A DNA stretch of 62,919 nucleotides from Zetaproteobacteria bacterium CG1_02_55_237. Its GTDB lineage: Bacteria > Pseudomonadota > Zetaproteobacteria > Mariprofundales > Mariprofundaceae. The stretch is from contig MNXA01000020.1 of assembly GCA_001871195.1 (NCBI GenBank), forward strand, positions 1 to 62,919. Reading direction: 5' to 3'. Positions 1 to 62,919 of the stretch are shown here, piece by piece (within the stretch, counting starts at the first letter, position 1; each line of letters starts with the position of its first letter). The notes beneath the pieces are model-generated. The model was given only the letters and a program-made list of their open reading frames with translations, did no database searches and had not been told where the DNA came from. The position numbers and the translations under genes are program-made.

Positions 1-213
1 CAGCCGCCCAAGGTCGTCACCGACAACTGGAGCCTGCTTCGGTGCACCAGTGCGTTCCTCCTGCTCAAAATCAAGCCGCCACTGGCGGAGTTGATTCACC
101 CGAATGCCAAGTTCGCGTGCGATCTGCGCCTTGGGACGCTCGCCTATCGCCGCTAACCGAACGGCCTCAAGCTTGAATTCCCTGCTGTATCTTTTGTATT
201 CCTTGCGTTCCAT
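1..213 (-). CDS. IS3/IS911-type transposase OrfA, N-terminal part
   Basis: Only the first 71 codons are present; the gene runs off the left edge. The protein starts MERKEYKRYSREFKLEAV and continues with an IARELG-(x)n-LRQWR pattern, which is the helix-turn-helix of OrfA proteins (HTH_Tnp_1). OrfA binds the terminal inverted repeats and is normally joined to the DDE catalytic OrfB by a programmed frameshift. The ATG at 213 has a GGGGTG-type ribosome site upstream. The downstream orfB is not visible, so activity cannot be judged. Confidence 0.8.
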   Translation of the reverse strand, partial: MERKEYKRYSREFKLEAVRLAAIGERPKAQIARELGIRVNQLRQWRLDFEQEERTGAPKQAPVVGDDLGRL

Positions 214-258
214 ATAACACCCCTTCAGAGATAGTAGCTAATCTCAGGGTGTCCACCA
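1..258 (-). mobile_element. IS3-family insertion sequence, left end (partial)
   Basis: The window opens inside an insertion sequence that continues beyond base 1. It carries an OrfA-type transposase gene on the minus strand. Its outer end lies near 255-258, where the minus strand begins with TGGACACCCTGAG, a plausible IS3-type terminus starting in TG. Beyond this point an unrelated open frame begins with no start codon of its own. The opposite end and any target duplication lie outside the window, so the boundary is approximate. Confidence 0.65.
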
Positions 259-1368
259 AACGTGGGTAGGATCAGATTAACCAGAATAGCAATTTTCTCT
301 AAAGGTGTAGAAGGCCTACCAAAAGAGCATGTATCCAGGGTCGTTGATGTTGTGGACTTGCCTTTAAAAGTCATGCTTGAATTTAGTTCTTTGTGCTCTG
401 GATTGCTGAGCAATGCGGCTTTAGCAGCTTTGGGAGAGATTAGGACCATTACTCATAGAGTTATTGGGAAGTTTTCAAGAAAGCTTGATGAGGCCTATTT
501 AAACCATAGAGCGCTAACAAATCCTTCAGAAGAGGCAGAGTCACATGTTATTCCATTGATTGCAGACGAGATACAAGATGCTCTAGAAGGAAGGGGGATG
601 CACCGATTTCTTTCAGAGTCAGCTATAGAGATGTGGTTGTCAGATAAAGGGCTAGTGCCATCCGAGTTGGCATCCCGAATGGGCAGTGGTGTCGCTGAAG
701 ACTCCGCTTTTGATCGCATGTTACTTGTTGTAAAGAAAGGGTTACAGGCATCTGTTGAGGCTGAAGAAGGTCATGGAGGGGATAAGTGGACCTCAAACAT
801 TAAAAAGCTAAATGAAAACAAAGGGGATCCGAGCTACATAACCAAGTGCCTTACTAAAAATGATGTGGATGCGGAAAATTCAGATCGGGCATTTTCGGTC
901 TTAACTTCTATTCGATCTCGATATGAAACTCCTCCTCCTCAGTTAAGAATGGGGACATTGATTTCTGAGGGTGAGGGCGAAGATATGGCCTACTTCCTTT
1001 GTGTTCAGCCGTTATGTGACTGTGTGAGAATACCTAGTGCCGGTCGCGATTTTGTTTTTCTTAGAGTGGGAAAGAAGAGTTCGCCAGATGTGCTTGTTGG
1101 AAACGTAGATGATGGGTTTCATGAACTGAAGGTTGACTATAGCCCACATAATTCCGTTCATTTGAGATTTTCTCCAAAGAAAAGTACGGGAGATGTCATT
1201 GCAAAGGAAAAAAATGGCAAATGGTTATTTTCTGGTGATGATGGTAAAAGAGACTTCAGTTGGATTGCTGATCTAAAGCCGGCCCATGCTCAGAGAATAG
1301 CAAATAAATATGCAACGCAGGTTTCGCGAGTTGGCCTGACAGAGTCCGAGTGGATCAGAAGACAATAA
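256..1368 (+). pseudogene. Response-receiver-like protein, 5'-truncated by the insertion sequence
   Basis: About 368 codons remain open; the only possible in-frame start is a GTG at 262, right at the IS junction, with no ribosome site. The frame goes back to a stop inside the IS, so the true N-terminus has been lost. The first 115 residues (LLSNAALAALGEIRTITHR, then HRAL and IPLIADEI segments) resemble, from memory, the C-terminal half of the Response_reg_2 receiver family that accompanies GHKL ATPases, cytosine methylases and Vsr nucleases in restriction-like islands. The rest, to about residue 368, I do not recognise. Codon use is A+T-rich (many ATA, AGA, TTA), unlike the core genes. vsr starts 4 bases after the stop. 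It could still yield a shortened protein from the GTG. Confidence 0.5.
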
Positions 1369-1372
1369 TAAT

Positions 1373-1822
1373 TTGGATATATATCCGCTAGATAAAAGAA
1401 GCATAATTATGGGGCGAGTCTCAAGTAGAGACACTTCTCTTGAATTGCTTATTAGGAGATCGCTTTTTGCATCTGGGTTTAGGTTCCGGTTGAACGACAA
1501 AAGATATCCAGGAAGCCCTGACATTGTGCTTCCGAAATATAAAGCAGTGATTTTTGTTCATGGCTGTTTTTGGCATCAGCATGAAGGATGTTCTAAATCA
1601 AAGCGTCCTGAAACTCGGAGAGAATTTTGGAATAGTAAGTTGGATGCAAATATTGAGCGAGACAAGCGCAATATTGAGAAGCTGAACTCCTTGGGATGGA
1701 GAGTTGCTATTGTTTGGGAGTGTGCGATCAAAAAGAAGTCATCGTTTGAAGAAATGATCTCCTCCCTTGAGGACTGGATAAGGTCTGGTCATTCTGAATT
1801 GGAGATTCCTAATAAGACATGA
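1373..1822 (+). CDS. vsr: Very short patch repair (Vsr) endonuclease
   Basis: Vsr nicks next to T:G mismatches that arise by deamination of 5-methylcytosine, so it normally travels with a cytosine-5 methylase. The 149-residue protein covers the family: an N-terminal D-x3-LDKRS-x2-MGRV segment, then PGSPDIVLPKYKAVIFVHGC with the catalytic Asp and metal site, FWHQHEGC (zinc ligands and intercalating aromatic residues) and a C-terminal VWEC. The TTG start at 1373 is preferred over the ATG at 1409 because the family consensus begins about 12 residues before that Met. No methylase gene is in the window; it may lie beyond the insertion sequence or be lost. Confidence 0.88.
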   Translation: MDIYPLDKRSIIMGRVSSRDTSLELLIRRSLFASGFRFRLNDKRYPGSPDIVLPKYKAVIFVHGCFWHQHEGCSKSKRPETRREFWNSKLDANIERDKRNIEKLNSLGWRVAIVWECAIKKKSSFEEMISSLEDWIRSGHSELEIPNKT

Positions 1823-1868
1823 ATAGACTCCGTGGATGTAAAGCACTCTTAAGCTTTGGTTGTCTGTA

Positions 1869-2720
1869 ATGGATCAACAGATATATGGCTTAATGAGTCA
1901 AGCTTTACCAGTCTATAGCCGGCTTCGCGATAACGTGTGGGAACTTGTTCGGCAATCAAAAGTATTAAATTCCTCCTTTGGGAACTTCGCGCATTCGCAA
2001 CTCCATTATTACGGAGAGAGATGCCAATCCGTAAATTTGCTTCTTCAAGATGGTCGGTTGTGGGATTGTGAAATAGTGATGCGTTCTGCTCTTGAGTGTG
2101 TAACAAGGTTTATTTTTGTCTGCATTGCAGATGAAAATGAACGGGCAAATCGAGTATGGGAGTACTCCGTTGCGCTAAATCAGATAAGTGATTTGGCTAG
2201 GTCAGAAAAAGCGAAGGCTGCCGTGGATGCAAATGGTGATGATGAATTGATCAGGATGCTGATTGGTGGCGTAGTTCTTGACGATGAAGATGAACGTTTA
2301 CTGAGAGATAAGTGGTCTAGGAAAAAGAGGGCTGCATTAAAGCAGAAATGGTCATTCTCGGAGATGATACGAGAGATCACACAATTTAAAGATGAGTATG
2401 TTGACCTGCGACTATATAAAAGCCTGTTACATAGCTATGGGTTAAGCAGTCATTTGATTCATGCGGATCAGACGGCTATCAACCTGAATTGGGATAGAAA
2501 TCATAGAGAAGATAGAGAAAAGGAAAAAATGATTCGTGCTCATATGGCTAGGTTGCTAACGGATCAAGTGGACTACTTATATTTGTGCCTTGGGGTTTTG
2601 GCTAGAGTAGTAAAACCAGAGGCAGATTGGAGAGAGATATCTTCAGAGGTGATGGAGATGCATAAGGCTGCCGAGTTTTTTCATGCAGAATTTGGAGAGT
2701 CTCAAGCACATAAATATTAA
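1869..2720 (+). CDS. DUF5677-like hypothetical protein
   Basis: A 283-residue, mostly alpha-helical soluble protein with no signal peptide or membrane segment. An Arg-Ser-x-Leu-Glu helix (near residue 75) and a late SSHLIHADQ segment (near 195) resemble the conserved R/E and S-x-x-H positions of DUF5677, a family I associate with HEPN-like folds and defence islands. That assignment is from memory and tentative. ATG 1869 is used; a TTG three codons upstream is the alternative, and neither has a strong ribosome site. It follows vsr by 46 bases in the same direction and shares its A+T-rich codon use, so it probably belongs to the same acquired block. Confidence 0.5.
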   Translation: MDQQIYGLMSQALPVYSRLRDNVWELVRQSKVLNSSFGNFAHSQLHYYGERCQSVNLLLQDGRLWDCEIVMRSALECVTRFIFVCIADENERANRVWEYSVALNQISDLARSEKAKAAVDANGDDELIRMLIGGVVLDDEDERLLRDKWSRKKRAALKQKWSFSEMIREITQFKDEYVDLRLYKSLLHSYGLSSHLIHADQTAINLNWDRNHREDREKEKMIRAHMARLLTDQVDYLYLCLGVLARVVKPEADWREISSEVMEMHKAAEFFHAEFGESQAHKY

Positions 2721-2770
2721 GAGGAGCATGGGCCTCTTTTGATCGGCATGTATGCCGAATAAGGCAACCT

Positions 2771-2815
2771 GATAGGAAAAAGTTCGAGATTATTCCGGTA
2801 AAAACTTGCAATGAT
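2771..2815 (+). pseudogene. Possible remnant of a RelE-like toxin 3' end
   Basis: Read in one frame this stretch gives DRKKFEIIPVKT, which echoes the ADEIIPVNVGT C-terminus of the intact toxin at 3211-3492. The DNA shares 14 identical bases: 2786-2799 equals 3442-3455. The match ends at CCGGT, which is also the first five bases of the direct repeat, as if a second toxin copy had been fused to the repeat by recombination at that short homology. This is inference from a short match. Confidence 0.3.
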
Positions 2816-2886
2816 TGGCACGCAGGCCTTATTCATTCCGCATTCAATGATACACAAACCTTTACACGACCGGGAACGCACGGGCA
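2795..2886. repeat. Direct repeat, left copy
   Basis: This segment matches 3543-3633. The last 51 bases (2836-2886) are identical to 3583-3633; the first ~40 bases are similar with several mismatches and one indel. Together the copies bracket the toxin-antitoxin cassette. The left copy ends just before the antitoxin promoter. Confidence 0.9.
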
Positions 2887-2898
2887 GTCGATCAGTGT

Positions 2899-2934
2899 CG
2901 TGTGTTGACACAAAAGCACCATAAAGAGTACTAT
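2899..2934 (+). promoter_or_regulatory. Antitoxin promoter and likely autoregulatory operator
   Basis: TTGACA at 2905-2910 and TACTAT at 2929-2934 are separated by 18 bases, a good sigma-70-type promoter 26 bases before the antitoxin ATG. The -35 box is embedded in the imperfect palindrome TGTGTTGACACA (2901-2912). Phd/YefM antitoxins repress their own operons by binding palindromes that overlap the promoter, so this is the probable operator. Confidence 0.5.
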
Positions 2935-2959
2935 TCACCGTGCTGTAAAGGAGTCTGTT

Positions 2960-3214
2960 ATGCAAGCGATTGTTGCCAATGATCTGAAAACCCGTGGCGT
3001 GTCCGCCCTGGAAGAAGGTTTGCAGTCCGGGCCGGAGGTTATGATTACCGTGCGGGGCAAGGATCAGTATGTGGTGATGCGCGTTGAGCAATATCACTAC
3101 CTGCGTGAGATGGAACTGGAAGCCGCGCTGCTGGAAGCCCGGCAGGATGTGGCCAATGGCAACGTGATCCGCGAATCCGCCGAGGCCCATGTGAACAGGG
3201 TCGCCGGAGAGTGA
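2960..3214 (+). CDS. Type II antitoxin, Phd/YefM family
   Basis: An 84-residue protein with the Phd/YefM layout: an N-terminal DNA-binding fold with a VMITVRGKDQYVVMRVEQY core strand-helix segment (about residues 30-50), then a charged helical tail that would wrap and neutralise the toxin. The ATG at 2960 follows AAAGGAG at proper spacing. Its TGA overlaps the toxin GTG by four bases, the usual translational coupling of toxin-antitoxin pairs. The protein would also act as autorepressor. Base composition is closer to the core genome than to the A+T-rich block on its left. Confidence 0.85.
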   Translation: MQAIVANDLKTRGVSALEEGLQSGPEVMITVRGKDQYVVMRVEQYHYLREMELEAALLEARQDVANGNVIRESAEAHVNRVAGE

Positions 3215-3492
3215 GCTTTTCGCTGGTCTTTACCGCAAGCTACAACAGGCGCGCGGTAAAGTTTCTTAAAAGACACCCGGAACTAAAGACGCAGTATATG
3301 AAAACCCTGCAGTTACTGGAACTCAATCCGCACCACCCGTCACTGCGTCTGCATGCGCTGGATGGGCGGCTGACGGGCCTGCATTCTGTTTCCATCAATA
3401 TCAGTTACCGTATTACCATGGAGTTTCTGATTGAAGCTGATGAGATTATTCCGGTGAATGTCGGAACGCATGATGAGGTCTACCGGAAGTGA
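3211..3492 (+). CDS. Type II toxin, RelE/YafQ-like
   Basis: A 93-residue small basic protein of the RelE/ParE superfamily. The start FSLVFTASYNRRAVKFLKRHPEL, the middle LRLHALDG-RLTGLHSVSI-YRI and the end IIPVNVGTHDEVYRK match the YafQ/RelE-StbE group, whose members cleave mRNA at the ribosome; HDEVY is the typical terminal catalytic segment. It starts with GTG at 3211, overlapping the antitoxin stop. The frame is complete with the expected C-terminal residues, so it is probably functional. A gyrase-targeting ParE-type role is less likely but not excluded. Confidence 0.85.
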   Translation: MSFSLVFTASYNRRAVKFLKRHPELKTQYMKTLQLLELNPHHPSLRLHALDGRLTGLHSVSINISYRITMEFLIEADEIIPVNVGTHDEVYRK

Positions 3493-3542
3493 GCGGGAAC
3501 GGTTTTTCCGCACAGTGAAGTCTGATTGAATATTGCTTCAGG

Positions 3543-3633
3543 CCGGTAAAACTTGCATTGCTTCGCTATCAGGCCTTATTCTTTCCGCATTCAATGATAC
3601 ACAAACCTTTACACGACCGGGAACGCACGGGCA
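3543..3633. repeat. Direct repeat, right copy
   Basis: Partner of 2795-2886, with 51 perfectly matching bases at its right end (3583-3633). It lies between the toxin stop and miaB, ending 31 bases before the proposed miaB start, and is followed by the small hairpin CGGGC-AAAA-GCCCG. Duplication of miaB leader DNA around the cassette suggests insertion by, or amplification through, this sequence. Confidence 0.9.
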
Positions 3634-3664
3634 AAAGCCCGATTGACGCACAGGAATAACCACT

Positions 3665-4979
<1,315 letters not shown>

Positions 4980-4987
<8 letters not shown>

Positions 4988-5936
4988 TGCACCCCTGAAT
5001 CTGCATCTTCCCGATCTGGATGCCGATGTGCTGCGCAATCTGTGCGGTGCGGATAATCGCGTGCTCAAGCGGCTTGAGGGCGAGTTCGGCGTGACCCTTT
5101 CCGGGCAGGCCGGGGCATGGCAGGTGGAAGGTGCGCGCGCCGCTGAAGCGGTGGCCGCGATGCAGGCCCTGCTGGCCTGGGCCAGGCGCGGACCGCTGGA
5201 GGATGTGCAGGTGGAAGGAATATTAAGGCACGGCAGGAATGAGATGCACCAGGCAGCGGAAAGCGCTGAAGGTGGTAACGTGATTGTCGCGGGCCGCCGG
5301 CGCATCCAGGGCAAAACACCGAATCAGAGGAAATATCTGGAGAGTATCCAGTCGCATGTGCTGACCATCGGCGTGGGCCCGGCCGGAACCGGCAAGACCT
5401 ATCTGGCCGTGGCCGCCGCTGTGGCTGCCATCGAATCGCATCAGGTGGAGCGCATGATTCTCACCCGGCCGGCGGTGGAAGCCGGCGAGCGGCTTGGTTT
5501 TCTGCCCGGTGACCTGCAGCAGAAGGTTGATCCCTATCTGCGCCCCCTGTTCGATGCACTGGCCGATATGATCGGTCTGGAAAAGATGGCCGCCATGATG
5601 GAGACCGGACGTATCGAGGTTGCCCCGCTGGCTTATATGCGCGGCCGCACGCTCAACGATGCCTTCGTGATTCTCGATGAGGCGCAGAATACGACGCGCG
5701 AGCAGATGAAGATGTTTCTCACCCGGCTGGGGTTTTCATCGCGCATGGTGGTGACCGGCGATACCACGCAGGTGGACCTTCCCGCCAAGCAGCACAGCGG
5801 GCTGTTGCATGCCCTGAAAGTGCTCGAGGGTGTGAACGATGTTGCCCTTTGCCGGCTGCAGGGGCGCGATGTAGTGCGTCACAAGCTGGTTGAGGATATT
5901 GTTGCGGCGTATGAACGCAGTGAGGCAGGGGAATAA
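4980..5936 (+). CDS. ybeZ: PhoH-like ATPase (YbeZ/PhoL)
   Basis: A 318-residue cytosolic P-loop ATPase that works with the YbeY endonuclease in rRNA processing and ribosome quality control. An N-terminal segment (1-100) precedes the PhoH domain with Walker A GPAGTGKT at 133-140 and Walker B FVILDEAQN at 229-237. A TGDTTQ sensor-like segment follows near 260. ATG 4980 overlaps the end of miaB, and ybeY follows after 28 bases. The miaB-ybeZ-ybeY-ybeX-lnt order is conserved in many proteobacteria. Confidence 0.95.
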
Positions 5937-5964
5937 TTGCAGTGAACAGGGATGAGAGGGGATC

Positions 5965-6447
5965 ATGATTGAAGTGATGCTGGATACAGGCATCGATGTG
6001 GCGCAGGTGCCCGGCGATGCAACTGTGCGGCATGCTGTGGCGGCCGCCTGTATGCAGGCGGGTATCAGCCGCAAGGTGATGCTGTGCGTGCGTTTTTCCG
6101 ATGATCAAACGATACGTGAGTTGAATAAACAGTGGCGCAACAAGGACAAGGCCACCGATGTGCTGTCCTTCCCGATGCAGGAGGGGCCGGAGATCAGTCT
6201 GGAAGAGTCGCTGGGCGATATCATCCTGTCCTGGCCCTTTGTAGTGCGCGAGGCGGAACGGCTGGGTTTGAGTCCGCAGCAGCATGCGCAGCACCTGATT
6301 GTGCACGGTGTGTTGCACCTGCTCGGCTTTGTGCATGGCGAGGATATGGATGCCGAGCGCATGCAGGCGCTGGAGCGCAAGGCGATGAAGCAGCTCGGCT
6401 TGCACGACCCCTATGAGGGGGATTACAACGGAGATGATGATGTCTGA
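5965..6447 (+). CDS. ybeY: Endoribonuclease YbeY
   Basis: A 160-residue zinc-dependent endoribonuclease that matures the 16S rRNA 3' end and takes part in late-stage 70S quality control. The signature H-G-x-L-H-L-x-G-x-x-H is intact (His114, His118, His124), preceded by DKATDVLSFP. ATG 5965 follows GAGAGGGGATC. The last codons overlap the start of the corC homologue, which suggests coupled translation. Confidence 0.95.
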   Translation: MIEVMLDTGIDVAQVPGDATVRHAVAAACMQAGISRKVMLCVRFSDDQTIRELNKQWRNKDKATDVLSFPMQEGPEISLEESLGDIILSWPFVVREAERLGLSPQQHAQHLIVHGVLHLLGFVHGEDMDAERMQALERKAMKQLGLHDPYEGDYNGDDDV

Positions 6448-7261
6448 CAGGTTTGGCGAGCGTTTCAGGAAGCGGCTGATTGAGCGGCTGCGCCCGGGGC
6501 GCGATGAGGAAGAATTGCTGGAGATTATCGGCAATGCCGAGGCGGTGCAGTCGGACGAGCATCGCGGCATGCTGCAAAATCTGGTCTGGTTCCGCGATGT
6601 GCGGGTGCGCGAGCTGATGGTGCCGCGCCTGGAAATCTTTGCCCTGGAAAAATCCACCTCGCTGGATGATGCGGTAGAGGCCATTACCGGCAAAAGTTTT
6701 TCCAAGCTGCCGATCTATAACGGCGATCTCGATCATATCATGGGCATGATTCATGCCTGGGATGTGTTTGCTGCCAAGATCAAGGGTGAGAAAAAGGAGC
6801 TGCAGGAATTCCTCAGCCCCTGTCTTTCCGCTCCTGAATCGGAACTGGTACTCGGCCTGCTGTCGCGCATGAAGCGCGAGGGCGTGCATATCGCCGTGGT
6901 GACCGATGAATACGGCGGCACCGGCGGCCTGGTTACCTTGTCCGATCTGCTTACCGAGATTGTCGGCTCCATGGATGAAGCGGGAGAAGCGGCCAGCGGC
7001 GAGGAATGCGCCCGCCAGCAGGACGGCAGCCTGATTGTGCATGGCCGGGCACATGTCGAGGATGTCGAGGATGCGCTGAACTACAAGTTGCCGGCGGGTG
7101 ATTACGATACCGTTGCCGGTCTTGTGGTCAGCATGTGCAATCGCATTCCGCGGCGCGGCGAACGTCTTGAACTGGCTGGCCTGAGTATCGATATTCTGGA
7201 GGCCGAACCGAGAAGGGTGCTGCGCATGCGTATCCATCCACTGACACATGCAACACTTTGA
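6440..7261 (+). CDS. ybeX: CBS-domain CorC/HlyC-type protein (YbeX)
   Basis: A 273-residue cytosolic protein with two CBS domains (about 60-180, containing ELMVPR and DEYGGTGGLVTLSDLLTEIVG) and a C-terminal CorC_HlyC domain. Relatives are linked to magnesium/cobalt efflux and, for YbeX, to ribosome metabolism; the exact role is uncertain. Three ATGs are clustered at 6434, 6437 and 6440. GGAG at 6430-6433 best fits 6440, which gives an ATGTCTGA overlap with the ybeY stop, the same geometry as miaB-phoH. Its end overlaps lnt by 14 bases. Confidence 0.9.
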   Translation: MSDRFGERFRKRLIERLRPGRDEEELLEIIGNAEAVQSDEHRGMLQNLVWFRDVRVRELMVPRLEIFALEKSTSLDDAVEAITGKSFSKLPIYNGDLDHIMGMIHAWDVFAAKIKGEKKELQEFLSPCLSAPESELVLGLLSRMKREGVHIAVVTDEYGGTGGLVTLSDLLTEIVGSMDEAGEAASGEECARQQDGSLIVHGRAHVEDVEDALNYKLPAGDYDTVAGLVVSMCNRIPRRGERLELAGLSIDILEAEPRRVLRMRIHPLTHATL

Positions 7262-8744
7262 GAACCCCTCGATTGCCGATTCCCGACCTGCTCTGAACCT
7301 GCGTCTGGCTGCAGCCCTGGCCTGCGGCGCAGCCATGCCGTTTGCCTACGCCCCCTATGATCTGAAATGGCTTGCCCTGCTGGCCCTGACCGGTTGGGTG
7401 TTACTGCTACTCGTCGGACGGGCATGGGCCACAGGGTATGCTTTCGGCCTTGGCTGGTTCGGTATCGGTGCGTGGTGGCTGGCCCCGACCCTGCATACCT
7501 TCGGTCCGCTGCCCTGGGGCTGGACCGTGCTGGCCGTGGCCTGCGTCGGTGCGGTACTCGCAGTCTTTCCTGCCCTGCTGGCATGGACGGCGCATCGTCT
7601 GGCCTTCGGCAAACAGGGTCGCATGCTGCTTCTCCTGCCGCTGCTGGCAGTCGGCGAGGAATGGCTGCGCGGCCATCTGTTCACGGGCCTTCCCTGGACT
7701 CCGCTGGGTAGTCTGCTGCTTGATACCCCGGCCATTGGCTGGGCCGCCATCGTCGGTGTTTACGGCGCAACACTGCTGCCGGTAGGCCTGGCTGCCGCGC
7801 TGGCGGCCATGCTGGCCGAGATTGGTTTGCGTTACGGTCTGGTGGCCTTTTCCCTGCTGCTAGTGGCCGGTTTTTTCGCTCCGCCGCCCTATCAGGCAGA
7901 AGGGCCGGCGCACCGTGTGGCGCTGGTGCAGGCAAACATTCCGCAAAGCTTGAAATGGGATGGCGACTTCCTCAACGACACCATGGCCCGCTATGCCCGG
8001 CTCAGTGCCGAAGCGGCACAAAAGGCGGAGATTATCGTCTGGCCGGAAGCGGCCGTGCCGCTGTTTCTCGAACGCGCTCCCGAGTGGCGGCAATGGCTGC
8101 TTGAGCAGATGCAGGGCTGGGACAGGCCGCTACTGTTCGGTGGCCTGAAGCTGGCGGCAGATGAAAGTGCGGCGCACAACGGATTGTTTTTATTCACCCC
8201 CGGCAGCACCGAGTTGCAGTTTGTCGGCAAGCGCCATCTGGTGCCATTCGGCGAATATGTACCGGAGTGGATTCCCTTTCTGCACAAATTCGTGCCCGGC
8301 ATCGCGGATTTCCGGCCGACTGCGGATAACGGCGTATTGCAGCCCGATGGGGGGCGATACGGCTCTCTGGTTTGCTATGAGGCAATTTTCCCCGAGCAGG
8401 CGCGACAGCGGGCGCAAACAGCGGCGGTGCTGATTAATGTGACCAACGATGCCTGGTACGGGCACACACCTGCCTCCTGGCAGCATATGCAGGCGGCACG
8501 CATGCGTGCTGTGGAAACCGGCCGCTATCTGCTGCGCGCCGCCAATACCGGGGTGTCGGCCATCATTGCCCCGGACGGGCAAGTGGTGAACAGCATGCCG
8601 TGGTTCGAAGAGGGCGTGGTGTATGGCGAGTATCGCGATGCCTCGGGGCAGACGCCTTACCTGCAGCGTGGCGATACCCCGCTGCTCTACCTGCTTATTC
8701 CCCTGTTGATTATCGTGCTTTATCCACGGAGGCTGACGCTATGA
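7248..8744 (+). CDS. lnt: Apolipoprotein N-acyltransferase
   Basis: Inner-membrane enzyme that adds the third acyl chain to lipoproteins. Of 498 residues, the first ~215 hold several hydrophobic membrane segments and the rest a nitrilase-like periplasmic domain. The catalytic triad is visible: Glu267 in VWPEAAVP, Lys328 in VGKRH and Cys376 in LVCYEAIFP, followed by NVTNDAWYG. A final hydrophobic helix closes the protein. It overlaps the CorC-type gene upstream, so it is translated from the same message. Confidence 0.95.
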   Translation: MQHFENPSIADSRPALNLRLAAALACGAAMPFAYAPYDLKWLALLALTGWVLLLLVGRAWATGYAFGLGWFGIGAWWLAPTLHTFGPLPWGWTVLAVACVGAVLAVFPALLAWTAHRLAFGKQGRMLLLLPLLAVGEEWLRGHLFTGLPWTPLGSLLLDTPAIGWAAIVGVYGATLLPVGLAAALAAMLAEIGLRYGLVAFSLLLVAGFFAPPPYQAEGPAHRVALVQANIPQSLKWDGDFLNDTMARYARLSAEAAQKAEIIVWPEAAVPLFLERAPEWRQWLLEQMQGWDRPLLFGGLKLAADESAAHNGLFLFTPGSTELQFVGKRHLVPFGEYVPEWIPFLHKFVPGIADFRPTADNGVLQPDGGRYGSLVCYEAIFPEQARQRAQTAAVLINVTNDAWYGHTPASWQHMQAARMRAVETGRYLLRAANTGVSAIIAPDGQVVNSMPWFEEGVVYGEYRDASGQTPYLQRGDTPLLYLLIPLLIIVLYPRRLTL

Positions 8745-8768
8745 GGGTGATGATATGGCGGTGATGCG

Positions 8769-9758
8769 ATGACCGGGGCGGTATGTGTAGTCGGTGCAGG
8801 CTCCTGGGGTACGGCCCTGGCCATGGTGCTGGCGCGCCACGGGCGCGAGGTGCGCCTGCTGGCCCGCGATGCATCGCGCGCAGCGCTTATGCAGCAGGCG
8901 CGCTGCAACAATGATTATCTGCCGGGCATCAACTTTCCGGCATCCCTGCGCGTAAGCGGATCGACGGAGGAGGCCCTGCATATGGCCGCTGCGGTGGTGG
9001 TGGCCACGCCCTGTTCGGCAGCGGAAGCGATTCTGCCGGTGATTGCCGCAGCAGTTGACGGGCCGGTGATTGCCGCCTTCAAGGGATTGGACCCGATGAC
9101 CTTCGAGCGTACTGACGAATTACTGCTGCGCTATGTCGGCCGGGAACGTGCTGCGATTCTTTCCGGCCCGTCGTTTGCGCTGGAAGTGGCGCGCGGCCAG
9201 CCCACCGCCATCACCATGGCCGCAGGCAGTGAAGAACTGGCGCGTCGGGCGGGGATCTTTTTCGACGATACGGCCTTTCGTATCTACAGCAGCGACGACA
9301 TGGCTGGCGTGGCACTGGGCGGTGCCTTGAAGAATGTGATTGCCATTGCCGCCGGTGTTGCCGCAGGGCTGAAGCTGGGGCATAACGCCGAGGCGGCAGT
9401 GGTAACCCGCGGCCTTGCCGAACTGATGCGCCTGGCCGGGGCAGCCGGGGCGCGGCGCGAAACCCTGATGGGGCTGTCCGGCCTGGGCGATCTGGTGCTG
9501 ACCTGCACCGGCGAATTATCGCGCAACCGGCGGCTGGGCATAGCAATGGCCGAGGGGCTCAAGCCCGATGCGGCGCAGGCGCGCATCGGGCAGGTGGCCG
9601 AAGGGGTGCGCACGGCAGCTGCGGCGCATGCCATGGCCAAAGCATTGCAGGTGGATGTGCCGCTGATGGAGTCGGTGCATCTGGTGCTGCAAAACAAGCT
9701 GGATGCGGCAGTTGCCGCAAAGCAGCTGATGGCGCGCCCTGAACGCAGCGAGTTCTAG
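8769..9758 (+). CDS. gpsA: Glycerol-3-phosphate dehydrogenase [NAD(P)+]
   Basis: Cytosolic enzyme that makes sn-glycerol 3-phosphate for phospholipids from dihydroxyacetone phosphate. The 329-residue protein starts with the Rossmann motif VGAGSWGTALA, has the FKGLDP and SGPSFA segments, and the catalytic-lysine region GGALKNVIAIAAG followed by GHNAEAAVVTRGL. The length is typical. It starts 24 bases after lnt on the same strand and probably belongs to the same transcript. Confidence 0.95.
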   Translation: MTGAVCVVGAGSWGTALAMVLARHGREVRLLARDASRAALMQQARCNNDYLPGINFPASLRVSGSTEEALHMAAAVVVATPCSAAEAILPVIAAAVDGPVIAAFKGLDPMTFERTDELLLRYVGRERAAILSGPSFALEVARGQPTAITMAAGSEELARRAGIFFDDTAFRIYSSDDMAGVALGGALKNVIAIAAGVAAGLKLGHNAEAAVVTRGLAELMRLAGAAGARRETLMGLSGLGDLVLTCTGELSRNRRLGIAMAEGLKPDAAQARIGQVAEGVRTAAAAHAMAKALQVDVPLMESVHLVLQNKLDAAVAAKQLMARPERSEF

Positions 9759-9775
9759 CTGGCTGAAGGCCTTCG

Positions 9776-10297
9776 ATGAGCGGCGAAGAGGACGATCTGT
9801 TCGGCAAGGCGATGCAAGATGTGCGGCGCATCGAAAGCGAGCCGCGCCGCGTCGCGGAAAAACCCAAAGCACAACTCAGACAGGATATTCACACGGGTCG
9901 CATTCAATCCGCAGCGGCTTCGGCACCCATGCATCGGCCGGAGCCTGCTGACGAACCCTGGATTTTGAAGGCGGACGGTGTTTCTTCCGAACGCCTGCGC
10001 CAGCTCGGCGCGGGGCGCCCGTCCATCGATGCGGAAACCGATCTGCACGGCATGACCCGCGAAGAGATGTACCGTTCGCTGTCTTATGTCATGGAGCAGG
10101 CGCTGGAGCGGGGCTGGCGCGTTTTATCTCTGGTGCACGGCCGCGGTCTGCATTCGGAAGATGGCAAGGCGGTGCTCAAGGAAGCGGTTTACGCCTGGCT
10201 GCGCGACGGCCCGTATGCCGGCTGGATTCTTGCTGCCGTCCCCAAACCCGGCACAGGTGGTGGCTCGGCTCTGATTCTGCTGCGCCGCCGTCGCTGA
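9776..10297 (+). CDS. Smr-domain protein
   Basis: A 173-residue protein with a low-complexity charged N-terminus (1-80) and a C-terminal Smr domain. The diagnostic motifs are DLHG-x-T (89-94) and HGRGLHS (121-127), with the usual final basic stretch. Stand-alone Smr domains (SmrA/SmrB type) are nucleases; SmrB cleaves mRNA at collided ribosomes. Which of these applies cannot be told from the sequence. It lies 17 bases after gpsA in the same direction. Confidence 0.85.
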   Translation: MSGEEDDLFGKAMQDVRRIESEPRRVAEKPKAQLRQDIHTGRIQSAAASAPMHRPEPADEPWILKADGVSSERLRQLGAGRPSIDAETDLHGMTREEMYRSLSYVMEQALERGWRVLSLVHGRGLHSEDGKAVLKEAVYAWLRDGPYAGWILAAVPKPGTGGGSALILLRRRR

Positions 10298-10305
10298 ACG
10301 TTCTC

Positions 10306-10878
10306 CTAGAACCAGGTGGTGGTGGCGGGGAGTTCCACACCGAACTGCGAACCGGCATATAACAGCAGCGCTGCAAGTGTGATCAGCGACAGCATCATGA
10401 CAAAAAAGGCACCGAGAATGATGAGCAGGGCAGGGCCGGCTCCGATGCGGCCGTGCGAGACCAGTCCCTGCCAGTTAAGATAGAGATTCCACAACCAGCC
10501 GAGCAGACCGATGAGCGGTATCCATGAGAAGACCATCGGTGCGCTGCTGTAGGCACAGATCTGGAATGCCCCGACAGTGGATAGTTCAGAACTGCAAAAG
10601 CGGCGTGCCGCCCAGCCGAGATACCAGGCCCACATCCATGTGCCGATGAGGCCGAACATCAGCGAGATCGGCAGGATGAATATCATGGTGATCACGCCGG
10701 TTGCGATGCTCGCCACCAGTGCCGGAATGGACAGAAAGATGCACAGCAGCATGAAGCTGTCGCGGTAGTCGCGCGCTTCGGGCATGGCGGTGAAGAATTC
10801 ATTGGGCGATCCCATCACCCCCTTGAAGGCTGGCAGCAGCGTGTCGCCGATGCGCTCGGCGGAAAAATAGCGGTTCAT
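10306..10878 (-). CDS. YIP1-family membrane protein
   Basis: A 190-residue integral membrane protein with about five hydrophobic helices after a soluble N-terminal part that contains LLPAFKGVMGSPNEFF, typical of bacterial YIP1-domain proteins of unknown function. Three ATGs are close together (10887, 10884, 10878); the ribosome site GAAAGG favours 10878. It converges on the smr gene with only 8 bases between stops and diverges from the DUF2782 gene. Confidence 0.65.
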   Translation of the reverse strand: MNRYFSAERIGDTLLPAFKGVMGSPNEFFTAMPEARDYRDSFMLLCIFLSIPALVASIATGVITMIFILPISLMFGLIGTWMWAWYLGWAARRFCSSELSTVGAFQICAYSSAPMVFSWIPLIGLLGWLWNLYLNWQGLVSHGRIGAGPALLIILGAFFVMMLSLITLAALLLYAGSQFGVELPATTTWF

Positions 10879-10983
10879 ATCCATCATCCTTTCCGGGCTC
10901 TTTGTCTCCGGCGAATCAGAGCAACGTATGCAAGGGCAAACATTCCCTTTGTGCAAGCCCTGAACATTTTCTATAGTGAGCCC

Positions 10984-11397
10984 ATGCAACGTACCCTGTT
11001 CACCTTTCTGTTCATGCTGCTTGTGATCGGCATCCCTGCCGTGCAGGCCGAAGATTCTGCTCCTGCCCTGCCGCCGCCGACCGGTGTGTCGGACACGCAC
11101 GAGGCGCTGGAAACGGTCGAGCCACCGGCGGCGCCGCAGGATGAGGGCTTGCGTGGCGAGCTGTCCCCGCCCGCGGATGACAGCAATGTCGGGGTCTATT
11201 CCACCACGCGTGAAGACGGAACCAAAATCGAGGAATATTCACATCATGGCCGTGTTTATATGGTCAAGGTGACGCCGCCGCACGGGATGCCACCTTACTA
11301 CCTTTACGACAACAATGGTGACGGACAATTCGAGCGTCGCCTGCCCGGCGGCAACAAGCGTCCGAGCCCGCCTGAATGGGTGATTCATCGCTTCTAG
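10984..11397 (+). CDS. DUF2782 periplasmic protein
   Basis: A 137-residue protein with a clear signal peptide (residues 1-22, ending in AVQA), a proline-rich linker, and a compact C-terminal domain (GTKIEEYSHHGRVYMVKV, then PPYYLYDNNGDGQF) that matches DUF2782 as I remember it. The function is unknown. The start is set by the signal peptide; a GTG further upstream would put extra residues before it. It is followed at 16 bases by thiE. Confidence 0.7.
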   Translation: MQRTLFTFLFMLLVIGIPAVQAEDSAPALPPPTGVSDTHEALETVEPPAAPQDEGLRGELSPPADDSNVGVYSTTREDGTKIEEYSHHGRVYMVKVTPPHGMPPYYLYDNNGDGQFERRLPGGNKRPSPPEWVIHRF

Positions 11398-11413
11398 TCC
11401 GGCCTGATCCATT

Positions 11414-12061
11414 ATGCCTGCGCATCGTGAAGCATCAGATCACCCGGACTTTCGTCCCGGGCTATTACTGATTACCGACCACACCCGCTATACCGGCGAG
11501 GCCTTTTTTGCCTCTGTCGAGGCTGCGTTGAAAGGCGGTGCGGATGCAGTTCTGGTGCGTGAAAAGCAGCTGGACAGCGCCCGTCTGCTGGCCTTCTGTT
11601 CCAGGCTGAGAGAACTGACCAGCCGTTATGCCGCCCACTTGCTGGTACACACGCAGGCCGATGTGGCGCATGCCGTGGGCGCGGATGGCGTGCATGTGGC
11701 CTCAAGCGACATTGGCGAACTGCCCGCCATGCGCCGCTGGCTGAACAATCCGGACATTAGCCTGTCTGCCTCCTGCCACGATGCGGGGCAGCTGCAGCAG
11801 GCAAGCGATGCCGGAGCTGATTTCGCTCTGCTCTCGCCGGTGTTTCCGACCGCCAGCCATCCCGGCGAAGCGCATCTGGGCGTGGAAAGGTTCTCGGAAC
11901 TGGCCGCAGCCTCGCCACTTCCAGTCATCGCCCTCGGCGGTATCACACCGGAAAATCGTGCCGAGCTTGCCAACTATCCTGTCGCAGTGATCAGTGCCTT
12001 GTTGGGAGCGGTGAACCCGGAACAGGCGGCAGGCCTGTTGAGTTGCGGTCGGGCACGCTGA
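11414..12061 (+). CDS. thiE: Thiamine-phosphate synthase-like protein (ThiE/TenI)
   Basis: A 215-residue TIM-barrel protein. ThiE joins hydroxymethylpyrimidine diphosphate and thiazole phosphate to make thiamine phosphate. Family motifs seen: LVREKQLD, GADGVHVASSD, SASCHD, FALLSPVFPTASHPG and ALGGITPEN. The VREKQ and SPVF-T segments support the synthase, but the TenI isomerase-like subgroup cannot be excluded. thiS and thiG lie 25 kb away. No TPP riboswitch motif was seen upstream. Confidence 0.82.
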   Translation: MPAHREASDHPDFRPGLLLITDHTRYTGEAFFASVEAALKGGADAVLVREKQLDSARLLAFCSRLRELTSRYAAHLLVHTQADVAHAVGADGVHVASSDIGELPAMRRWLNNPDISLSASCHDAGQLQQASDAGADFALLSPVFPTASHPGEAHLGVERFSELAAASPLPVIALGGITPENRAELANYPVAVISALLGAVNPEQAAGLLSCGRAR

Positions 12062-12074
12062 GGAGCAGGCAAGC

Positions 12075-12542
12075 TTACCGGTTGATTTCACTCTTCAGGA
12101 AGCTTTTGAGCAGGTCCGGCTGATCCCTGTAGCTATCGCTGTTGCAGATGGTTTTTTGACCGCTCTTGATCATGCAATCATCGTCATCGCGCGGTCGCTT
12201 GTACACGATATCCACATCGCCGCTGCTATGGCAGGTGAACTCCATAACCTCGTTGGCCCAGGTGCCGGATTTCGAGCATACCTCCCGCCCGTGTCTGAGG
12301 GGAATACAGTGACTGGAATGATAGCGTTCGTCATCGAGGGTGATCGTGTTGCCGCTGGTTGAAATATTCATCGAGCTGTAGGTGCTCGCCGCCATGCGCC
12401 GCACGGTGTCCTTGCAGTATCCGGTGTCCCCTTTGAATTCTGAAAAATGATAGGAATGGCTGAAGCGAAGGCCGGCTTGCGCAGGCTGCGCAGCCAACGG
12501 CATGGCGATCAGCAGGCAGATCAGCGACATAAGGATTTTCAT
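12075..12542 (-). CDS. Secreted hypothetical protein
   Basis: A 155-residue protein with a signal peptide (1-23, cleavage after PAQA), so probably periplasmic. The mature part has six cysteines, in GYCKD, SHCIPL, EVCSK, FTCHSS, DDCMI and TICNS, possibly three disulfides, and an acidic RPRDDDD patch. I do not recognise a family. It converges with thiE (13-base gap) and is preceded by a 114-base spacer. Upstream, AGGA lies about 5 bases before the ATG. Confidence 0.7.
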   Translation of the reverse strand: MKILMSLICLLIAMPLAAQPAQAGLRFSHSYHFSEFKGDTGYCKDTVRRMAASTYSSMNISTSGNTITLDDERYHSSHCIPLRHGREVCSKSGTWANEVMEFTCHSSGDVDIVYKRPRDDDDCMIKSGQKTICNSDSYRDQPDLLKSFLKSEINR

Positions 12543-12656
12543 GGGTGTCCTCCCAGGATAAGTCGATTGGCAAACATTATGAATGCGGTCTTGTCTGTAA
12601 AGTTTTTTGTGGGGCTGTCAGGGCATGGGTGGCCCCATGCATAAATGCAACAGGGG

Positions 12657-13397
12657 CTAGGCGGACTGAAGTTTTTCCAGCATGGCGTTGACCGCCTGCA
12701 CGGCCAGTTCGAGCTGTTCATGGTCTTGCGAATTCAGGCAGATCTTGCCGCAGGGCTTGTGGCCCAATGTGCCGGGATAGGAGCCGATCTCAACAGCGGG
12801 GAACTGAGCCTGAATACGGTCCAGCGCAGCTGCAAAGCTGCTTTCCGGCAGGCACACCTCGACTTCGCGGCGCAGAAAGGCTTGTCCACCGAAGTCGCCC
12901 AGGATCACCTCAAGCTGTGATGCGAAGATGCCCGGAACCCCGGCCAGCACATAAACGTTGGCGATGCTTGCCCCCGGGGCAATGGTCTTTTCGCAACGAA
13001 TCAGATGTGCGCCCTGCGGGACGCGAGCCATGCGCCGCCGGCCATCATTGAGCCCGTCCTTGCCGTAATACTCGGTCATGGCCTGCACGACGTAGCGATG
13101 TTCGATCAGCGGCACATCAAAGGCACAGGCGATCGATTCCATGGTGATGTCGTCGTGGGTCGGTCCGATGCCGCCGCTGGTAATCACCGCATCATAATCT
13201 GAGCGCAGCCGGTTGAGTGTGGAAATAATGCGCTCAGCGACATCAGGGATTACAGCGATCTCCGCCAGCCGGCAACCGCGTTCAAACAGCTTTTCTGCGG
13301 CCAGATGCGCATTGGCCTCTCGCGTACGTCCGGAGAGGATTTCATTGCCGATCACCAGAATGGCGGCGGTCTGATGTTTGCGCTGCGGCTCGTTCAT
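12657..13397 (-). CDS. Molybdopterin-binding-domain protein (CinA N-terminal type)
   Basis: A 246-residue protein consisting of a MoaB/MogA-like fold: AAILVIGNEILSGRTREAN at the N-terminus, then VITSGGIGPTHDDITMES (about 80-97) and VLAGVPGIFASQ. This is the N-terminal domain of CinA; the C-terminal nicotinamide-nucleotide amidase domain is absent, as in many proteobacterial stand-alone versions. Relatives are annotated as competence/damage-inducible or ADP-ribose pyrophosphatase-like. ATG 13397 is chosen because the family begins at that point; the frame stays open upstream without similarity. Confidence 0.85.
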   Translation of the reverse strand: MNEPQRKHQTAAILVIGNEILSGRTREANAHLAAEKLFERGCRLAEIAVIPDVAERIISTLNRLRSDYDAVITSGGIGPTHDDITMESIACAFDVPLIEHRYVVQAMTEYYGKDGLNDGRRRMARVPQGAHLIRCEKTIAPGASIANVYVLAGVPGIFASQLEVILGDFGGQAFLRREVEVCLPESSFAAALDRIQAQFPAVEIGSYPGTLGHKPCGKICLNSQDHEQLELAVQAVNAMLEKLQSA

Positions 13398-13457
13398 GGG
13401 CGGATAGTCTAGGCAACTGTGCAGACCTTCGCCACATCTTCGCCCTCCGGAAGCGAT

Positions 13458-13494
13458 AAAAAAATGGCCGCAGCGAACATGGATCGCTACGGCC
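13458..13494 (-). terminator. Rho-independent terminator of htpX
   Basis: On the minus strand an 11-base stem (GGCCGTAGCGA with TCGCTGCGGCC, one G-T pair) and a 7-base loop are followed by ATTTTTTT. It lies 25 bases after the htpX stop, on the same strand. Confidence 0.85.
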
Positions 13495-13518
13495 CTGACA
13501 TGCGCTGCGTTTGGCGCT

Positions 13519-14457
13519 TTAGTTTTGTTTTTGACCGCGCAGTGCGGCGATGCGGGCTGCCGTCGGCGGATGGCTGGCGAACAGGCTGCTGATCTTGCCG
13601 GGCCGGCCATGAATCTTCATCGTGGCCAGGGCATCCTGCGGGGCCAGACCACCGCCGGTGGATTCCTCTTCGACCGGTTCAGTGCGGCTTGCGATGGCCT
13701 CGATCTTCTGCAGGGCGCGAATCATCGGCTCGGCACCATAGTGCCTTGCGGCATGCGCATCGGCACGGAATTCACGGCGTCTGGAATGCCACATCACGAC
13801 AATCATGGCCAGAATCGAGAACAGGATCTGCAGCACCATATTGACGATGAAATAGAGCATGAAATTCATCTGGCCGTCACGCGAGCCGGCCGAAGCGACC
13901 ATGCGCGCAATGACACCGGCGAGGAAGTAGACAAAGGTATTCATCAAGCCCTGCAGCAGGGTGGTGGCCACCATATCGCCATTGCTCACATGGCCCATTT
14001 CATGGGCCAGCACGGCTTGCACCTCATCGTCGCGCAGGTTGTTCACCAGGCCTGAGGATACGGCGACCATCGAATGATTGCTGCCCGGGCCGGTGGCGAA
14101 TGCGTTGGGGGTGTCATCCCAGTAAACCCATACCTCGGGCATCTTCACGCCATCGCGTCGGGCCAGTTCCTGCACCGTGTTATAGACCAGCTTTTCCTTC
14201 GGGGTGACAGGATCGGTGACCTGCTGCATCTTGTACATGCGCTTGGCCATCGGCTTGGACAAGAGCAGGGAAATGAAGGCGCCGCCGAAGCCGAACACCA
14301 TCGCCCAGGCAAACTGCATCGATGTGATGCTTTCACGCAGGTCGATGCCGAAGGCCGGCAGGACAAAGGCGATCAGGATGTTGCCTGTAATAATCAGGGT
14401 GAGAAAAACCAGCAGGTTGGTAAGAATGAGCATGAATATGCCCTTGAATGCGCGCAT
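13519..14457 (-). CDS. htpX: Membrane zinc metalloprotease HtpX
   Basis: A heat-shock protease that degrades damaged membrane proteins together with FtsH. 312 residues: two N-terminal membrane helices (about 5-55), the zinc site HEMGH (in VLAHEMGHVSNGD), two further hydrophobic helices, then the third-ligand region RRREFRADAHAA. ATG 14457 follows GGAGG at ideal spacing. A sigma-32-like promoter lies upstream and a strong terminator downstream, so it is monocistronic. It diverges from lon. Confidence 0.95.
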   Translation of the reverse strand: MRAFKGIFMLILTNLLVFLTLIITGNILIAFVLPAFGIDLRESITSMQFAWAMVFGFGGAFISLLLSKPMAKRMYKMQQVTDPVTPKEKLVYNTVQELARRDGVKMPEVWVYWDDTPNAFATGPGSNHSMVAVSSGLVNNLRDDEVQAVLAHEMGHVSNGDMVATTLLQGLMNTFVYFLAGVIARMVASAGSRDGQMNFMLYFIVNMVLQILFSILAMIVVMWHSRRREFRADAHAARHYGAEPMIRALQKIEAIASRTEPVEEESTGGGLAPQDALATMKIHGRPGKISSLFASHPPTAARIAALRGQKQN

Positions 14458-14504
14458 CGGGGTCCTCCGCAAATGGTTTATAATGTATTGCCAATCAGGG
14501 CGTT

Positions 14505-14532
14505 TATAGGGGCGATCAATCGATTGTTCAAG
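14505..14532 (-). promoter_or_regulatory. Sigma-32-like heat-shock promoter of htpX
   Basis: Read on the minus strand: CTTGAAC (14526-14532), 13 bases, then CCCCTATA (14505-14512). The E. coli RpoH consensus is CTTGAAA, 13-17 bases, CCCCATNT, so both boxes agree well. Transcription would start near 14498, about 40 bases before the htpX ATG. A perfect palindrome, CAATCGATTG (14517-14526), lies mostly in the spacer. Confidence 0.6.
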
Positions 14533-14587
14533 CTGCTTGTATGCCCGTTTTTGATTTGGCGCAGCGCAGCGAATGATGCTTTAGCCC

Positions 14588-14616
14588 TTGAAATGAGCGC
14601 AATAGTTGATTATATA
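14588..14616 (+). promoter_or_regulatory. lon promoter placing +1 at the start codon
   Basis: TTGAAA (14588-14593) and TATATA (14611-14616) are 17 bases apart, an excellent sigma-70-type promoter. The expected start point, about 7 bases after the -10, coincides with the lon ATG at 14623, and no Shine-Dalgarno lies between. The -35 is part of CCCTTGAAA, which also fits the sigma-32 -35 consensus, though no CCCCAT-type -10 is present. Confidence 0.55.
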
Positions 14617-14622
14617 TAGTGA

Positions 14623-17052
14623 ATGACAGATGAAGTTCACGTTCCCGACGACATTACCGATGAAACCCTGATGGAAGAGGTGCAAAACGCCGGCCTGGTG
14701 GTGGCCAAAGAGATGCTGCCACCGCTGCTGAGCATCCTGCCATTATCCAACCGGCCGCTGTTTCCCGGGCTTATCGTCCCGCTGGTTTATGAGGGTGATG
14801 AGCTGATCAAGGAGTTCCGCGAGATAACGGCCGCGGAGGAGAAGTATGTCGGCCTGCTGCTGGTGCGTGATGAAGATGCATCTTTTACCACGGAGAATCT
14901 CTACGAGGTCGGGGTGGCGGCCAAGGTTATCAAGGCAGTGGAAATACCGGGCCACGGCCTGCATATTATTTTTGAATGTCTGGAACGTTTCCGGATACGC
15001 GATTTTGCCTCCGGTCCGCCGCATATCAAGGCGCGGGTGCAGTATCACGAGGAAACCAGCTACAAGGATAATGTCGAGCTGAAGGCTTATACCGTCGCCA
15101 TCATCAACACCATCAAGGACCTGCTCAAGCACAATCCGCTGCATGAGGAAGAGCTGCGCCTGTTTCTGTCGCGTTTCGGCCTGGATGAGCCCAACCATCT
15201 GGCCGATTTCGCCGCCAGTATGACCACGGCAGGGCGGGTGGAATTGCAGGAGGTGCTGGAAACATATCCTATCTTCGACCGCATGAAGAAGGTGATGAGC
15301 CTGCTCAACCGCGAACTGAACGTCAGCAAGATACAGAATCGCATCCGCAACAATATTGAGGAGCGCATATCCGAACAGCAGCGCAAGTATTTTCTCAACG
15401 AGCAACTGCACGAAATCCAGCGCGAACTCGGTATGGAGGAGGAAGCCAGCGATCAGGAAATAAGAAGGCTGGTGATGCGGGCCAAGAAGCTGAAGTTTTC
15501 CGATGAGGCCAAGGAGGTTTTCGACGAGGAGTTGCGCAAATTATCCATGCTGGACGAAAGCTCGCCGGAATTCGGTGTGGCACGCAATTATCTCGACTGG
15601 CTTACCGCCCTTCCCTGGGGACGCTTCGGCCGTGACCGCTACAATCTCAAGAGGGCCGCACGCGCACTGGATCGCGACCACTCGGGGCTTGAGGATGTGA
15701 AACAGCGCATTCTTGAATTTATCGCCATTGGTGGACGCAAGCAGGAGGTGGGCGGCTCGATCATCCTGTTTGTCGGTCCTCCGGGTGTTGGCAAGACCAG
15801 TATCGGGCGGGCCATTGCCGAGGCAGTCAACCGGCCGTTCTTCCGCTTTTCGGTTGGCGGCATGCGCGACGAGGCGGAAATCAAGGGCCACCGGCGCACC
15901 TATATCGGCGCCATGCCGGGCAAGATTATTCAGGCGTTGAAACAGCTGAAAGCGGCCAACCCGGTCATCATGATCGACGAGGTGGACAAGATCGGTAACG
16001 ATTTCCGCGGCGATCCGGCCTCGGCCCTGCTTGAAGTGCTCGATCCCGAACAGAATCGGGATTTCCTCGATCACTATATGGATGTGCGCTTCGATCTGTC
16101 GCGCGTGCTGTTTCTGCTCACCGCCAATCAACTGGATACTGTTCCCGCACCGCTGCTTGATCGCGCCGAGATTATCCGGCTGCCGGGCTATATTGCCGAT
16201 GAAAAGGTGGAGATTGCCCGTCGCCACCTGTGGCCGCGCCTGCTCAAGCAGAACGGGCTGACGCGCAGTGATATCAGTCTTGCATCTACCGCCCTGCGCC
16301 ATCTTGTCGAGGATTATGCGCGCGAGCCGGGCGTACGCCATCTGGAGCAGCTGCTGAAAAAGATTCAGCGCAAAGCGGCTATGCAGATGGCGCAGGAGGA
16401 GAATGCTCCGGCCCTGCCGCTGGTGGTGAACACGCGCAATCTGGACGACTTTGCCGGCAAGCCGAAATACCGCGAAAAGAAGCAGCGCTGTGGCGTGGGT
16501 ATGGCCACAGGTCTAGCCTGGACGGCCATGGGCGGGGTCACGCTTGATCTGGAGGCTGCCCGGGTTCACGAGGATCGACGCGGTCTGAAGTTGACCGGCC
16601 AGCTGGGCAAGGTGATGCAGGAATCGGCCGAAATCACCTATTCCTATATCACAGCCAGGTTGACGCGTTACGGAGCGCCAGCTGACTTTTTCGAGAAGGC
16701 CTTCGTGCACCTGCATGTGCCTGAGGGCGCGGTGCCCAAGGATGGACCATCGGCCGGTATCAGCATGGCCACGGTGCTGCTATCGCTGGCTCTGGGTAAA
16801 GCGCCGGCTGCGATGGCCATGACCGGCGAGTTGACGCTGACCGGCGAGGTTCTGGCTATCGGCGGCGAACGCGAGAAGCTGCTGGCAGCCAAACGATTGG
16901 GCATCAAAGAGGTGATTCTGCCGGCTGCCAACCAGGTGGATGTTGAGGAGCTTGCCCCCTCCATCATCGAAGGTGTGACGGTTCATTATGTGAAGCATTT
17001 CGATGAAGTGGCCAAGCTGATGTTCGGAATCCGGTCTCAGCGTCAGCCGTGA
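14623..17052 (+). CDS. lon: ATP-dependent protease Lon
   Basis: Cytosolic AAA+ serine protease of 809 residues. N-terminal LON substrate domain (from about 38, LLSILPLSNRPLFPG), AAA module with Walker A GPPGVGKT (385-392) and Walker B VIMIDEVDK, and a protease domain with catalytic Ser about 710 in PKDGPSAG and Lys about 752 in GGEREKLLAA. It degrades misfolded and regulatory proteins. The ATG lacks a ribosome site and sits at the predicted transcription start. The last four bases overlap the PilZ gene. Confidence 0.96.
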   Translation: MTDEVHVPDDITDETLMEEVQNAGLVVAKEMLPPLLSILPLSNRPLFPGLIVPLVYEGDELIKEFREITAAEEKYVGLLLVRDEDASFTTENLYEVGVAAKVIKAVEIPGHGLHIIFECLERFRIRDFASGPPHIKARVQYHEETSYKDNVELKAYTVAIINTIKDLLKHNPLHEEELRLFLSRFGLDEPNHLADFAASMTTAGRVELQEVLETYPIFDRMKKVMSLLNRELNVSKIQNRIRNNIEERISEQQRKYFLNEQLHEIQRELGMEEEASDQEIRRLVMRAKKLKFSDEAKEVFDEELRKLSMLDESSPEFGVARNYLDWLTALPWGRFGRDRYNLKRAARALDRDHSGLEDVKQRILEFIAIGGRKQEVGGSIILFVGPPGVGKTSIGRAIAEAVNRPFFRFSVGGMRDEAEIKGHRRTYIGAMPGKIIQALKQLKAANPVIMIDEVDKIGNDFRGDPASALLEVLDPEQNRDFLDHYMDVRFDLSRVLFLLTANQLDTVPAPLLDRAEIIRLPGYIADEKVEIARRHLWPRLLKQNGLTRSDISLASTALRHLVEDYAREPGVRHLEQLLKKIQRKAAMQMAQEENAPALPLVVNTRNLDDFAGKPKYREKKQRCGVGMATGLAWTAMGGVTLDLEAARVHEDRRGLKLTGQLGKVMQESAEITYSYITARLTRYGAPADFFEKAFVHLHVPEGAVPKDGPSAGISMATVLLSLALGKAPAAMAMTGELTLTGEVLAIGGEREKLLAAKRLGIKEVILPAANQVDVEELAPSIIEGVTVHYVKHFDEVAKLMFGIRSQRQP

Positions 17053-18074
17053 AACAGGGCATCGGCAAACAAACTCTGCGTAACAGGTTGCCCGCGGCAT
17101 CGGATGAAAGTCTGGATGCCTTATTGTCCATGCTGCGACAGGGGGGCGGGACATCAAGCGCACCATTTACAGCTCTTTTGCAGGAAGACTGTTCCCCGGC
17201 CATGATTCAGTCGACACTCAATGAGCACAGGGATGAACTGCTCGGCGACGGGAGTCTGAATGCAGACGAGGTGCAGGCGGCCATCAGGCAATGTGATCGC
17301 CTTGGCCTGCTGTTGCTGCAGGCAGTGGCCAAAGCCTGGCAGGCAAAGGTCAGCGAACTCGAATCCCGGCTGTCGCATGCCGGCTCTGAATTAGAGAAGG
17401 CTGCTACACGTTTACGCTGGGTCAGAGAAGGTGAGGTGACCCTTTATAATTACTTTCACGAGGTGCCGATCATGGCACGCGTCGCAGTTCATAACGTGCG
17501 TGAATCCGGCTTCGGGGTTGATCGCAGCAGCGATCTGGTGCGTGTCGTGGCAGCAGGCCAGCACGGTCGCTTTGCCCACATTCGTCTGCCTGATCTGGCT
17601 TCCTGCCTGCGTCTGGAGGTGGAAAGCGTGGTCGGAAAACATGTGAATTTCCGCTATGCAGGCGCTTTTGAAACGGCGAAGGAAAGGCGGCAACATATTC
17701 GCGTGCAGTGCGGAGATGTCCTGCATATGACCTTAAGCGGTGCATCAGGCCAAATCATAGAGACTGCCGTGCGGGACATTTCCGAATCGGGCTTCGGTCT
17801 GAACATCCTGCGCGGGGGAGAAGTTTTGAACGGCGAGACCTACGCTTTTGATCTAAGTCTCCAGACAGGCGAGTTGAAAGGTTCCTGTCAGGTGCGCTGG
17901 CTGGACAGGGCTGGAGGAAAAAGCACACCGGACAAGGCCGACCATGGGCGATGCGGTGTCGAAATTGATCTGAGGCCGGCGCTGCTGCGCAGGTTGCAAA
18001 TCGAGGTATCCCAGAGAAAGAAGCGGATACTTAATGAGCTGCGGGCCCTGGGCACGCCGGACAGCCTTTCTTAA
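17049..18074 (+). CDS. PilZ-domain protein coupled to lon
   Basis: A 341-residue cytosolic protein. Residues ~90-120 form a helical, possibly coiled-coil segment. A C-terminal PilZ-like domain starts with KERRQHIRVQC (the R-x3-R side of a cyclic-di-GMP site) and continues with AVRDISESGFGL, matching the D/N-x-S-x-x-G motif. A second, weaker copy of this pattern (VAVHNVRESGFGVDRSSD) lies upstream, suggesting a tandem PilZ or YcgR-N-like arrangement. It starts with GTG inside the lon stop (GTGA), so translation is coupled to lon. Confidence 0.75.
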   Translation: MKQGIGKQTLRNRLPAASDESLDALLSMLRQGGGTSSAPFTALLQEDCSPAMIQSTLNEHRDELLGDGSLNADEVQAAIRQCDRLGLLLLQAVAKAWQAKVSELESRLSHAGSELEKAATRLRWVREGEVTLYNYFHEVPIMARVAVHNVRESGFGVDRSSDLVRVVAAGQHGRFAHIRLPDLASCLRLEVESVVGKHVNFRYAGAFETAKERRQHIRVQCGDVLHMTLSGASGQIIETAVRDISESGFGLNILRGGEVLNGETYAFDLSLQTGELKGSCQVRWLDRAGGKSTPDKADHGRCGVEIDLRPALLRRLQIEVSQRKKRILNELRALGTPDSLS

Positions 18075-18099
18075 AGCGGAGAGCAGGCGTCGGAAAGCT

Positions 18100-19446
18100 T
18101 CAGGAAAGCGGAAGCCCGATGTCTACCGACAGGCCGCCATCGGGGGCATGCGATGCACGAATGCTTCCGCCGTGCAGCTCGACTACCTGCCGGGCGATGG
18201 CCAGTCCAAGGCCGTAGCCGCCGCTGTTGCGTGAGCGTGATGCTTCGACACGGAAAAAAGGCTCAAAAAGATTGGCCAGTGCATCATCCGGCACGCCGGG
18301 GCCGTGGTCGCGCACAGTGATTCTCACCTCACCCTTCAGGCAACGCATATCAATAGCAACGGCTGTGCCCTCATCCGTATGGCGCACGGCATTGCGCACC
18401 ACATTGTCCAGTGCTCGTCCCAGCCATAAGCGATCGCCAGCCAGCTGGCATGCTTCAAGTGTCCCTGTCTGTACAAGTTTAGCGGCTGCCTCAGCCTCAA
18501 AAGCCGCATCAGCGGCGACCTCGCGCAGCAGGGCGGTAAGATCCAGTAGCTTCATTTCGCTTGCAATGGCGCCCTGTTCGAAACGGGCCAGCGTCAGAAC
18601 CTCACCGATCAGCGCATTCAAGCGCTCCGCTTCCAGCCCGATGCGCGATAATTCTTCCTCCGCCTTGTCGCCGGCGGCATTGCGCGCCAGCTCCAGAGCC
18701 ACGCTCAGGCGGGCCAGCGGTGAGCGCAGTTCGTGCGACACATCGCGCAGCAACTGCTTGTGACTGGCCATCAACCCCTCCAGCTGCCTGGCCATGGTAT
18801 CGAAGCTGCGCGCCAGCTCACCCAATTCGTCGCCACGTGCAGCCAGACCTTGCGGCGCGCGCGTATCCATGCGACCGCTACCCAGCAGTGCTGCGCTTTG
18901 CTGCAGCTGGCGTATCGGTCGGGTGAACATGCGGGTAAGCAGCCAGCTGACCAGAAGGATGGCAAGCAGGCCCAGCAGCAGTCGGAAGATCAGCGTGTAC
19001 TGCCGGTTCTGCTGCATGGCATCGGGAGCAATGCGACTGTTGGCTACCCAGAAGTAGCGGCCTTGCGCCGTGGTAACGGGCACCACGGCCAGCATATGCG
19101 GCGGTTGCACCAGCTGTAGGGCTCGCTGTTGCGCAACGGCATCCGCGATAAGTGCTGACAAGCCCGGGGGGAGTTTACGGTTAAGAATATCGTGCCCTTC
19201 GCTGTCGAGCAGGGAGCCCCGGAAATGCTGTTGCTGCATACTATTGCGCAGCCAGCGACGCAGCGCGTCGGGGCCTTCCTCAACATACAGATTGGCAGCG
19301 GTCTCGGCATATCCGGAAAGTTGCGCAAGGCGTATGTCGGTCTGCCGGGTTTCCAGCAGCCAGCGCTGGCTGAACCATGACGACGCTGTGGCAATAGCCG
19401 ACAGGCTGAGCAGCAGGGCGAAAAAAAGCTTCCAGAACAGGCTCAT
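18100..19446 (-). CDS. Sensor histidine kinase, CpxA-like
   Basis: A 448-residue inner-membrane kinase: TM1 about 5-25, a ~125-residue periplasmic sensor, TM2 about 150-172, HAMP about 172-225, dimerisation helix with the phosphoacceptor His238 in DVSHELRSPLARL, and a C-terminal ATPase domain with N box NAVRHT, G1 DHGPGVPDD and G2 GYGLGLAIAR. The start is 4 bases after the regulator's stop. The CpxA assignment rests on architecture plus the divergent Spy/CpxP-like gene; a different envelope signal is possible. Confidence 0.85.
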   Translation of the reverse strand: MSLFWKLFFALLLSLSAIATASSWFSQRWLLETRQTDIRLAQLSGYAETAANLYVEEGPDALRRWLRNSMQQQHFRGSLLDSEGHDILNRKLPPGLSALIADAVAQQRALQLVQPPHMLAVVPVTTAQGRYFWVANSRIAPDAMQQNRQYTLIFRLLLGLLAILLVSWLLTRMFTRPIRQLQQSAALLGSGRMDTRAPQGLAARGDELGELARSFDTMARQLEGLMASHKQLLRDVSHELRSPLARLSVALELARNAAGDKAEEELSRIGLEAERLNALIGEVLTLARFEQGAIASEMKLLDLTALLREVAADAAFEAEAAAKLVQTGTLEACQLAGDRLWLGRALDNVVRNAVRHTDEGTAVAIDMRCLKGEVRITVRDHGPGVPDDALANLFEPFFRVEASRSRNSGGYGLGLAIARQVVELHGGSIRASHAPDGGLSVDIGLPLS

Positions 19447-19450
19447 TGCG

Positions 19451-20149
19451 CTAGTCCAGCGCCAGCAGCCAGCCGACACTGCGCACCGTCTTGATGCGCG
19501 CCTCGCCGTTATCCAGCGGAGCCAGCTTTTTGCGGATGCGACCGATATGCACATCCAGCGTGCGATCGAAGGGGCCGTGCCGCTTGCCCAGCGCCTGCTC
19601 GGTGAGGGCGTTCTTTTCCACCACCTCGCCGGCATGGCTGAGCAGCACGCTTAATATATTGTATTCGCTGCTGGTCAGGACAAGCTCGCTGCCGTTCTCC
19701 ATGATGCGACGGGATTGCGGATGCCATTCAAAGGATGCGATGTGCTGTACCTGATGGCTGTCTTCGGCCTTTGCCCCCTCCGGACTGCCGGCCTCGGAGC
19801 GGCGCAACACGGCGCGGATGCGGGCGGCCAGTTCGCGCGGATTGCACGGCTTGGCAATATAATCGTCAGCTCCGAGCTCCAGACCGATGATGCGGTCCAT
19901 CTCCTCGCCGCGCGCTGTCAGCATGATGACCGGCAGGCGCGAGAAGGCGCGCAGTTCGCGCAACACATCCATACCGTTCTTGCCCGGCATCATCACATCG
20001 ATCACCGCCAGATCGAACACCTCGCTGCGCATGCGTTCGAGCCCGGAAGCTCCCTCGGCTGCGGTATCCACGGAAAAGCCCTCGTGCCCCAGAAAACGGC
20101 GCATCAGGTCGGTGAGTTCGATATCGTCATCAATCAGCAGGATGTTCAT
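19451..20149 (-). CDS. OmpR-family response regulator, CpxR-like
   Basis: A 232-residue regulator with a receiver domain (1-115; acidic pocket DDD at 7-9, phosphorylated Asp51 in AVIDVMMPG, Lys in YIAKP) and a winged-helix DNA-binding domain (about 135-230, with TSSEYNILSVLLSHAGEVV and DVHIGRIRKKL). It is the partner of the downstream kinase, with which it is co-transcribed. It diverges from a Spy/CpxP-like gene that it probably regulates. Confidence 0.9.
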   Translation of the reverse strand: MNILLIDDDIELTDLMRRFLGHEGFSVDTAAEGASGLERMRSEVFDLAVIDVMMPGKNGMDVLRELRAFSRLPVIMLTARGEEMDRIIGLELGADDYIAKPCNPRELAARIRAVLRRSEAGSPEGAKAEDSHQVQHIASFEWHPQSRRIMENGSELVLTSSEYNILSVLLSHAGEVVEKNALTEQALGKRHGPFDRTLDVHIGRIRKKLAPLDNGEARIKTVRSVGWLLALD

Positions 20150-20210
20150 GGCCTTATCCTGCCATGAAATGTATGCTGTAGAATATCCTGCGGCGAAAGC
20201 ATGGACGACT

Positions 20211-20226
20211 TTTACACGTTTGTTAC
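20211..20226. promoter_or_regulatory. CpxR-box-like direct repeat
   Basis: TTTAC (20211-20215) and GTTAC (20222-20226) are spaced by 6 bases, close to the reverse complement of the E. coli CpxR site GTAAA-N5-GTAAA. It lies in the 185-base divergent region between the response regulator gene and the Spy/CpxP-like gene. One base of ten deviates; the assignment also rests on context. Confidence 0.4.
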
Positions 20227-20334
20227 AATGTTTTTCGCTTTGCTTGCAGTATCAACGCACTTGTTTGCATGCTCCCTGTCAGGCTTCGTTGTGTACGGCG
20301 CAGATATGCCGAATCGATTAGGAAGGAGATCACC

Positions 20335-20889
20335 ATGAATAAATCACTGATTGCAGCAGGATTGCTTATTGCCACATCGCTGGCAGTTCCCGCTTTTGCC
20401 TGCCCGGCAGGAGGGCAGTGCAACGGACAAGCCGGGGCTCAGGGCATGCAGCAGGGCATGCAACGCATGACCACGGATTTGAATCTGAGCGCAGAGCAGC
20501 AGGAGCAGGTCAAAAAGATTCATAACGACTCGCGTGAAACGATGAAAGCCATGCGCGATGCCATGCTGGCCAACCGCGATGCCATGCAGAAGCTTGATCC
20601 GGCGGCCAAGGATTACACAGCCAGGGCGGACAAACTGGCCGAAGAAAAGGGTACGCTGGTTGAGGCGATGATGAAGGAAAATGCCCGGGTGCGCGCCGAG
20701 ATGTCTGCTGTTCTGACCCCTGAACAGCGGGCCAAGGCAGCGCAGCTGCGCAAGGAGCGCAAAGCAAAACGGGATGCAAAGAAGGGTGAGCGTCGTGGTG
20801 ACTGGGGCAAAGGACGCGGCGGCCCGGATGGCCGGGGGCCGGGAAATGGCCCCGGAAAATGCACGGGGGATTGCCCTCAAAACAAGTAA
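20335..20889 (+). CDS. Spy/CpxP-like periplasmic protein
   Basis: A 184-residue exported protein: signal peptide 1-22 ending in PAFA, then a long helical body with two LTxxQ-type motifs (LNLSAEQQEQ near 48 and LTPEQRAKAAQ near 128), as in Spy/CpxP. CpxP inhibits CpxA and presents misfolded proteins; Spy is a chaperone. The C-terminus is a basic, glycine-rich tail (about 140-184) with an isolated cysteine pair, unlike E. coli CpxP. ATG 20335 follows a strong GGAAGGAG. A terminator follows. Confidence 0.8.
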   Translation: MNKSLIAAGLLIATSLAVPAFACPAGGQCNGQAGAQGMQQGMQRMTTDLNLSAEQQEQVKKIHNDSRETMKAMRDAMLANRDAMQKLDPAAKDYTARADKLAEEKGTLVEAMMKENARVRAEMSAVLTPEQRAKAAQLRKERKAKRDAKKGERRGDWGKGRGGPDGRGPGNGPGKCTGDCPQNK

Positions 20890-20912
20890 GACGCGACCCG
20901 TCTGAGTAGAAC

Positions 20913-20948
20913 AACGCCTGCCGATCCTCCCCGGCAGGCGTTTTTTTT
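20913..20948 (+). terminator. Rho-independent terminator
   Basis: The stem CGCCTGCCG (20915-20923) pairs with CGGCAGGCG (20932-20940), followed by eight T. It ends the Spy/CpxP-like transcript. Confidence 0.92.
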
Positions 20949-20995
20949 CTTGTTTGGCTTTGGCTGTCCGGCCTGATCCGGCGTAGGCTGCGGCG

Positions 20996-22918
<1,923 letters not shown>

Positions 22919-22981
22919 CACAGCAGAGATATTTGGCGCGTAAGCATGCGCCCCCTTCAGAAAACAGATAACGCGAATTGT

Positions 22982-22990
22982 TGCTATAAT
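22982..22990 (+). promoter_or_regulatory. Extended -10 promoter of the YbaK-domain gene
   Basis: TGCTATAAT at 22982-22990 is a perfect -10 with the extended TGn element. No good -35 is present at 17 bases upstream, as usual for extended -10 promoters. The predicted start is near 22997, 20 bases before the ATG at 23017. Confidence 0.5.
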
Positions 22991-23016
22991 GAACGGGTGA
23001 ATACAGGAGAGTTGTT

Positions 23017-23481
23017 ATGGCTATTTCCAATACACTCAGACGTTATCTCGACAGTTCAGGCATAGCTTACGAAACCGTTAAACACCCCTTCTCCACATCC
23101 AGTCAGAAAATTGCAGAGGTGGCGCATGTTTCCGGTCTGCGCCTGGCCAAGGGCGTGTTGCTGCGCGACGGGCTTGGATACCTGCTGGCAGTGCTTCCTT
23201 CCCCACTGCATGTGGAGCTTGATACACTCAATGAACTGTTTGATCGGGATTTCGAGCTGGTGGAGGAAGAGGAGATAGCCCAGCTCTTCCCCGACTGCGA
23301 TGTCGGGGCAATTCCTCCCATTGGTGTTGCCTACGAGATTGAGGTCGTGCTTGATATCCGCCTGTGTGATGAGCCTGATATCTACTTTGAAGCGGGCGAT
23401 CATGTGGAACTGATCCGGGTTGGCGGCACCGATTTCCAGACCCTGCTGCGCGGCGCCAGACAGCTCCGTTTTGCCCATTAG
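23017..23481 (+). CDS. YbaK/aminoacyl-tRNA deacylase-domain protein
   Basis: A 154-residue protein of the YbaK/ProX superfamily, whose members hydrolyse mischarged aminoacyl-tRNAs in trans. Visible features: YETVKHPFSTSSQKIAEVAH at the N-terminus, LAKGVLLRDG with the conserved Lys, and the late glycine segment DVGAIPPIGVAY, as in deacylases. It may be specific for Cys- or Ala-tRNA-Pro, which cannot be told here. AGGAGA lies before ATG 23017. Confidence 0.75.
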   Translation: MAISNTLRRYLDSSGIAYETVKHPFSTSSQKIAEVAHVSGLRLAKGVLLRDGLGYLLAVLPSPLHVELDTLNELFDRDFELVEEEEIAQLFPDCDVGAIPPIGVAYEIEVVLDIRLCDEPDIYFEAGDHVELIRVGGTDFQTLLRGARQLRFAH

Positions 23482-23567
23482 ACTTTAAGCATAAGGGATG
23501 ACCGGCTCGGGCTGGCCAGCATGTTTAATCTCTGGGCTCTCCCCACCTTCTGTGCTGGGATTGGGCC

Positions 23568-24002
23568 ATGAATTTCCGTGACAAGCCGCTTGATGAATTG
23601 AGTGATGATGAATGGGAGCTGTTGTGCGACGGATGCGGGCTTTGTTGCATGCACAAGTTTGAGGATGAGGACACGGGCGAGATGCTGTACACCAATGTCG
23701 CCTGCCGCTTATTCGATCCCGAGACCTGCCGCTGTACGGGTTATGCGCAAAGGGTCGAGCAGGTTCCCGAATGTATGCAAATCCGGCACTTCACGTCTGA
23801 GCAGTTCAGCTGGCTTCCGGCCAGCTGCGCCTATCGCCTGCGTTTTGAGGGTAAGCCATTGTTCGACTGGCATCCGCTGTTGTCCGGAGATATGGCGTCG
23901 GTGCATAGCGCGGGGATTTCGATGTTGGGCCGATGCGTACCCGAGTGTGAGGTGGATGAAGATGATCTGCCGCTGCACATTATCGATCCTGCCGACCATT
24001 AA
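23568..24002 (+). CDS. YcgN-family cysteine-cluster protein (UPF0260)
   Basis: A 144-residue cytosolic protein with an N-terminal CDGCGLCC metal-binding motif (residues ~22-29) and more conserved cysteines in VACRLFDPETCRC, PECMQ, PASCAYR and RCVPEC. This is the YkgJ/UPF0260 zinc- or iron-cluster fold; the function is not established. The length and full run of cysteines match YcgN. It converges with the HDOD operon. Confidence 0.85.
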   Translation: MNFRDKPLDELSDDEWELLCDGCGLCCMHKFEDEDTGEMLYTNVACRLFDPETCRCTGYAQRVEQVPECMQIRHFTSEQFSWLPASCAYRLRFEGKPLFDWHPLLSGDMASVHSAGISMLGRCVPECEVDEDDLPLHIIDPADH

Positions 24003-24041
24003 TCAAAATCATTTACCATAGCGCTGCCCCAGGGGTTTTCC

Positions 24042-25013
24042 CTACATGTCCGCGGAATAGACCTTCCACAGGGCTTTGCCCACCTTCTGACTATCACTGA
24101 GCCCGCTTAGCGTGGTCTTGGGCAGGAGATACTCCCAGGAAGCATGCGGCAGTGTCTTGCAGGGGTTGCCGCCGGGGAACTTCAGATGGATGGCCAGCAG
24201 GTCGGCGAGGTAGACGGCGAACACCTCGCGGCGTACATCCTCAGGCACGTTTTCTGCCTCGTCGAAGGCTGGATCATGATGGTGGTGAATGGCCTTGATC
24301 AGTTGTTCAGGAAGTTCCCATGCCTGAGCCAGCATAACACCAGCCTCGATATGGGAGCAGCCGGCCACCTCGGACTCCCAGCGCAGAAAGCCGCGTTGTG
24401 TGAGGAGCTCCGTGGAGGGTTCGCTCTGTGATGTCTTGAGCACATGGTTAAGCAACATCCGCCCCAAATCGTGCAGAAGCCCCAGTGTTGCGGCTTCGCC
24501 TGCATGGCATTGCGGCACATCCCGGGCGATGATTTCGGCCAGCGCCGAGACGGCCATGGCATGTCGCCAGAGTCCCTGCTGCTCGAAGAATGCAGGCCTT
24601 TGAAATAGCGCGACATCCAGACAATGACGGGTGGCAACGCTGCGCACCAGATTGCTTCCCAGATGGGTTACAGCCCGTTCCACATCAACGATCGGTTTAA
24701 GTAGTCCGTAGGCGGGCGAATTGGCCACGCGAATGATCACGGCGGAGAGGGCTGTGTCCTGGGCGATGATACGGCCGATGTCGCGCAGTGATGCGTGTCC
24801 GGCAAAGGCTGCCTGTATTTCATGCCAGACCCATGATGGCTTGGGCATGCTGGCAAGGCTGTGATGCAGGTGCTCAAGGGCCTCCTTGTTGGCTGGCTCG
24901 GGCCTGATGCAGGGAGCGGCAACACCTTCTCCCTCATCCAGCGGGAGGTCGAAAGGCTGATGCGTGGCCTTCCCCTTTTGACCGTTCATGACTGCGCTTA
25001 TCCATGATCTCAT
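24042..25013 (-). CDS. HDOD-domain protein 1
   Basis: A 323-residue cytosolic protein. The HDOD domain spans about 50-260: LPKPSWVWHEIQAAF, ALSAVIIRVANSPAYG and LGLLHDLGRMLL, which keeps the His-Asp pair. HDOD proteins are non-enzymatic or weak HD relatives in two-component and cyclic-nucleotide signalling. ATG 25013 has AAGGGG upstream; 24989 is the alternative. It is the last gene of a four-gene minus-strand operon that starts with a GspE/PilB-like ATPase. Confidence 0.82.
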   Translation of the reverse strand: MRSWISAVMNGQKGKATHQPFDLPLDEGEGVAAPCIRPEPANKEALEHLHHSLASMPKPSWVWHEIQAAFAGHASLRDIGRIIAQDTALSAVIIRVANSPAYGLLKPIVDVERAVTHLGSNLVRSVATRHCLDVALFQRPAFFEQQGLWRHAMAVSALAEIIARDVPQCHAGEAATLGLLHDLGRMLLNHVLKTSQSEPSTELLTQRGFLRWESEVAGCSHIEAGVMLAQAWELPEQLIKAIHHHHDPAFDEAENVPEDVRREVFAVYLADLLAIHLKFPGGNPCKTLPHASWEYLLPKTTLSGLSDSQKVGKALWKVYSADM

Positions 25014-25049
25014 GCCTGTACCCCTTGCGATGGGTTCTGTCTGCGCAGT

Positions 25050-25907
25050 TCAACCGCCATTAAAGGCCTGCTGCATTTCTTCGAGGCTGTCATCCAGCTC
25101 GATTTCGATGGCTGCGATATGCGATTCGCTGATGCCCAGGCGCTTGATGGCACGACACTGCAGTGGATCGACATCCTCGGGCGCCGCATCAAGCAGCGGC
25201 TCATGGCCCAGATGCTGGGTGATGTAGCTGGCGGCATCGACAAAATCAATCAGCTTGTCGCGCGGCCGGTCATCCGATTCGATGCCCTGATGCAGGATTA
25301 CCTGTGAGAAGATGTCGGGAAGGTTCCAGTAGTGGAACAGGCGCGCCCCCATTTCGCGGTGTAGTTTTTGCAATATCTCGATGCGCCGGCTTGTATCGCA
25401 GGCCATCATGTCGTCCGGTACGGCACAAATGACGGTCGGCACGCCAATCTTGTGCAACAGGCCGGTGATAAAAGCATCTTCCGGAGACACCTGCGGGATC
25501 ATCTGGGCCAGATGCTGGGCAGCCACGGCGACGGCCAGCGAATGGTTGAAGTTGCGCCGGATGGCATCCTGCAACTCGGGTTGCTTCACCTGCATATACA
25601 GGCTGCTGGCAATAGCCATCAGCAATTGCAGCACCTGGCGGGAACCGATGCGCTGGATGGCCATAGGCAGGTTGCGTATCTCGTTGCGCGAGGGATTGAA
25701 GCGGGGGCTATTGGCAATGCGCAACACGGCGGCGGAGAAGGCGGGGCTCTCGGCAATGGCTTTAGCGATGTCGGTGCTTCCCTTGCGATCGTCGGCGATG
25801 ATGTTGCGCACCTTCAGCACGGCATCTGGCAACACAGGCAGCCGGGCTTCCCCGGCATTGAATTTCTGCCTTATGCGGGCGGCGATTTCGTCAGCATTTG
25901 CACTCAT
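25050..25907 (-). CDS. HDOD-domain protein 2
   Basis: A 285-residue HDOD protein, clearly paralogous to the next gene upstream. Shared blocks include LPDAVLKV, a VLRIANSP-type helix, AIQRIGS, HREMGARLFHYWNLP and GIESDDRPR. The position of the HD motif reads LLHKIG, so the Asp is replaced by Lys, arguing against hydrolase activity and for a scaffold role. It follows HDOD protein 3 by 9 bases. Confidence 0.82.
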   Translation of the reverse strand: MSANADEIAARIRQKFNAGEARLPVLPDAVLKVRNIIADDRKGSTDIAKAIAESPAFSAAVLRIANSPRFNPSRNEIRNLPMAIQRIGSRQVLQLLMAIASSLYMQVKQPELQDAIRRNFNHSLAVAVAAQHLAQMIPQVSPEDAFITGLLHKIGVPTVICAVPDDMMACDTSRRIEILQKLHREMGARLFHYWNLPDIFSQVILHQGIESDDRPRDKLIDFVDAASYITQHLGHEPLLDAAPEDVDPLQCRAIKRLGISESHIAAIEIELDDSLEEMQQAFNGG

Positions 25908-25916
25908 TTTACCACC

Positions 25917-26750
25917 TCATGCGGCAAAGACCTGTCGCAACGTTTCAATCTGGTCTTCGATATCCATGACAATACCGGTCAACTGGGTTTGGGTCAGGCG
26001 CAGCCGCTGTGCAGCCGGATGTGCGGCAATGTTCGCCTCTGTGTCATTCTCCAGGCTTTGTACGATGGCATCGGCGACATCAACGCAGTCGAGCATGCTC
26101 AGCCGCGGTCGATCGGAGGATTCAATGCCATGGTGCTGTGCTACAAGAATAAAATCTTCCGGTAGCGACCACTTATGCAGCAGGCGCGCGCCCATTTCGC
26201 GGTGAAACATGGTGATGAGGTTTTCGCGTTCGACGGAGGATGCTTTTTGCAGCTCATCGGGGACGAGTATCACCAGCACATCGATTCCCTGATCGTGCAG
26301 CAATGCGGCCATGAACGTGTCGGCTGGATTGGCCGCCCGGCTGATGTGTGCGACCTGCTCTGCTGCTGCCGCTGCGAGCAGGGCATGATCCTGGGTGGCC
26401 TGGATGATTTTGCGCAGTTCGGGCTGACGGACATTGAAAAGCATGCGACTGGTCACGCTGATCAGCAGTTTCAGTATGGAATTGGTGCCGATGCGCTGGA
26501 TGGCCGTGTTCATACTGCGAATCTCGTGGCCGGTGTTGTTGAAGTAGCTGCTGTTGGCCATGCGCATCACCACCGTGGCAAAGGCACTGTCCTGGGTCAG
26601 GATGTCCGAGATATCCTTAATCGCATAGTTATCGCTGGCCATCAGTTGCTGTACCTTGATAACGGTGTCGGGCAGCGAAGGGAGTTTGATATTGTCTCCA
26701 TTCAGCTTCTTCCTTATTTCTTGCGCCAATCCTTGCTGGATACCGGTCAT
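25917..26750 (-). CDS. HDOD-domain protein 3
   Basis: A 277-residue HDOD protein: LPSLPDTVIKVQQL (near 20), FATVVMRMANSSYF, TAIQRIGTNSI, ALLHDQG and HREMGARLLHKWSLPEDF. It is a tandem duplicate of HDOD protein 2. Its ATG overlaps the TGA of the upstream GspE/PilB-like gene by four bases, so the two are translationally coupled and probably work together. Confidence 0.82.
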   Translation of the reverse strand: MTGIQQGLAQEIRKKLNGDNIKLPSLPDTVIKVQQLMASDNYAIKDISDILTQDSAFATVVMRMANSSYFNNTGHEIRSMNTAIQRIGTNSILKLLISVTSRMLFNVRQPELRKIIQATQDHALLAAAAAEQVAHISRAANPADTFMAALLHDQGIDVLVILVPDELQKASSVERENLITMFHREMGARLLHKWSLPEDFILVAQHHGIESSDRPRLSMLDCVDVADAIVQSLENDTEANIAAHPAAQRLRLTQTQLTGIVMDIEDQIETLRQVFAA

Positions 26751-28666
26751 GATTCATCTTCCTCCATAAGCCGGACCACTTCGTTGACCGTACGATTCGA
26801 ATGCGAACGCGGCGTAATGCGATACACCTCTTCAACGGTTGTCAGGCCCTGCAGCACCTTGTACATACCGTTTTCCATCAGCGACACAAGTTTGGTGGTG
26901 GCGCAACTGATATCGCGCACCTCGTGTGATGTTTTGCGCGCCAGAATTGCCTCGCGCACCGGGTCATTGAGCACCAGCAGCTCGTGCAGGCCGGTGCGAC
27001 CAAAATAGCCAGTGCCGTTGCAGGTTGCACAGCCGATGCCGCGATGGAAGGCATGGTTGTTCAGGGTCTCCTTATCGAGCCCTATCATGCGGGCGATGCG
27101 CGGGTCCGGCAGATAGGCCTGCCGGCAGTCGGGGCAGATGGTCCGTGCCAGACGCTGGGCCAGAATGCTGACCACGGTGGAGGAAATCAAAAAGGTTTCG
27201 ATACCCATATCGATCAGGCGAAGCAGGCCTCCGATGCTGTCCTCGGTGTGGAAGGTGGTTAGTACCTTGTGGCCGGTCAGCGCCGCCTGCACGGAGACCT
27301 CGGCCGAGAGTTTGTCGCGAATCTCGCCAAGCACAATGATATCCGGATCCTGCCGCATAATGGCTTTGAGTGAGGCGTTGAAGTCCCGCCCGGCCTTCAC
27401 ATCCACCGAGCACTGCATGATGCCGTCGATGGCAAACTCCACCGGATCTTCGAGGGTGATGATCTTGGTGTTGGGCTGATTCAGGTAATCCACACCGGCA
27501 TACAATGTGGTGGTCTTGCCGCTGCCTGTCGGGCCGGTGATGATAATAACCCCGGTTGGCACCTCCAGCGCTTCGTACTTGAAACGGTTCAGCATGGCTT
27601 TGTTCATCTGCAGCTGTTCCAGCGATTTCAGACCGCCGTCACGGCGCAGAATACGCATCACCAGATTCTCGCCATACAGCGTGACATAGGTGGAAACGCG
27701 AAAATCTACCTTCACATGCCCAATCTCCCGGAACATGCGCCCATCCTGGTGGCGGCGGGTATCGGAGATATCCAGCTCGGACATCACCTTGATGCTGGAG
27801 ATCACCCGTAGAGCCAGATCGGGGTGCATCTCTGTATGATTGATCAGCACGCCATCCATGCGCAGGCGAATCCTCACCCGGTCGGAAAGGGGCTCGATGT
27901 GGATGTCACTGGCCCGGTTGCGGACGGCGGACAGGAAAATCGCATCCACGATATCCAGTACGCTGTCGCGGTTATCCTTCGCAACGCGAGAGCCGGCACC
28001 CTGTGCCAGGCGGTTAATCAGGGTTTCGATCACCGAGCGCACACCGATGGCGATGACCGCTTTCTTTTCCGTGCGCTCCTCAATCTCGCGGATGGCGGTG
28101 CTGTTCAGCGGGTCAGCACAGATGACGGAAACAGTGCGCACACCCTCCTCGTAAGGGATAATCAGGTTCTTCTTCAGGAATGAGTGGCCAAGCTTCTTTA
28201 CCACTTCGAGGTTGAGCATTTCCAGATCGATATGCATCAGCGGCAGCGCGAGCTGGTCGGAAAGCCCCTGTGCCAGCTCCCGTTCGTTAATGAATTCACG
28301 CTCCAGCATAATCTCGCCGATGCGCTTGCCGGGCTTGCGCTTCATGATGGCGATGGCCTCAAGCAGTTGCTCCAGGGTGATATGACCCATTTCGCATTCC
28401 AGGTCACCGAAACGGAAATTCTTGCCGTGTTTGCGCAGAATGCGCCGGTGGTCGTCTTCGCTGATCAGGTTCAGCTCAAGCAAGATGGAGGAAAGTAGTT
28501 TGTTATTACCGAGGCGTTTCTGCACGCGGCAGGCCTTGTCCAGCTCGCGCTCACCAATGATGCCTTCCTGCAACAGGATGCGTGCAAATACCCCGCCGGG
28601 CACATCATCAAGCTGGGTGTAGGCATCCGTCGTATGCGTCGGTAGCCGTGAAACGGGGGTCGACAT
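26747..28666 (-). CDS. GspE/PilB-like secretion ATPase with MshEN domains
   Basis: A 639-residue hexameric ATPase that would power a type II secretion or type IV pilus machine. Residues ~25-150 carry two MshEN-like repeats ([20 protein letters not shown], then a [19 protein letters not shown] block), a fold that binds cyclic-di-GMP or the platform protein in relatives. The motor domain has Walker [10 protein letters not shown] (378-386), the Asp box TLEDPVEF, Walker [11 protein letters not shown], a His box and the zinc pairs CPDC and CATC. No pilin, platform or secretin gene is nearby. Confidence 0.9.
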
Positions 28667-28847
28667 CGCACCTCCTGCGCGCCGGCTGTTTAATCATGTG
28701 AAGACAGCCGTGGCAATGAGGCAGCAATTTCAATGCCATTTGAGGCTGACATATCTTTTGTCCTGCACTGTTCTCCGTGTGGTGAAATGCGGCTGTTTTT
28801 GGCATGGTTCCGACCCTTGCAAAAGCAGGCTTAACGGAGCTACCCCC

Positions 28848-29843
28848 ATGAACAGTCAAATTGTTGTCGCAGCGCTTTACCATTTTGCCAGATTGGAGGA
28901 TTTCCGTGAGATGCGCGGGGTCATTCAGGGGGTATGCGATGCCGCAGGCATCAAGGGGTCGCTCCTGCTGGCTCGCGAAGGCATCAACGGTACGGTGGCC
29001 GGTAGCCGGGAAGGGATTGATGCGTTGCTTGCCCACCTGCATGCCGATGCGCGCCTGACAGCGCTGGAGCACAAGGAATCGTTCACTGATGCCATGCCGT
29101 TTTACCGCATGAAGGTGAAGCTGAAGAAGGAGATCGTCACTTTGGGCGCACCCGAGGCCGATCCGAATGTGTGCGTCGGGCAATACATCGAGCCGCAGGA
29201 CTGGAATGCGCTGATCTCCGATCCGGAGGTGCTGCTGCTGGATACGCGCAACGATTACGAATACGTGGTCGGGACATTCAAGGGTGCGGTCAACCCTGAT
29301 ACCAGGACCTTCCGTGAGTTCCCTGAATTTGTGCAGAGTCATTACAATCCCGAGCAACACAAGCGTGTGGCGATGTTCTGTACTGGTGGGATTCGTTGCG
29401 AAAAGGCTTCCGCCTATATGCTGCAGCATGGCTTTGATTCGGTGTATCACCTCAAGGGCGGCATACTCAAATATCTGGAACTGGTGCCAGCTGAAGAAAG
29501 CATGTGGGAAGGCGAGTGTTTTGTGTTCGACGAGCGGGTGAGTGTGGGGCACGGGTTGATTCCGGGCGATTACACCATGTGCCGCGGCTGTCGTTATCCG
29601 CTAACAGCCAGTGATCGTCAGGCTCCCGAATATGAAGAAGGCGTAAGCTGTGCGCACTGCATTGATGAGCTGACTGAAGATAAGAAGGCCCGGCTGCGCG
29701 AGCGGCAGAGGCAGACGGAACTGGCCGAGGCGCATCACCGCGAGCATATCGGTATGAATATTGAAGCGCAGCGGCATGCCAAGCTCGAGGAGAAACGCAA
29801 GGCGGGCTTGAAGCCGCCGCGCTACCTGCGCGAAGCTGCCTGA
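28848..29843 (+). CDS. trhO: tRNA uridine(34) hydroxylase TrhO (rhodanese-like)
   Basis: A 331-residue cytosolic enzyme that makes 5-hydroxyuridine at tRNA position 34 using oxygen. It has an N-terminal ferredoxin-like domain ([13 protein letters not shown] near 40), a central rhodanese domain with the catalytic loop [11 protein letters not shown], and a C-terminal zinc-like region with CRGCRYPL and CAHC. The length and motifs match YceA/TrhO. The start follows CGGAGC. It diverges from the GspE operon across 181 bases in which I see no clear promoter. Confidence 0.92.
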
Positions 29844-29870
29844 CGATCACGCACGAAGTCGGAATAGAAT

Positions 29871-30060
29871 GCTTTCTTCTTTCTTGGGCGGCCAAGAAAG
29901 AAGCAAAGAAGGCCGCCCACGGGTAGCTGTGAATTCCCGGCCCGTTCACTTGCCCGGCGGGCGCAAACCGGGAGAAAGGCCCCCTTTATTTGCGCAAGGC
30001 TTCGCCGGGCATGCGCCCGAGCCGGCACAGCCACAAGTGGGACCCAAAGTCAAAATATAA
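29871..30060. repeat. Probable dispersed intergenic repeat with perfect hairpin
   Basis: The 266-base gap 29844-30109 has no convincing gene. It starts with a perfect 12-base inverted repeat, CTTCTTTCTTGG (29876-29887) and CCAAGAAAGAAG (29892-29903), with a 4-base loop, followed by G+C-rich sequence. I recall similar C/T-rich hairpin-headed sequences scattered between genes in many proteobacteria, often mis-annotated as small proteins. Only one copy is in this window, so dispersal is not demonstrated. The rest of the gap holds nothing I can identify. Confidence 0.4.
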
Positions 30061-30109
30061 GCAAACAGTCTGCTTTGCTGCTCCGCGTGTTCGTGGTTAA
30101 GGGGGCGAG

Positions 30110-31105
30110 CTAGTCCAGCCAGCCGCAGCAGTGTTGTTTGACGATGCCGGCAAGGGCGAGGATGTGATCGTCGCGGTCGTTCAGGGCTGTGATGTAGCGA
30201 TAGGACTTGCCGCCGGCATCGATAAATACGGCGCGGTTTTCATGCTCGATTTCTTCAAGTGTTTCCAGACAATCCGCTGAGAATCCGGGGCAGGCGATAG
30301 CTACGCTGCCCACACCCCTTCCGGCCAGTGATTCCAGCGTTTTATCGGTGTAGGGCTGCATCCATTCCTCGCGGCCAAAACGGGACTGGAAAGTGAGCAT
30401 CCATGCATCGTTTGTAAGCTTCAGTTTAGCAGCCAGAAGTTCTGCGGTGGCACGGCATTCGTCGGGGTAGGGGTCACCAGTTTGGTGAAAGCGCTGGGGG
30501 ATGCCGTGGAAGGAGAATAGCAGTTTTTCCGGATGACCGTTTTTTGCAAAGTCCTCGCGGATGCTGTTGGCGAGGGCAGCGATATAGGCTGGGTCTTCAT
30601 GGTAATTGCGCACAAGGCGAAGCTCGGGCATATCGCGACCGGCTTTAAGCGCCCCGGCAACGGCATCGAGGGTGGATGCGGTAGTGCTCGATGAATACTG
30701 CGGATACAGGGGCAGGACGAGTACGCGCAAGCAACCGGCGTTTGCCAATGCCTGCATGCCGGAGGCGATGGACGGGTTGCCGTAGCGCATGGCCAGCTCA
30801 ACGCGGAATGTTTCCGGATCAGTATTCTCCAGCGCAGCCTGCAAGGACTCCTGCTGCTTGCGGCTGATAGCTAGCAGCGGCGAACCTTCATCTGTCCATA
30901 CCTTGCGGTACAAGGCGGCCGATTTCGGCGAGCGGAACGGCAGGATGACGCAGTTCAGGATCAGCCACCAAAGCGGGCGCGGCAGATCCACGACACGCCT
31001 GTCCCAGAGAAACTCCCCGAGGTAGCGACGCAGGGAAGCCGCATCCGGAGCATCCGGTGTGCCGAGATTGGTTAGCAGGATGCCAATGGGGTGTGCTTTG
31101 GCCAT
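30110..31105 (-). CDS. hemH: Ferrochelatase
   Basis: Inserts Fe2+ into protoporphyrin IX, the last step of heme synthesis. 331 residues, starting GILLTNLGTPDAPD, with a LFSFHGIPQRF segment holding the metal-binding His and a GVGSVAIACPGFSADCLETLEE block with the conserved Glu. It follows folE by 3 bases in one operon. The length and motifs are those of the bacterial enzyme; the C-terminal CCGWLD end carries extra cysteines. Confidence 0.95.
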   Translation of the reverse strand: MAKAHPIGILLTNLGTPDAPDAASLRRYLGEFLWDRRVVDLPRPLWWLILNCVILPFRSPKSAALYRKVWTDEGSPLLAISRKQQESLQAALENTDPETFRVELAMRYGNPSIASGMQALANAGCLRVLVLPLYPQYSSSTTASTLDAVAGALKAGRDMPELRLVRNYHEDPAYIAALANSIREDFAKNGHPEKLLFSFHGIPQRFHQTGDPYPDECRATAELLAAKLKLTNDAWMLTFQSRFGREEWMQPYTDKTLESLAGRGVGSVAIACPGFSADCLETLEEIEHENRAVFIDAGGKSYRYITALNDRDDHILALAGIVKQHCCGWLD

Positions 31106-31108
31106 AAC

Positions 31109-31717
31109 TTAACCCTTGTCCATACTGATCAGTTTGAACAATTCCAGGCGTGAGGACGGGTTGTTGCGGAATGCGCCGGACAGTTTGGACGTCGTGGTCC
31201 AGGCATAGGGCTTTCGCACGCCGCGATGGCACATGCAGAAATGCCGGCACTGGATGATGACGGCCACACCCTTGGGTTGCAGTACCTCTTCAATCACCTG
31301 TGCAATCTGCATAGTCAGCTTTTCCTGCACCTGCAAGCGGCGGGCATAGACATCAACCACGCGCGCCAGCTTGGACAGGCCAACCACGCGACCGTCGGGG
31401 ATGTAGGCGACATGTGCCTTGCCGACAAACGGCGCCATATGATGTTCGCAATGGCTGTGCACATCGATATCGGAGACCAGCACCATTTCATCGTAGCCCT
31501 CGACTTCCTCGAAGGTTTTTTCCAGATGCTCGCGCGGGTCTTCGTTGTAGCCGGAGAAATACTCCTCGAAAGCTGCAACTACGCGTTTGGGCGTTTCCAG
31601 CAGCCCCTCACGCGTCGGGTCTTCGCCAATATGTGTGAGCAGGGCGCGCACGTGCTCCATGGCGGCCACGGAGTCGGTGCCGGTCGGATTCGGGTCAGTC
31701 GGGTCAAATTCTTGCAT
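31109..31717 (-). CDS. folE: GTP cyclohydrolase I
   Basis: First step of folate/queuosine-type pterin synthesis, from GTP to dihydroneopterin triphosphate. 202 residues. The zinc site is present: Cys and His in [10 protein letters not shown] and the second Cys in [24 protein letters not shown] is the conserved N-terminal helix. ATG 31717 follows GAGG. It is immediately upstream of hemH and diverges from the phosphatase gene. Confidence 0.95.
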
Positions 31718-31798
31718 GGGAACCTCGGGGGTGCATGATGCACACACGTTAGCGCATTTATTGCCGGCGAAAAACCCCAAGCGGTGTCAGGATCGGAT

Positions 31799-32392
31799 AT
31801 GACAGAGACAACCATAGATTTATTGAGGCATGGTGCACTGGTGGGTGGTGTGCGCTATCGCGGCAATATTGAGGCAGAGCTGACCGCTGCCGGCCGGGCG
31901 GATATGGATGCGGTGTGGGCGCAACTCAATACACAAGTGGGCCTCATTGTCAGTTCTCCCCTCGGTCGCTGTCGCAAGCCGGCCGAAGAATGGTCAAATC
32001 AATCGGGTATTGCCTGCGAGATCGTGGATGATTTCAGGGAAATGCATTATGGCGAGTGGGAAGGCTTGGGCGCCGATGAGATTGAACAGCGTTTTCCAGG
32101 CCAATTGGCATGTTGGCGGGAGAATCCGGTCGGCATGCAGATTCCCGGCGCTGAAAGTATCGAGGATTTTGCCGCAAGGGTGGTGCGGGCCTGGGGTGGC
32201 ATGCTGCGTGCACATGCAGGGCATCATCTGCTGGTGGTGGCGCATTCCGGAACCTTGCGGGTCATTCTGGCCCATGTGCTTGGTGCCGGCCTTCCCTCGA
32301 CCCGTCGATTTGCCATGCCCTATGCCGCATGGAGTCGGGTGCATGTGAGTCATGATCGCTGCCTGCTTACAGAATTGAATCGCAAGCCCTGA
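31799..32392 (+). CDS. Histidine phosphatase family protein
   Basis: A 197-residue phosphoglycerate-mutase-like phosphatase. DLLRHG at residues 6-11 holds the phosphoacceptor His; the second His is in VAHSGTLR and the acidic residue in REMHYGEWEG. The layout matches CobC (alpha-ribazole phosphatase) as well as other small members; no cobalamin genes are adjacent, so the substrate is undecided. ATG 31799 has AGGA upstream and starts at the conserved strand; a GTG five codons earlier is less likely. Confidence 0.8.
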   Translation: MTETTIDLLRHGALVGGVRYRGNIEAELTAAGRADMDAVWAQLNTQVGLIVSSPLGRCRKPAEEWSNQSGIACEIVDDFREMHYGEWEGLGADEIEQRFPGQLACWRENPVGMQIPGAESIEDFAARVVRAWGGMLRAHAGHHLLVVAHSGTLRVILAHVLGAGLPSTRRFAMPYAAWSRVHVSHDRCLLTELNRKP

Positions 32393-32529
32393 GCAGCTGC
32401 AATTGTAACCGTGTTCCGGTGCTTCATGCGCCTGTGTAGAGGCTTGCGGATGTCTTATAACTTATCTGAGATATTCAAATCCTCGAAAATCACGGCCGGA
32501 TGGGTATAGTTGCGCGCCCGAGGCAAAGG

Positions 32530-33597
32530 ATGGCGACACAAGTGACATACGAAACCGATGATTTGCGCATTATTGGCGTGCATGAGGTAGTTGCTCCAGA
32601 GCAGCTGCATCGCGAGCACCCGATCACTGAGAGAGCGTCTAAAACCACGTTCGAAGCACGACAGGCTATCCATGCCATTTTGCAGGGCGAGGATGATCGC
32701 CTGCTGGTGGTTGTCGGGCCGTGTTCCATTCACAATCCGGATGCGGCGCGTGAATATGCCCGCAATCTGATAGGCGCTCGCGCCGAATTGGGCGATGCCC
32801 TGCTCATTATTATGCGCTCCTACTTCGAGAAGCCACGGACCACGGTTGGCTGGAAGGGCTTGATTAACGACCCCAATCTCGACGGTACCTATCACATCAA
32901 TAAAGGCCTTAAGCTGGCTCGGCAGTTGCTGCTTGATATTAACGAGATGGGCGTACCTGCCGGCACGGAATTCCTCGATCTTATCAGCCCGCAGTATGTG
33001 GCCGATTTGATCAGTTGGGGGGCGATCGGTGCCCGTACCACTGAATCCCAGTCACATCGTGAGTTGGCAAGTGGCCTGTCCTGTCCTGTCGGGTTCAAGA
33101 ACGCCACCGATGGCGGTCTGCAGGTCGCCTTGGATGCGCTGCGTGCGGCATCGCATCCGCATCACTTCATGTCACTGACCAAGCAGGGGCGTTCGGCCAT
33201 TTTTTCCACCTCCGGGAACAAGGATTGCCATGTCATTCTGCGTGGCGGAAGCAAGCCCAACTATGATGCAGCCAGTGTGCAGCAGGCATGTGAAGAGCTG
33301 CAGTCCGCCGGCTTGCCGGCGCGCCTGATGATTGATTTCTCACATGCCAACAGCAGCAAGAAGTACGAGCGACAGATCATTGTAGGGCATGATGTAGCCG
33401 GGCAGATTGCGCTGGGCAATAAGGCCATTACCGGCGTGATGATTGAAAGTCACCTGAAGGAAGGGCGGCAGGATGTGGTTCCCGGACGTGAACTGGTTTT
33501 CGGTCAGAGCGTTACCGATGCCTGCATCGGCTGGGATGATACGCGAGCCCTGCTTGAGGAACTTGCCGCTGCAGTCCGCACCCGCCGCAGCCAGTAA
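32530..33597 (+). CDS. aroG: Class I DAHP synthase (AroF/G/H type)
   Basis: Condenses phosphoenolpyruvate and erythrose 4-phosphate, the entry step of the shikimate pathway. 355 residues with VVGPCSIHN, RSYFEKPRTTVGWKG, GARTTESQ, KNATDG, the metal and substrate residues in RGG and IDFSHANSSK, and the SVTDACIGW end. This is the AroAI-alpha type, usually feedback-inhibited by one aromatic amino acid; which one cannot be told. ATG 32530 is preferred over 32500 because the family starts with this segment. Confidence 0.92.
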   Translation: MATQVTYETDDLRIIGVHEVVAPEQLHREHPITERASKTTFEARQAIHAILQGEDDRLLVVVGPCSIHNPDAAREYARNLIGARAELGDALLIIMRSYFEKPRTTVGWKGLINDPNLDGTYHINKGLKLARQLLLDINEMGVPAGTEFLDLISPQYVADLISWGAIGARTTESQSHRELASGLSCPVGFKNATDGGLQVALDALRAASHPHHFMSLTKQGRSAIFSTSGNKDCHVILRGGSKPNYDAASVQQACEELQSAGLPARLMIDFSHANSSKKYERQIIVGHDVAGQIALGNKAITGVMIESHLKEGRQDVVPGRELVFGQSVTDACIGWDDTRALLEELAAAVRTRRSQ

Positions 33598-33657
33598 GAA
33601 TATCCGCGCCAACGACAAAACAGGCTAAATCAGGATACCTCTGTAACAATGCATTGC

Positions 33658-33680
33658 CCCGCAGGCCATACGCCTGCGGG
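33658..33680. terminator. Hairpin between convergent aroG and accC
   Basis: CCCGCAGGC (33658-33666) pairs perfectly with GCCTGCGGG (33672-33680) around a 5-base loop. There is no strong T run on either strand, so its role as a bidirectional terminator is suggested by position only. Confidence 0.4.
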
Positions 33681-33701
33681 ATATCAATACATAAAACCTA
33701 T

Positions 33702-35051
33702 CTAAGCATTCATTTCCTTGAGCCAGCGCTCGAGGAAGTGAATATTGAAATCACCGCTCTGAAAAGCGGCGTTGGCCAGCAGGCGGCGATGCAGCTCCTG
33801 ATTGGTGGTAATGCCGATAATGGCCAGTTCATCAATGGCTCGCTGCATGCGGCGAATGCATTTCTGCCGGTCGCGGGCGTGGGTGATGACCTTGCCGATC
33901 ATTGAATCGTAGAAGGGTGGAATCGAGTAGCCGGAATAAATCGCCGAATCCATGCGCACACTGCGTCCGCCGGGGGCGTGATACAGTGAAATGGTGCCCG
34001 GAGACGGGGTAAACTTGAACGGGTGTTCGGCATTGATACGGCATTCGATGGCATGCCCTTTCATCTTGATATCACTCTGTTTGAAGGCGAGTTTTTCTCC
34101 ATTGGCCACGCGAATCTGCCATTCAATGAGATCAACGCCGGAAATCCATTCGGTAACCGGATGCTCCACCTGAATGCGCGTGTTCATTTCAATGAAGTAG
34201 AAGGACTTGTCGGGATTCATCAGGAACTCGATGGTCCCTGCGCCGACATAATTCACTGCAGCGGCTGCGGCGACACCTGCATCACAGATGGCTTTGCGGG
34301 TTTTTTCATCGACAAAGGGGCTGGGGGCCTCCTCCAGAACCTTCTGGTTCTTGCGCTGCATGGAGCATTCGCGTTCGAACAGATGAACAATATTGCCGTG
34401 CGTGTCGCCCAGAACCTGTACTTCGATATGGCGCGGTTCTTCAAGAAACTTCTCGATGAACACCATATCGTTGCCAAAGGCAGCCGCAGCTTCGCTCTGA
34501 CACATGCTTATGGCACTAGCCAGGGCCGGGTCCGAATGCACAACCTTCATGCCGCGCCCACCGCCACCGGCTGAGGCTTTGATGATGACGGGATAGCCGG
34601 CCTTGTGGGCGATTCGTTTGGCATCCTCAAGATCGGTCACAGCACCATCCGAACCGGGTACCAGCGGCACGCCTGCTTCGCGCATCTTGTTTTTGGCGGA
34701 AACCTTGTCGCCCATGATGCGCATGGATTCGGGGGATGGTCCGATCCACGTGTATCCGGAGGTCTGTACGATGTCGGCGAACTCGGCGTTTTCAGCCAGA
34801 AAGCCGTAACCGGGGTGAATGGCTTCGGCATCGGTGATCTCGGCGGCGGCCATGATAGCCGGGATGTTCAGGTAAGACAGGTTGCTGGGAGCAGGGCCAA
34901 TACACACGGCCTGATCCGCAAGACGGGTGTGCATGGCCTCGCGGTCGGCTTCGGAATAAACGGCAACAGAGGCGATGCCCATTTCCTTGCAGGCGCGGAT
35001 AATGCGGACAGCAATTTCCCCGCGGTTGGCAATCAGAATTTTATTAAACAT
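33702..35051 (-). CDS. accC: Acetyl-CoA carboxylase, biotin carboxylase subunit
   Basis: ATP-dependent carboxylation of biotin on AccB for malonyl-CoA synthesis. 449 residues with the N-terminal KILIANRGEIAVRIIRAC, ATP-grasp segment KASAGGGGRGM, EKFLEEPRHIEVQVLGD, and EMNTRIQVEHPVTE, all standard. It follows accB by 9 bases. The organisation aroQ-accB-accC is common in proteobacteria. Confidence 0.96.
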   Translation of the reverse strand: MFNKILIANRGEIAVRIIRACKEMGIASVAVYSEADREAMHTRLADQAVCIGPAPSNLSYLNIPAIMAAAEITDAEAIHPGYGFLAENAEFADIVQTSGYTWIGPSPESMRIMGDKVSAKNKMREAGVPLVPGSDGAVTDLEDAKRIAHKAGYPVIIKASAGGGGRGMKVVHSDPALASAISMCQSEAAAAFGNDMVFIEKFLEEPRHIEVQVLGDTHGNIVHLFERECSMQRKNQKVLEEAPSPFVDEKTRKAICDAGVAAAAAVNYVGAGTIEFLMNPDKSFYFIEMNTRIQVEHPVTEWISGVDLIEWQIRVANGEKLAFKQSDIKMKGHAIECRINAEHPFKFTPSPGTISLYHAPGGRSVRMDSAIYSGYSIPPFYDSMIGKVITHARDRQKCIRRMQRAIDELAIIGITTNQELHRRLLANAAFQSGDFNIHFLERWLKEMNA

Positions 35052-35060
35052 GCGTAGTCC

Positions 35061-35528
35061 CTAAGCCGTCGGAGTGATAACAAACATCGGCTGACCGTAT
35101 TCAAGCGGGGTGGCGTTTTCGACCATTATTTTTTCCACAATGCCGGCATACTCAGCCTCAATCTCATTCATCAGCTTCATGGCCTCAATGACGCACAAGG
35201 TGTCGCCCTTCTTAACCTTGCTTCCTTCGCTAACAAAGGGTGCGGCATCAGGCGAAGATGCACGGTAGAAGGTGCCGACCATTGGCGAGCTTACGACATG
35301 TAAGGGTTCATCTGCAGCAATCGGAGCTGCTGGTGCAGGCGATGCTGCTGGTGCAGGGGCCGCCGGGGCTGAAAAATGCTGAGGCTGGGGCATCATATAG
35401 TGCTGCACATCGGGGGCTGCGCCTTTGCGGGAAATGCGTACCGTCTGGTCGCCCTCTGTGACCTCAATTTCAGTGATGTCAGAGCTCTGGATCAGCCTCA
35501 TCAGTTTACGAATCTGGTTAATATCCAC
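35061..35528 (-). CDS. accB: Biotin carboxyl carrier protein
   Basis: 155 residues: an N-terminal helical region (DINQIRKLMRLI), an alanine/proline-rich linker (about 50-75) and a biotinyl domain with CVIEAMKLMNEIEAE, in which Lys118 would carry biotin. The start is a GTG (35526-35528) with AGGAG 7 bases upstream; the family begins at this point. The frame is open further upstream, but without similarity. Confidence 0.94.
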   Translation of the reverse strand: MDINQIRKLMRLIQSSDITEIEVTEGDQTVRISRKGAAPDVQHYMMPQPQHFSAPAAPAPAASPAPAAPIAADEPLHVVSSPMVGTFYRASSPDAAPFVSEGSKVKKGDTLCVIEAMKLMNEIEAEYAGIVEKIMVENATPLEYGQPMFVITPTA

Positions 35529-35542
35529 ATGTATCTCCTTGT

Positions 35543-36004
35543 TTAAGAATGATCGGTTTGCTGGCTGCGCAAATGCTCGCACAGACCACGCAGGGCCAGG
35601 GTATAAGAACTTGGTCCGAAGCCGGCGATAATACCGGTGGCAATGTCGGCCAGCAGGGATCGCTGACGAAACTCCTCACGACGATGAATGTTCGACAGGT
35701 GCACTTCGATAAACGGGATATGGCAACCAAGCAGTGCATCACGCAGTGCCACGCTGGTGTGGGTGTATGCGGCGGGGTTGATCACGATGCCATCCACCTG
35801 ATCCGCGGCTTGATGCACGCGTTCCACAAGCTCGCCTTCATGGTTGCTCTGGAAGGTGGTTATCGCACAACCCAGCGTATCGCCAAGAGCAATCAGTGAT
35901 TGGTTAATGGAGGCCAGATTTTGCCGGCCATAATGCTCCGGCTCTCTTGTGCCGAGCAGATTCAGATTAGGGCCGTGCATAATCAGGATATTGAGCGGCG
36001 TCAT
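35543..36004 (-). CDS. aroQ: 3-Dehydroquinate dehydratase, type II
   Basis: Shikimate pathway dehydratase, 153 residues, dodecameric in relatives. It shows [17 protein letters not shown] with the lid Arg and Tyr, [11 protein letters not shown], and the [17 protein letters not shown] block, then [14 protein letters not shown] with the catalytic His. It overlaps the upstream TPR gene by four bases and leads into accB-accC. Confidence 0.95.
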
Positions 36005-36492
36005 TCAGCGGCCTCCAGAAGCATTTCGCCCTGCCATTCCTGCCGCATGGCAAGGAGTGACATATCATCCGGCTGGCGCATCAGCAGCAGGTCGAGCATG
36101 GAGCGCGCCCCATCTTCCTCTCCCTGATCCCACATCAGGCGGGCCAACCTTGCAGATGCAGGTGGCATGTCGTTGCTATTCTGATTGGCGTAGCAGCAGG
36201 CCGCCCGCTCAAAGCATTCGAGAGCTTTGGCGTGGCGTTGCTGTTCCTGATGGCAGCGGCCGAGAAGATGCCACGCTTTTCCTTCCATGGGGGCGAATTC
36301 AAGTAACTGTAGTAGGGCATCTTCGGCTTTGGCATAAAGATGAAGGCGTAACAGGGTTCCCGCATCCTTCAGGCCCTGTGCGACACCGCGCCAGTTTTGC
36401 GGCGTTGGCAGAACCCTGTACGGTGGCGTCGACGCCCTGTTATCCAGCCCGTCTTGCGGGGGATTGGGCATGGTCACTGATGCTGCTAGCAT
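36001..36492 (-). CDS. TPR-like hypothetical protein
   Basis: About 163 residues, soluble and helical, with two or three tetratricopeptide-like repeats ([40 protein letters not shown], then [19 protein letters not shown]). No catalytic motif is seen. The start is unclear: TTG/ATG codons at 36492, 36477 and 36471 all lack a good ribosome site. It overlaps aroQ (ATGA) and so heads the aroQ-acc transcript. Confidence 0.65.
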
Positions 36493-36527
36493 AGCCCCAA
36501 GCTACGCAGTGAAAAAATGGCGGTCAA

Positions 36528-36557
36528 TTGATATTGAATAAAAATACCGCATATTTT
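36528..36557 (+). promoter_or_regulatory. Possible thiSG promoter
   Basis: TTGATA (36528-36533) and TATTTT (36552-36557) are 18 bases apart in the A+T-rich gap upstream of thiS. No TPP riboswitch hallmarks (CTGAGA with the matching second arm) are visible between here and the thiS ATG. Confidence 0.35.
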
Positions 36558-36616
36558 GTAGAAACCGGCTAAAAACAGCTTCTTTTTTGCTGTAATGAAT
36601 ATCGGGGTTAACCTTC

Positions 36617-36814
36617 ATGCATATTTATTTGAACGGAGAAGAGCGCAACACGGATGCCGCCAGCATCAGCGAGTTGCTTGTCGAGTTGGGCATGGAAGGG
36701 CGCATGATCGCCATTGAGCGCAATCTGGAGGTGGTGCCGAAGAGTACCTATTCCAGCGCAGCTCTGGCGGAAGGTGATCGCATCGAGATTGTACATATGA
36801 TCGGCGGCGGCTGA
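36617..36814 (+). CDS. thiS: Sulfur carrier protein ThiS
   Basis: A 65-residue ubiquitin-like protein whose C-terminal Gly-Gly is adenylated and thiocarboxylated to deliver sulfur for the thiamine thiazole ring. It starts [12 protein letters not shown] and ends VHMIGGG, the required tail. thiG follows after 14 bases, the usual arrangement. Confidence 0.93.
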
Positions 36815-36828
36815 GACCAGGAGCAGAA

Positions 36829-37608
36829 ATGACTGAAGATGTCTTTAAAGTAGGAAGCTACACATTCACATCCCGATTGATCGTCGGTTCGGGAAAGTAC
36901 AAGGATTTTGCCACCACCAAGGCTGCGACAGAAGCGGCGGAGGCGGAGATGATCACTGTGGCTATCCGGCGCGTGAACATCACCGATCCGGGCAAGGAAA
37001 ATCTGCTCGATTATATCGACCCGAAGAAATATGTGATTCTGCCCAATACAGCCGGCTGTTTTAACGCCGAAGACGCCGTACGCACCTTGCGACTGGCACG
37101 CGAGGCCGGCAACTGGAATCTGGTCAAGCTTGAGGTTTTGGGCGATACCCAGACCCTGTATCCGAATGTGGTGGAAACCATCAAGGCTGCGGAAACGCTG
37201 GTTGCCGAGGGCTTCGAAGTGATGGTGTACACCAACGACGATCCGATTGTGGCCACGCGGCTGGAAGAGATCGGTTGCGTAGCCGTGATGCCCTTGGGCA
37301 ATCCGATCGGTTCAGGTAGAGGCTTGGCCAATCCGTTCAATATCCGCGTGATTAAAGAGCGGGCCAAGGTGCCGATTGTTGTCGATGCCGGGATTGGCAC
37401 CGCCTCGGATGCAGCCAAGGCAATGGAGCTGGGAGCGGATGCGGTGCTGATTAACACAGCCATCGCCGAGGCAAGGGATGAGTGCATGATGGCAAGGGCC
37501 ATGCGTGATGCCGTCCGTGCCGGGCGTGCCGCCTTTCTTGCCGGCCGCATGCCCAAGCGGGCATTTGCCTCGGCCAGTTCACCGACCGAAGGTTATATCT
37601 GGGATTAA
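36829..37608 (+). CDS. thiG: Thiazole synthase
   Basis: Forms the thiazole phosphate ring from deoxyxylulose 5-phosphate, ThiS-thiocarboxylate and dehydroglycine. 259 residues, a TIM barrel: [36 protein letters not shown], the Schiff-base Lys in LVKLEVLGD, and [19 protein letters not shown] precedes the ATG. No thiF, thiH or thiO is adjacent. Confidence 0.95.
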
Positions 37609-37615
37609 TAACTAA

Positions 37616-37648
37616 ACCACAGAGAACACTGAGTTTGCAGAGAAAAGG
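37616..37648. repeat. CAGAG-rich short repeat, possible dispersed element
   Basis: Between thiG and hemE, the stretch begins ACCACAGAGAACACTGAG and continues with the related GCAGAGAAAAGG. Sequences of the type ACCACAGAG-GACACAGAG are, from memory, a frequent dispersed repeat in proteobacterial genomes. Only this copy is seen here. It supplies the purine-rich ribosome site of hemE. Confidence 0.3.
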
Positions 37649-37656
37649 GAATTGAA

Positions 37657-38721
37657 ATGACTGAGCTGAAGAATGATTTATTTTTGCGAGCCTGTTTGCG
37701 AGAGGACGTTGAGCGCACACCGGTTTGGATGATGCGCCAGGCCGGACGCTATCTGGCCGAGTACCGGGCAACGCGTGCCAGAGCCGGGGGCTTTCTGAAT
37801 CTGTGCCGCTCTCCGGAGCTGTGCAGTGAAGTGACCTTGCAGCCGATTGATATTCTCGATGCTGATGCGGCCATCCTGTTCTCCGATATTCTGGTGGTGC
37901 CGGAGGCGATGGGTATGGAGCTGACCTTCGGCGTGGGTGAAGGACCGAAGTTTCCAGATCCGATCACCTGCCTTGCCGATGTCGAGAAGCTGCCGATTCC
38001 CGATCCGATGGTTGAGCTGAAGTATGTCATGGATGCGGTGAGCACCATTCGCAGAGACCTGAATGGTCGCGTGCCCCTGATTGGCTTTGCCGGCAGCCCC
38101 TGGACCCTGGCTACCTATATGGTGGAAGGTGGCGGCTCGAAGAATTTCTCCAAGGTGAAGGCCATGGCCTTCAATGAGCCGGCGACCATGCACCTGTTGC
38201 TGGAGAAGCTGGCCGACAGTGTGGCTGCCTATCTCAATGGCCAGATTGCCAGCGGCGCTCAGGCTGTGCAGATATTCGATACCTGGGGCGGCATTCTGAC
38301 CACCCGCGATTACAACGAGTTTTCTCTGCAGTATATGAAGAGGATAGTAGAGCAGCTGACGCGGACCAGTGAGGGCCGCCGCGTGCCGGTGATTCTCTAT
38401 ACCAAGGGCGGCATGGGCTGGCTGGAGGCGATTGCCGATACCGGTTGCGATGTGGTGGGTCTTGATTGGTCCATTGATATCGATGTGGCCAAGGCGCGCA
38501 TCGGGCACAAGGTTGCGCTGCAGGGTAATATGGATCCGACCATGCTGTATGCCAAACCCGAGCGCATCCGCGCCGAGGTGAAGGATATTCTGGCCCGCTT
38601 CGGCCACGGTAACGGCCATGTGTTCAATCTCGGGCACGGCATTACGCCGGATGTGCCACCCCAGCACGCGATAGAATTCTTCAAGGCTGTGCGCGAAGAG
38701 TCAGTTCGTTACCACGGCTGA
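37657..38721 (+). CDS. hemE: Uroporphyrinogen decarboxylase
   Basis: Converts uroporphyrinogen III to coproporphyrinogen III. 354 residues: [18 protein letters not shown] with the substrate Arg residues, [14 protein letters not shown] with the catalytic Asp, [15 protein letters not shown], and [13 protein letters not shown] near the end. It is complete and of standard length, with thiSG upstream and a NYN gene downstream on the same strand. Confidence 0.96.
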
Positions 38722-38776
38722 GTGAGTGAAGTAATCCTGAATCGGCATAGCCGACAGGCAGAGGCAGGAGATGCCG

Positions 38777-39613
38777 ATGAACGGTAGAAATGATTCCCAC
38801 AATATGGCGCTGTTTTGCGATTTCGAGAATGTCGCACTCGGCGTGCGCGATGTGAAGCTGGCGGCCTTCGATATCCAGCGGGTTCTTGAGCGCTTGCTGC
38901 TGAAAGGAAACATTGTTGTCAAAAAAGCCTACTGCGACTGGGCGCGCTACAAGGATTTCAAGGCGCCGATGCATGAAGCAGCCTTTGAGTTGATCGAGAT
39001 TCCGCATGTGCGGCAGAGTGGCAAGAATTCAGCCGATATTCGCATGGTCGTCGATGCACTCGACCTGTGCTACACCAAGGCACATGTCGATACCTTTGTG
39101 ATTATTTCCGGTGATTCGGACTTCTCGCCTCTGGTTTCAAAGCTGCGTGAGAACAACAAGCTGGTTATTGGCGTGGGTGTGAAGCAGTCCACCTCCGACC
39201 TGCTCACCTCCAATTGCGACGAGTTCATCTATTATGACGATCTGGTGCGCGATTCGGAGAAGCAGGGTAAATCGCGCCGCCGCCGTTCATCCGGCAGAGC
39301 CAAGGTCAAGGCTGTCATTGCCGAGGGTGGCGAGGTATCAGTCGATGAGGCTGCTCTCAGGCAGGAAGGCCTCGATCTGATGCTTGAGACGGTTGAGGAT
39401 CTGTTCAAGGAGCGCGGCGAGGAGGACAAGGTCTGGGGTTCGATGGTCAAGCAAACCTTAAAGCGTCGCAAGCCCGGGTTCTCCGAGGGTTATCACGGTT
39501 TCAGCAGCTTCGGCCAGATGCTGGAAGAAGCCGAAAAACGCGGTCTTCTCGCCCTCGAGAAAGATGAAAAATCCGGCGGTTATATTATCAAGGAATTCAC
39601 CCACGAGGAGTGA
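38777..39613 (+). CDS. NYN ribonuclease-like protein with LOTUS/OST-HTH domain
   Basis: A 278-residue protein. The NYN (PIN-like) domain spans ~5-150: ALFCDFENVA with the first metal Asp, KKAYCDWARY, GKNSADIRMVVDALDL and FVIISGDSDFSPLV, keeping the four acidic positions expected of a metal-dependent RNase. A basic linker (KSRRRRSSGRAKVK, about 172-185) leads to a winged-helix OST-HTH/LOTUS domain (about 215-275), which binds RNA or RNA structures. AGGAG at 38766-38770 fits ATG 38777 better than the abutting ATG 38771. Confidence 0.82.
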   Translation: MNGRNDSHNMALFCDFENVALGVRDVKLAAFDIQRVLERLLLKGNIVVKKAYCDWARYKDFKAPMHEAAFELIEIPHVRQSGKNSADIRMVVDALDLCYTKAHVDTFVIISGDSDFSPLVSKLRENNKLVIGVGVKQSTSDLLTSNCDEFIYYDDLVRDSEKQGKSRRRRSSGRAKVKAVIAEGGEVSVDEAALRQEGLDLMLETVEDLFKERGEEDKVWGSMVKQTLKRRKPGFSEGYHGFSSFGQMLEEAEKRGLLALEKDEKSGGYIIKEFTHEE

Positions 39614-39654
39614 TTTGGGTGTGGGCTTGTTTTTCTTCCTGCAGGAAGATGCTC

Positions 39655-39969
39655 TTATTTGTCTTTTAACAGTTCGCTCAGTCCGGCAAAGGCCTTGAAT
39701 GTTGAGTGTTTGTTTTCCTCCGGACGAAGCGGGCCGCGCGCATCCGCTTCAAGAAACCGCTGATGTTCATTGTCATGGCAATACACACACAACAGCTCCC
39801 AGTTGCTGCCGTCCGGCGGATTGTTGCTGTGGTTGTGGTCTTTATGGTGCACCGTCAGCTCGCGCAGTTTTTTGCCTGAAAAGTCCCGACCGCAGCGACC
39901 ACACACCCAGGGAAACAGCTTGAGCGCTTGCTCGCGATAACCCTCATCTCCACTTTTTCCTGAAACCAT
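39655..39969 (-). CDS. HNH endonuclease-domain protein, YajD-like
   Basis: A 104-residue protein with a zinc-stabilised HNH motif: CGRCGRDF, then LTVHHKDHNHSNNP and LLCVYCHDNEHQ. This is the stand-alone YajD-type HNH nuclease. Its substrate is unknown. ATG 39969 has GGGAG upstream. It is convergent with the NYN gene and precedes prlC's stop by a short gap on the same strand. Confidence 0.82.
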   Translation of the reverse strand: MVSGKSGDEGYREQALKLFPWVCGRCGRDFSGKKLRELTVHHKDHNHSNNPPDGSNWELLCVYCHDNEHQRFLEADARGPLRPEENKHSTFKAFAGLSELLKDK

Positions 39970-39991
39970 AGCTACTCCCGTACCCGAAGAA

Positions 39992-42043
39992 TCAGCCTTG
40001 CAAACCGGAATGGCGCAGCAGTGCGTCTACAGATGGCTGGCGACCCCGAAAGGATTCGAATGCCTGCATGATGTCCCTGCTTCCACCAACCGAAAGGATT
40101 TCCCGCCTGAAGCGCTGCGCCGTTTCCGCTGAGGTAATCCCTTCTTCTTCGAAGGCGGCAAAGGCATCGGCCGACAACACCTCGGCCCACTTGTAGGCAT
40201 AATATCCCGCCGCATAGCCGCCGGCAAAAATATGCGAAAAGCTGTTCTGGAATCGGTTGAAGGCAGGGGGAGTCAGCACAGCTACCGCTTCGCGCACCTC
40301 ATCCAGCAGTTGCTGCACACTCTGCCCCTGATGCGGTTGATAGCGGCTGTGCAGGTCCAGATCGAACAGGGAAAATTCAACCTGTCGAAGTATCTGCAGG
40401 CCTGACTGGAAGTTTATTGCCGACAGCATGCGTTGGAACAGATTATCAGGGATTTTGTCGCCACTGATATAATGCCGGGCGAACATATCCACTACTTCAC
40501 GCTGCCAGCAGAAATTTTCCATGAACTGACTGGGCAGCTCCACGGCATCCCAGGGCACGCCACGAATACCGGATACTCCCAGCTCCTCAACCTCGGTCAG
40601 CATATGATGCAGGCCGTGGCCGAACTCATGAAACAGGGTGGTTACTTCATCGTGCGTCCACAGGGCCGGCTTGTTGCCGACTGGCGCATCGAAATTGCAT
40701 ACCAGATATGCCACCGGCAATTGCAGGCTTCCCTCCCCACGCCGCCAGCGCACAATGCATTCATCCATCCATGCGCCACCGCGTTTGTGTGAGCGGGCAT
40801 AAGGATCAAGGTAAAAAGCCGCCCGCTTTTCCCCATTACCGTCGAGGATTTCAAAATAGCGGACTGTTGCATGCCACTTGGGAGCCTCGGCCTCGCGAAT
40901 GCGTATGCCATAGAGCTTTTCCACCAGCGCGAACATGCCCGTCAACACGGCCGCTTCCGGGAAATACGGCTTCAGCTCTTCCTGCGAAATATCGTAAAGC
41001 TTCTTGCGCAGTTTCTCCGATGCATAGGGGATGTCCCAGGCGCATAGCTCGCTCATACCCAGCTGTTTGCCGGCAAATTCGCGCAGCTCCTCCAGCTCTT
41101 TTTCGGCAAATGGCCTGCTCTTTTCCGCCAGATCCAACAAAAAAGTCCTGACTTCTTGGGTTGATGCGGCCATTTTCGTGGCCAGGGAAACTTCTGCATA
41201 GTTGGCATAGCCGAGCAGCTGTGCCGCTTCCTGACGCAGCGCCATGAGCTCATCAATGATCGGCGCATTATCCAGAGCCCCGTCGGATGCACGGGTTACA
41301 TAGGCTGTGTACATCTTCTCACGCAGTTCTCTTTTATCGGCATACTGCATAAACGGGATATAGGATGGTGCATCGAGGGTGATCAGCCAGCCATCCTTGT
41401 TGTGCTGTTGTGCCCGCTGCTGCGCTGCGTCGCGCACCGACTCGGGCAGTCCGGCGATATCCTGTTCGTCGATGAGATGTAGTTCAAAAGCGTGCGTGGC
41501 ATCAAGCACGTGTTGCTCAAATGTGGTGGCAAGCTCGGAAGAGCGCATGGCAATCGCCTTGAAACGTTCTTTTGCCTTGCCGGTAAGCTCTGCCCCGGCC
41601 AAACGAAAGTCGCGCAGGGCGTATTGCACAACCTGCTTCTGTTCGGCATTCAGCGCCTCATAGGCGGCGCTGTCTCGCAGACGATGGATGGCAGCATAAA
41701 GCCCTTCATTCTGCGCCAGCTCTGTTTGCCATTGGGCCATCATGCCCACACCTTGCTGATAAACCGGCCGCATGGCATCGCTGTCCTGTACGGCGTTCAG
41801 ATGTGTTACAGGTCCCCACAGACGGGACAGTTGTTCGTCCATGGTTTCCAGCGGTTGCATCAAAGATTGCCAATCAGTGGGTCTTTCCTTCAACAGTCCG
41901 GCAACGGTCTGACGAGCTTCTTGCAGCGTTTGCTCCAGCGCGGGAAGCACATGTTCCGGTCTGATGGCTGAAAAGTCCGGAAGCGGGGCCGAAAGGGCCT
42001 GGATGAGGGGGTTGTTATCTGTTTGGCTTGTTTGTTTGTTCAT
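39992..42043 (-). CDS. prlC: Oligopeptidase A
   Basis: A 683-residue cytosolic M3 zinc metallopeptidase that degrades signal peptides and other peptides. The zinc site HEFGH (first His about 472) lies in [15 protein letters not shown] with a downstream Glu ligand region, and an [23 protein letters not shown] substrate-binding block follows near the C-terminus. The length equals E. coli PrlC. ATG 42043 is where similarity begins; the frame extends upstream without family features. Confidence 0.94.
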   Translation of the reverse strand: [683 protein letters not shown]

Positions 42044-42083
42044 GCGGCGAACCGTGCTGGCTAATCGCCCGGCTGGCAACAAA

Positions 42084-42116
42084 GAAAAACGGCGGAGTGC
42101 CTGAAGCTCCGCCGTT
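42084..42116 (-). terminator. Rho-independent terminator (minus strand, downstream of hemC)
   Basis: On the minus strand AAACGGCGGAG pairs with CTCCGCCGTTT around a 9-base loop and is followed by a T-rich tract (TTTTTCTTTG, with its first T residues in the stem). It lies ~120 bases after the hemC stop and upstream of prlC, so it separates the two. Confidence 0.8.
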
Positions 42117-42141
42117 TGCCATGTTGATGAGGATAAACCCC

Positions 42142-42207
42142 ATGAAGAATGATTTTTTCTACTTCTGCTGGGACGGACGATACAGGCCATTCATGTCAGG
42201 CATGTGA
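42142..42207 (+). CDS. Candidate 21-residue small protein
   Basis: A short frame MKNDFFYFCWDGRYRPFMSG-M is preceded by GAGGAT with 9-base spacing to ATG 42142; in-frame ATGs lie 7 and 5 codons upstream. It is rich in aromatic residues. It lies opposite the 3' region of hemC, with no promoter that I can identify. It may be chance. Confidence 0.22.
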   Translation: MKNDFFYFCWDGRYRPFMSGM

Positions 42208-42240
42208 CACAGCTCTCACTCAGCGCAACTGTCTTCCGAC

Positions 42241-43173
42241 TTACTTCTTTGCCGCTTCGGCGGCATACAGGCGGGCCAGTATTTCACGCCCACCGGCATC
42301 AAGCACCTCATCGGCGAGGCTAATGCCCATCGTCTCGGCCTGATCCCTGGGGCCGGATATTTCGCGGCGAATAATGCGCGAGCCATCAACTTCTCCTACC
42401 AGCCCCTTTAAGTGCAGCATATCGCCATCGAGTGTGGCAAAGGCCGCAATCGGCACCTGGCATCCGCCTTCCAGCCTGGCCAGAAAGGCGCGCTCGGCAC
42501 GGGTGCGGTCCACGGTATCCTTGTCGTTCATGCGACCAACCAGCGCGTTGATGGCGGCATCGTCATCGCGCGTCTGGATACCCAGTGTTCCCTGTGCCAC
42601 GGCAGGCAACAGAATGTCGGTGTTGATAAAGTCATGCATCTGCTCTGCCATTCCCATGCGTTTGACGCCCGCAGCTGCAAGAATGACCGCATCAACCTCC
42701 TGCCCCAGTTTGGACAGGCGTGTCTGGATATTGCCGCGAATGGAAACAAACTCGAAATCGGGAAAGGTCTCTCGCAACTGGGCAATGCGCCGCAGGGACG
42801 AGGTGCCAATGCGTGCCTTGGCAGGCAATGTATCAAGCGGGCCACCGGTAATTGTTGCCACCGCATCGCGTGGGTCTTCACGCAGGGGATGGGCACATAT
42901 ACTGGTTCCTGCCGGGAGTTCGGTTGGTACATCCTTCATCGAATGCACAGCAACATCGGCCCGGCCATCAAGCAGGGCCTCATCAATCTCCTTGGTAAAC
43001 AGCCCCTTGCCGCCCACCTGGGCCAGTGGCACATCGAGAATTTTGTCGCCGCGCGTCACAATCTTTACCAGTTCGGTGCTGACCGAGGGGTCAAGGCGCT
43101 TGAGTTCAGCGGAAACATATTCCGCCTGCCAAAGAGCCAGCGGCGAACGACGTGTCGCAATCTTAATATGCAT
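42241..43173 (-). CDS. hemC: Porphobilinogen deaminase (hydroxymethylbilane synthase)
   Basis: Polymerises four porphobilinogens for heme synthesis. 310 residues: IKIATRRSPLALWQ, KGLFTKEIDEALL, AVHSMKDVPTE with the catalytic Asp, GTSSLRR, and the dipyrromethane cofactor Cys238 in EGGCQVPIAAF. GGAGGAAG precedes ATG 43173. hemD is not adjacent. Confidence 0.96.
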   Translation of the reverse strand: MHIKIATRRSPLALWQAEYVSAELKRLDPSVSTELVKIVTRGDKILDVPLAQVGGKGLFTKEIDEALLDGRADVAVHSMKDVPTELPAGTSICAHPLREDPRDAVATITGGPLDTLPAKARIGTSSLRRIAQLRETFPDFEFVSIRGNIQTRLSKLGQEVDAVILAAAGVKRMGMAEQMHDFINTDILLPAVAQGTLGIQTRDDDAAINALVGRMNDKDTVDRTRAERAFLARLEGGCQVPIAAFATLDGDMLHLKGLVGEVDGSRIIRREISGPRDQAETMGISLADEVLDAGGREILARLYAAEAAKK

Positions 43174-43344
43174 CAGAGCTTCCTCCTGTGGCGGCATGAA
43201 GGGGCGCATGCCTGCCACGACATCTGTAGAGCTGGAAATTGAGGGGGAAAACTAGCGGTGTAGCGGACACAATACAAAGCCGCTTTGCGCATGGGTAATA
43301 ATTGTTCGCGCTTTCCGCAGCTTTTGCGCACTGCTGGCCAGCAG

Positions 43345-45654
43345 TTAAGTGTCCGACCGCCCAAAATTCTTGTGCAGCAGCTTGGTCAGGGTCTGATGCA
43401 GGGTTTCCGAATGCAGTGGCTTGCTCAGCGAGACAATGCCCGGCAGGCCTTCAACACCGCGTAGAACATGCTCGCGGTCGTAACCGGTAGCAAAGATGAT
43501 CGGAATATCCGGGCGCACCTCACGCATCTTTTGTGCCGCATCCACACCGCCCATACCCGGCATCACCACATCGAGAATGACCGCATCATAGGCATCCGGA
43601 CGTTTACAAAACTGCTCCACGGCATCAAGCCCATCGTCGACCACATCCACAGTAAAGCCATCGATGCACAGCATTTCACTAATGGTGTCACGCACGAGGG
43701 GTTCATCATCGGCGAGCAGCAGGCGCTCACCATTCCCACGCCATACCTTTGATTTATCAGGCATGTCATGGATTGCGCTTTTATCCGATATAGGGAAGAA
43801 AAGTCGGAAGCTTGAGCCGAGGCCGGGTTTGCTTTCCACCTCAATAATGCCCTTGTGGCTCTGCATGGTGCCGAACACCATGGAAAGGCCGAGTCCGGAA
43901 CCGTGGCCGACGCCCTTGGTGGTGAAGAATGGTTCGAATATCCGTTCGATCACATCATCGGGAATGCCGCAGCCGTTATCCTTGATGCTGAGCATAGCAT
44001 AACTCACCGATGTGGCTTCCGGGTGTTGGGAGATGAAGGTTGCATCGGGTTCATAGGGCTGCAAGTCGAGGATTATTTTCGGTTCGCTGACATTGCGCAG
44101 CGCATCGCGCGCGTTACCCAGCAGATTCATGAGCATCTGCTGCACCTGTGTGGCATCGCATTCAATACAAAGGGGGTCGTTGCTAACGTAGGATAGACAA
44201 GTGATATCCTCCGGCACGGCAACGCGCGCCAGTTTGTACGCTTCCTTGATGAAGGATGTGAGGTCGAGGGTCTTTAGCTGCACCGTGTCTTTGCGGGCAA
44301 AGGCCAATAATTGCTTGATCATATCGGCAGCTCGGAAGCTCAGCTTTTCGACCCGGGCCAGTTTTTGCGTGATCTCCGGCAGATCCTTGGCAGCCTTGCG
44401 TGCCATATAGAGATTGCCGACCATGCCGGCCAGCATATTGTTGAAATCATGTGCAATGCCACCGACCAGGATACCCAGAGACTCCATCTTTTGTGCCTGC
44501 ATCAGTTGCATTTCCATTTTCTGTTGTTCGCTGATGTCCTCATGCACGCCGACATAGTGCGTGATCCGGCCATCGGCACCGAGCAGTGGCGCAATGGACA
44601 CCGTGGCAAGATACAGGGAGCCGTCCTTTTTGCGGTCGGTCATGCGGCCCGTCCATACCTTGCCTTGAGAGAGATGCCTCCAGAGAGCCTTATAGAATTC
44701 AGTCGGATGTTTGCCGCTTTTCAGAATGCTCGGATTTTGCCCGATCGCTTCTTCGGCCGAATAACCGCTGATGCGTGTGAAGGAACTGTTGACGTACTCA
44801 ATGACCCCTTTGGCATTGGTGATGAGCACACTTTCGGCCATGTTTTCCACAGCGTGGCTCAATTGTCGCTGGCGCATGGTTTCGCGGCCAAGTCGTTCAA
44901 TCATGGAGTCAAAGGCTTTGCCGATTTGTGCCAGTTCGTCGCTGCCTTCCAATCCGGCGCGAGCTGAGAAGTTGCCTTTACTGGCTTGGTTGGCTGCAGC
45001 AATCAGTTGGTTCATGCGGCGAGTAATGGCATAGCGCATGGCCAGCCAGAGGAGAAAGGCACTGCCAAGCACCAGGGTGGCAAACAGACTCACCCATTGC
45101 TCAATCCGGTGTCTGGCGGCCTGCTTGGTAAGTGCCAGATCGAATTTGCCGATCAGTTCCCCGAAATCCCGCGAGCGAAGCGAGTCGTTTTCGGGAGGGT
45201 AGGTTATTAAATAATGAGCCCAGACCGTCATGCCGTCTTCGCTCACGTATACATGGTTCTGTTTTCCCTGTTTGCGGTGTTGTAACAGGACTGGCAGAAC
45301 AGGCTCTTCCAGCGCATCGGTTTTTTGCCCAACCCAACCCAGCCGCGAAGCGGCCAGGATGTGTCCATCTGGACGGGTCAAAAGGATATACTGCATGTTC
45401 GGTTCGCTGCCGAAGTCACTTAATTCCGAGGCTATGTTCTTTAACTCACCATTTAGCAGGAGGCTTTGTAGATGACCGACAAGGCGATGCATATCCTGAA
45501 GCTGAAGACTCACCACTTCACGCTCGATAGCTGCCATCTCGCGTTTCACCTCGAACCACCAGAAGCCGCCGATGATGGCGCCACTGACCAGCAGTAATGC
45601 GAATGGCAGCAGCATGCGTATGGGTAGCCATTTCAGCGAAGCCAGAGATATCAT
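43345..45654 (-). CDS. Hybrid sensor histidine kinase (HAMP-PAS-HK-receiver)
   Basis: A 769-residue inner-membrane kinase. TM1 about 13-35, a ~150-residue periplasmic domain, TM2 about 188-206, HAMP about 206-258, PAS about 265-375 with a PAC tail, phosphoacceptor His402 in GGIAHDFNN, ATPase domain with NLLGNARDAL, DNGCGIPDD and GSGLGLSMV, and a C-terminal receiver with Asp695 in AVILDVVMPG. Its ATG overlaps the stop of the upstream substrate-binding lipoprotein gene by four bases, suggesting that protein feeds a signal to this kinase. Confidence 0.88.
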   Translation of the reverse strand: MISLASLKWLPIRMLLPFALLLVSGAIIGGFWWFEVKREMAAIEREVVSLQLQDMHRLVGHLQSLLLNGELKNIASELSDFGSEPNMQYILLTRPDGHILAASRLGWVGQKTDALEEPVLPVLLQHRKQGKQNHVYVSEDGMTVWAHYLITYPPENDSLRSRDFGELIGKFDLALTKQAARHRIEQWVSLFATLVLGSAFLLWLAMRYAITRRMNQLIAAANQASKGNFSARAGLEGSDELAQIGKAFDSMIERLGRETMRQRQLSHAVENMAESVLITNAKGVIEYVNSSFTRISGYSAEEAIGQNPSILKSGKHPTEFYKALWRHLSQGKVWTGRMTDRKKDGSLYLATVSIAPLLGADGRITHYVGVHEDISEQQKMEMQLMQAQKMESLGILVGGIAHDFNNMLAGMVGNLYMARKAAKDLPEITQKLARVEKLSFRAADMIKQLLAFARKDTVQLKTLDLTSFIKEAYKLARVAVPEDITCLSYVSNDPLCIECDATQVQQMLMNLLGNARDALRNVSEPKIILDLQPYEPDATFISQHPEATSVSYAMLSIKDNGCGIPDDVIERIFEPFFTTKGVGHGSGLGLSMVFGTMQSHKGIIEVESKPGLGSSFRLFFPISDKSAIHDMPDKSKVWRGNGERLLLADDEPLVRDTISEMLCIDGFTVDVVDDGLDAVEQFCKRPDAYDAVILDVVMPGMGGVDAAQKMREVRPDIPIIFATGYDREHVLRGVEGLPGIVSLSKPLHSETLHQTLTKLLHKNFGRSDT

Positions 45655-46622
45655 GGCCTATGCCCCCCGTGGCCAGCATACATATTCCGCGCAGCGAACA
45701 GACGATTCAAATCCAGATCCCGGTGCAGCAAGCCATCGCTGCGCATGACCTGAGCCAGATGTTCGGCTTTTTTGACGGGAGGGTTGGTCGCATTATTAAA
45801 GAAGGACAGGTTCATCTGGAGAGTTCCCAGTTGCAGTCCGGCATATTGTTGTCCGAGCTGATCAAGTGACACCCTAAGGCGCGGCTGCATGCGCCGTGCC
45901 GCATCATCGGGTTGGTTCTGCATATACGCCAGAGCCTGAAACCACTTTTCGGTCAGTTCGGCGAATGCTTCCGGGTATGCATCGAACACTTCCGAACGTA
46001 CCGCCAGCACATCAATAATTTCGCCGGGAATCAGGGATGAATCGAAAATCACCTTTCCGCCATTCGCCAGCAGGTGACTTTTGATGGGCTCGAAGGTCAC
46101 GATGGCATCGACCCTTTTCGAGGTAAAGGCAGCCTTATGCGCATCGAGTGTCAGGGGGAGGATATGCACGTCCTGCAGGGTCAGGCCCGATTTTTCCAGC
46201 ATGCGATGAATGATGTAGCCGCCGACAGCGCTGGATTCGACGCCGATGGTCCGTCCACGCAGCTTTTCAGGATTATCAATGCCGGATTGGGCAACCACCG
46301 CGTCCGCGCCGTTCGATACATCCAGCAACAGAACCACACGCAGATCGACACCGTCTTGTGCCAGGCTGAGCACCTCGTCGAGGGTGAGTGCCCCTGCCTC
46401 AATACTGCCATGGCTCAGGGCGTTCATGGTTTCCATGGATGAGTTATATTCGACGAGGCGGACACCGCTTTCTCTGAACCAGCCCAGATTGCGTGCCAGA
46501 TACAGCGGTTCGTAGCCCGGCCAGATATTGGTGCCGATGCGAATCTCCGGCTTTGGTGCCGGGGTGCAGCCGCTTATCAGCAGCGTCAATAAAAGCGTGG
46601 CAAGAGCCATTCGAGCGAACAT
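45651..46622 (-). CDS. Periplasmic-binding-protein-like lipoprotein (NMT1/THI5-type)
   Basis: A 323-residue exported lipoprotein: signal peptide with lipobox LISGC (Cys about 19), then a type 2 periplasmic-binding fold starting IRIGTNIWPGYEPLYLA, with NALSHGSIEAGALTLDEVL and AVVAQSGIDNPEKLRGRTIGV, as in nitrate/sulfonate/THI5-type binding proteins. No permease or ABC ATPase is adjacent; instead it overlaps a hybrid kinase gene, which implies sensing rather than transport. Alternative starts are TTG 46667 and ATG 46610. Confidence 0.82.
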   Translation of the reverse strand: MFARMALATLLLTLLISGCTPAPKPEIRIGTNIWPGYEPLYLARNLGWFRESGVRLVEYNSSMETMNALSHGSIEAGALTLDEVLSLAQDGVDLRVVLLLDVSNGADAVVAQSGIDNPEKLRGRTIGVESSAVGGYIIHRMLEKSGLTLQDVHILPLTLDAHKAAFTSKRVDAIVTFEPIKSHLLANGGKVIFDSSLIPGEIIDVLAVRSEVFDAYPEAFAELTEKWFQALAYMQNQPDDAARRMQPRLRVSLDQLGQQYAGLQLGTLQMNLSFFNNATNPPVKKAEHLAQVMRSDGLLHRDLDLNRLFAARNMYAGHGGHRP

Positions 46623-46795
46623 GCGGCAATTGGCGAGCTGAAAGCAGCAGGGGAATTCAGCTATCAATGTTAAAGGCCGTGGTCACTATGTTCTGCTCCT
46701 GTTGCATTAATATCGACGAATGGCGGGCAGGATTCATAAGCAAGAAAAAGACCATTTCAAGGGGAGATGGGCAGGAAGGTGCTTGAGAAGACTCC

Positions 46796-47215
46796 TCAGA
46801 ATGGGCGAACCACCACCAGAATCACAGCTCCCATCAGGGCAAAAACAGGTGCTTCGTTGAACCAGCGGTAAAATATATGGCTACGCGTGTTGCTGCCTGC
46901 AGCAAACATTTGCACCAGTCTGCCGCAGTACAGGTGATAGCCGATCAGTAGGGCTACGATGGTCATTTTAAGCCAGAACCAGGGCTCATCGTTTAGAAAA
47001 TCCCATTGCAGCCAGACCAGCCACAGGCCGGTGAACAGGGTCAGCCACATGATGGGGGTGACGAAACGGTACAGCTTGCCCTCCATCATACTCAGGCGCT
47101 CATGCACCGGCCCATCGGGAAATTGCGCATGATTGACGAAGATGCGCGGCAGATAGAAAAGGCCCGCAAACCACGAGACCATCATGATAATGTGAAATGA
47201 TTTGATCCAAAGCAT
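46796..47215 (-). CDS. hemJ: Protoporphyrinogen IX oxidase HemJ
   Basis: A 139-residue membrane protein with four hydrophobic helices. It begins MLWIKSFHIIMMVSWFAGL and continues FYLPRIFV, the HemJ hallmark with its conserved His; a later WLKM Lys and a final NEAPVF segment also fit. HemJ converts protoporphyrinogen to protoporphyrin using the respiratory chain and replaces HemG/HemY in many bacteria. It lies 173 bases upstream of the binding-lipoprotein gene. Confidence 0.9.
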   Translation of the reverse strand: MLWIKSFHIIMMVSWFAGLFYLPRIFVNHAQFPDGPVHERLSMMEGKLYRFVTPIMWLTLFTGLWLVWLQWDFLNDEPWFWLKMTIVALLIGYHLYCGRLVQMFAAGSNTRSHIFYRWFNEAPVFALMGAVILVVVRPF

Positions 47216-47332
47216 GTGCAGGATTGTAGAGCGTCGGAACAGCGATGACTACCGTAAGGAAGATGTCTCCTCGATGTTTTGCATTACCTCAGCGCATGCG
47301 ACAAAACTGCGGCGAGGAATTAGCCTTGCCTG

Positions 47333-48481
47333 ATGCGACGCATCGATAAGATCGAACCCTTCCGCGTAATGCAACTGCTCGAGCGAGCCCGGCAGTTGGA
47401 GGCCGGAGGCCGGCACATCGTGCACATGGAAATCGGCGAGCCGGATTTTTCCACGCCAGAGCCTGTGCTGGAGGCCGCCCGCAGGCGTCTTGATTCAGGG
47501 CAGAACTTTTATACCCCGTCCACCGGCGCGCCTGAGCTGCAACAAGCCCTGAGTACGTGGTATGCAGGGCAGTATGGCCTGGATATTGCGCCAGAACGGA
47601 TTCTGATTACCCCCGGAACATCGGGTGCTTTCAGCCTGATATATGCCGTGTTGCTAGAGGCGGGCGAGTCGGTACTGCTGTCTGATCCGGGCTATCCCTG
47701 TCAGCGTAATTTCATCCGTCTGGCCGGTGGTGAGCCGCTTAATATTCCGGTTGGCCCGGCAACCCGTTATCACCTTTCAGCCGAACTGGTCGAAACCAAC
47801 TGGCAGGAAAACACCCGTGCCGCCCTGATTATCAATCCGTCCAATCCGACGGGCACGCTGATTGATGAGGAAGAGCTTGCTCTCGTTTCCGCTGCCTGTG
47901 CCAGGCACGGTGGCTGGTTGATTTCCGACGAGATTTATCATGGTCTGACCTACGGTGTGAATCCGCCTTGTGCCCTGCAATGTGGCCATGCGGAGAGCAC
48001 CATCGTTGTAAATGGCTTCTCCAAACACTGGGCCATGACCGGATGGCGTATCGGCTGGGTGATTGTGCCCGAGAACCTGATCGATCCAGCGCGGCGCGTG
48101 ATGCAGAATATTTTTATTTCAGCGCCCACCCTTTCACAGTTCGCCGGCATTGCCGCCCTTGGCGCGGAAAGGGAGGTGGAGGTCATGCGGCAGGCCTATG
48201 ACGAACGTCGCCGCTACCTGCTGGATACTCTGCCGGGACTTGGCTTCGATATTGTGGTGGAGCCGCAGGGGGCATTTTACATCTACGCCAATGTGCGCAG
48301 CCTGACCGATGATTCACGCGCGTTCTGCTGGGATATACTGGAAAGGGCGGGGGTGGCGATCACACCGGGTGAAGACTTCGGGGTCTATCAGTCGGTACAG
48401 CACGTGCGCTTTTCCTATGCCACCAGCATGGACAATCTGAAAGAAGGGGTGCGTCGCCTCGAACAGTACCTCAGGAAATGA
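47333..48481 (+). CDS. Class I/II pyridoxal-phosphate aminotransferase
   Basis: A 382-residue cytosolic aminotransferase: HMEIGEPDFSTPEPV, a PSTGAPELQQAL segment, LINPSNPTGTL homologue IINPSNPTGTL, SDEIYHGLTYG, and the PLP-Lys in NGFSKHWAMTGWRIGW. This is the AspC-I-gamma/alanine-type subgroup; the amino-acid substrate cannot be assigned from neighbours. The nearest ribosome site is far (GAGGAA ~15 bases), so the start is less certain. Confidence 0.85.
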   Translation: MRRIDKIEPFRVMQLLERARQLEAGGRHIVHMEIGEPDFSTPEPVLEAARRRLDSGQNFYTPSTGAPELQQALSTWYAGQYGLDIAPERILITPGTSGAFSLIYAVLLEAGESVLLSDPGYPCQRNFIRLAGGEPLNIPVGPATRYHLSAELVETNWQENTRAALIINPSNPTGTLIDEEELALVSAACARHGGWLISDEIYHGLTYGVNPPCALQCGHAESTIVVNGFSKHWAMTGWRIGWVIVPENLIDPARRVMQNIFISAPTLSQFAGIAALGAEREVEVMRQAYDERRRYLLDTLPGLGFDIVVEPQGAFYIYANVRSLTDDSRAFCWDILERAGVAITPGEDFGVYQSVQHVRFSYATSMDNLKEGVRRLEQYLRK

Positions 48482-48528
48482 TTTCTTCCTGAGATCATGC
48501 CGGGAGTTAAGTGTCTCTGGCGGGTATA

Positions 48529-49518
48529 TTAAGCGTTGGCCATGCGCCGGGAAGAGGGGGTTGAGCGCTCTTCCGGACGCAACCCAAGGCGGGCGAACAG
48601 GGCCTGATCGTTCTCGGCATCCTTGTTGCCCGTGGTAAGCAACTTTTCCCCGTAAAAAATCGAATTGGCACCGGCAAGGAAGCACAGGGCCTGCATTTCA
48701 TCGTTCATTTCTTCACGGCCGGCCGACAGGCGGACATGCGAGGCAGGCATGGTGATGCGAGCCACGGCGATGGTGCGAATGAAATCGAAATGATCGAGAT
48801 CGGCTACGTCCTGCAAGGGCGTGCCTTCCACCTTAACCAGCATATTGATAGGCACGCTTTCCGGATGCGGATTCATGCGCGCCAGCTGGGCGATCATACC
48901 GGCGCGGTTCTTGATTGTTTCACCCATGCCGACGATGCCGCCACAACAAACACTCATGCCCTCCGAGCGGACGTTCTTCAATGTGTCCAGTCGCTCTTCA
49001 TAGGTGCGTGTGGTGATGATTTCCTTGTAGTACTCGGGGTCGGTGTCGAGGTTGTGATTGTAATAATCCAGTCCGGCGTCGCTCAGCTTTCTGGCCTGCT
49101 CTTCATTGAGCATGCCGAGTGTGGCGCAGGCCTCCATGTCCATGGCCTTAACCTCGCGGATCATATCCAGCACCAGATCGAAGGCCCGGCCTTTCGGCTC
49201 GCGCCACGCAGCGCCCATGCAGAAGCGGGTGGCACCCTTTTCCTTGGCGATGCGGGCAGCTTTCATCACCTCTTCTTTTTTCATCAGCAATTCTGATTCG
49301 ACCATGGTGGAGTGATGTGACGACTGCGGGCAGTACTTGCAGTCTTCCTGGCAGCCGCCGGTTTTGATGGACAGCAGCGTGGAAAGCTGCACCTCATTGG
49401 CATCGAAGTGTGCGCGGTGCGTCTGCTGCGCGCGGAAGATCAGGTCGTTGAAGGGCAAGGCAAACAGCCCCATGATTTCTTCAACACTCCAGTCGTAACG
49501 CGTACCCGATTTCAACAT
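48529..49518 (-). CDS. bioB: Biotin synthase
   Basis: Radical SAM enzyme inserting sulfur into dethiobiotin. 329 residues, with the SAM-cluster motif [10 protein letters not shown] (about 54-63), NHNLDT and [11 protein letters not shown], the conserved [11 protein letters not shown] with [2Fe-2S] ligands, and the Arg ligand region in RLSAGREEM. Product biotin is required by AccB encoded 13 kb away. No other bio genes are adjacent. Confidence 0.96.
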
Positions 49519-49601
49519 GCTGCCTCCGGTTAACCAATTGGTGGCGAAGAGTAAACCCGATGCGGCAGAAGCGCAAAACCCGGCTGCTGGTGCGGGGGTG
49601 A

Positions 49602-51269
49602 TCAGTTATCGGGGCGGTAGTTGAGAGAGGCGAGGTGTTTACGCACCGGGAGAATATGGTGCAGACCCATGGACAGCGAATCGAAGCCCATATTCATCAA
49701 CAGCTCGGTCCATTTGGGATCGGCAGCCAGTTCGCCGCACATGGCAATCGGAATGCCGGCCTTGTGTGCTGCGCGCACACTTTGCCGCAGCATCGGCTCC
49801 AGCGCCGGATGAGCCGTGTCATATAGATAAGCAACCTCTTCATCAGCGCGGTCGGCAGCCAGGGTGTACTGAATCAGGTCGTTGGTGCCGATAGAAAAGA
49901 AATCGCAAATTTCGGCCAGCGAATCGGCAATCATGACCGCAGCCGGGACCTCAATCATTGCCCCCAGAGCCGGCAACTTGGTGATGCCAAGTTCATCGGC
50001 GCAGGTGGTGAGCTGCCTGCGTACTTCCTGCATTTCTTCCACGCGGCTGACCATCGGAACAAGAATCTGCAATTCGCCATGCACTGAGGCTCGCAGCAGG
50101 GCGCGAAGCTGCTCCTGCATCATGCCTTCGTTGTGCAGCAGCAGGCGTATGCCACGCAGACCGAGTGCGGGGTTGGTGGCAACGACGCGGTGGCCGGTAA
50201 ATTGTTCAAAGAGCAGAGGTTTTTCACCGCCGATATCCATCAGTCGGAAGGTAACCGGCAAGCCCTGCATGGCGTGCATGACGCGGGTATAATGCTGATA
50301 ATGCATGTCTTCACTGGGTAATTTTTCAGAGACGCTGAGCAGAAATTCCGTTCGGTACAGACCGACACCTTCAATGCCATGTTCCCGTGCCTGAGGCAAT
50401 TCCTCTTCAAGCTCAAGATTGGCCATCAGCCGCAGAGGATGGCCATCGCTGCTGCGTGAGGCGAGCCCGGCATAGGCTTGCAGATCACGTTCGATATTTT
50501 GCATGCCATGCGCCAAGGCGCGAAATTCCACCTCGGTGGCTGGGGACGGATTGGCCAGCCAGAGTCCTTGCTCGCCATCAATGATAATACGGTCACCATC
50601 GCTGACCTGACGCAGGATGCCATCGGCACCCATCAGCGCTGTCATGCCTACCCCGCGGGCAACAATGATGCTGTGTGAGCTAGGGCCACCTTTTTCAGAG
50701 ATAAATCCGGCGACTCCCCGGCGCCAGAGTCGCAGGACATCAATTGGCGTAAAGTCTTCGCCAGCGACCACCAGCGGTTCCTCATTCGTATTGGCAGGCA
50801 AGACCGCATGGTCAAAGCCAGTGAGATGGCTGAGGATGCGTTGCCCGATATGCTGGATATCGCTCTTGCGGGCACGAAGGTAATCGTCATTGATGCGATC
50901 GAAGACGCTGGCAATGTCCTGTATCTGCCGATGTACCGCCCATTCGGCATTGATGCATTCCGAGCCAATGCTGTGTATGACTTTGCGGGCCAGATCGGCA
51001 TCAAGCAGCATCAAGCGCTGGGAATCGAGAATGTGCAATGGCTCCTGACTGTCCAGCCCAATCAGATGATGGCGCTCACGATCAAAATCGGCGACCGAGT
51101 CGGCTACTGCCTGCTCAAAGCGGCTAATTTCAGTAGCTACGCGTTCAGCTTCAATATGTCGTTCAGGGATCGGGAATTCCCCGCTGCTTACCTTCTGTAT
51201 CTTCCCGATCACAATGCCCGGGCTGCATGCAGCCGCTCTGCCCTGAATCAGCACGTCGGAGGAATTCAT
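49602..51269 (-). CDS. ptsI: PTS enzyme I
   Basis: A 555-residue phosphotransferase: N-terminal HPr-interacting part, phospho-His199 in [13 protein letters not shown], linker, and PEP-binding barrel with [33 protein letters not shown] and MCGELAADP with the active Cys. There is no GAF domain, so this is canonical EI rather than PtsP. It overlaps the HPr gene by four bases. No sugar-specific EIIB/EIIC is found in the cluster. Confidence 0.95.
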
Positions 51270-51535
51270 TCGGCCTCCCCGAAGCGCTCTTCGATCAACT
51301 GCACGATGGCATTCAGAGCCGCCTTGTCCCCCTTTCCCTCAGTGCGAATGGTGATGATGGAGCCTTTACCGGCAGCCAGCATCATGATGCCCATGATGCT
51401 TTTGCCATTAACCTCAACACTGCCCTGAGAAATGAACACCTCGCAGGGGTAGGCGGCAGCCGTGACTGCCAGCTTTGCCGAGGCACGTGCATGCAGGCCG
51501 AGTTTGTTGCAAATGGCAACAGCCTGCTCAGCCAT
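51266..51535 (-). CDS. ptsH: Phosphocarrier protein HPr
   Basis: An 89-residue carrier: His15 in GLHARAS is phosphorylated by enzyme I, and Ser46 in NGKSIMGIM is the expected target of HPr kinase, whose gene is in the same cluster. ATG 51535 follows GGGAG. It overlaps the EIIA gene upstream by 8 bases and ptsI downstream by four. Confidence 0.95.
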   Translation of the reverse strand: MAEQAVAICNKLGLHARASAKLAVTAAAYPCEVFISQGSVEVNGKSIMGIMMLAAGKGSIITIRTEGKGDKAALNAIVQLIEERFGEAE

Positions 51536-51959
51536 GATCACTCCCTTTTTCACTCAGCAGTTCGGATGCGATATGCATGTGCTGGCGCCCTGATTCACGT
51601 GCCTTGTGTGCCAGAAGGTGCAGATCGTTGATTGTCTGACGCAGGCTGGCTGCCTTGACCAGCATCGGAAGATTGAAACCGGAAAGGACCTCCACCCGAT
51701 ATTCCTGCATACAGGCCAGAGCCAGATTACATGGCGTGCCACCGAACATGTCCGCAAAAAGAAGCACTCCGTTACCGCTGTCGCAACGCTTGATCAGCTT
51801 GCCAAGGCGGCTTCTGAGTTCGCTCATATCGGCATCGATATCGGCATCCACACCAATGCTCAGTGATGCCGTCAGGGATTGCGGGCCCATCACATGATCG
51901 AGTGCAGCGAGCATGGCCTCGCCGATGCGTTCGTGGGCTACAACAACGAGGCCGATCAA
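51528..51959 (-). CDS. PTS EIIA, mannose (ManX) family
   Basis: A 143-residue EIIA-Man-type domain with phospho-His9 in VVAHERIGEAML and the later LFADMFGGTPCNLAL segment. Stand-alone EIIA-Man proteins next to hprK and rapZ act in regulation rather than sugar transport. It overlaps rapZ by four bases. Confidence 0.9.
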   Translation of the reverse strand: MIGLVVVAHERIGEAMLAALDHVMGPQSLTASLSIGVDADIDADMSELRSRLGKLIKRCDSGNGVLLFADMFGGTPCNLALACMQEYRVEVLSGFNLPMLVKAASLRQTINDLHLLAHKARESGRQHMHIASELLSEKGSDHG

Positions 51960-52831
51960 TGTCCCGACTCCGTCGGTGAGGAAAGTTCGCGGTGGCGAAT
52001 GAGTGGCTCTACGCCCATGGCATGGCGCACAAACTCAGCCATCTGTTCGGTCATGTACACCGAACGATGCCTGCCGCCGCTGCAACCGAAAGCAAGGGTG
52101 AAATAACGTTTCCTTTCCCTGAGCATTTGCGGCCATATAAAGGTCAGCCACTCCTGCAATTTCAGCCTTGCCTCATCAACCTCGGCATGGCCTTGCAGAA
52201 ACTCGATAACCGGGGCGTCGCGACCGGTCAGGGCGGCCATGCCGGGTTTGTAGTGCGGGTTGGGCAGGAAGCGCATATCGATAACCATATCGGCATCAGG
52301 AGGAAGGCCGAATCGGTAGCTGAAGGACATCAGGGTAAGCGTCAGGCTGGAGCCCTTATTGTCTTTCTGCATTTGCTGGCGTCGCCAGAATGTTTCCACC
52401 CTGTCGGCCAGTTCGTAGGGATTCATCGCGGTGGTGTTGAGTACCAGGTCAGCGCTGTCCCGCAGAGCCAGTAAGGACGCTCTTTCCAGGCTGATGGCCT
52501 GCGGTAAATCCTCCCGCGGGGCGAAGGGATGACGGCGCCGCACGGTGGAGAAGCGGCGCTGCAGTGCAGCATCATCCGCCTCAAGAAACAGCAGCTGCCA
52601 GTCGGGGTTGTTTTTGCGCAGCAGGGCAAGCTCGTCATGTAGCTCCTGCGGAGATGCGCTGCGCACATCGGCGCATACCGCCATCTGCCTTCCCTGACGC
52701 TGTACAGCTTCGGCCCAGGCACCGAGCAGGGTCAGCGGCAGGTTGTCGGTGCAAAAACAGCCCACATCCTCCAGTGCATGCAGGGCTGTGCTTTTACCAG
52801 ACCCCGACAAACCGGTGATGATTATTCCCAT
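51956..52831 (-). CDS. rapZ: RNase adapter protein / nucleotide-binding protein RapZ
   Basis: A 291-residue protein: N-terminal P-loop GLSGSGKST (7-15), and a C-terminal domain with FGLPPDADMVIDMRFLPNP and GCSGGRHRSVYM, the metabolite-binding site that senses glucosamine 6-phosphate in E. coli. There RapZ directs RNase E to a small RNA controlling GlmS; whether that holds here is unknown. Coupled to the PTS genes downstream. Confidence 0.93.
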   Translation of the reverse strand: MGIIITGLSGSGKSTALHALEDVGCFCTDNLPLTLLGAWAEAVQRQGRQMAVCADVRSASPQELHDELALLRKNNPDWQLLFLEADDAALQRRFSTVRRRHPFAPREDLPQAISLERASLLALRDSADLVLNTTAMNPYELADRVETFWRRQQMQKDNKGSSLTLTLMSFSYRFGLPPDADMVIDMRFLPNPHYKPGMAALTGRDAPVIEFLQGHAEVDEARLKLQEWLTFIWPQMLRERKRYFTLAFGCSGGRHRSVYMTEQMAEFVRHAMGVEPLIRHRELSSPTESGH

Positions 52832-52863
52832 AACATTAAACCCATAAGGGCCCCGGCATCAGG

Positions 52864-53814
52864 CTAGCCCTGCCCCTGCTGTATGCGGTTTTCCAGCTCC
52901 AGCATAAAGGCCTTGCCGCTCTCGATACCGCGTTGTTTGAGGAGCTGATTGCGCGCCGCAACTTCGACCAGCACAGCAAGTGAACGGCCAGGGCGGACCG
53001 GGAGAAGAGCTTTGGGGATTTTTACATCGTGCAATACGATACTGGCATCCTCGCCGAGCAGGCGTATCTGTTCGGACATATCGTCCCAGTGGACGATCTC
53101 AAGAACCAGCCCGACACGCTTGGCATCGGTAATGGCTGCAGCGCCGAACAGGTCGCGAATATTGAGTATGCCGATACCGCGAATTTCCATGTGATACTTC
53201 AGGGCTTCGGGGCTGCGCCCGACCAGCACATCCGTGCCGACGCGCGATAATTCGACCATGTCGTCGGCAATCAGCCGATGGCCGCGCGATACCAGTTCAA
53301 GGGCAATTTCGCTTTTGCCGATACCCGAGCCGCCAGTGAGCAATACGCCGAGCCCGAAAATATCCATATATACGCCATGCTGAAAGGTGCGCGGCGCAAG
53401 TCGCCGGCTCAGATACAGCATCATATTGGTCATGAAGGTCTGGGAATCCAGCGGCGTGGAAATAAGCGGTGTATCGGTGCGTTTGGCTGCTTCCAGCACG
53501 ATGTCCGGCACATGCATGCCGTAGGTAATGACGACGGCGGCCAGACGCAGATCGAACACAGCATCAACCGCTTTCTTTCTCTCCGCTTCCGGACGGGTGG
53601 CCAGGTAGCCGAGCTCCGATTTCCCCACCACCTGCAGGCGGTAGTCGTTCAGTTTTTCAAGGTAGCCGGCAAAGGCCAGTGACGGCTTCTCGACGCGCGG
53701 GTGATCGATGTATCGCCCCAGGCCGGCCTCGCCGGTCAGTACCGTCATGCCAAGTGCTTCGCCTTGTTCCTTGAGAACGTCGGTGACGGAAACGCGACTA
53801 TAGTCTTCGTGCAT
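52864..53814 (-). CDS. hprK: HPr kinase/phosphorylase
   Basis: A 316-residue enzyme that phosphorylates and dephosphorylates Ser46 of HPr. N-terminal domain (1-130), Walker A GGSGIGKS (161-168), then GHRLIADDMVEL and the HPrK signature MEIRGIGILNIRDLFG (about 206-221). It sits between ptsN and rapZ. The proteobacterial full-length form links HPr status to carbon or nitrogen control. Confidence 0.95.
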   Translation of the reverse strand: MHEDYSRVSVTDVLKEQGEALGMTVLTGEAGLGRYIDHPRVEKPSLAFAGYLEKLNDYRLQVVGKSELGYLATRPEAERKKAVDAVFDLRLAAVVITYGMHVPDIVLEAAKRTDTPLISTPLDSQTFMTNMMLYLSRRLAPRTFQHGVYMDIFGLGVLLTGGSGIGKSEIALELVSRGHRLIADDMVELSRVGTDVLVGRSPEALKYHMEIRGIGILNIRDLFGAAAITDAKRVGLVLEIVHWDDMSEQIRLLGEDASIVLHDVKIPKALLPVRPGRSLAVLVEVAARNQLLKQRGIESGKAFMLELENRIQQGQG

Positions 53815-53819
53815 GATGG

Positions 53820-54275
53820 CTATCTCGCCGACGTGGCCTGAACGGTGAACAGTGCGGAAACCTCTTCGGCTGTTTTAGCCGCCATCACTGCACGTCGCAC
53901 TGATTCCTTTTGCAAGGCACGGGCCAGGCCGGCCAGCAGTTCAAGGTGCGAACGATCTTCATCTTTTGGTGCCAGCAGCACAACCACGATATGCACAGGC
54001 TGGCCGTCGATGGCATCGAAATCGATGCCACCGGCATGCCGGACCAATGCCGTGATCGGCGTATCAAGTTCGGGCAGTCGACCATGCGGAATGGCAATGC
54101 CATGCCCGATACCGGTACTGCCCAGCTTTTCCCGTTCCATGATGACGGACATGGCCAGATCAGGGTCTATCGAGGGAAGGGCCTCAAGCACCTCCGCAAT
54201 GATGGCCGTCTTGCTGCCCGATTCGGAATGCAGCAAAACGGCATCAGCAGGGATAAGAGAGATGGTGCCGGTCAC
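53820..54275 (-). CDS. ptsN: PTS IIA-like nitrogen-regulatory protein PtsN
   Basis: A 151-residue EIIA-Ntr with phospho-His64 in GIGHGIAIPHGRLPEL and the VVLLAPKDEDRSHLELLA helix. In relatives it regulates potassium transport and stress responses. It overlaps hpf by four bases and lies 5 bases upstream of hprK. Confidence 0.95.
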   Translation of the reverse strand: MTGTISLIPADAVLLHSESGSKTAIIAEVLEALPSIDPDLAMSVIMEREKLGSTGIGHGIAIPHGRLPELDTPITALVRHAGGIDFDAIDGQPVHIVVVLLAPKDEDRSHLELLAGLARALQKESVRRAVMAAKTAEEVSALFTVQATSAR

Positions 54276-54835
54276 GCCTGCTCAGGGGCGATCCAGCCCA
54301 GTTTCCCATCCTGTCGACGATACAACACATTCATGCTGTTGGTCTCCTCATTGGTGAATACCAGTAGCGGCTGGCGATCCGACAGCTCCAATTGCATCAC
54401 AGCCTCGTCGACACTCATCGGCTTGACAGACATATGCTCCAGCTCCAGCACGCCGGGAAGATGATCGGCAGGAATTTCATCCTCATGTTCGGCCATTTCC
54501 AGCACCCTGTGCGAAACGGAAATAGATGACTCATTGAGGGGGACGCCCTGATGCTTGCGCATTTTTGCGCGGTAGCGCTTGAGCTGCCGATTGAGTTTGT
54601 CGACCACGCCATCAATCGATGCATACATATCCTCGGTTTCATGGCTGCCATGAATGGTCAGCCTGTTGGCCTGAATGGTTACCTCACAACGCTGGCGGAA
54701 TTTTTCAACGCTCAACACGACATGCACATCCACCACCTGGTCGAAGGAATGCTTCAGATGCATCAACTTCTCTTTGGTGTATTCCTTAAGTGGTTCAGTT
54801 AATTCGACATGTCTTCCCGTAATCGATACTTGCAT
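54272..54835 (-). CDS. hpf: Ribosome hibernation promoting factor, long form
   Basis: A 187-residue protein: an N-terminal S30AE domain (1-100; VSITGRHVELTEPLKEYTKEK) and a C-terminal dimerisation domain (about 125-185; MSVKPMSVDEAVMQLELSDRQ and VLYRRQDGKLGWIAP), so the long type that forms 100S ribosomes without RMF. The gene lies 3 bases after rpoN, a widely conserved position. Confidence 0.93.
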   Translation of the reverse strand: MQVSITGRHVELTEPLKEYTKEKLMHLKHSFDQVVDVHVVLSVEKFRQRCEVTIQANRLTIHGSHETEDMYASIDGVVDKLNRQLKRYRAKMRKHQGVPLNESSISVSHRVLEMAEHEDEIPADHLPGVLELEHMSVKPMSVDEAVMQLELSDRQPLLVFTNEETNSMNVLYRRQDGKLGWIAPEQA

Positions 54836-54838
54836 TTG

Positions 54839-56236
54839 CTACCTCCTGGTGTGTCGCGTTGTACCAGCCTGCCTGCGGCGTTGGCTGGTGGGCGGAATGC
54901 CCAAGTTCTCTCTGTATTTCGCCACCGTACGGCGGGCGATTTCTATACCTTCTACGCTCAGGCGATCAGCAATCGCCTGATCTGAAATGGGGCGGCCTGC
55001 GGGTTCGGACTCGATCAGCGTCTTAACCCGGAGTTGTACTCGACCAACTGAGATTGTGCTGCCATCCCGGGTTGGCAGGCCGGCAGAAAAGAAGCGTCGC
55101 ATCTCGATCAGACCAAGCGGTGTTTCGGCAAACTTGCCTTTGGTGACCCGCGAGAGGGTCGATTCGTGCATACCTAGTTCCACGGCCACAGCCTGCAAGG
55201 TTAGAGGCTTCAGGCCAAGCGGGCCGTATTCAAGGAAGGCGCGTTGGTGTTTAGCAAGATATGTACCCACCTTATGCAGGGTTTCGCGTCGTTGATCCAG
55301 TGCGTGCAGCAACCATTTCGCCTCGCGCGTGGCATTGTCAACAAATTCGCGGTCTGCACCCTGCCAGGTGCGCCCCTGCCATTGATCGCTCATGCGAATG
55401 CCCTGCGAGCTATAGCCCGGGACCTCGATTTGGAACTCACCTTGCGGTGTGCGTCGGAAGATGATTTCCAGACGGATATAGATATTTTCATCCCCGTGAA
55501 ACCCGTGTCCGGGGTAGGGGTCGAGCCTGCGCAATCTGGCGCGGGCCTCGGCTATGGCCTGCTCGTTACAATCTGCCAGCCTGGCCAGTTCGGCATCGCC
55601 CTCGAACAGCGCATCGGGGAAATTCAACAGCAGTTGGCGGGCCAGGGCATCGCTTGCCTTGCTCTCATCGAGTTGCAGCAGCAGGCATTCGGTCAGGTTT
55701 CTTGCGCCGATACCCGGGGGATCAAGCTCGTGGATAATTCCGTGCAAGGCTTGCTCCAGAGCGTCCGCTGCGCAGCCCAGGTCGGCAGCAGCCTCATCCA
55801 GATCGGTGCGCAGATAGCCATCATCATCAAGCATGTCGATCAGGGCATGGGCCATATGACGCATGTCGTCCGCCATCGGCTGTCGGTTAACCTGTTCGTG
55901 CAGCGATTGTGCAACACTTTGCTCATCTTGCCATTGTTGCTCGCGCAAGTCGGGGTTTTCACCACCGCTGGATTGGGCATACATCGATTCCCAGCGATTG
56001 TCTCCGGATTCGCGCCATTCGGCCTGCGCCTCGATTTCCTGCGCGTTTGCCTCGTGTTCTGCTATGCCCATGTCCACTGGGTGTTCAGCGGCCTCCAGCA
56101 CCGGGTTGCTTTCCAGACATTCCTCGATATAGGCATCCAGGTCCATCGCATTCATGGCCAGCACGGTCAGGCTCTGGGTCATCTGCGGAGTCAGGGCCAG
56201 ATGCTGGCCAAGTTTCGGCGCCAGTTTAGTTTGCAT
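54839..56236 (-). CDS. rpoN: RNA polymerase sigma-54 factor
   Basis: 465 residues. Region I is glutamine/leucine-rich (LALTPQMTQSLTVL), then an acidic region II, the core-binding domain, an HTH (LQAVAVELGMHESTLSRVTKGK) and the C-terminal RpoN box ARRTVAKYRENLGIP. It recognises -24/-12 promoters and needs enhancer-binding ATPases. It is first in the minus-strand cluster; the conserved upstream lptB is absent, with grxD and bolA there instead. The 136-base upstream gap shows no clear promoter. Confidence 0.95.
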   Translation of the reverse strand: MQTKLAPKLGQHLALTPQMTQSLTVLAMNAMDLDAYIEECLESNPVLEAAEHPVDMGIAEHEANAQEIEAQAEWRESGDNRWESMYAQSSGGENPDLREQQWQDEQSVAQSLHEQVNRQPMADDMRHMAHALIDMLDDDGYLRTDLDEAAADLGCAADALEQALHGIIHELDPPGIGARNLTECLLLQLDESKASDALARQLLLNFPDALFEGDAELARLADCNEQAIAEARARLRRLDPYPGHGFHGDENIYIRLEIIFRRTPQGEFQIEVPGYSSQGIRMSDQWQGRTWQGADREFVDNATREAKWLLHALDQRRETLHKVGTYLAKHQRAFLEYGPLGLKPLTLQAVAVELGMHESTLSRVTKGKFAETPLGLIEMRRFFSAGLPTRDGSTISVGRVQLRVKTLIESEPAGRPISDQAIADRLSVEGIEIARRTVAKYRENLGIPPTSQRRRQAGTTRHTRR

Positions 56237-56372
56237 GTGCCGGTCTGATCTCTATCAGGGTATGGAAGATTGCCGAGTAGGCAGAGTTAACGGAGAACAT
56301 CATCGCTGGCATATTTATAGACCAGCAGACGACATTGCACAAGTTATTTATGCGCTCGGCAGATCGGTTTCC

Positions 56373-56711
56373 TCAGGCTGGCCGGAGCGGGGCGAGCAGT
56401 GCCTCCAGCTCTCCATTGGCGGACATCTCGGTGACGATATCACAGCCGCCGATGAACTCTCCCTTGATGTAGAGCTGTGGAATGGTCGGCCAGTCGGCAT
56501 AGATTTTGATACCTTCCCGGACGGCAGGATCGAGCAGGACATTCACTGCAGCGTAGGGCACGGCCGTCTGATTCAGAATGCCCACCACGCGCTGTGAAAA
56601 ACCGCATTGTGGAAATTCCGGTGTGCCTTTCATGAAGAGCACCACATCGTGGGCCTTTACCAGCTTATCGATACCTTGCTGGATCGGGTCGGACTGCATT
56701 GAGTCGGTCAT
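56373..56711 (-). CDS. grxD: Monothiol glutaredoxin, Grx4 type
   Basis: A 112-residue CGFS glutaredoxin: [16 protein letters not shown] with Cys36, [16 protein letters not shown] and GCDIVTEM. It carries a [2Fe-2S] cluster with glutathione and pairs with BolA-family proteins in iron-sulfur trafficking; the adjacent upstream bolA fits this. GGAGAA precedes the ATG. Confidence 0.95.
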
Positions 56712-56728
56712 ATTTTCTCCTGTGAGTG

Positions 56729-56983
56729 CTACTGCGGCGTGCTGGTTGTCAGAGCCAGCGCATGAACGCGCTGGCGCATATGATCACCCAGAGCTGCATA
56801 AACCATCTTGTGCTGTGCTACGCGGTTTTTGCCCGCGAAGGCAGCCGAAACCACGTGCATCTCGAAATGATCGTCGCCGGCAAACAGCCCGACTTCAACT
56901 TGCGCATCCGGAATGTGCCGGCGTACGAGCTCAGCCAGTTGTTCCGGCTTCGGTATGGAGGTCTCCGTGGATGCGTGTGTCAT
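56729..56983 (-). CDS. bolA: BolA-family protein
   Basis: An 84-residue BolA-fold protein: [40 protein letters not shown], with the conserved His in the HK segment used to coordinate a shared cluster with Grx4. It lies 17 bases upstream of grxD. ATG 56983 is preferred over a TTG-type start upstream. It may be the IbaG or BolA1 subgroup. Confidence 0.9.
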
Positions 56984-57105
56984 GAGCCGTATGCTAACCC
57001 GATGTGCGGACAAGAAACACATCGGCGGTTTGGGGGCTTTTGTCCGGGCTAAGTCTGAGGGTGCTGTATGTTTGCACAGCCCTGTTTAAGGGATAGGATG
57101 GCTTA

Positions 57106-57127
57106 AAATGTGACGCATATCACTAAA
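57106..57127. promoter_or_regulatory. CRP/FNR-family-like operator
   Basis: TGTGA (57109-57113), six bases, TCACT (57120-57124), flanked by AAA on the left and AAA on the right: close to the CRP consensus AAATGTGA-N6-TCACATTT. It is in the 252-base divergent region between bolA and the first propeller gene. A weak TTGCAC-16-TAGGAT promoter (57072-57099) ends just left of it. A short AAAAAGC-GGG-GCTTTTT hairpin (57146-57162) follows. Confidence 0.5.
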
Positions 57128-57235
57128 AAGTGTGCATTGGGCTCAAAAAAGCGGGGCTTTTTAAGCTTGGATTCAGTTTTCCCCATCAGTGTCTCGCTGG
57201 ATTCAGAAGTAGAAACTTTGGTATCAGGGGGTTTT

Positions 57236-58321
57236 ATGTTTTCATATTTACGAATTTTCAGTGCTGTTCTGAGTATTGCCTTTACAACGACGCCTGCGCT
57301 GGCTGCGCGCATGCAGGCCGAACCTGCGCTCTATCCGGTGAGCAGCGTCGTGGCCGACAAGCGAGCCGACATTGTTTACCCTTCAATTGCCGGCCACAGC
57401 CTTGTTTATAATGTGCGCACATCCGATGCGTACAGCGTAGTGCAGGCGGATGTATCCAACCCCACCAGTGAGGTGAGTCGCATCAAGGCACGCTATCTCA
57501 ATGAGGCCCTGCGTTTCGGTGTTGCTCTGCAAGGCGGGGGCATCGGTTATGTCAGTAATCGCATGGGCCCTGTGTCGGCATGGATGCGGCAGGGACATGG
57601 TGACGGGCATGTGCTTATTGCCAATATGGGTAGTTATTTCGGTGGTGTGGTGCCTATGAATCTGCATGCCTCCTACGATGGCAGTATCTGGTGCTTCGAT
57701 ACGCCCATGGAGAAGGTGTTGCAGTCACGTGCCATAAACCAGTTTGAAGATCTGGCCAAGCACCCGGAGCTGCTTGCCCAGTCCTGGCGTTTCTATGATT
57801 CCAACAGCTTTAAGCATCAGGCGGGTTATGCGGCGACAGAAAGCGGCACTCGTAATAAATTCGAGAATCCCTCGCTGTTCATTTTTGAGCGCAGCAATGG
57901 CCAGATGACCATGATTCCCAACGCCGTGAGTGGTGCTATTTCGCCGGATGGCAAGCGTGTTGCCTTTGTGCGCAACACCGGCGGCAACTATGATATCTGG
58001 ATGCAGAACATCGACGGCAGTGATCTTGTGCAGCTGACCGATTCGAAATACGGCGAATTCGAGCCGGCCTGGAGTCCAGACGGCAAGCGCATTGCTTTTG
58101 CATCCAATCGTGACAGCAAGGGCGAGGTGCTGGAAACGTCCATCTATGTGGTGGATGTGCAGGGCGGGCAGGTGCAGCGCTTGACCAATGCGAAGTCTGC
58201 CACCGATGGCGCCCCTGCATGGAAGGATGAGCATACCGTTGTCTTCCATTCCAATCGTAATCCGACCGATCCGCAGAACGATACACTCTCCCGCTGGAGT
58301 CTGTGGCAGGTTAGCTATTAA
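57236..58321 (+). CDS. Secreted TolB-like beta-propeller protein 1
   Basis: A 361-residue exported protein: signal peptide 1-24 ending near TPALAA, then PD40/WD40-like repeats. Clear TolB-type blades are AISPDGKRVAFVRNTGGNYDIWMQNI and PAWSPDGKRIAFASNRDS, each with SPDGK-IAF and an IW or IY strand. Unlike TolB there is no N-terminal TolB_N domain and no pal or tolA neighbours. It is probably a periplasmic or surface protein of unknown role. ATG 57236 fits the signal peptide and AGGGGG; an upstream in-frame GTG is rejected. Confidence 0.72.
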   Translation: MFSYLRIFSAVLSIAFTTTPALAARMQAEPALYPVSSVVADKRADIVYPSIAGHSLVYNVRTSDAYSVVQADVSNPTSEVSRIKARYLNEALRFGVALQGGGIGYVSNRMGPVSAWMRQGHGDGHVLIANMGSYFGGVVPMNLHASYDGSIWCFDTPMEKVLQSRAINQFEDLAKHPELLAQSWRFYDSNSFKHQAGYAATESGTRNKFENPSLFIFERSNGQMTMIPNAVSGAISPDGKRVAFVRNTGGNYDIWMQNIDGSDLVQLTDSKYGEFEPAWSPDGKRIAFASNRDSKGEVLETSIYVVDVQGGQVQRLTNAKSATDGAPAWKDEHTVVFHSNRNPTDPQNDTLSRWSLWQVSY

Positions 58322-58354
58322 GACATGTTTAATAAATCTCAAAGGAGTTTGAAA

Positions 58355-59434
58355 ATGCGTAAATCAATATTTGCAATTGCTGCCCTGATGGTCTGGAGCC
58401 TGCCGGCTCAGGCCGAAGGCGTGCTGGGGTGGCTGGAAGAACATGCTGCAAGCTCGGGGTCACTTTCCGATAAGCAGGAGGTGCAGGCGGATGCTGCCGC
58501 CCTACTCACCCTGGAGCCGGGAGAGAATGAAATGTATGCCAAGCCATCGCCGGATGGGCGATACCTGCTGACTGTGTCCAGTAAGGGCAAGCAGACCTGG
58601 GTGTCACGCCGCTATGTGGAAAACGGGGATCCGGCAAGCGTGGTCACCGAAGATGCACATGCCTTCGATTCTGTTAATTGGCGTGATTCAGGGCATGTCT
58701 ATTTCCTCTCGGATCGGGCCGGTGGTCTTGGCCTGTGGGAGAAGATATCCGATGGTGAGGGCATGCAGCGTCGCCTGATGGATATGCGCGGCAGCTTCAC
58801 AGAGCCTGTTCTGTTACCCGATGGCTCGGTGGTTGCCGTTCACCTGAGTAACACAACGCCGTCAGGCAAACATCAATCCGGCGGGCACGTTAGAAGTGAT
58901 GACTTCGACAACTGGACTCTGGCAGGCTACCGCAGTGAACTGGTTCGCATTGATGCGAACGGTGGAACCCGCACACTTGGCGAGGGTGTGAATCCGGCCC
59001 TGTCGCCGGACGGCAAGTGGATTGTGTATTCCATGCCGGTGGGTCGCAGCTATCATCTTTTCCGCATGCATCCCGATGGTTCGGAGTTAATCCAGATTAC
59101 CGATGCGCGCAGTGTGGATGTGCAACCTTCATGGAGCCCGGATGGCAAGTGGATTGTTTTCACCTCCAATCGCGAGCATGCGGATATGCGCAATAAAAAG
59201 GCCAGCAACTGGGATATCTGGGCGATCGATGCAACGGGCCGCAACTTGACCCAGCTCACCATGGATGAGGCGCGCGATGGTGGGGCGCGGGTGGGAACGG
59301 ATGGACGGGTTTACTTCCATTCTGACCGCAAGGTGGATAAAGAACTGGCCAAGGGGCGTGATGTGAGTCGGGCTCAACAGGGATTCCACATCTGGACTCT
59401 GCCGCTACCATTGGCGGCTGCGACAGGTAGCTGA
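58355..59434 (+). CDS. Secreted TolB-like beta-propeller protein 2
   Basis: A 359-residue exported protein with signal peptide 1-20 (ending AQA) and several propeller blades: KPSPDGRYLLTVSSKGKQ, PALSPDGKWIVYSMPVG, and PSWSPDGKWIVFTSNREH followed by NWDIWAIDATGRNLTQLT. It is a relative of the preceding gene, which it follows by 33 bases with AGGAG before ATG 58355, so both are in one operon. No enzyme motif is seen. It could bind a ligand, polysaccharide or partner protein. Confidence 0.72.
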   Translation: MRKSIFAIAALMVWSLPAQAEGVLGWLEEHAASSGSLSDKQEVQADAAALLTLEPGENEMYAKPSPDGRYLLTVSSKGKQTWVSRRYVENGDPASVVTEDAHAFDSVNWRDSGHVYFLSDRAGGLGLWEKISDGEGMQRRLMDMRGSFTEPVLLPDGSVVAVHLSNTTPSGKHQSGGHVRSDDFDNWTLAGYRSELVRIDANGGTRTLGEGVNPALSPDGKWIVYSMPVGRSYHLFRMHPDGSELIQITDARSVDVQPSWSPDGKWIVFTSNREHADMRNKKASNWDIWAIDATGRNLTQLTMDEARDGGARVGTDGRVYFHSDRKVDKELAKGRDVSRAQQGFHIWTLPLPLAAATGS

Positions 59435-59467
59435 GGCATTAACAGCAAGTAGTTGAAGGAGGCGCAC

Positions 59468-59695
59468 ATGGATGACATGGCAATGGATGATGATAAGCCG
59501 GTAAACATGTGCGCCTGCCTGAATAGACGTTTCAGCGAGCTCAAGAAGCTGGGCAGCCTGGAGGCTGCCCACGCCGCTGGTGCGGGTGTGGAGTGCAGTG
59601 GCTGCGTACCCTATCTCAAGCTGGTGTTCGAAACCGGCGAAACCGAATTTGCCATTGATGATCCGCGCATCCCCGAAGAGGATTTCGGTCAGTAA
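59468..59695 (+). CDS. BFD-like [2Fe-2S] protein
   Basis: A 75-residue protein with the bacterioferritin-associated ferredoxin-type ligand set: C-x-C in MCACLNRRF and C-x2-C in VECSGCVPYLK, spaced by ~33 residues. Bfd reduces ferric iron in bacterioferritin to release it. An acidic N-terminal extension (MDDMAMDDDK) and an acidic tail are present. GGAGG lies 5 bases before ATG 59468. No bacterioferritin gene is adjacent. Confidence 0.75.
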   Translation: MDDMAMDDDKPVNMCACLNRRFSELKKLGSLEAAHAAGAGVECSGCVPYLKLVFETGETEFAIDDPRIPEEDFGQ

Positions 59696-59782
59696 GCTGC
59701 TGGCTTGCCCGCTCAGGCCGGTGCGGTCTTTAGCGCATGTCAGGGTATGACATGCAAAGCTCGATGGTGAATACTCCGGCGC

Positions 59783-61609
59783 ATGCAAAGCCCACGTCAC
59801 ATCCTTAAATCAGTTTTTGGTTACGACGATTTTCGCCATCATCAGGCAGAGATTATCGATGCCTTAATCAAGGGTCAGGATGTGCTTACCCTGATGCCCA
59901 CGGGCGGCGGCAAATCGATTTGCTACCAGATTCCCGCCCTGTTGCGTTGTGGCACTGGCATTGTGATTTCACCATTGATTGCCCTGATGCAGGATCAGGT
60001 GGATGCCATGCGGCAACTGGGTGTGCGTGCCGCTTTTCTTAATTCCACGCGGCTGCCCGGAGAGCAGCGGGCAATCGAGCAGGATTTGCTTGCTGGCGAG
60101 CTCGACCTTTTATACATGGCCCCCGAACGCCTGCTGAATTCCCACATGCTAGACCTGCTCGATCGCTCTCAGCTTGCCCTGTTCGCGATCGATGAGGCGC
60201 ATTGCGTGTCGCAGTGGGGGCATGACTTCCGCAAGGAATACCAGCAGCTGTCCATGCTGCACGAGCGTTACCCCAAGGTTCCACGCATTGCCCTCACCGC
60301 CACGGCGGATCAGCGCACGCGCGATGAAATTATCACACAGCTGGCCCTGCAGAAGGCCAGGGTGTTCATCAATAGCTTCGATCGCCCCAACATCCATTAT
60401 GCCATTGCCGAAAGCGGTAACAGCCGTGATGCCCTGTGGTCTTTTCTCACACAGAATCATGCCGGGGATGCCGGCATTGTGTATTGCCTGAGCCGCAAGG
60501 GCGTGGATGCAATCGCCCAGTGGCTGAACGATAAGGGTCGGGTGGCTTTGCCTTATCATGCCGGACTGACGCAGGACGAGCGGCAAAGAAATCAGCAGCG
60601 TTTTCTGCGCGAGGATGGATTGATTATCGTCGCCACCATCGCCTTCGGCATGGGGATCGACAAGCCGGATGTGCGTTTTGTGGCGCATATGAATCTACCC
60701 AAAAATATCGAGGCCTATTATCAGGAGACGGGCCGCGCCGGACGCGATGGTCTGCCAGCCAACGCATGGATGAGTTATGGCCTGAAGGATGTGATCAACC
60801 TTCGGCTATTCACCGAAAACAGCGATGCAGAGGAGCAGTTCAAGCGGGTGATGCACCAGAAAACCGATGCCATGCTCGGCCTGTGCGAACTCACCGGCTG
60901 TCGCCGGCAAGCCCTGCTGGCCTACTTCGACGAAGCGCTTGAGCAGCCCTGTGGCAACTGTGACAACTGCGTAAGCCCGCCTGAGACCTGGGATGCCACC
61001 ATCGCCACCCAGAAGGCGCTGTCTTGTGTATATCGCACCGGGGAGCGTTTTGGCGCACAGTATCTGATTCACGTGCTGACCGGCAAAGAGGATGAGCGCA
61101 TCCAGCGTAACGGTCACGATCAGCTAAGCACCTGGAATATCGGGAGCGAGCACAGTGGTGCAGAATGGCGTGGCATCTTCCGTCAGCTCATTGCGCACGC
61201 ATATCTGGCTACCGATGCTGAAGGTTACGGTGTTCTCAAGCTCACCTCAAAGGCCTGGGGCCTGCTCAAGCGCAGTGAGCCCCCGCAGCCGGTGATGCTG
61301 CGTAAATTGCGCAAGCCTTCCAAAGAAAAGGCGAAAAAGAAAAAATCAGGCGCTGCCGGTCAGCAGGATTTATCAGTGCAGGATCAGTCTCTGTTCGAGG
61401 CCCTGCGTGCCCTGCGCAGCCAGCTGGCCAGAGAGCAGAACGTGCCGCCTTATGTGATCTTCCCGGACAGAACCTTGGTCGAAATGGCCATCGTCAGACC
61501 CGTCACGCTGGCTCAAATGCTCGATATTTCCGGTATTGGTGAGGTCAAGCGAGCTCGATATGGGGAGATATTTCTGGCAGGGATATGTCAATTCGGGAGC
61601 TCATCTTAA
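59783..61609 (+). CDS. recQ: ATP-dependent DNA helicase RecQ
   Basis: A 608-residue helicase for recombination and fork repair. Walker A MPTGGGKS (38-45), DEAHC box, QETGRAGRDG motif VI, a zinc site (CRRQALLAYF, CGNCDNC), winged helix about 400-500, a lysine-rich linker (EKAKKKKSG) and a C-terminal HRDC domain (about 530-605). The domain order and length are those of standard RecQ. Confidence 0.95.
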   Translation: MQSPRHILKSVFGYDDFRHHQAEIIDALIKGQDVLTLMPTGGGKSICYQIPALLRCGTGIVISPLIALMQDQVDAMRQLGVRAAFLNSTRLPGEQRAIEQDLLAGELDLLYMAPERLLNSHMLDLLDRSQLALFAIDEAHCVSQWGHDFRKEYQQLSMLHERYPKVPRIALTATADQRTRDEIITQLALQKARVFINSFDRPNIHYAIAESGNSRDALWSFLTQNHAGDAGIVYCLSRKGVDAIAQWLNDKGRVALPYHAGLTQDERQRNQQRFLREDGLIIVATIAFGMGIDKPDVRFVAHMNLPKNIEAYYQETGRAGRDGLPANAWMSYGLKDVINLRLFTENSDAEEQFKRVMHQKTDAMLGLCELTGCRRQALLAYFDEALEQPCGNCDNCVSPPETWDATIATQKALSCVYRTGERFGAQYLIHVLTGKEDERIQRNGHDQLSTWNIGSEHSGAEWRGIFRQLIAHAYLATDAEGYGVLKLTSKAWGLLKRSEPPQPVMLRKLRKPSKEKAKKKKSGAAGQQDLSVQDQSLFEALRALRSQLAREQNVPPYVIFPDRTLVEMAIVRPVTLAQMLDISGIGEVKRARYGEIFLAGICQFGSSS

Positions 61610-61633
61610 TATTACAGTGCTGGAGGAGTGGAT

Positions 61634-61930
61634 ATGCATACGACCATTGTCCATGTTCATGTAAAGGGCGACGACATTGTTGCTTTTATCGAGGCTTGTC
61701 GGGCCAATCATGAAGCGTCGGTGCAGGAGCCGGGGAACCGCCGTTTCGATGTGTTGCAGTCAGCCGACGCCCCGACGCGATTCGTGCTCTACGAGGCGTA
61801 TGCCACGCCTGAAGATGCGGCAGCCCATAAGCAGACCGAACATTATCTGCAATGGCGCGATGCGGTTGCCGACATGATGGCTGAAGCGAGGCAGGGCATA
61901 CCTTACCAAGGGCTGTTTCCGGCCGATTGA
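61634..61930 (+). CDS. Antibiotic-biosynthesis-monooxygenase-domain protein
   Basis: A 98-residue dimeric ferredoxin-like (ABM) protein: TTIVHVHVKGDDIVAFIEA, NRRFDVLQSADAPTRFVLYE and AAHKQTEHYLQWRDAV, close to LsrG/YgiN-type proteins. Members include small monooxygenases and isomerases; the substrate here is unknown. GGAGGAG precedes ATG 61634; a GTG two codons earlier overlaps the ribosome site. Confidence 0.8.
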   Translation: MHTTIVHVHVKGDDIVAFIEACRANHEASVQEPGNRRFDVLQSADAPTRFVLYEAYATPEDAAAHKQTEHYLQWRDAVADMMAEARQGIPYQGLFPAD

Positions 61931-61996
61931 TTGCCCTTGCCGCCTCCTTGATTGGGCTTCTCAGAATCTTCGCCAAAGTTGATTTGCAATAAGGGC

Positions 61997-62031
61997 TTGA
62001 GTTTCGCTGAATGGTCCGTAAGATGCGCCGC
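61997..62031 (+). promoter_or_regulatory. Stable-RNA promoter of the tRNA-tuf operon
   Basis: TTGAGT (61997-62002) and TAAGAT (62019-62024) are 16 bases apart. The discriminator right after the -10 is GCGCCGCCCGC, the G+C-rich type linked to stringent (ppGpp) control. The predicted start is near 62031, seven bases before the first tRNA. Confidence 0.55.
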
Positions 62032-62037
62032 CCGCTG

Positions 62038-62113
62038 GCCGGTGTAGCTCAGCTGGTAGAGCAGCTGATTTGTAATCAGCAGGTCGCAGGTTCGACTCCT
62101 GTCGCCGGCTCCA
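62038..62113 (+). tRNA. thrU: tRNA-Thr (TGT)
   Basis: A full cloverleaf of 76 bases. The acceptor GCCGGTG pairs with CGCCGGC (one G-T), the anticodon stem GCTGA/TCAGC holds the loop TTTGTAA with anticodon TGT, and the T arm carries GGTTCGACTCC. The CCA end is encoded. First of four tRNAs in the E. coli thrU-tyrU-glyT-thrT-tufB order. Confidence 0.96.
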
Positions 62114-62211
62114 GTTTGAGCAGGCAAAGGCATGAAAAGTTGACAGCGGGGCGCAATTGGAGACAATCGCGCGCCTTCCTTGAGCCGGCGCAACCGGGCT
62201 TGGAAGGGAAT

Positions 62212-62296
62212 GGAGAGGTTCCAGAGTGGTTAAATGGGGCAGACTGTAAATCTGCTGGCTCAGCCTACGTTGGTTCGAATCCAGCCCTCTCCACCA
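62212..62296 (+). tRNA. tyrU: tRNA-Tyr (GTA)
   Basis: 85 bases with the long variable arm of type II tRNAs. The acceptor GGAGAGG pairs with CCTCTCC, discriminator A and CCA are encoded, the anticodon stem CAGA/TCTG encloses GTA, and the T arm contains GGTTCGAATCC. Confidence 0.96.
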
Positions 62297-62347
62297 GTTT
62301 GTGGGTTTTGGAACGGCTTGAATGGGATTGCTTTAACGGCTTTGAAT

Positions 62348-62421
<74 letters not shown>

Positions 62422-62465
62422 GGCGGAAGGCCAAGAGCGCAGAAAGAAGTGCAAAGGCCGCACAG

Positions 62466-62540
<75 letters not shown>

Positions 62541-62636
62541 CTTCAGGGTGGTGACAGAGTTTGAGTATGGCCCCGGCACTGGCCGGTAAATTTGAAAAAA
62601 GCAGATTGTAATATCTGAGTTGCAAAGGAGCGGAAG

Positions 62637-62919
62637 ATGGCTAAAGCAAAATTTGAGCGGACGAAGCCGCACGTCAATATCGGAACGATTGGTCACGTTG
62701 ACCATGGCAAGACGACATTGACTGCAGCAATCACCAAGGTTCTGTCTGAGACCGGCGGAGCTGTGTTCAAGGACTACGGCGACATCGACGGAGCTCCGGA
62801 AGAGCGCGAGCGCGGTATTACGATTGCCACGGCACACGTTGAGTATGAGACGGCAGCCCGTCACTACGCTCACGTTGATTGCCCGGGACATGCTGACTAT
62901 GTGAAGAACATGATCACCG
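62637..62919 (+). CDS. tuf: Elongation factor Tu, N-terminal part
   Basis: The first 94 codons of EF-Tu; the gene runs off the right edge. It begins [20 protein letters not shown], followed by the P-loop GHVDHGKTT, the switch I segment EERERGITI and DCPGHADY (switch II), all intact. AAAGGAG precedes ATG 62637. Its place after thrU-tyrU-glyT-thrT is that of E. coli tufB. Confidence 0.97.

Follow-up and report, generated by a model that had tools for sequence, protein, structure and literature searches.

An orphan extension-class ATPase co-inherited with an HDOD protein in the Mariprofundaceae: a candidate accessory type IV pilus motor

What does an ATPase of the GspE/PilB class do in an operon with three HDOD genes and away from any pilus or secretion locus, and do all three HDOD proteins belong to the same module? 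The window, a stretch of 62,919 nucleotides (contig C19) from a genome of the Mariprofundaceae, Zetaproteobacteria (2.33 Mb, 54 contigs), carries such an operon on its minus strand at 24042-28666, and a check of the open reading frames gave the order ATPase, HDOD1, HDOD2 and HDOD3 (Table 1). The ATPase gene overlaps HDOD1 by 4 bp, HDOD1 and HDOD2 are 9 bp apart, HDOD2 and HDOD3 are 36 bp apart, and the operon is flanked by one convergent gene (end at 24002) and one divergent gene. All three HDOD proteins scored above the PF08668 gathering cut-off of 22.9 bits (123, 131 and 142 bits for HDOD1, HDOD2 and HDOD3 respectively). The reading frames and domains of this four-gene operon, its 4-bp overlap included, are exactly those claimed by a first-pass annotation made from the sequence alone. 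Promoter and terminator scans gave a signal no better than chance.

Table 1. Positions in the window of the operon genes, the ATPase subdomains and the HD position of HDOD2
Feature	Position	Strand	Description
Orphan GspE/PilB-class ATPase (operon gene 1)	26747..28666	-	639 aa; T2SSE 373 bits, MshEN 45 bits
HDOD1	25917..26750	-	277 aa; fast-evolving duplicate of the pair HDOD, LLHD kept (tree)
HDOD2	25050..25907	-	285 aa; orthologue of the single ATPase-paired HDOD across the family; HDOD fold
HDOD3	24042..25013	-	323 aa; different HDOD subfamily
First MshEN-type four-helix bundle (aa 26-80)	28427..28591	-	AlphaFold2 model; degenerate motif, no Gly at position 3
Second MshEN-type four-helix bundle (aa 85-138)	28253..28414	-	NF053729, 59.7 bits; fold match to MshE (5htl)
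MshEN C-subdomain (aa 139-224)	27995..28252	-	PF05157 at aa 139-224; alpha/beta fold in the model
T2SSE ATPase domain (aa 231-615)	26822..27976	-	Walker A, Asp box, Walker B, His box, tetracysteine
His-Lys (LLHK) at the HD position of HDOD2 (H152-K153)	25449..25454	-	Sequence

No pilin, platform or secretin gene was found on contig C19, in agreement with the earlier statement that none lies nearby, and the machines themselves are encoded elsewhere in the genome: a complete type II secretion system (T2SS) with its gspE on C8, and a type IVa pilus (T4aP) with a separate pilB-pilC on C3. Secretin genes lie on C8 and C51, and pilin genes on C8, C51, C29 and C13.

A profile of the ATPase N-terminus recovered orthologues in 33 of the 78 genomes of the order, a count that leaves out four further matches (E 1e-26 to 1e-33) to a longer ATPase family, and an HDOD profile gave strong matches to the paired HDOD in 32 of the 74 genomes of the family. 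The two genome lists were identical except for one genome (G009), where the ATPase runs off a contig end, and no genome in these searches (78 of the order, 74 of the family) had a pair-type HDOD without the ATPase. Moreover, most loci had a spacing of -4 bp between the two genes, and almost everywhere it fell between -17 and +1 bp; the wider overlaps seen at three loci are probably due to uncertain start codons or faulty assembly. Thus same-genome co-occurrence and spacing support the view that an HDOD protein and an orphan secretion or pilus motor form one heritable, tightly coupled unit. The conserved unit is the ATPase plus one HDOD (hereafter the pair): HDOD copy number varies between loci, with at least one invariably there, and in a congener (G068) an 84-bp gap takes the place of the missing HDOD1. 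The co-occurrence that the first-pass annotation had proposed to look for is therefore present for the ATPase and one HDOD in the same genomes, and its HDOD-motor module survives as this coupled unit; its three-HDOD composition does not, being local to the genus of the window. The trio was accordingly rejected as a conserved unit, a single HDOD being what is kept across the family.

The gene tree, in which long-branch placement is uncertain, indicated where the additional copies came from. HDOD2, on short branches, corresponds to the lone HDOD of other genera; HDOD1, a duplicate with a long branch, is present only in the window's genome and one congener (G067); and HDOD3 falls in another HDOD group, nearer to an HDOD at the flagellar locus of the same genome and to an HDOD adjoining the pair in some Mariprofundus. 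HDOD2 and HDOD3 were found in all four genomes of the genus, with HDOD3 at the same place. The HDOD set of this genus thus consists of two duplicates plus one unrelated HDOD, and the two had indeed been taken for tandem paralogs (~37% identity between HDOD1 and HDOD2). The loss of an Asp from the HD pair had likewise been noticed and is real in HDOD2, but it is nothing special, since this position drifts among orthologues of the pair HDOD (HD, HK, FD or YN); HDOD1 and HDOD3 read LLHD, and in some orthologues of the pair HDOD the first His is replaced by Asp. The H...HD...D metal site conserved in catalytic HD and HD-GYP phosphodiesterases is not kept in the pair HDOD, and because the HD pair varies among orthologues, the protein is unlikely, judging by its residues, to be a metal-dependent hydrolase. 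The HDOD2 model (pLDDT 90.7) matched HDOD structures, with SadB (9qzk) among the best. Further HDOD genes lie on contig C26 of the genome (L083:5897-6928, L084:8436-11210), one beside flagellar genes, with one GGDEF fusion and one EAL fusion near chemotaxis genes.

The pair is kept together in at least six genomic contexts (neighbouring genes were named by inspection): i) downstream of smc in three genera (g1, g12 and g8); ii) adjoining mreBCD-pbp-rodA in genus g4; iii) near topA/der in genus g6; iv) by tyrS or by dnaE/coaD at other loci; and v) adjoining a rhodanese gene in the window. In no locus examined did the pair lie inside a pilus or T2SS cluster, pilC was missing from the pair loci, and no MSHA locus with MshG and pilins surrounded the ATPase of the pair in the loci examined. 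The arrangement that would have undone the original proposal, an ATPase within a complete pilus or T2SS locus with the HDODs as variable passengers, was thus looked for and not found. The operon seems to have been relocated in the window's genome, given that smc does not adjoin the ATPase there, unlike in congeners, and that the miaB-gpsA block (window 3701-9758), which directly follows the pair in some Mariprofundus, lies ~14-20 kb away. Two other loci have additional neighbours. In one genome (G006, L051:5530-6935), two genes lie convergent to the pair, one for a pilin-like protein that carries an N-methylation motif and one for a protein of 226 aa without a Pfam family; in another (G016, L052:1443-2297), a second, divergent pair-type HDOD lies ~2 kb downstream and is an independent additional copy outside the genus of the window.

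Across a phylum sample of 398 genomes, ~78 of them from the same order, the profile of the ATPase N-terminus found no orthologue in the ~320 genomes outside the order. The closest outside matches were mostly MshE in MSHA loci with MshG and pilins, the rest being longer orphan ATPases; no HDOD adjoined any of those examined, and the HDOD at locus L144 had no adjoining ATPase. In a tree of ATPase domains, the ATPases of the pairs grouped together with full support, and their long branch was separate from both MshE and the longer orphan ATPases.

By score, this ATPase belongs to none of the families PilB, GspE and TfpB: it reached 437 bits against the PilB equivalog TIGR02538 (cut-off 675.65), 459 bits against the GspE equivalog TIGR02533 (cut-off 630.25; its gene is not in a gsp locus) and 369 bits against TfpB NF053534 (cut-off 850). 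The Walker A, Asp box, Walker B, His box and tetracysteine site are conserved in 28/28 aligned orthologues. The N-terminus is predicted (AlphaFold2, pLDDT 89.5) to form two successive helical bundles and one alpha/beta subdomain, and the best PDB matches of this model were MshE with c-di-GMP, the Xanthomonas PilB N-domain with PilZ, and Thermus PilF; the MshEN fold was recovered against 5htl (TM-score 0.8 on the target, E 4e-07) and by PF05157.

Such an N-terminus raises the possibility of a c-di-GMP-sensing, MshE-like motor, with the HDOD as a secondary helper or nucleotide handler. The MshE-like fold, the score of the second bundle against the c-di-GMP motif domain NF053729 (59.7 bits at aa 85-138, cut-off 38) and the largely kept motif II of that bundle (7-9/11 across orthologues, 8/11 in the window) speak for it. 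On the other hand, with the published motif in its extended form (PMC11731258) as the reference, motif I of the second bundle reached 5-9/11 across orthologues (mean 6.3; 5/11 in the window), its last Leu and Gln missing in most, and the motifs of the first bundle averaged 5-6/11 and lacked the Gly, whereas MshE controls scored 9-11/11 in both motifs. Two 24-residue motifs joined by a 5-residue linker were also absent, the linker in the window protein being 6 residues long. Since the motif pair is degenerate and GSPII-A of PilF, in which a good motif is combined with a poor one, fails to bind c-di-GMP (PMC11731258), direct c-di-GMP sensing by this N-terminus appears doubtful; the second messenger which the first-pass annotation had acting through MshEN is weakened accordingly, and we regard a c-di-GMP-sensing motor as unlikely.

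Which machine the ATPase would serve was approached through the platform proteins. In four pair-bearing genomes of ~99% completeness (G016, G046, G051 and G052, G046 being M. ferrooxydans PV-1), PilC, encoded in a pilB-pilC locus, is the sole T2SSF protein, so that if the orphan ATPase acts on any canonical platform there, this would have to be PilC, a link that depends on the absence of another platform from draft or incomplete assemblies. A second motor for the T2SS is very improbable and disfavoured by these genomes, although the window's genome has a T2SS and the catalytic domain is about equally close to GspE and PilB (NCBIfam, 459 vs 437 bits). The pair could also be a signalling complex without a mechanical role, for instance in polysaccharide or motility control. 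Its orphan location would suit this, as would the action of HDOD proteins elsewhere in the control of motility and attachment (PMC6543031) and the proposal that Myxococcus PilB is a signalling protein in exopolysaccharide regulation (PMC5544727); but each intact orthologue retains all its catalytic and zinc-site motifs, as expected of a working motor, which makes a purely signalling role quite unlikely. Genes of one operon can, moreover, be lost jointly without any functional link, yet mere neighbourhood is scarcely credible for two genes that stay coupled in so many contexts and of which the pair-type HDOD occurred in no searched genome without the ATPase.

The operon is best read as encoding an accessory extension-class motor of the T4aP together with a dedicated HDOD regulator of that motor, a reading to which we assign a probability of about one half. 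The constant co-inheritance of a stand-alone motor with a directly coupled HDOD points to an accessory motor that is undescribed and under separate regulation, and whose most likely target is the ordinary type IV pilus of the cell. In such a scheme, the ATPase would assemble into a hexamer and engage the PilC platform of the ordinary T4aP, either alongside PilB or in its place, as a second, conditional extension-class motor, and the HDOD would bind the MshEN-like N-terminal domains as an adaptor, recruiting or switching the motor; in the genus of the window, one duplication and one recruited HDOD may have broadened the HDOD input. We infer the ATPase-HDOD contact, the action on PilC, the direction of control and the signal. 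The logic would parallel that of Xanthomonas, where a PilB without a c-di-GMP site is governed through the PilZ-FimX adaptor (PMC8389850), TfpB indicates that one pilus can be served by two extension ATPases (PMC11656802), and SadB is a precedent for c-di-GMP binding by a protein with an HDOD domain (PMC6543031). What counts against a shared pilus is that an extension ATPase normally works for a single machine (PMC11656802). That the HDOD is a dedicated adaptor and switch of a second T4aP motor, in a lineage-specific module, we put forward tentatively.

The dispensability of the pair also counts against this reading: a T4aP occurs without the pair in half of the family's near-complete genomes, and the ATPase is lost in M. 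ferrooxydans PV-1. In PV-1 (G046:C4, L062:9296-12522), a Mutator-family insertion sequence splits the ATPase gene just before the Walker A motif, with transposase end repeats GAGGCTGTAAAT and ATTTACAGGCTC and an 8-bp target duplication, GGGGGTGA; the HDOD downstream is intact. The ATPase is thus dispensable in PV-1. Because PV-1 is one of the classical stalk formers (PMC3179512, PMC8250860), a correct assembly would mean that stalks do not require the motor. A link to twisted stalks, considered because the pair occurs in several cultured strains that form stalks and is missing from two single-contig genomes, is disfavoured by this natural insertion, and the sfz stalk paper does not mention HDOD.

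Several known systems share parts of this arrangement. TfpB of Acinetobacter baylyi (PMC11656802) is likewise a phylogenetically distinct second extension-class ATPase in a PilB-bearing genome and has been proposed to share its pilus with PilB, but it has no described co-encoded HDOD, and the orphan ATPase falls well below its family cut-off. MshE of Vibrio cholerae (PMC5013675) has the same overall architecture and N-domain fold; unlike MshE, the orphan ATPase has an extra four-helix bundle and a degenerate motif I, lies outside an MSHA locus and is coupled to an HDOD. The PilB-PilZ-FimX system of Xanthomonas citri (PMC8389850; match to 7lko/7lkm) shares a motor with an MshEN-like N-domain lacking the c-di-GMP residues, but the adaptor there is PilZ plus FimX, not HDOD, and PilB lies in a pilus locus. 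PilF of Thermus thermophilus (PMC11731258) also places multiple MshEN-type modules ahead of its ATPase domain, and some of these modules do not bind c-di-GMP, but it is the main pilus motor, with three complete GSPII domains and no HDOD partner. SadB, HdpA and GsmR (PMC6543031) have the HDOD domain in common with the pair, but there is no report of any of them being encoded together with a pilus or secretion motor as its partner, and SadB carries an added YbaK-like domain. Full-text literature searches on HDOD with PilB, GspE, type IV pili, pilus or twitching, covering few subscription papers, named no such system, as the first-pass annotation had supposed for this composition, and a review of PilB cofactors does not mention HDOD. 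Thus the parts are already known, and the HDOD-motor pairing appears new.

HDOD proteins are widespread and their mechanism is not established (PMC6543031); a strictly co-inherited ATPase offers a testable direct HDOD target, no motor partner having been found described. If the adaptor reading is right, the HDOD would be the first with a direct molecular target and would represent a kind of pilus-motor cofactor that differs from PilZ, from FimX and from direct control by c-di-GMP through MshEN. The pair also bears on the question, raised in PMC11656802, of what leads some bacteria to retain multiple pilus extension-class ATPases, in marine iron-oxidising hosts for which surface life is ecologically important.

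Other motor and signalling genes were observed alongside. A second orphan ATPase family of 750-860 aa has an extra N-terminal region before MshEN and T2SSE; it is represented on contig C10 of the window's genome (L081:8345-10612) and at loci L156, L157, L161 and L162, had no HDOD partner in the loci examined, and occurs also in genomes without the ATPase-HDOD pair (e.g. G043). A PilZ-domain protein (28.5 bits) is encoded at 17049-18074 of the window, ~6 kb from the operon, and contig C41 of the same genome (L082:8027-11361) carries three PilT/PilU-type ATPase genes in tandem, where two are usual.
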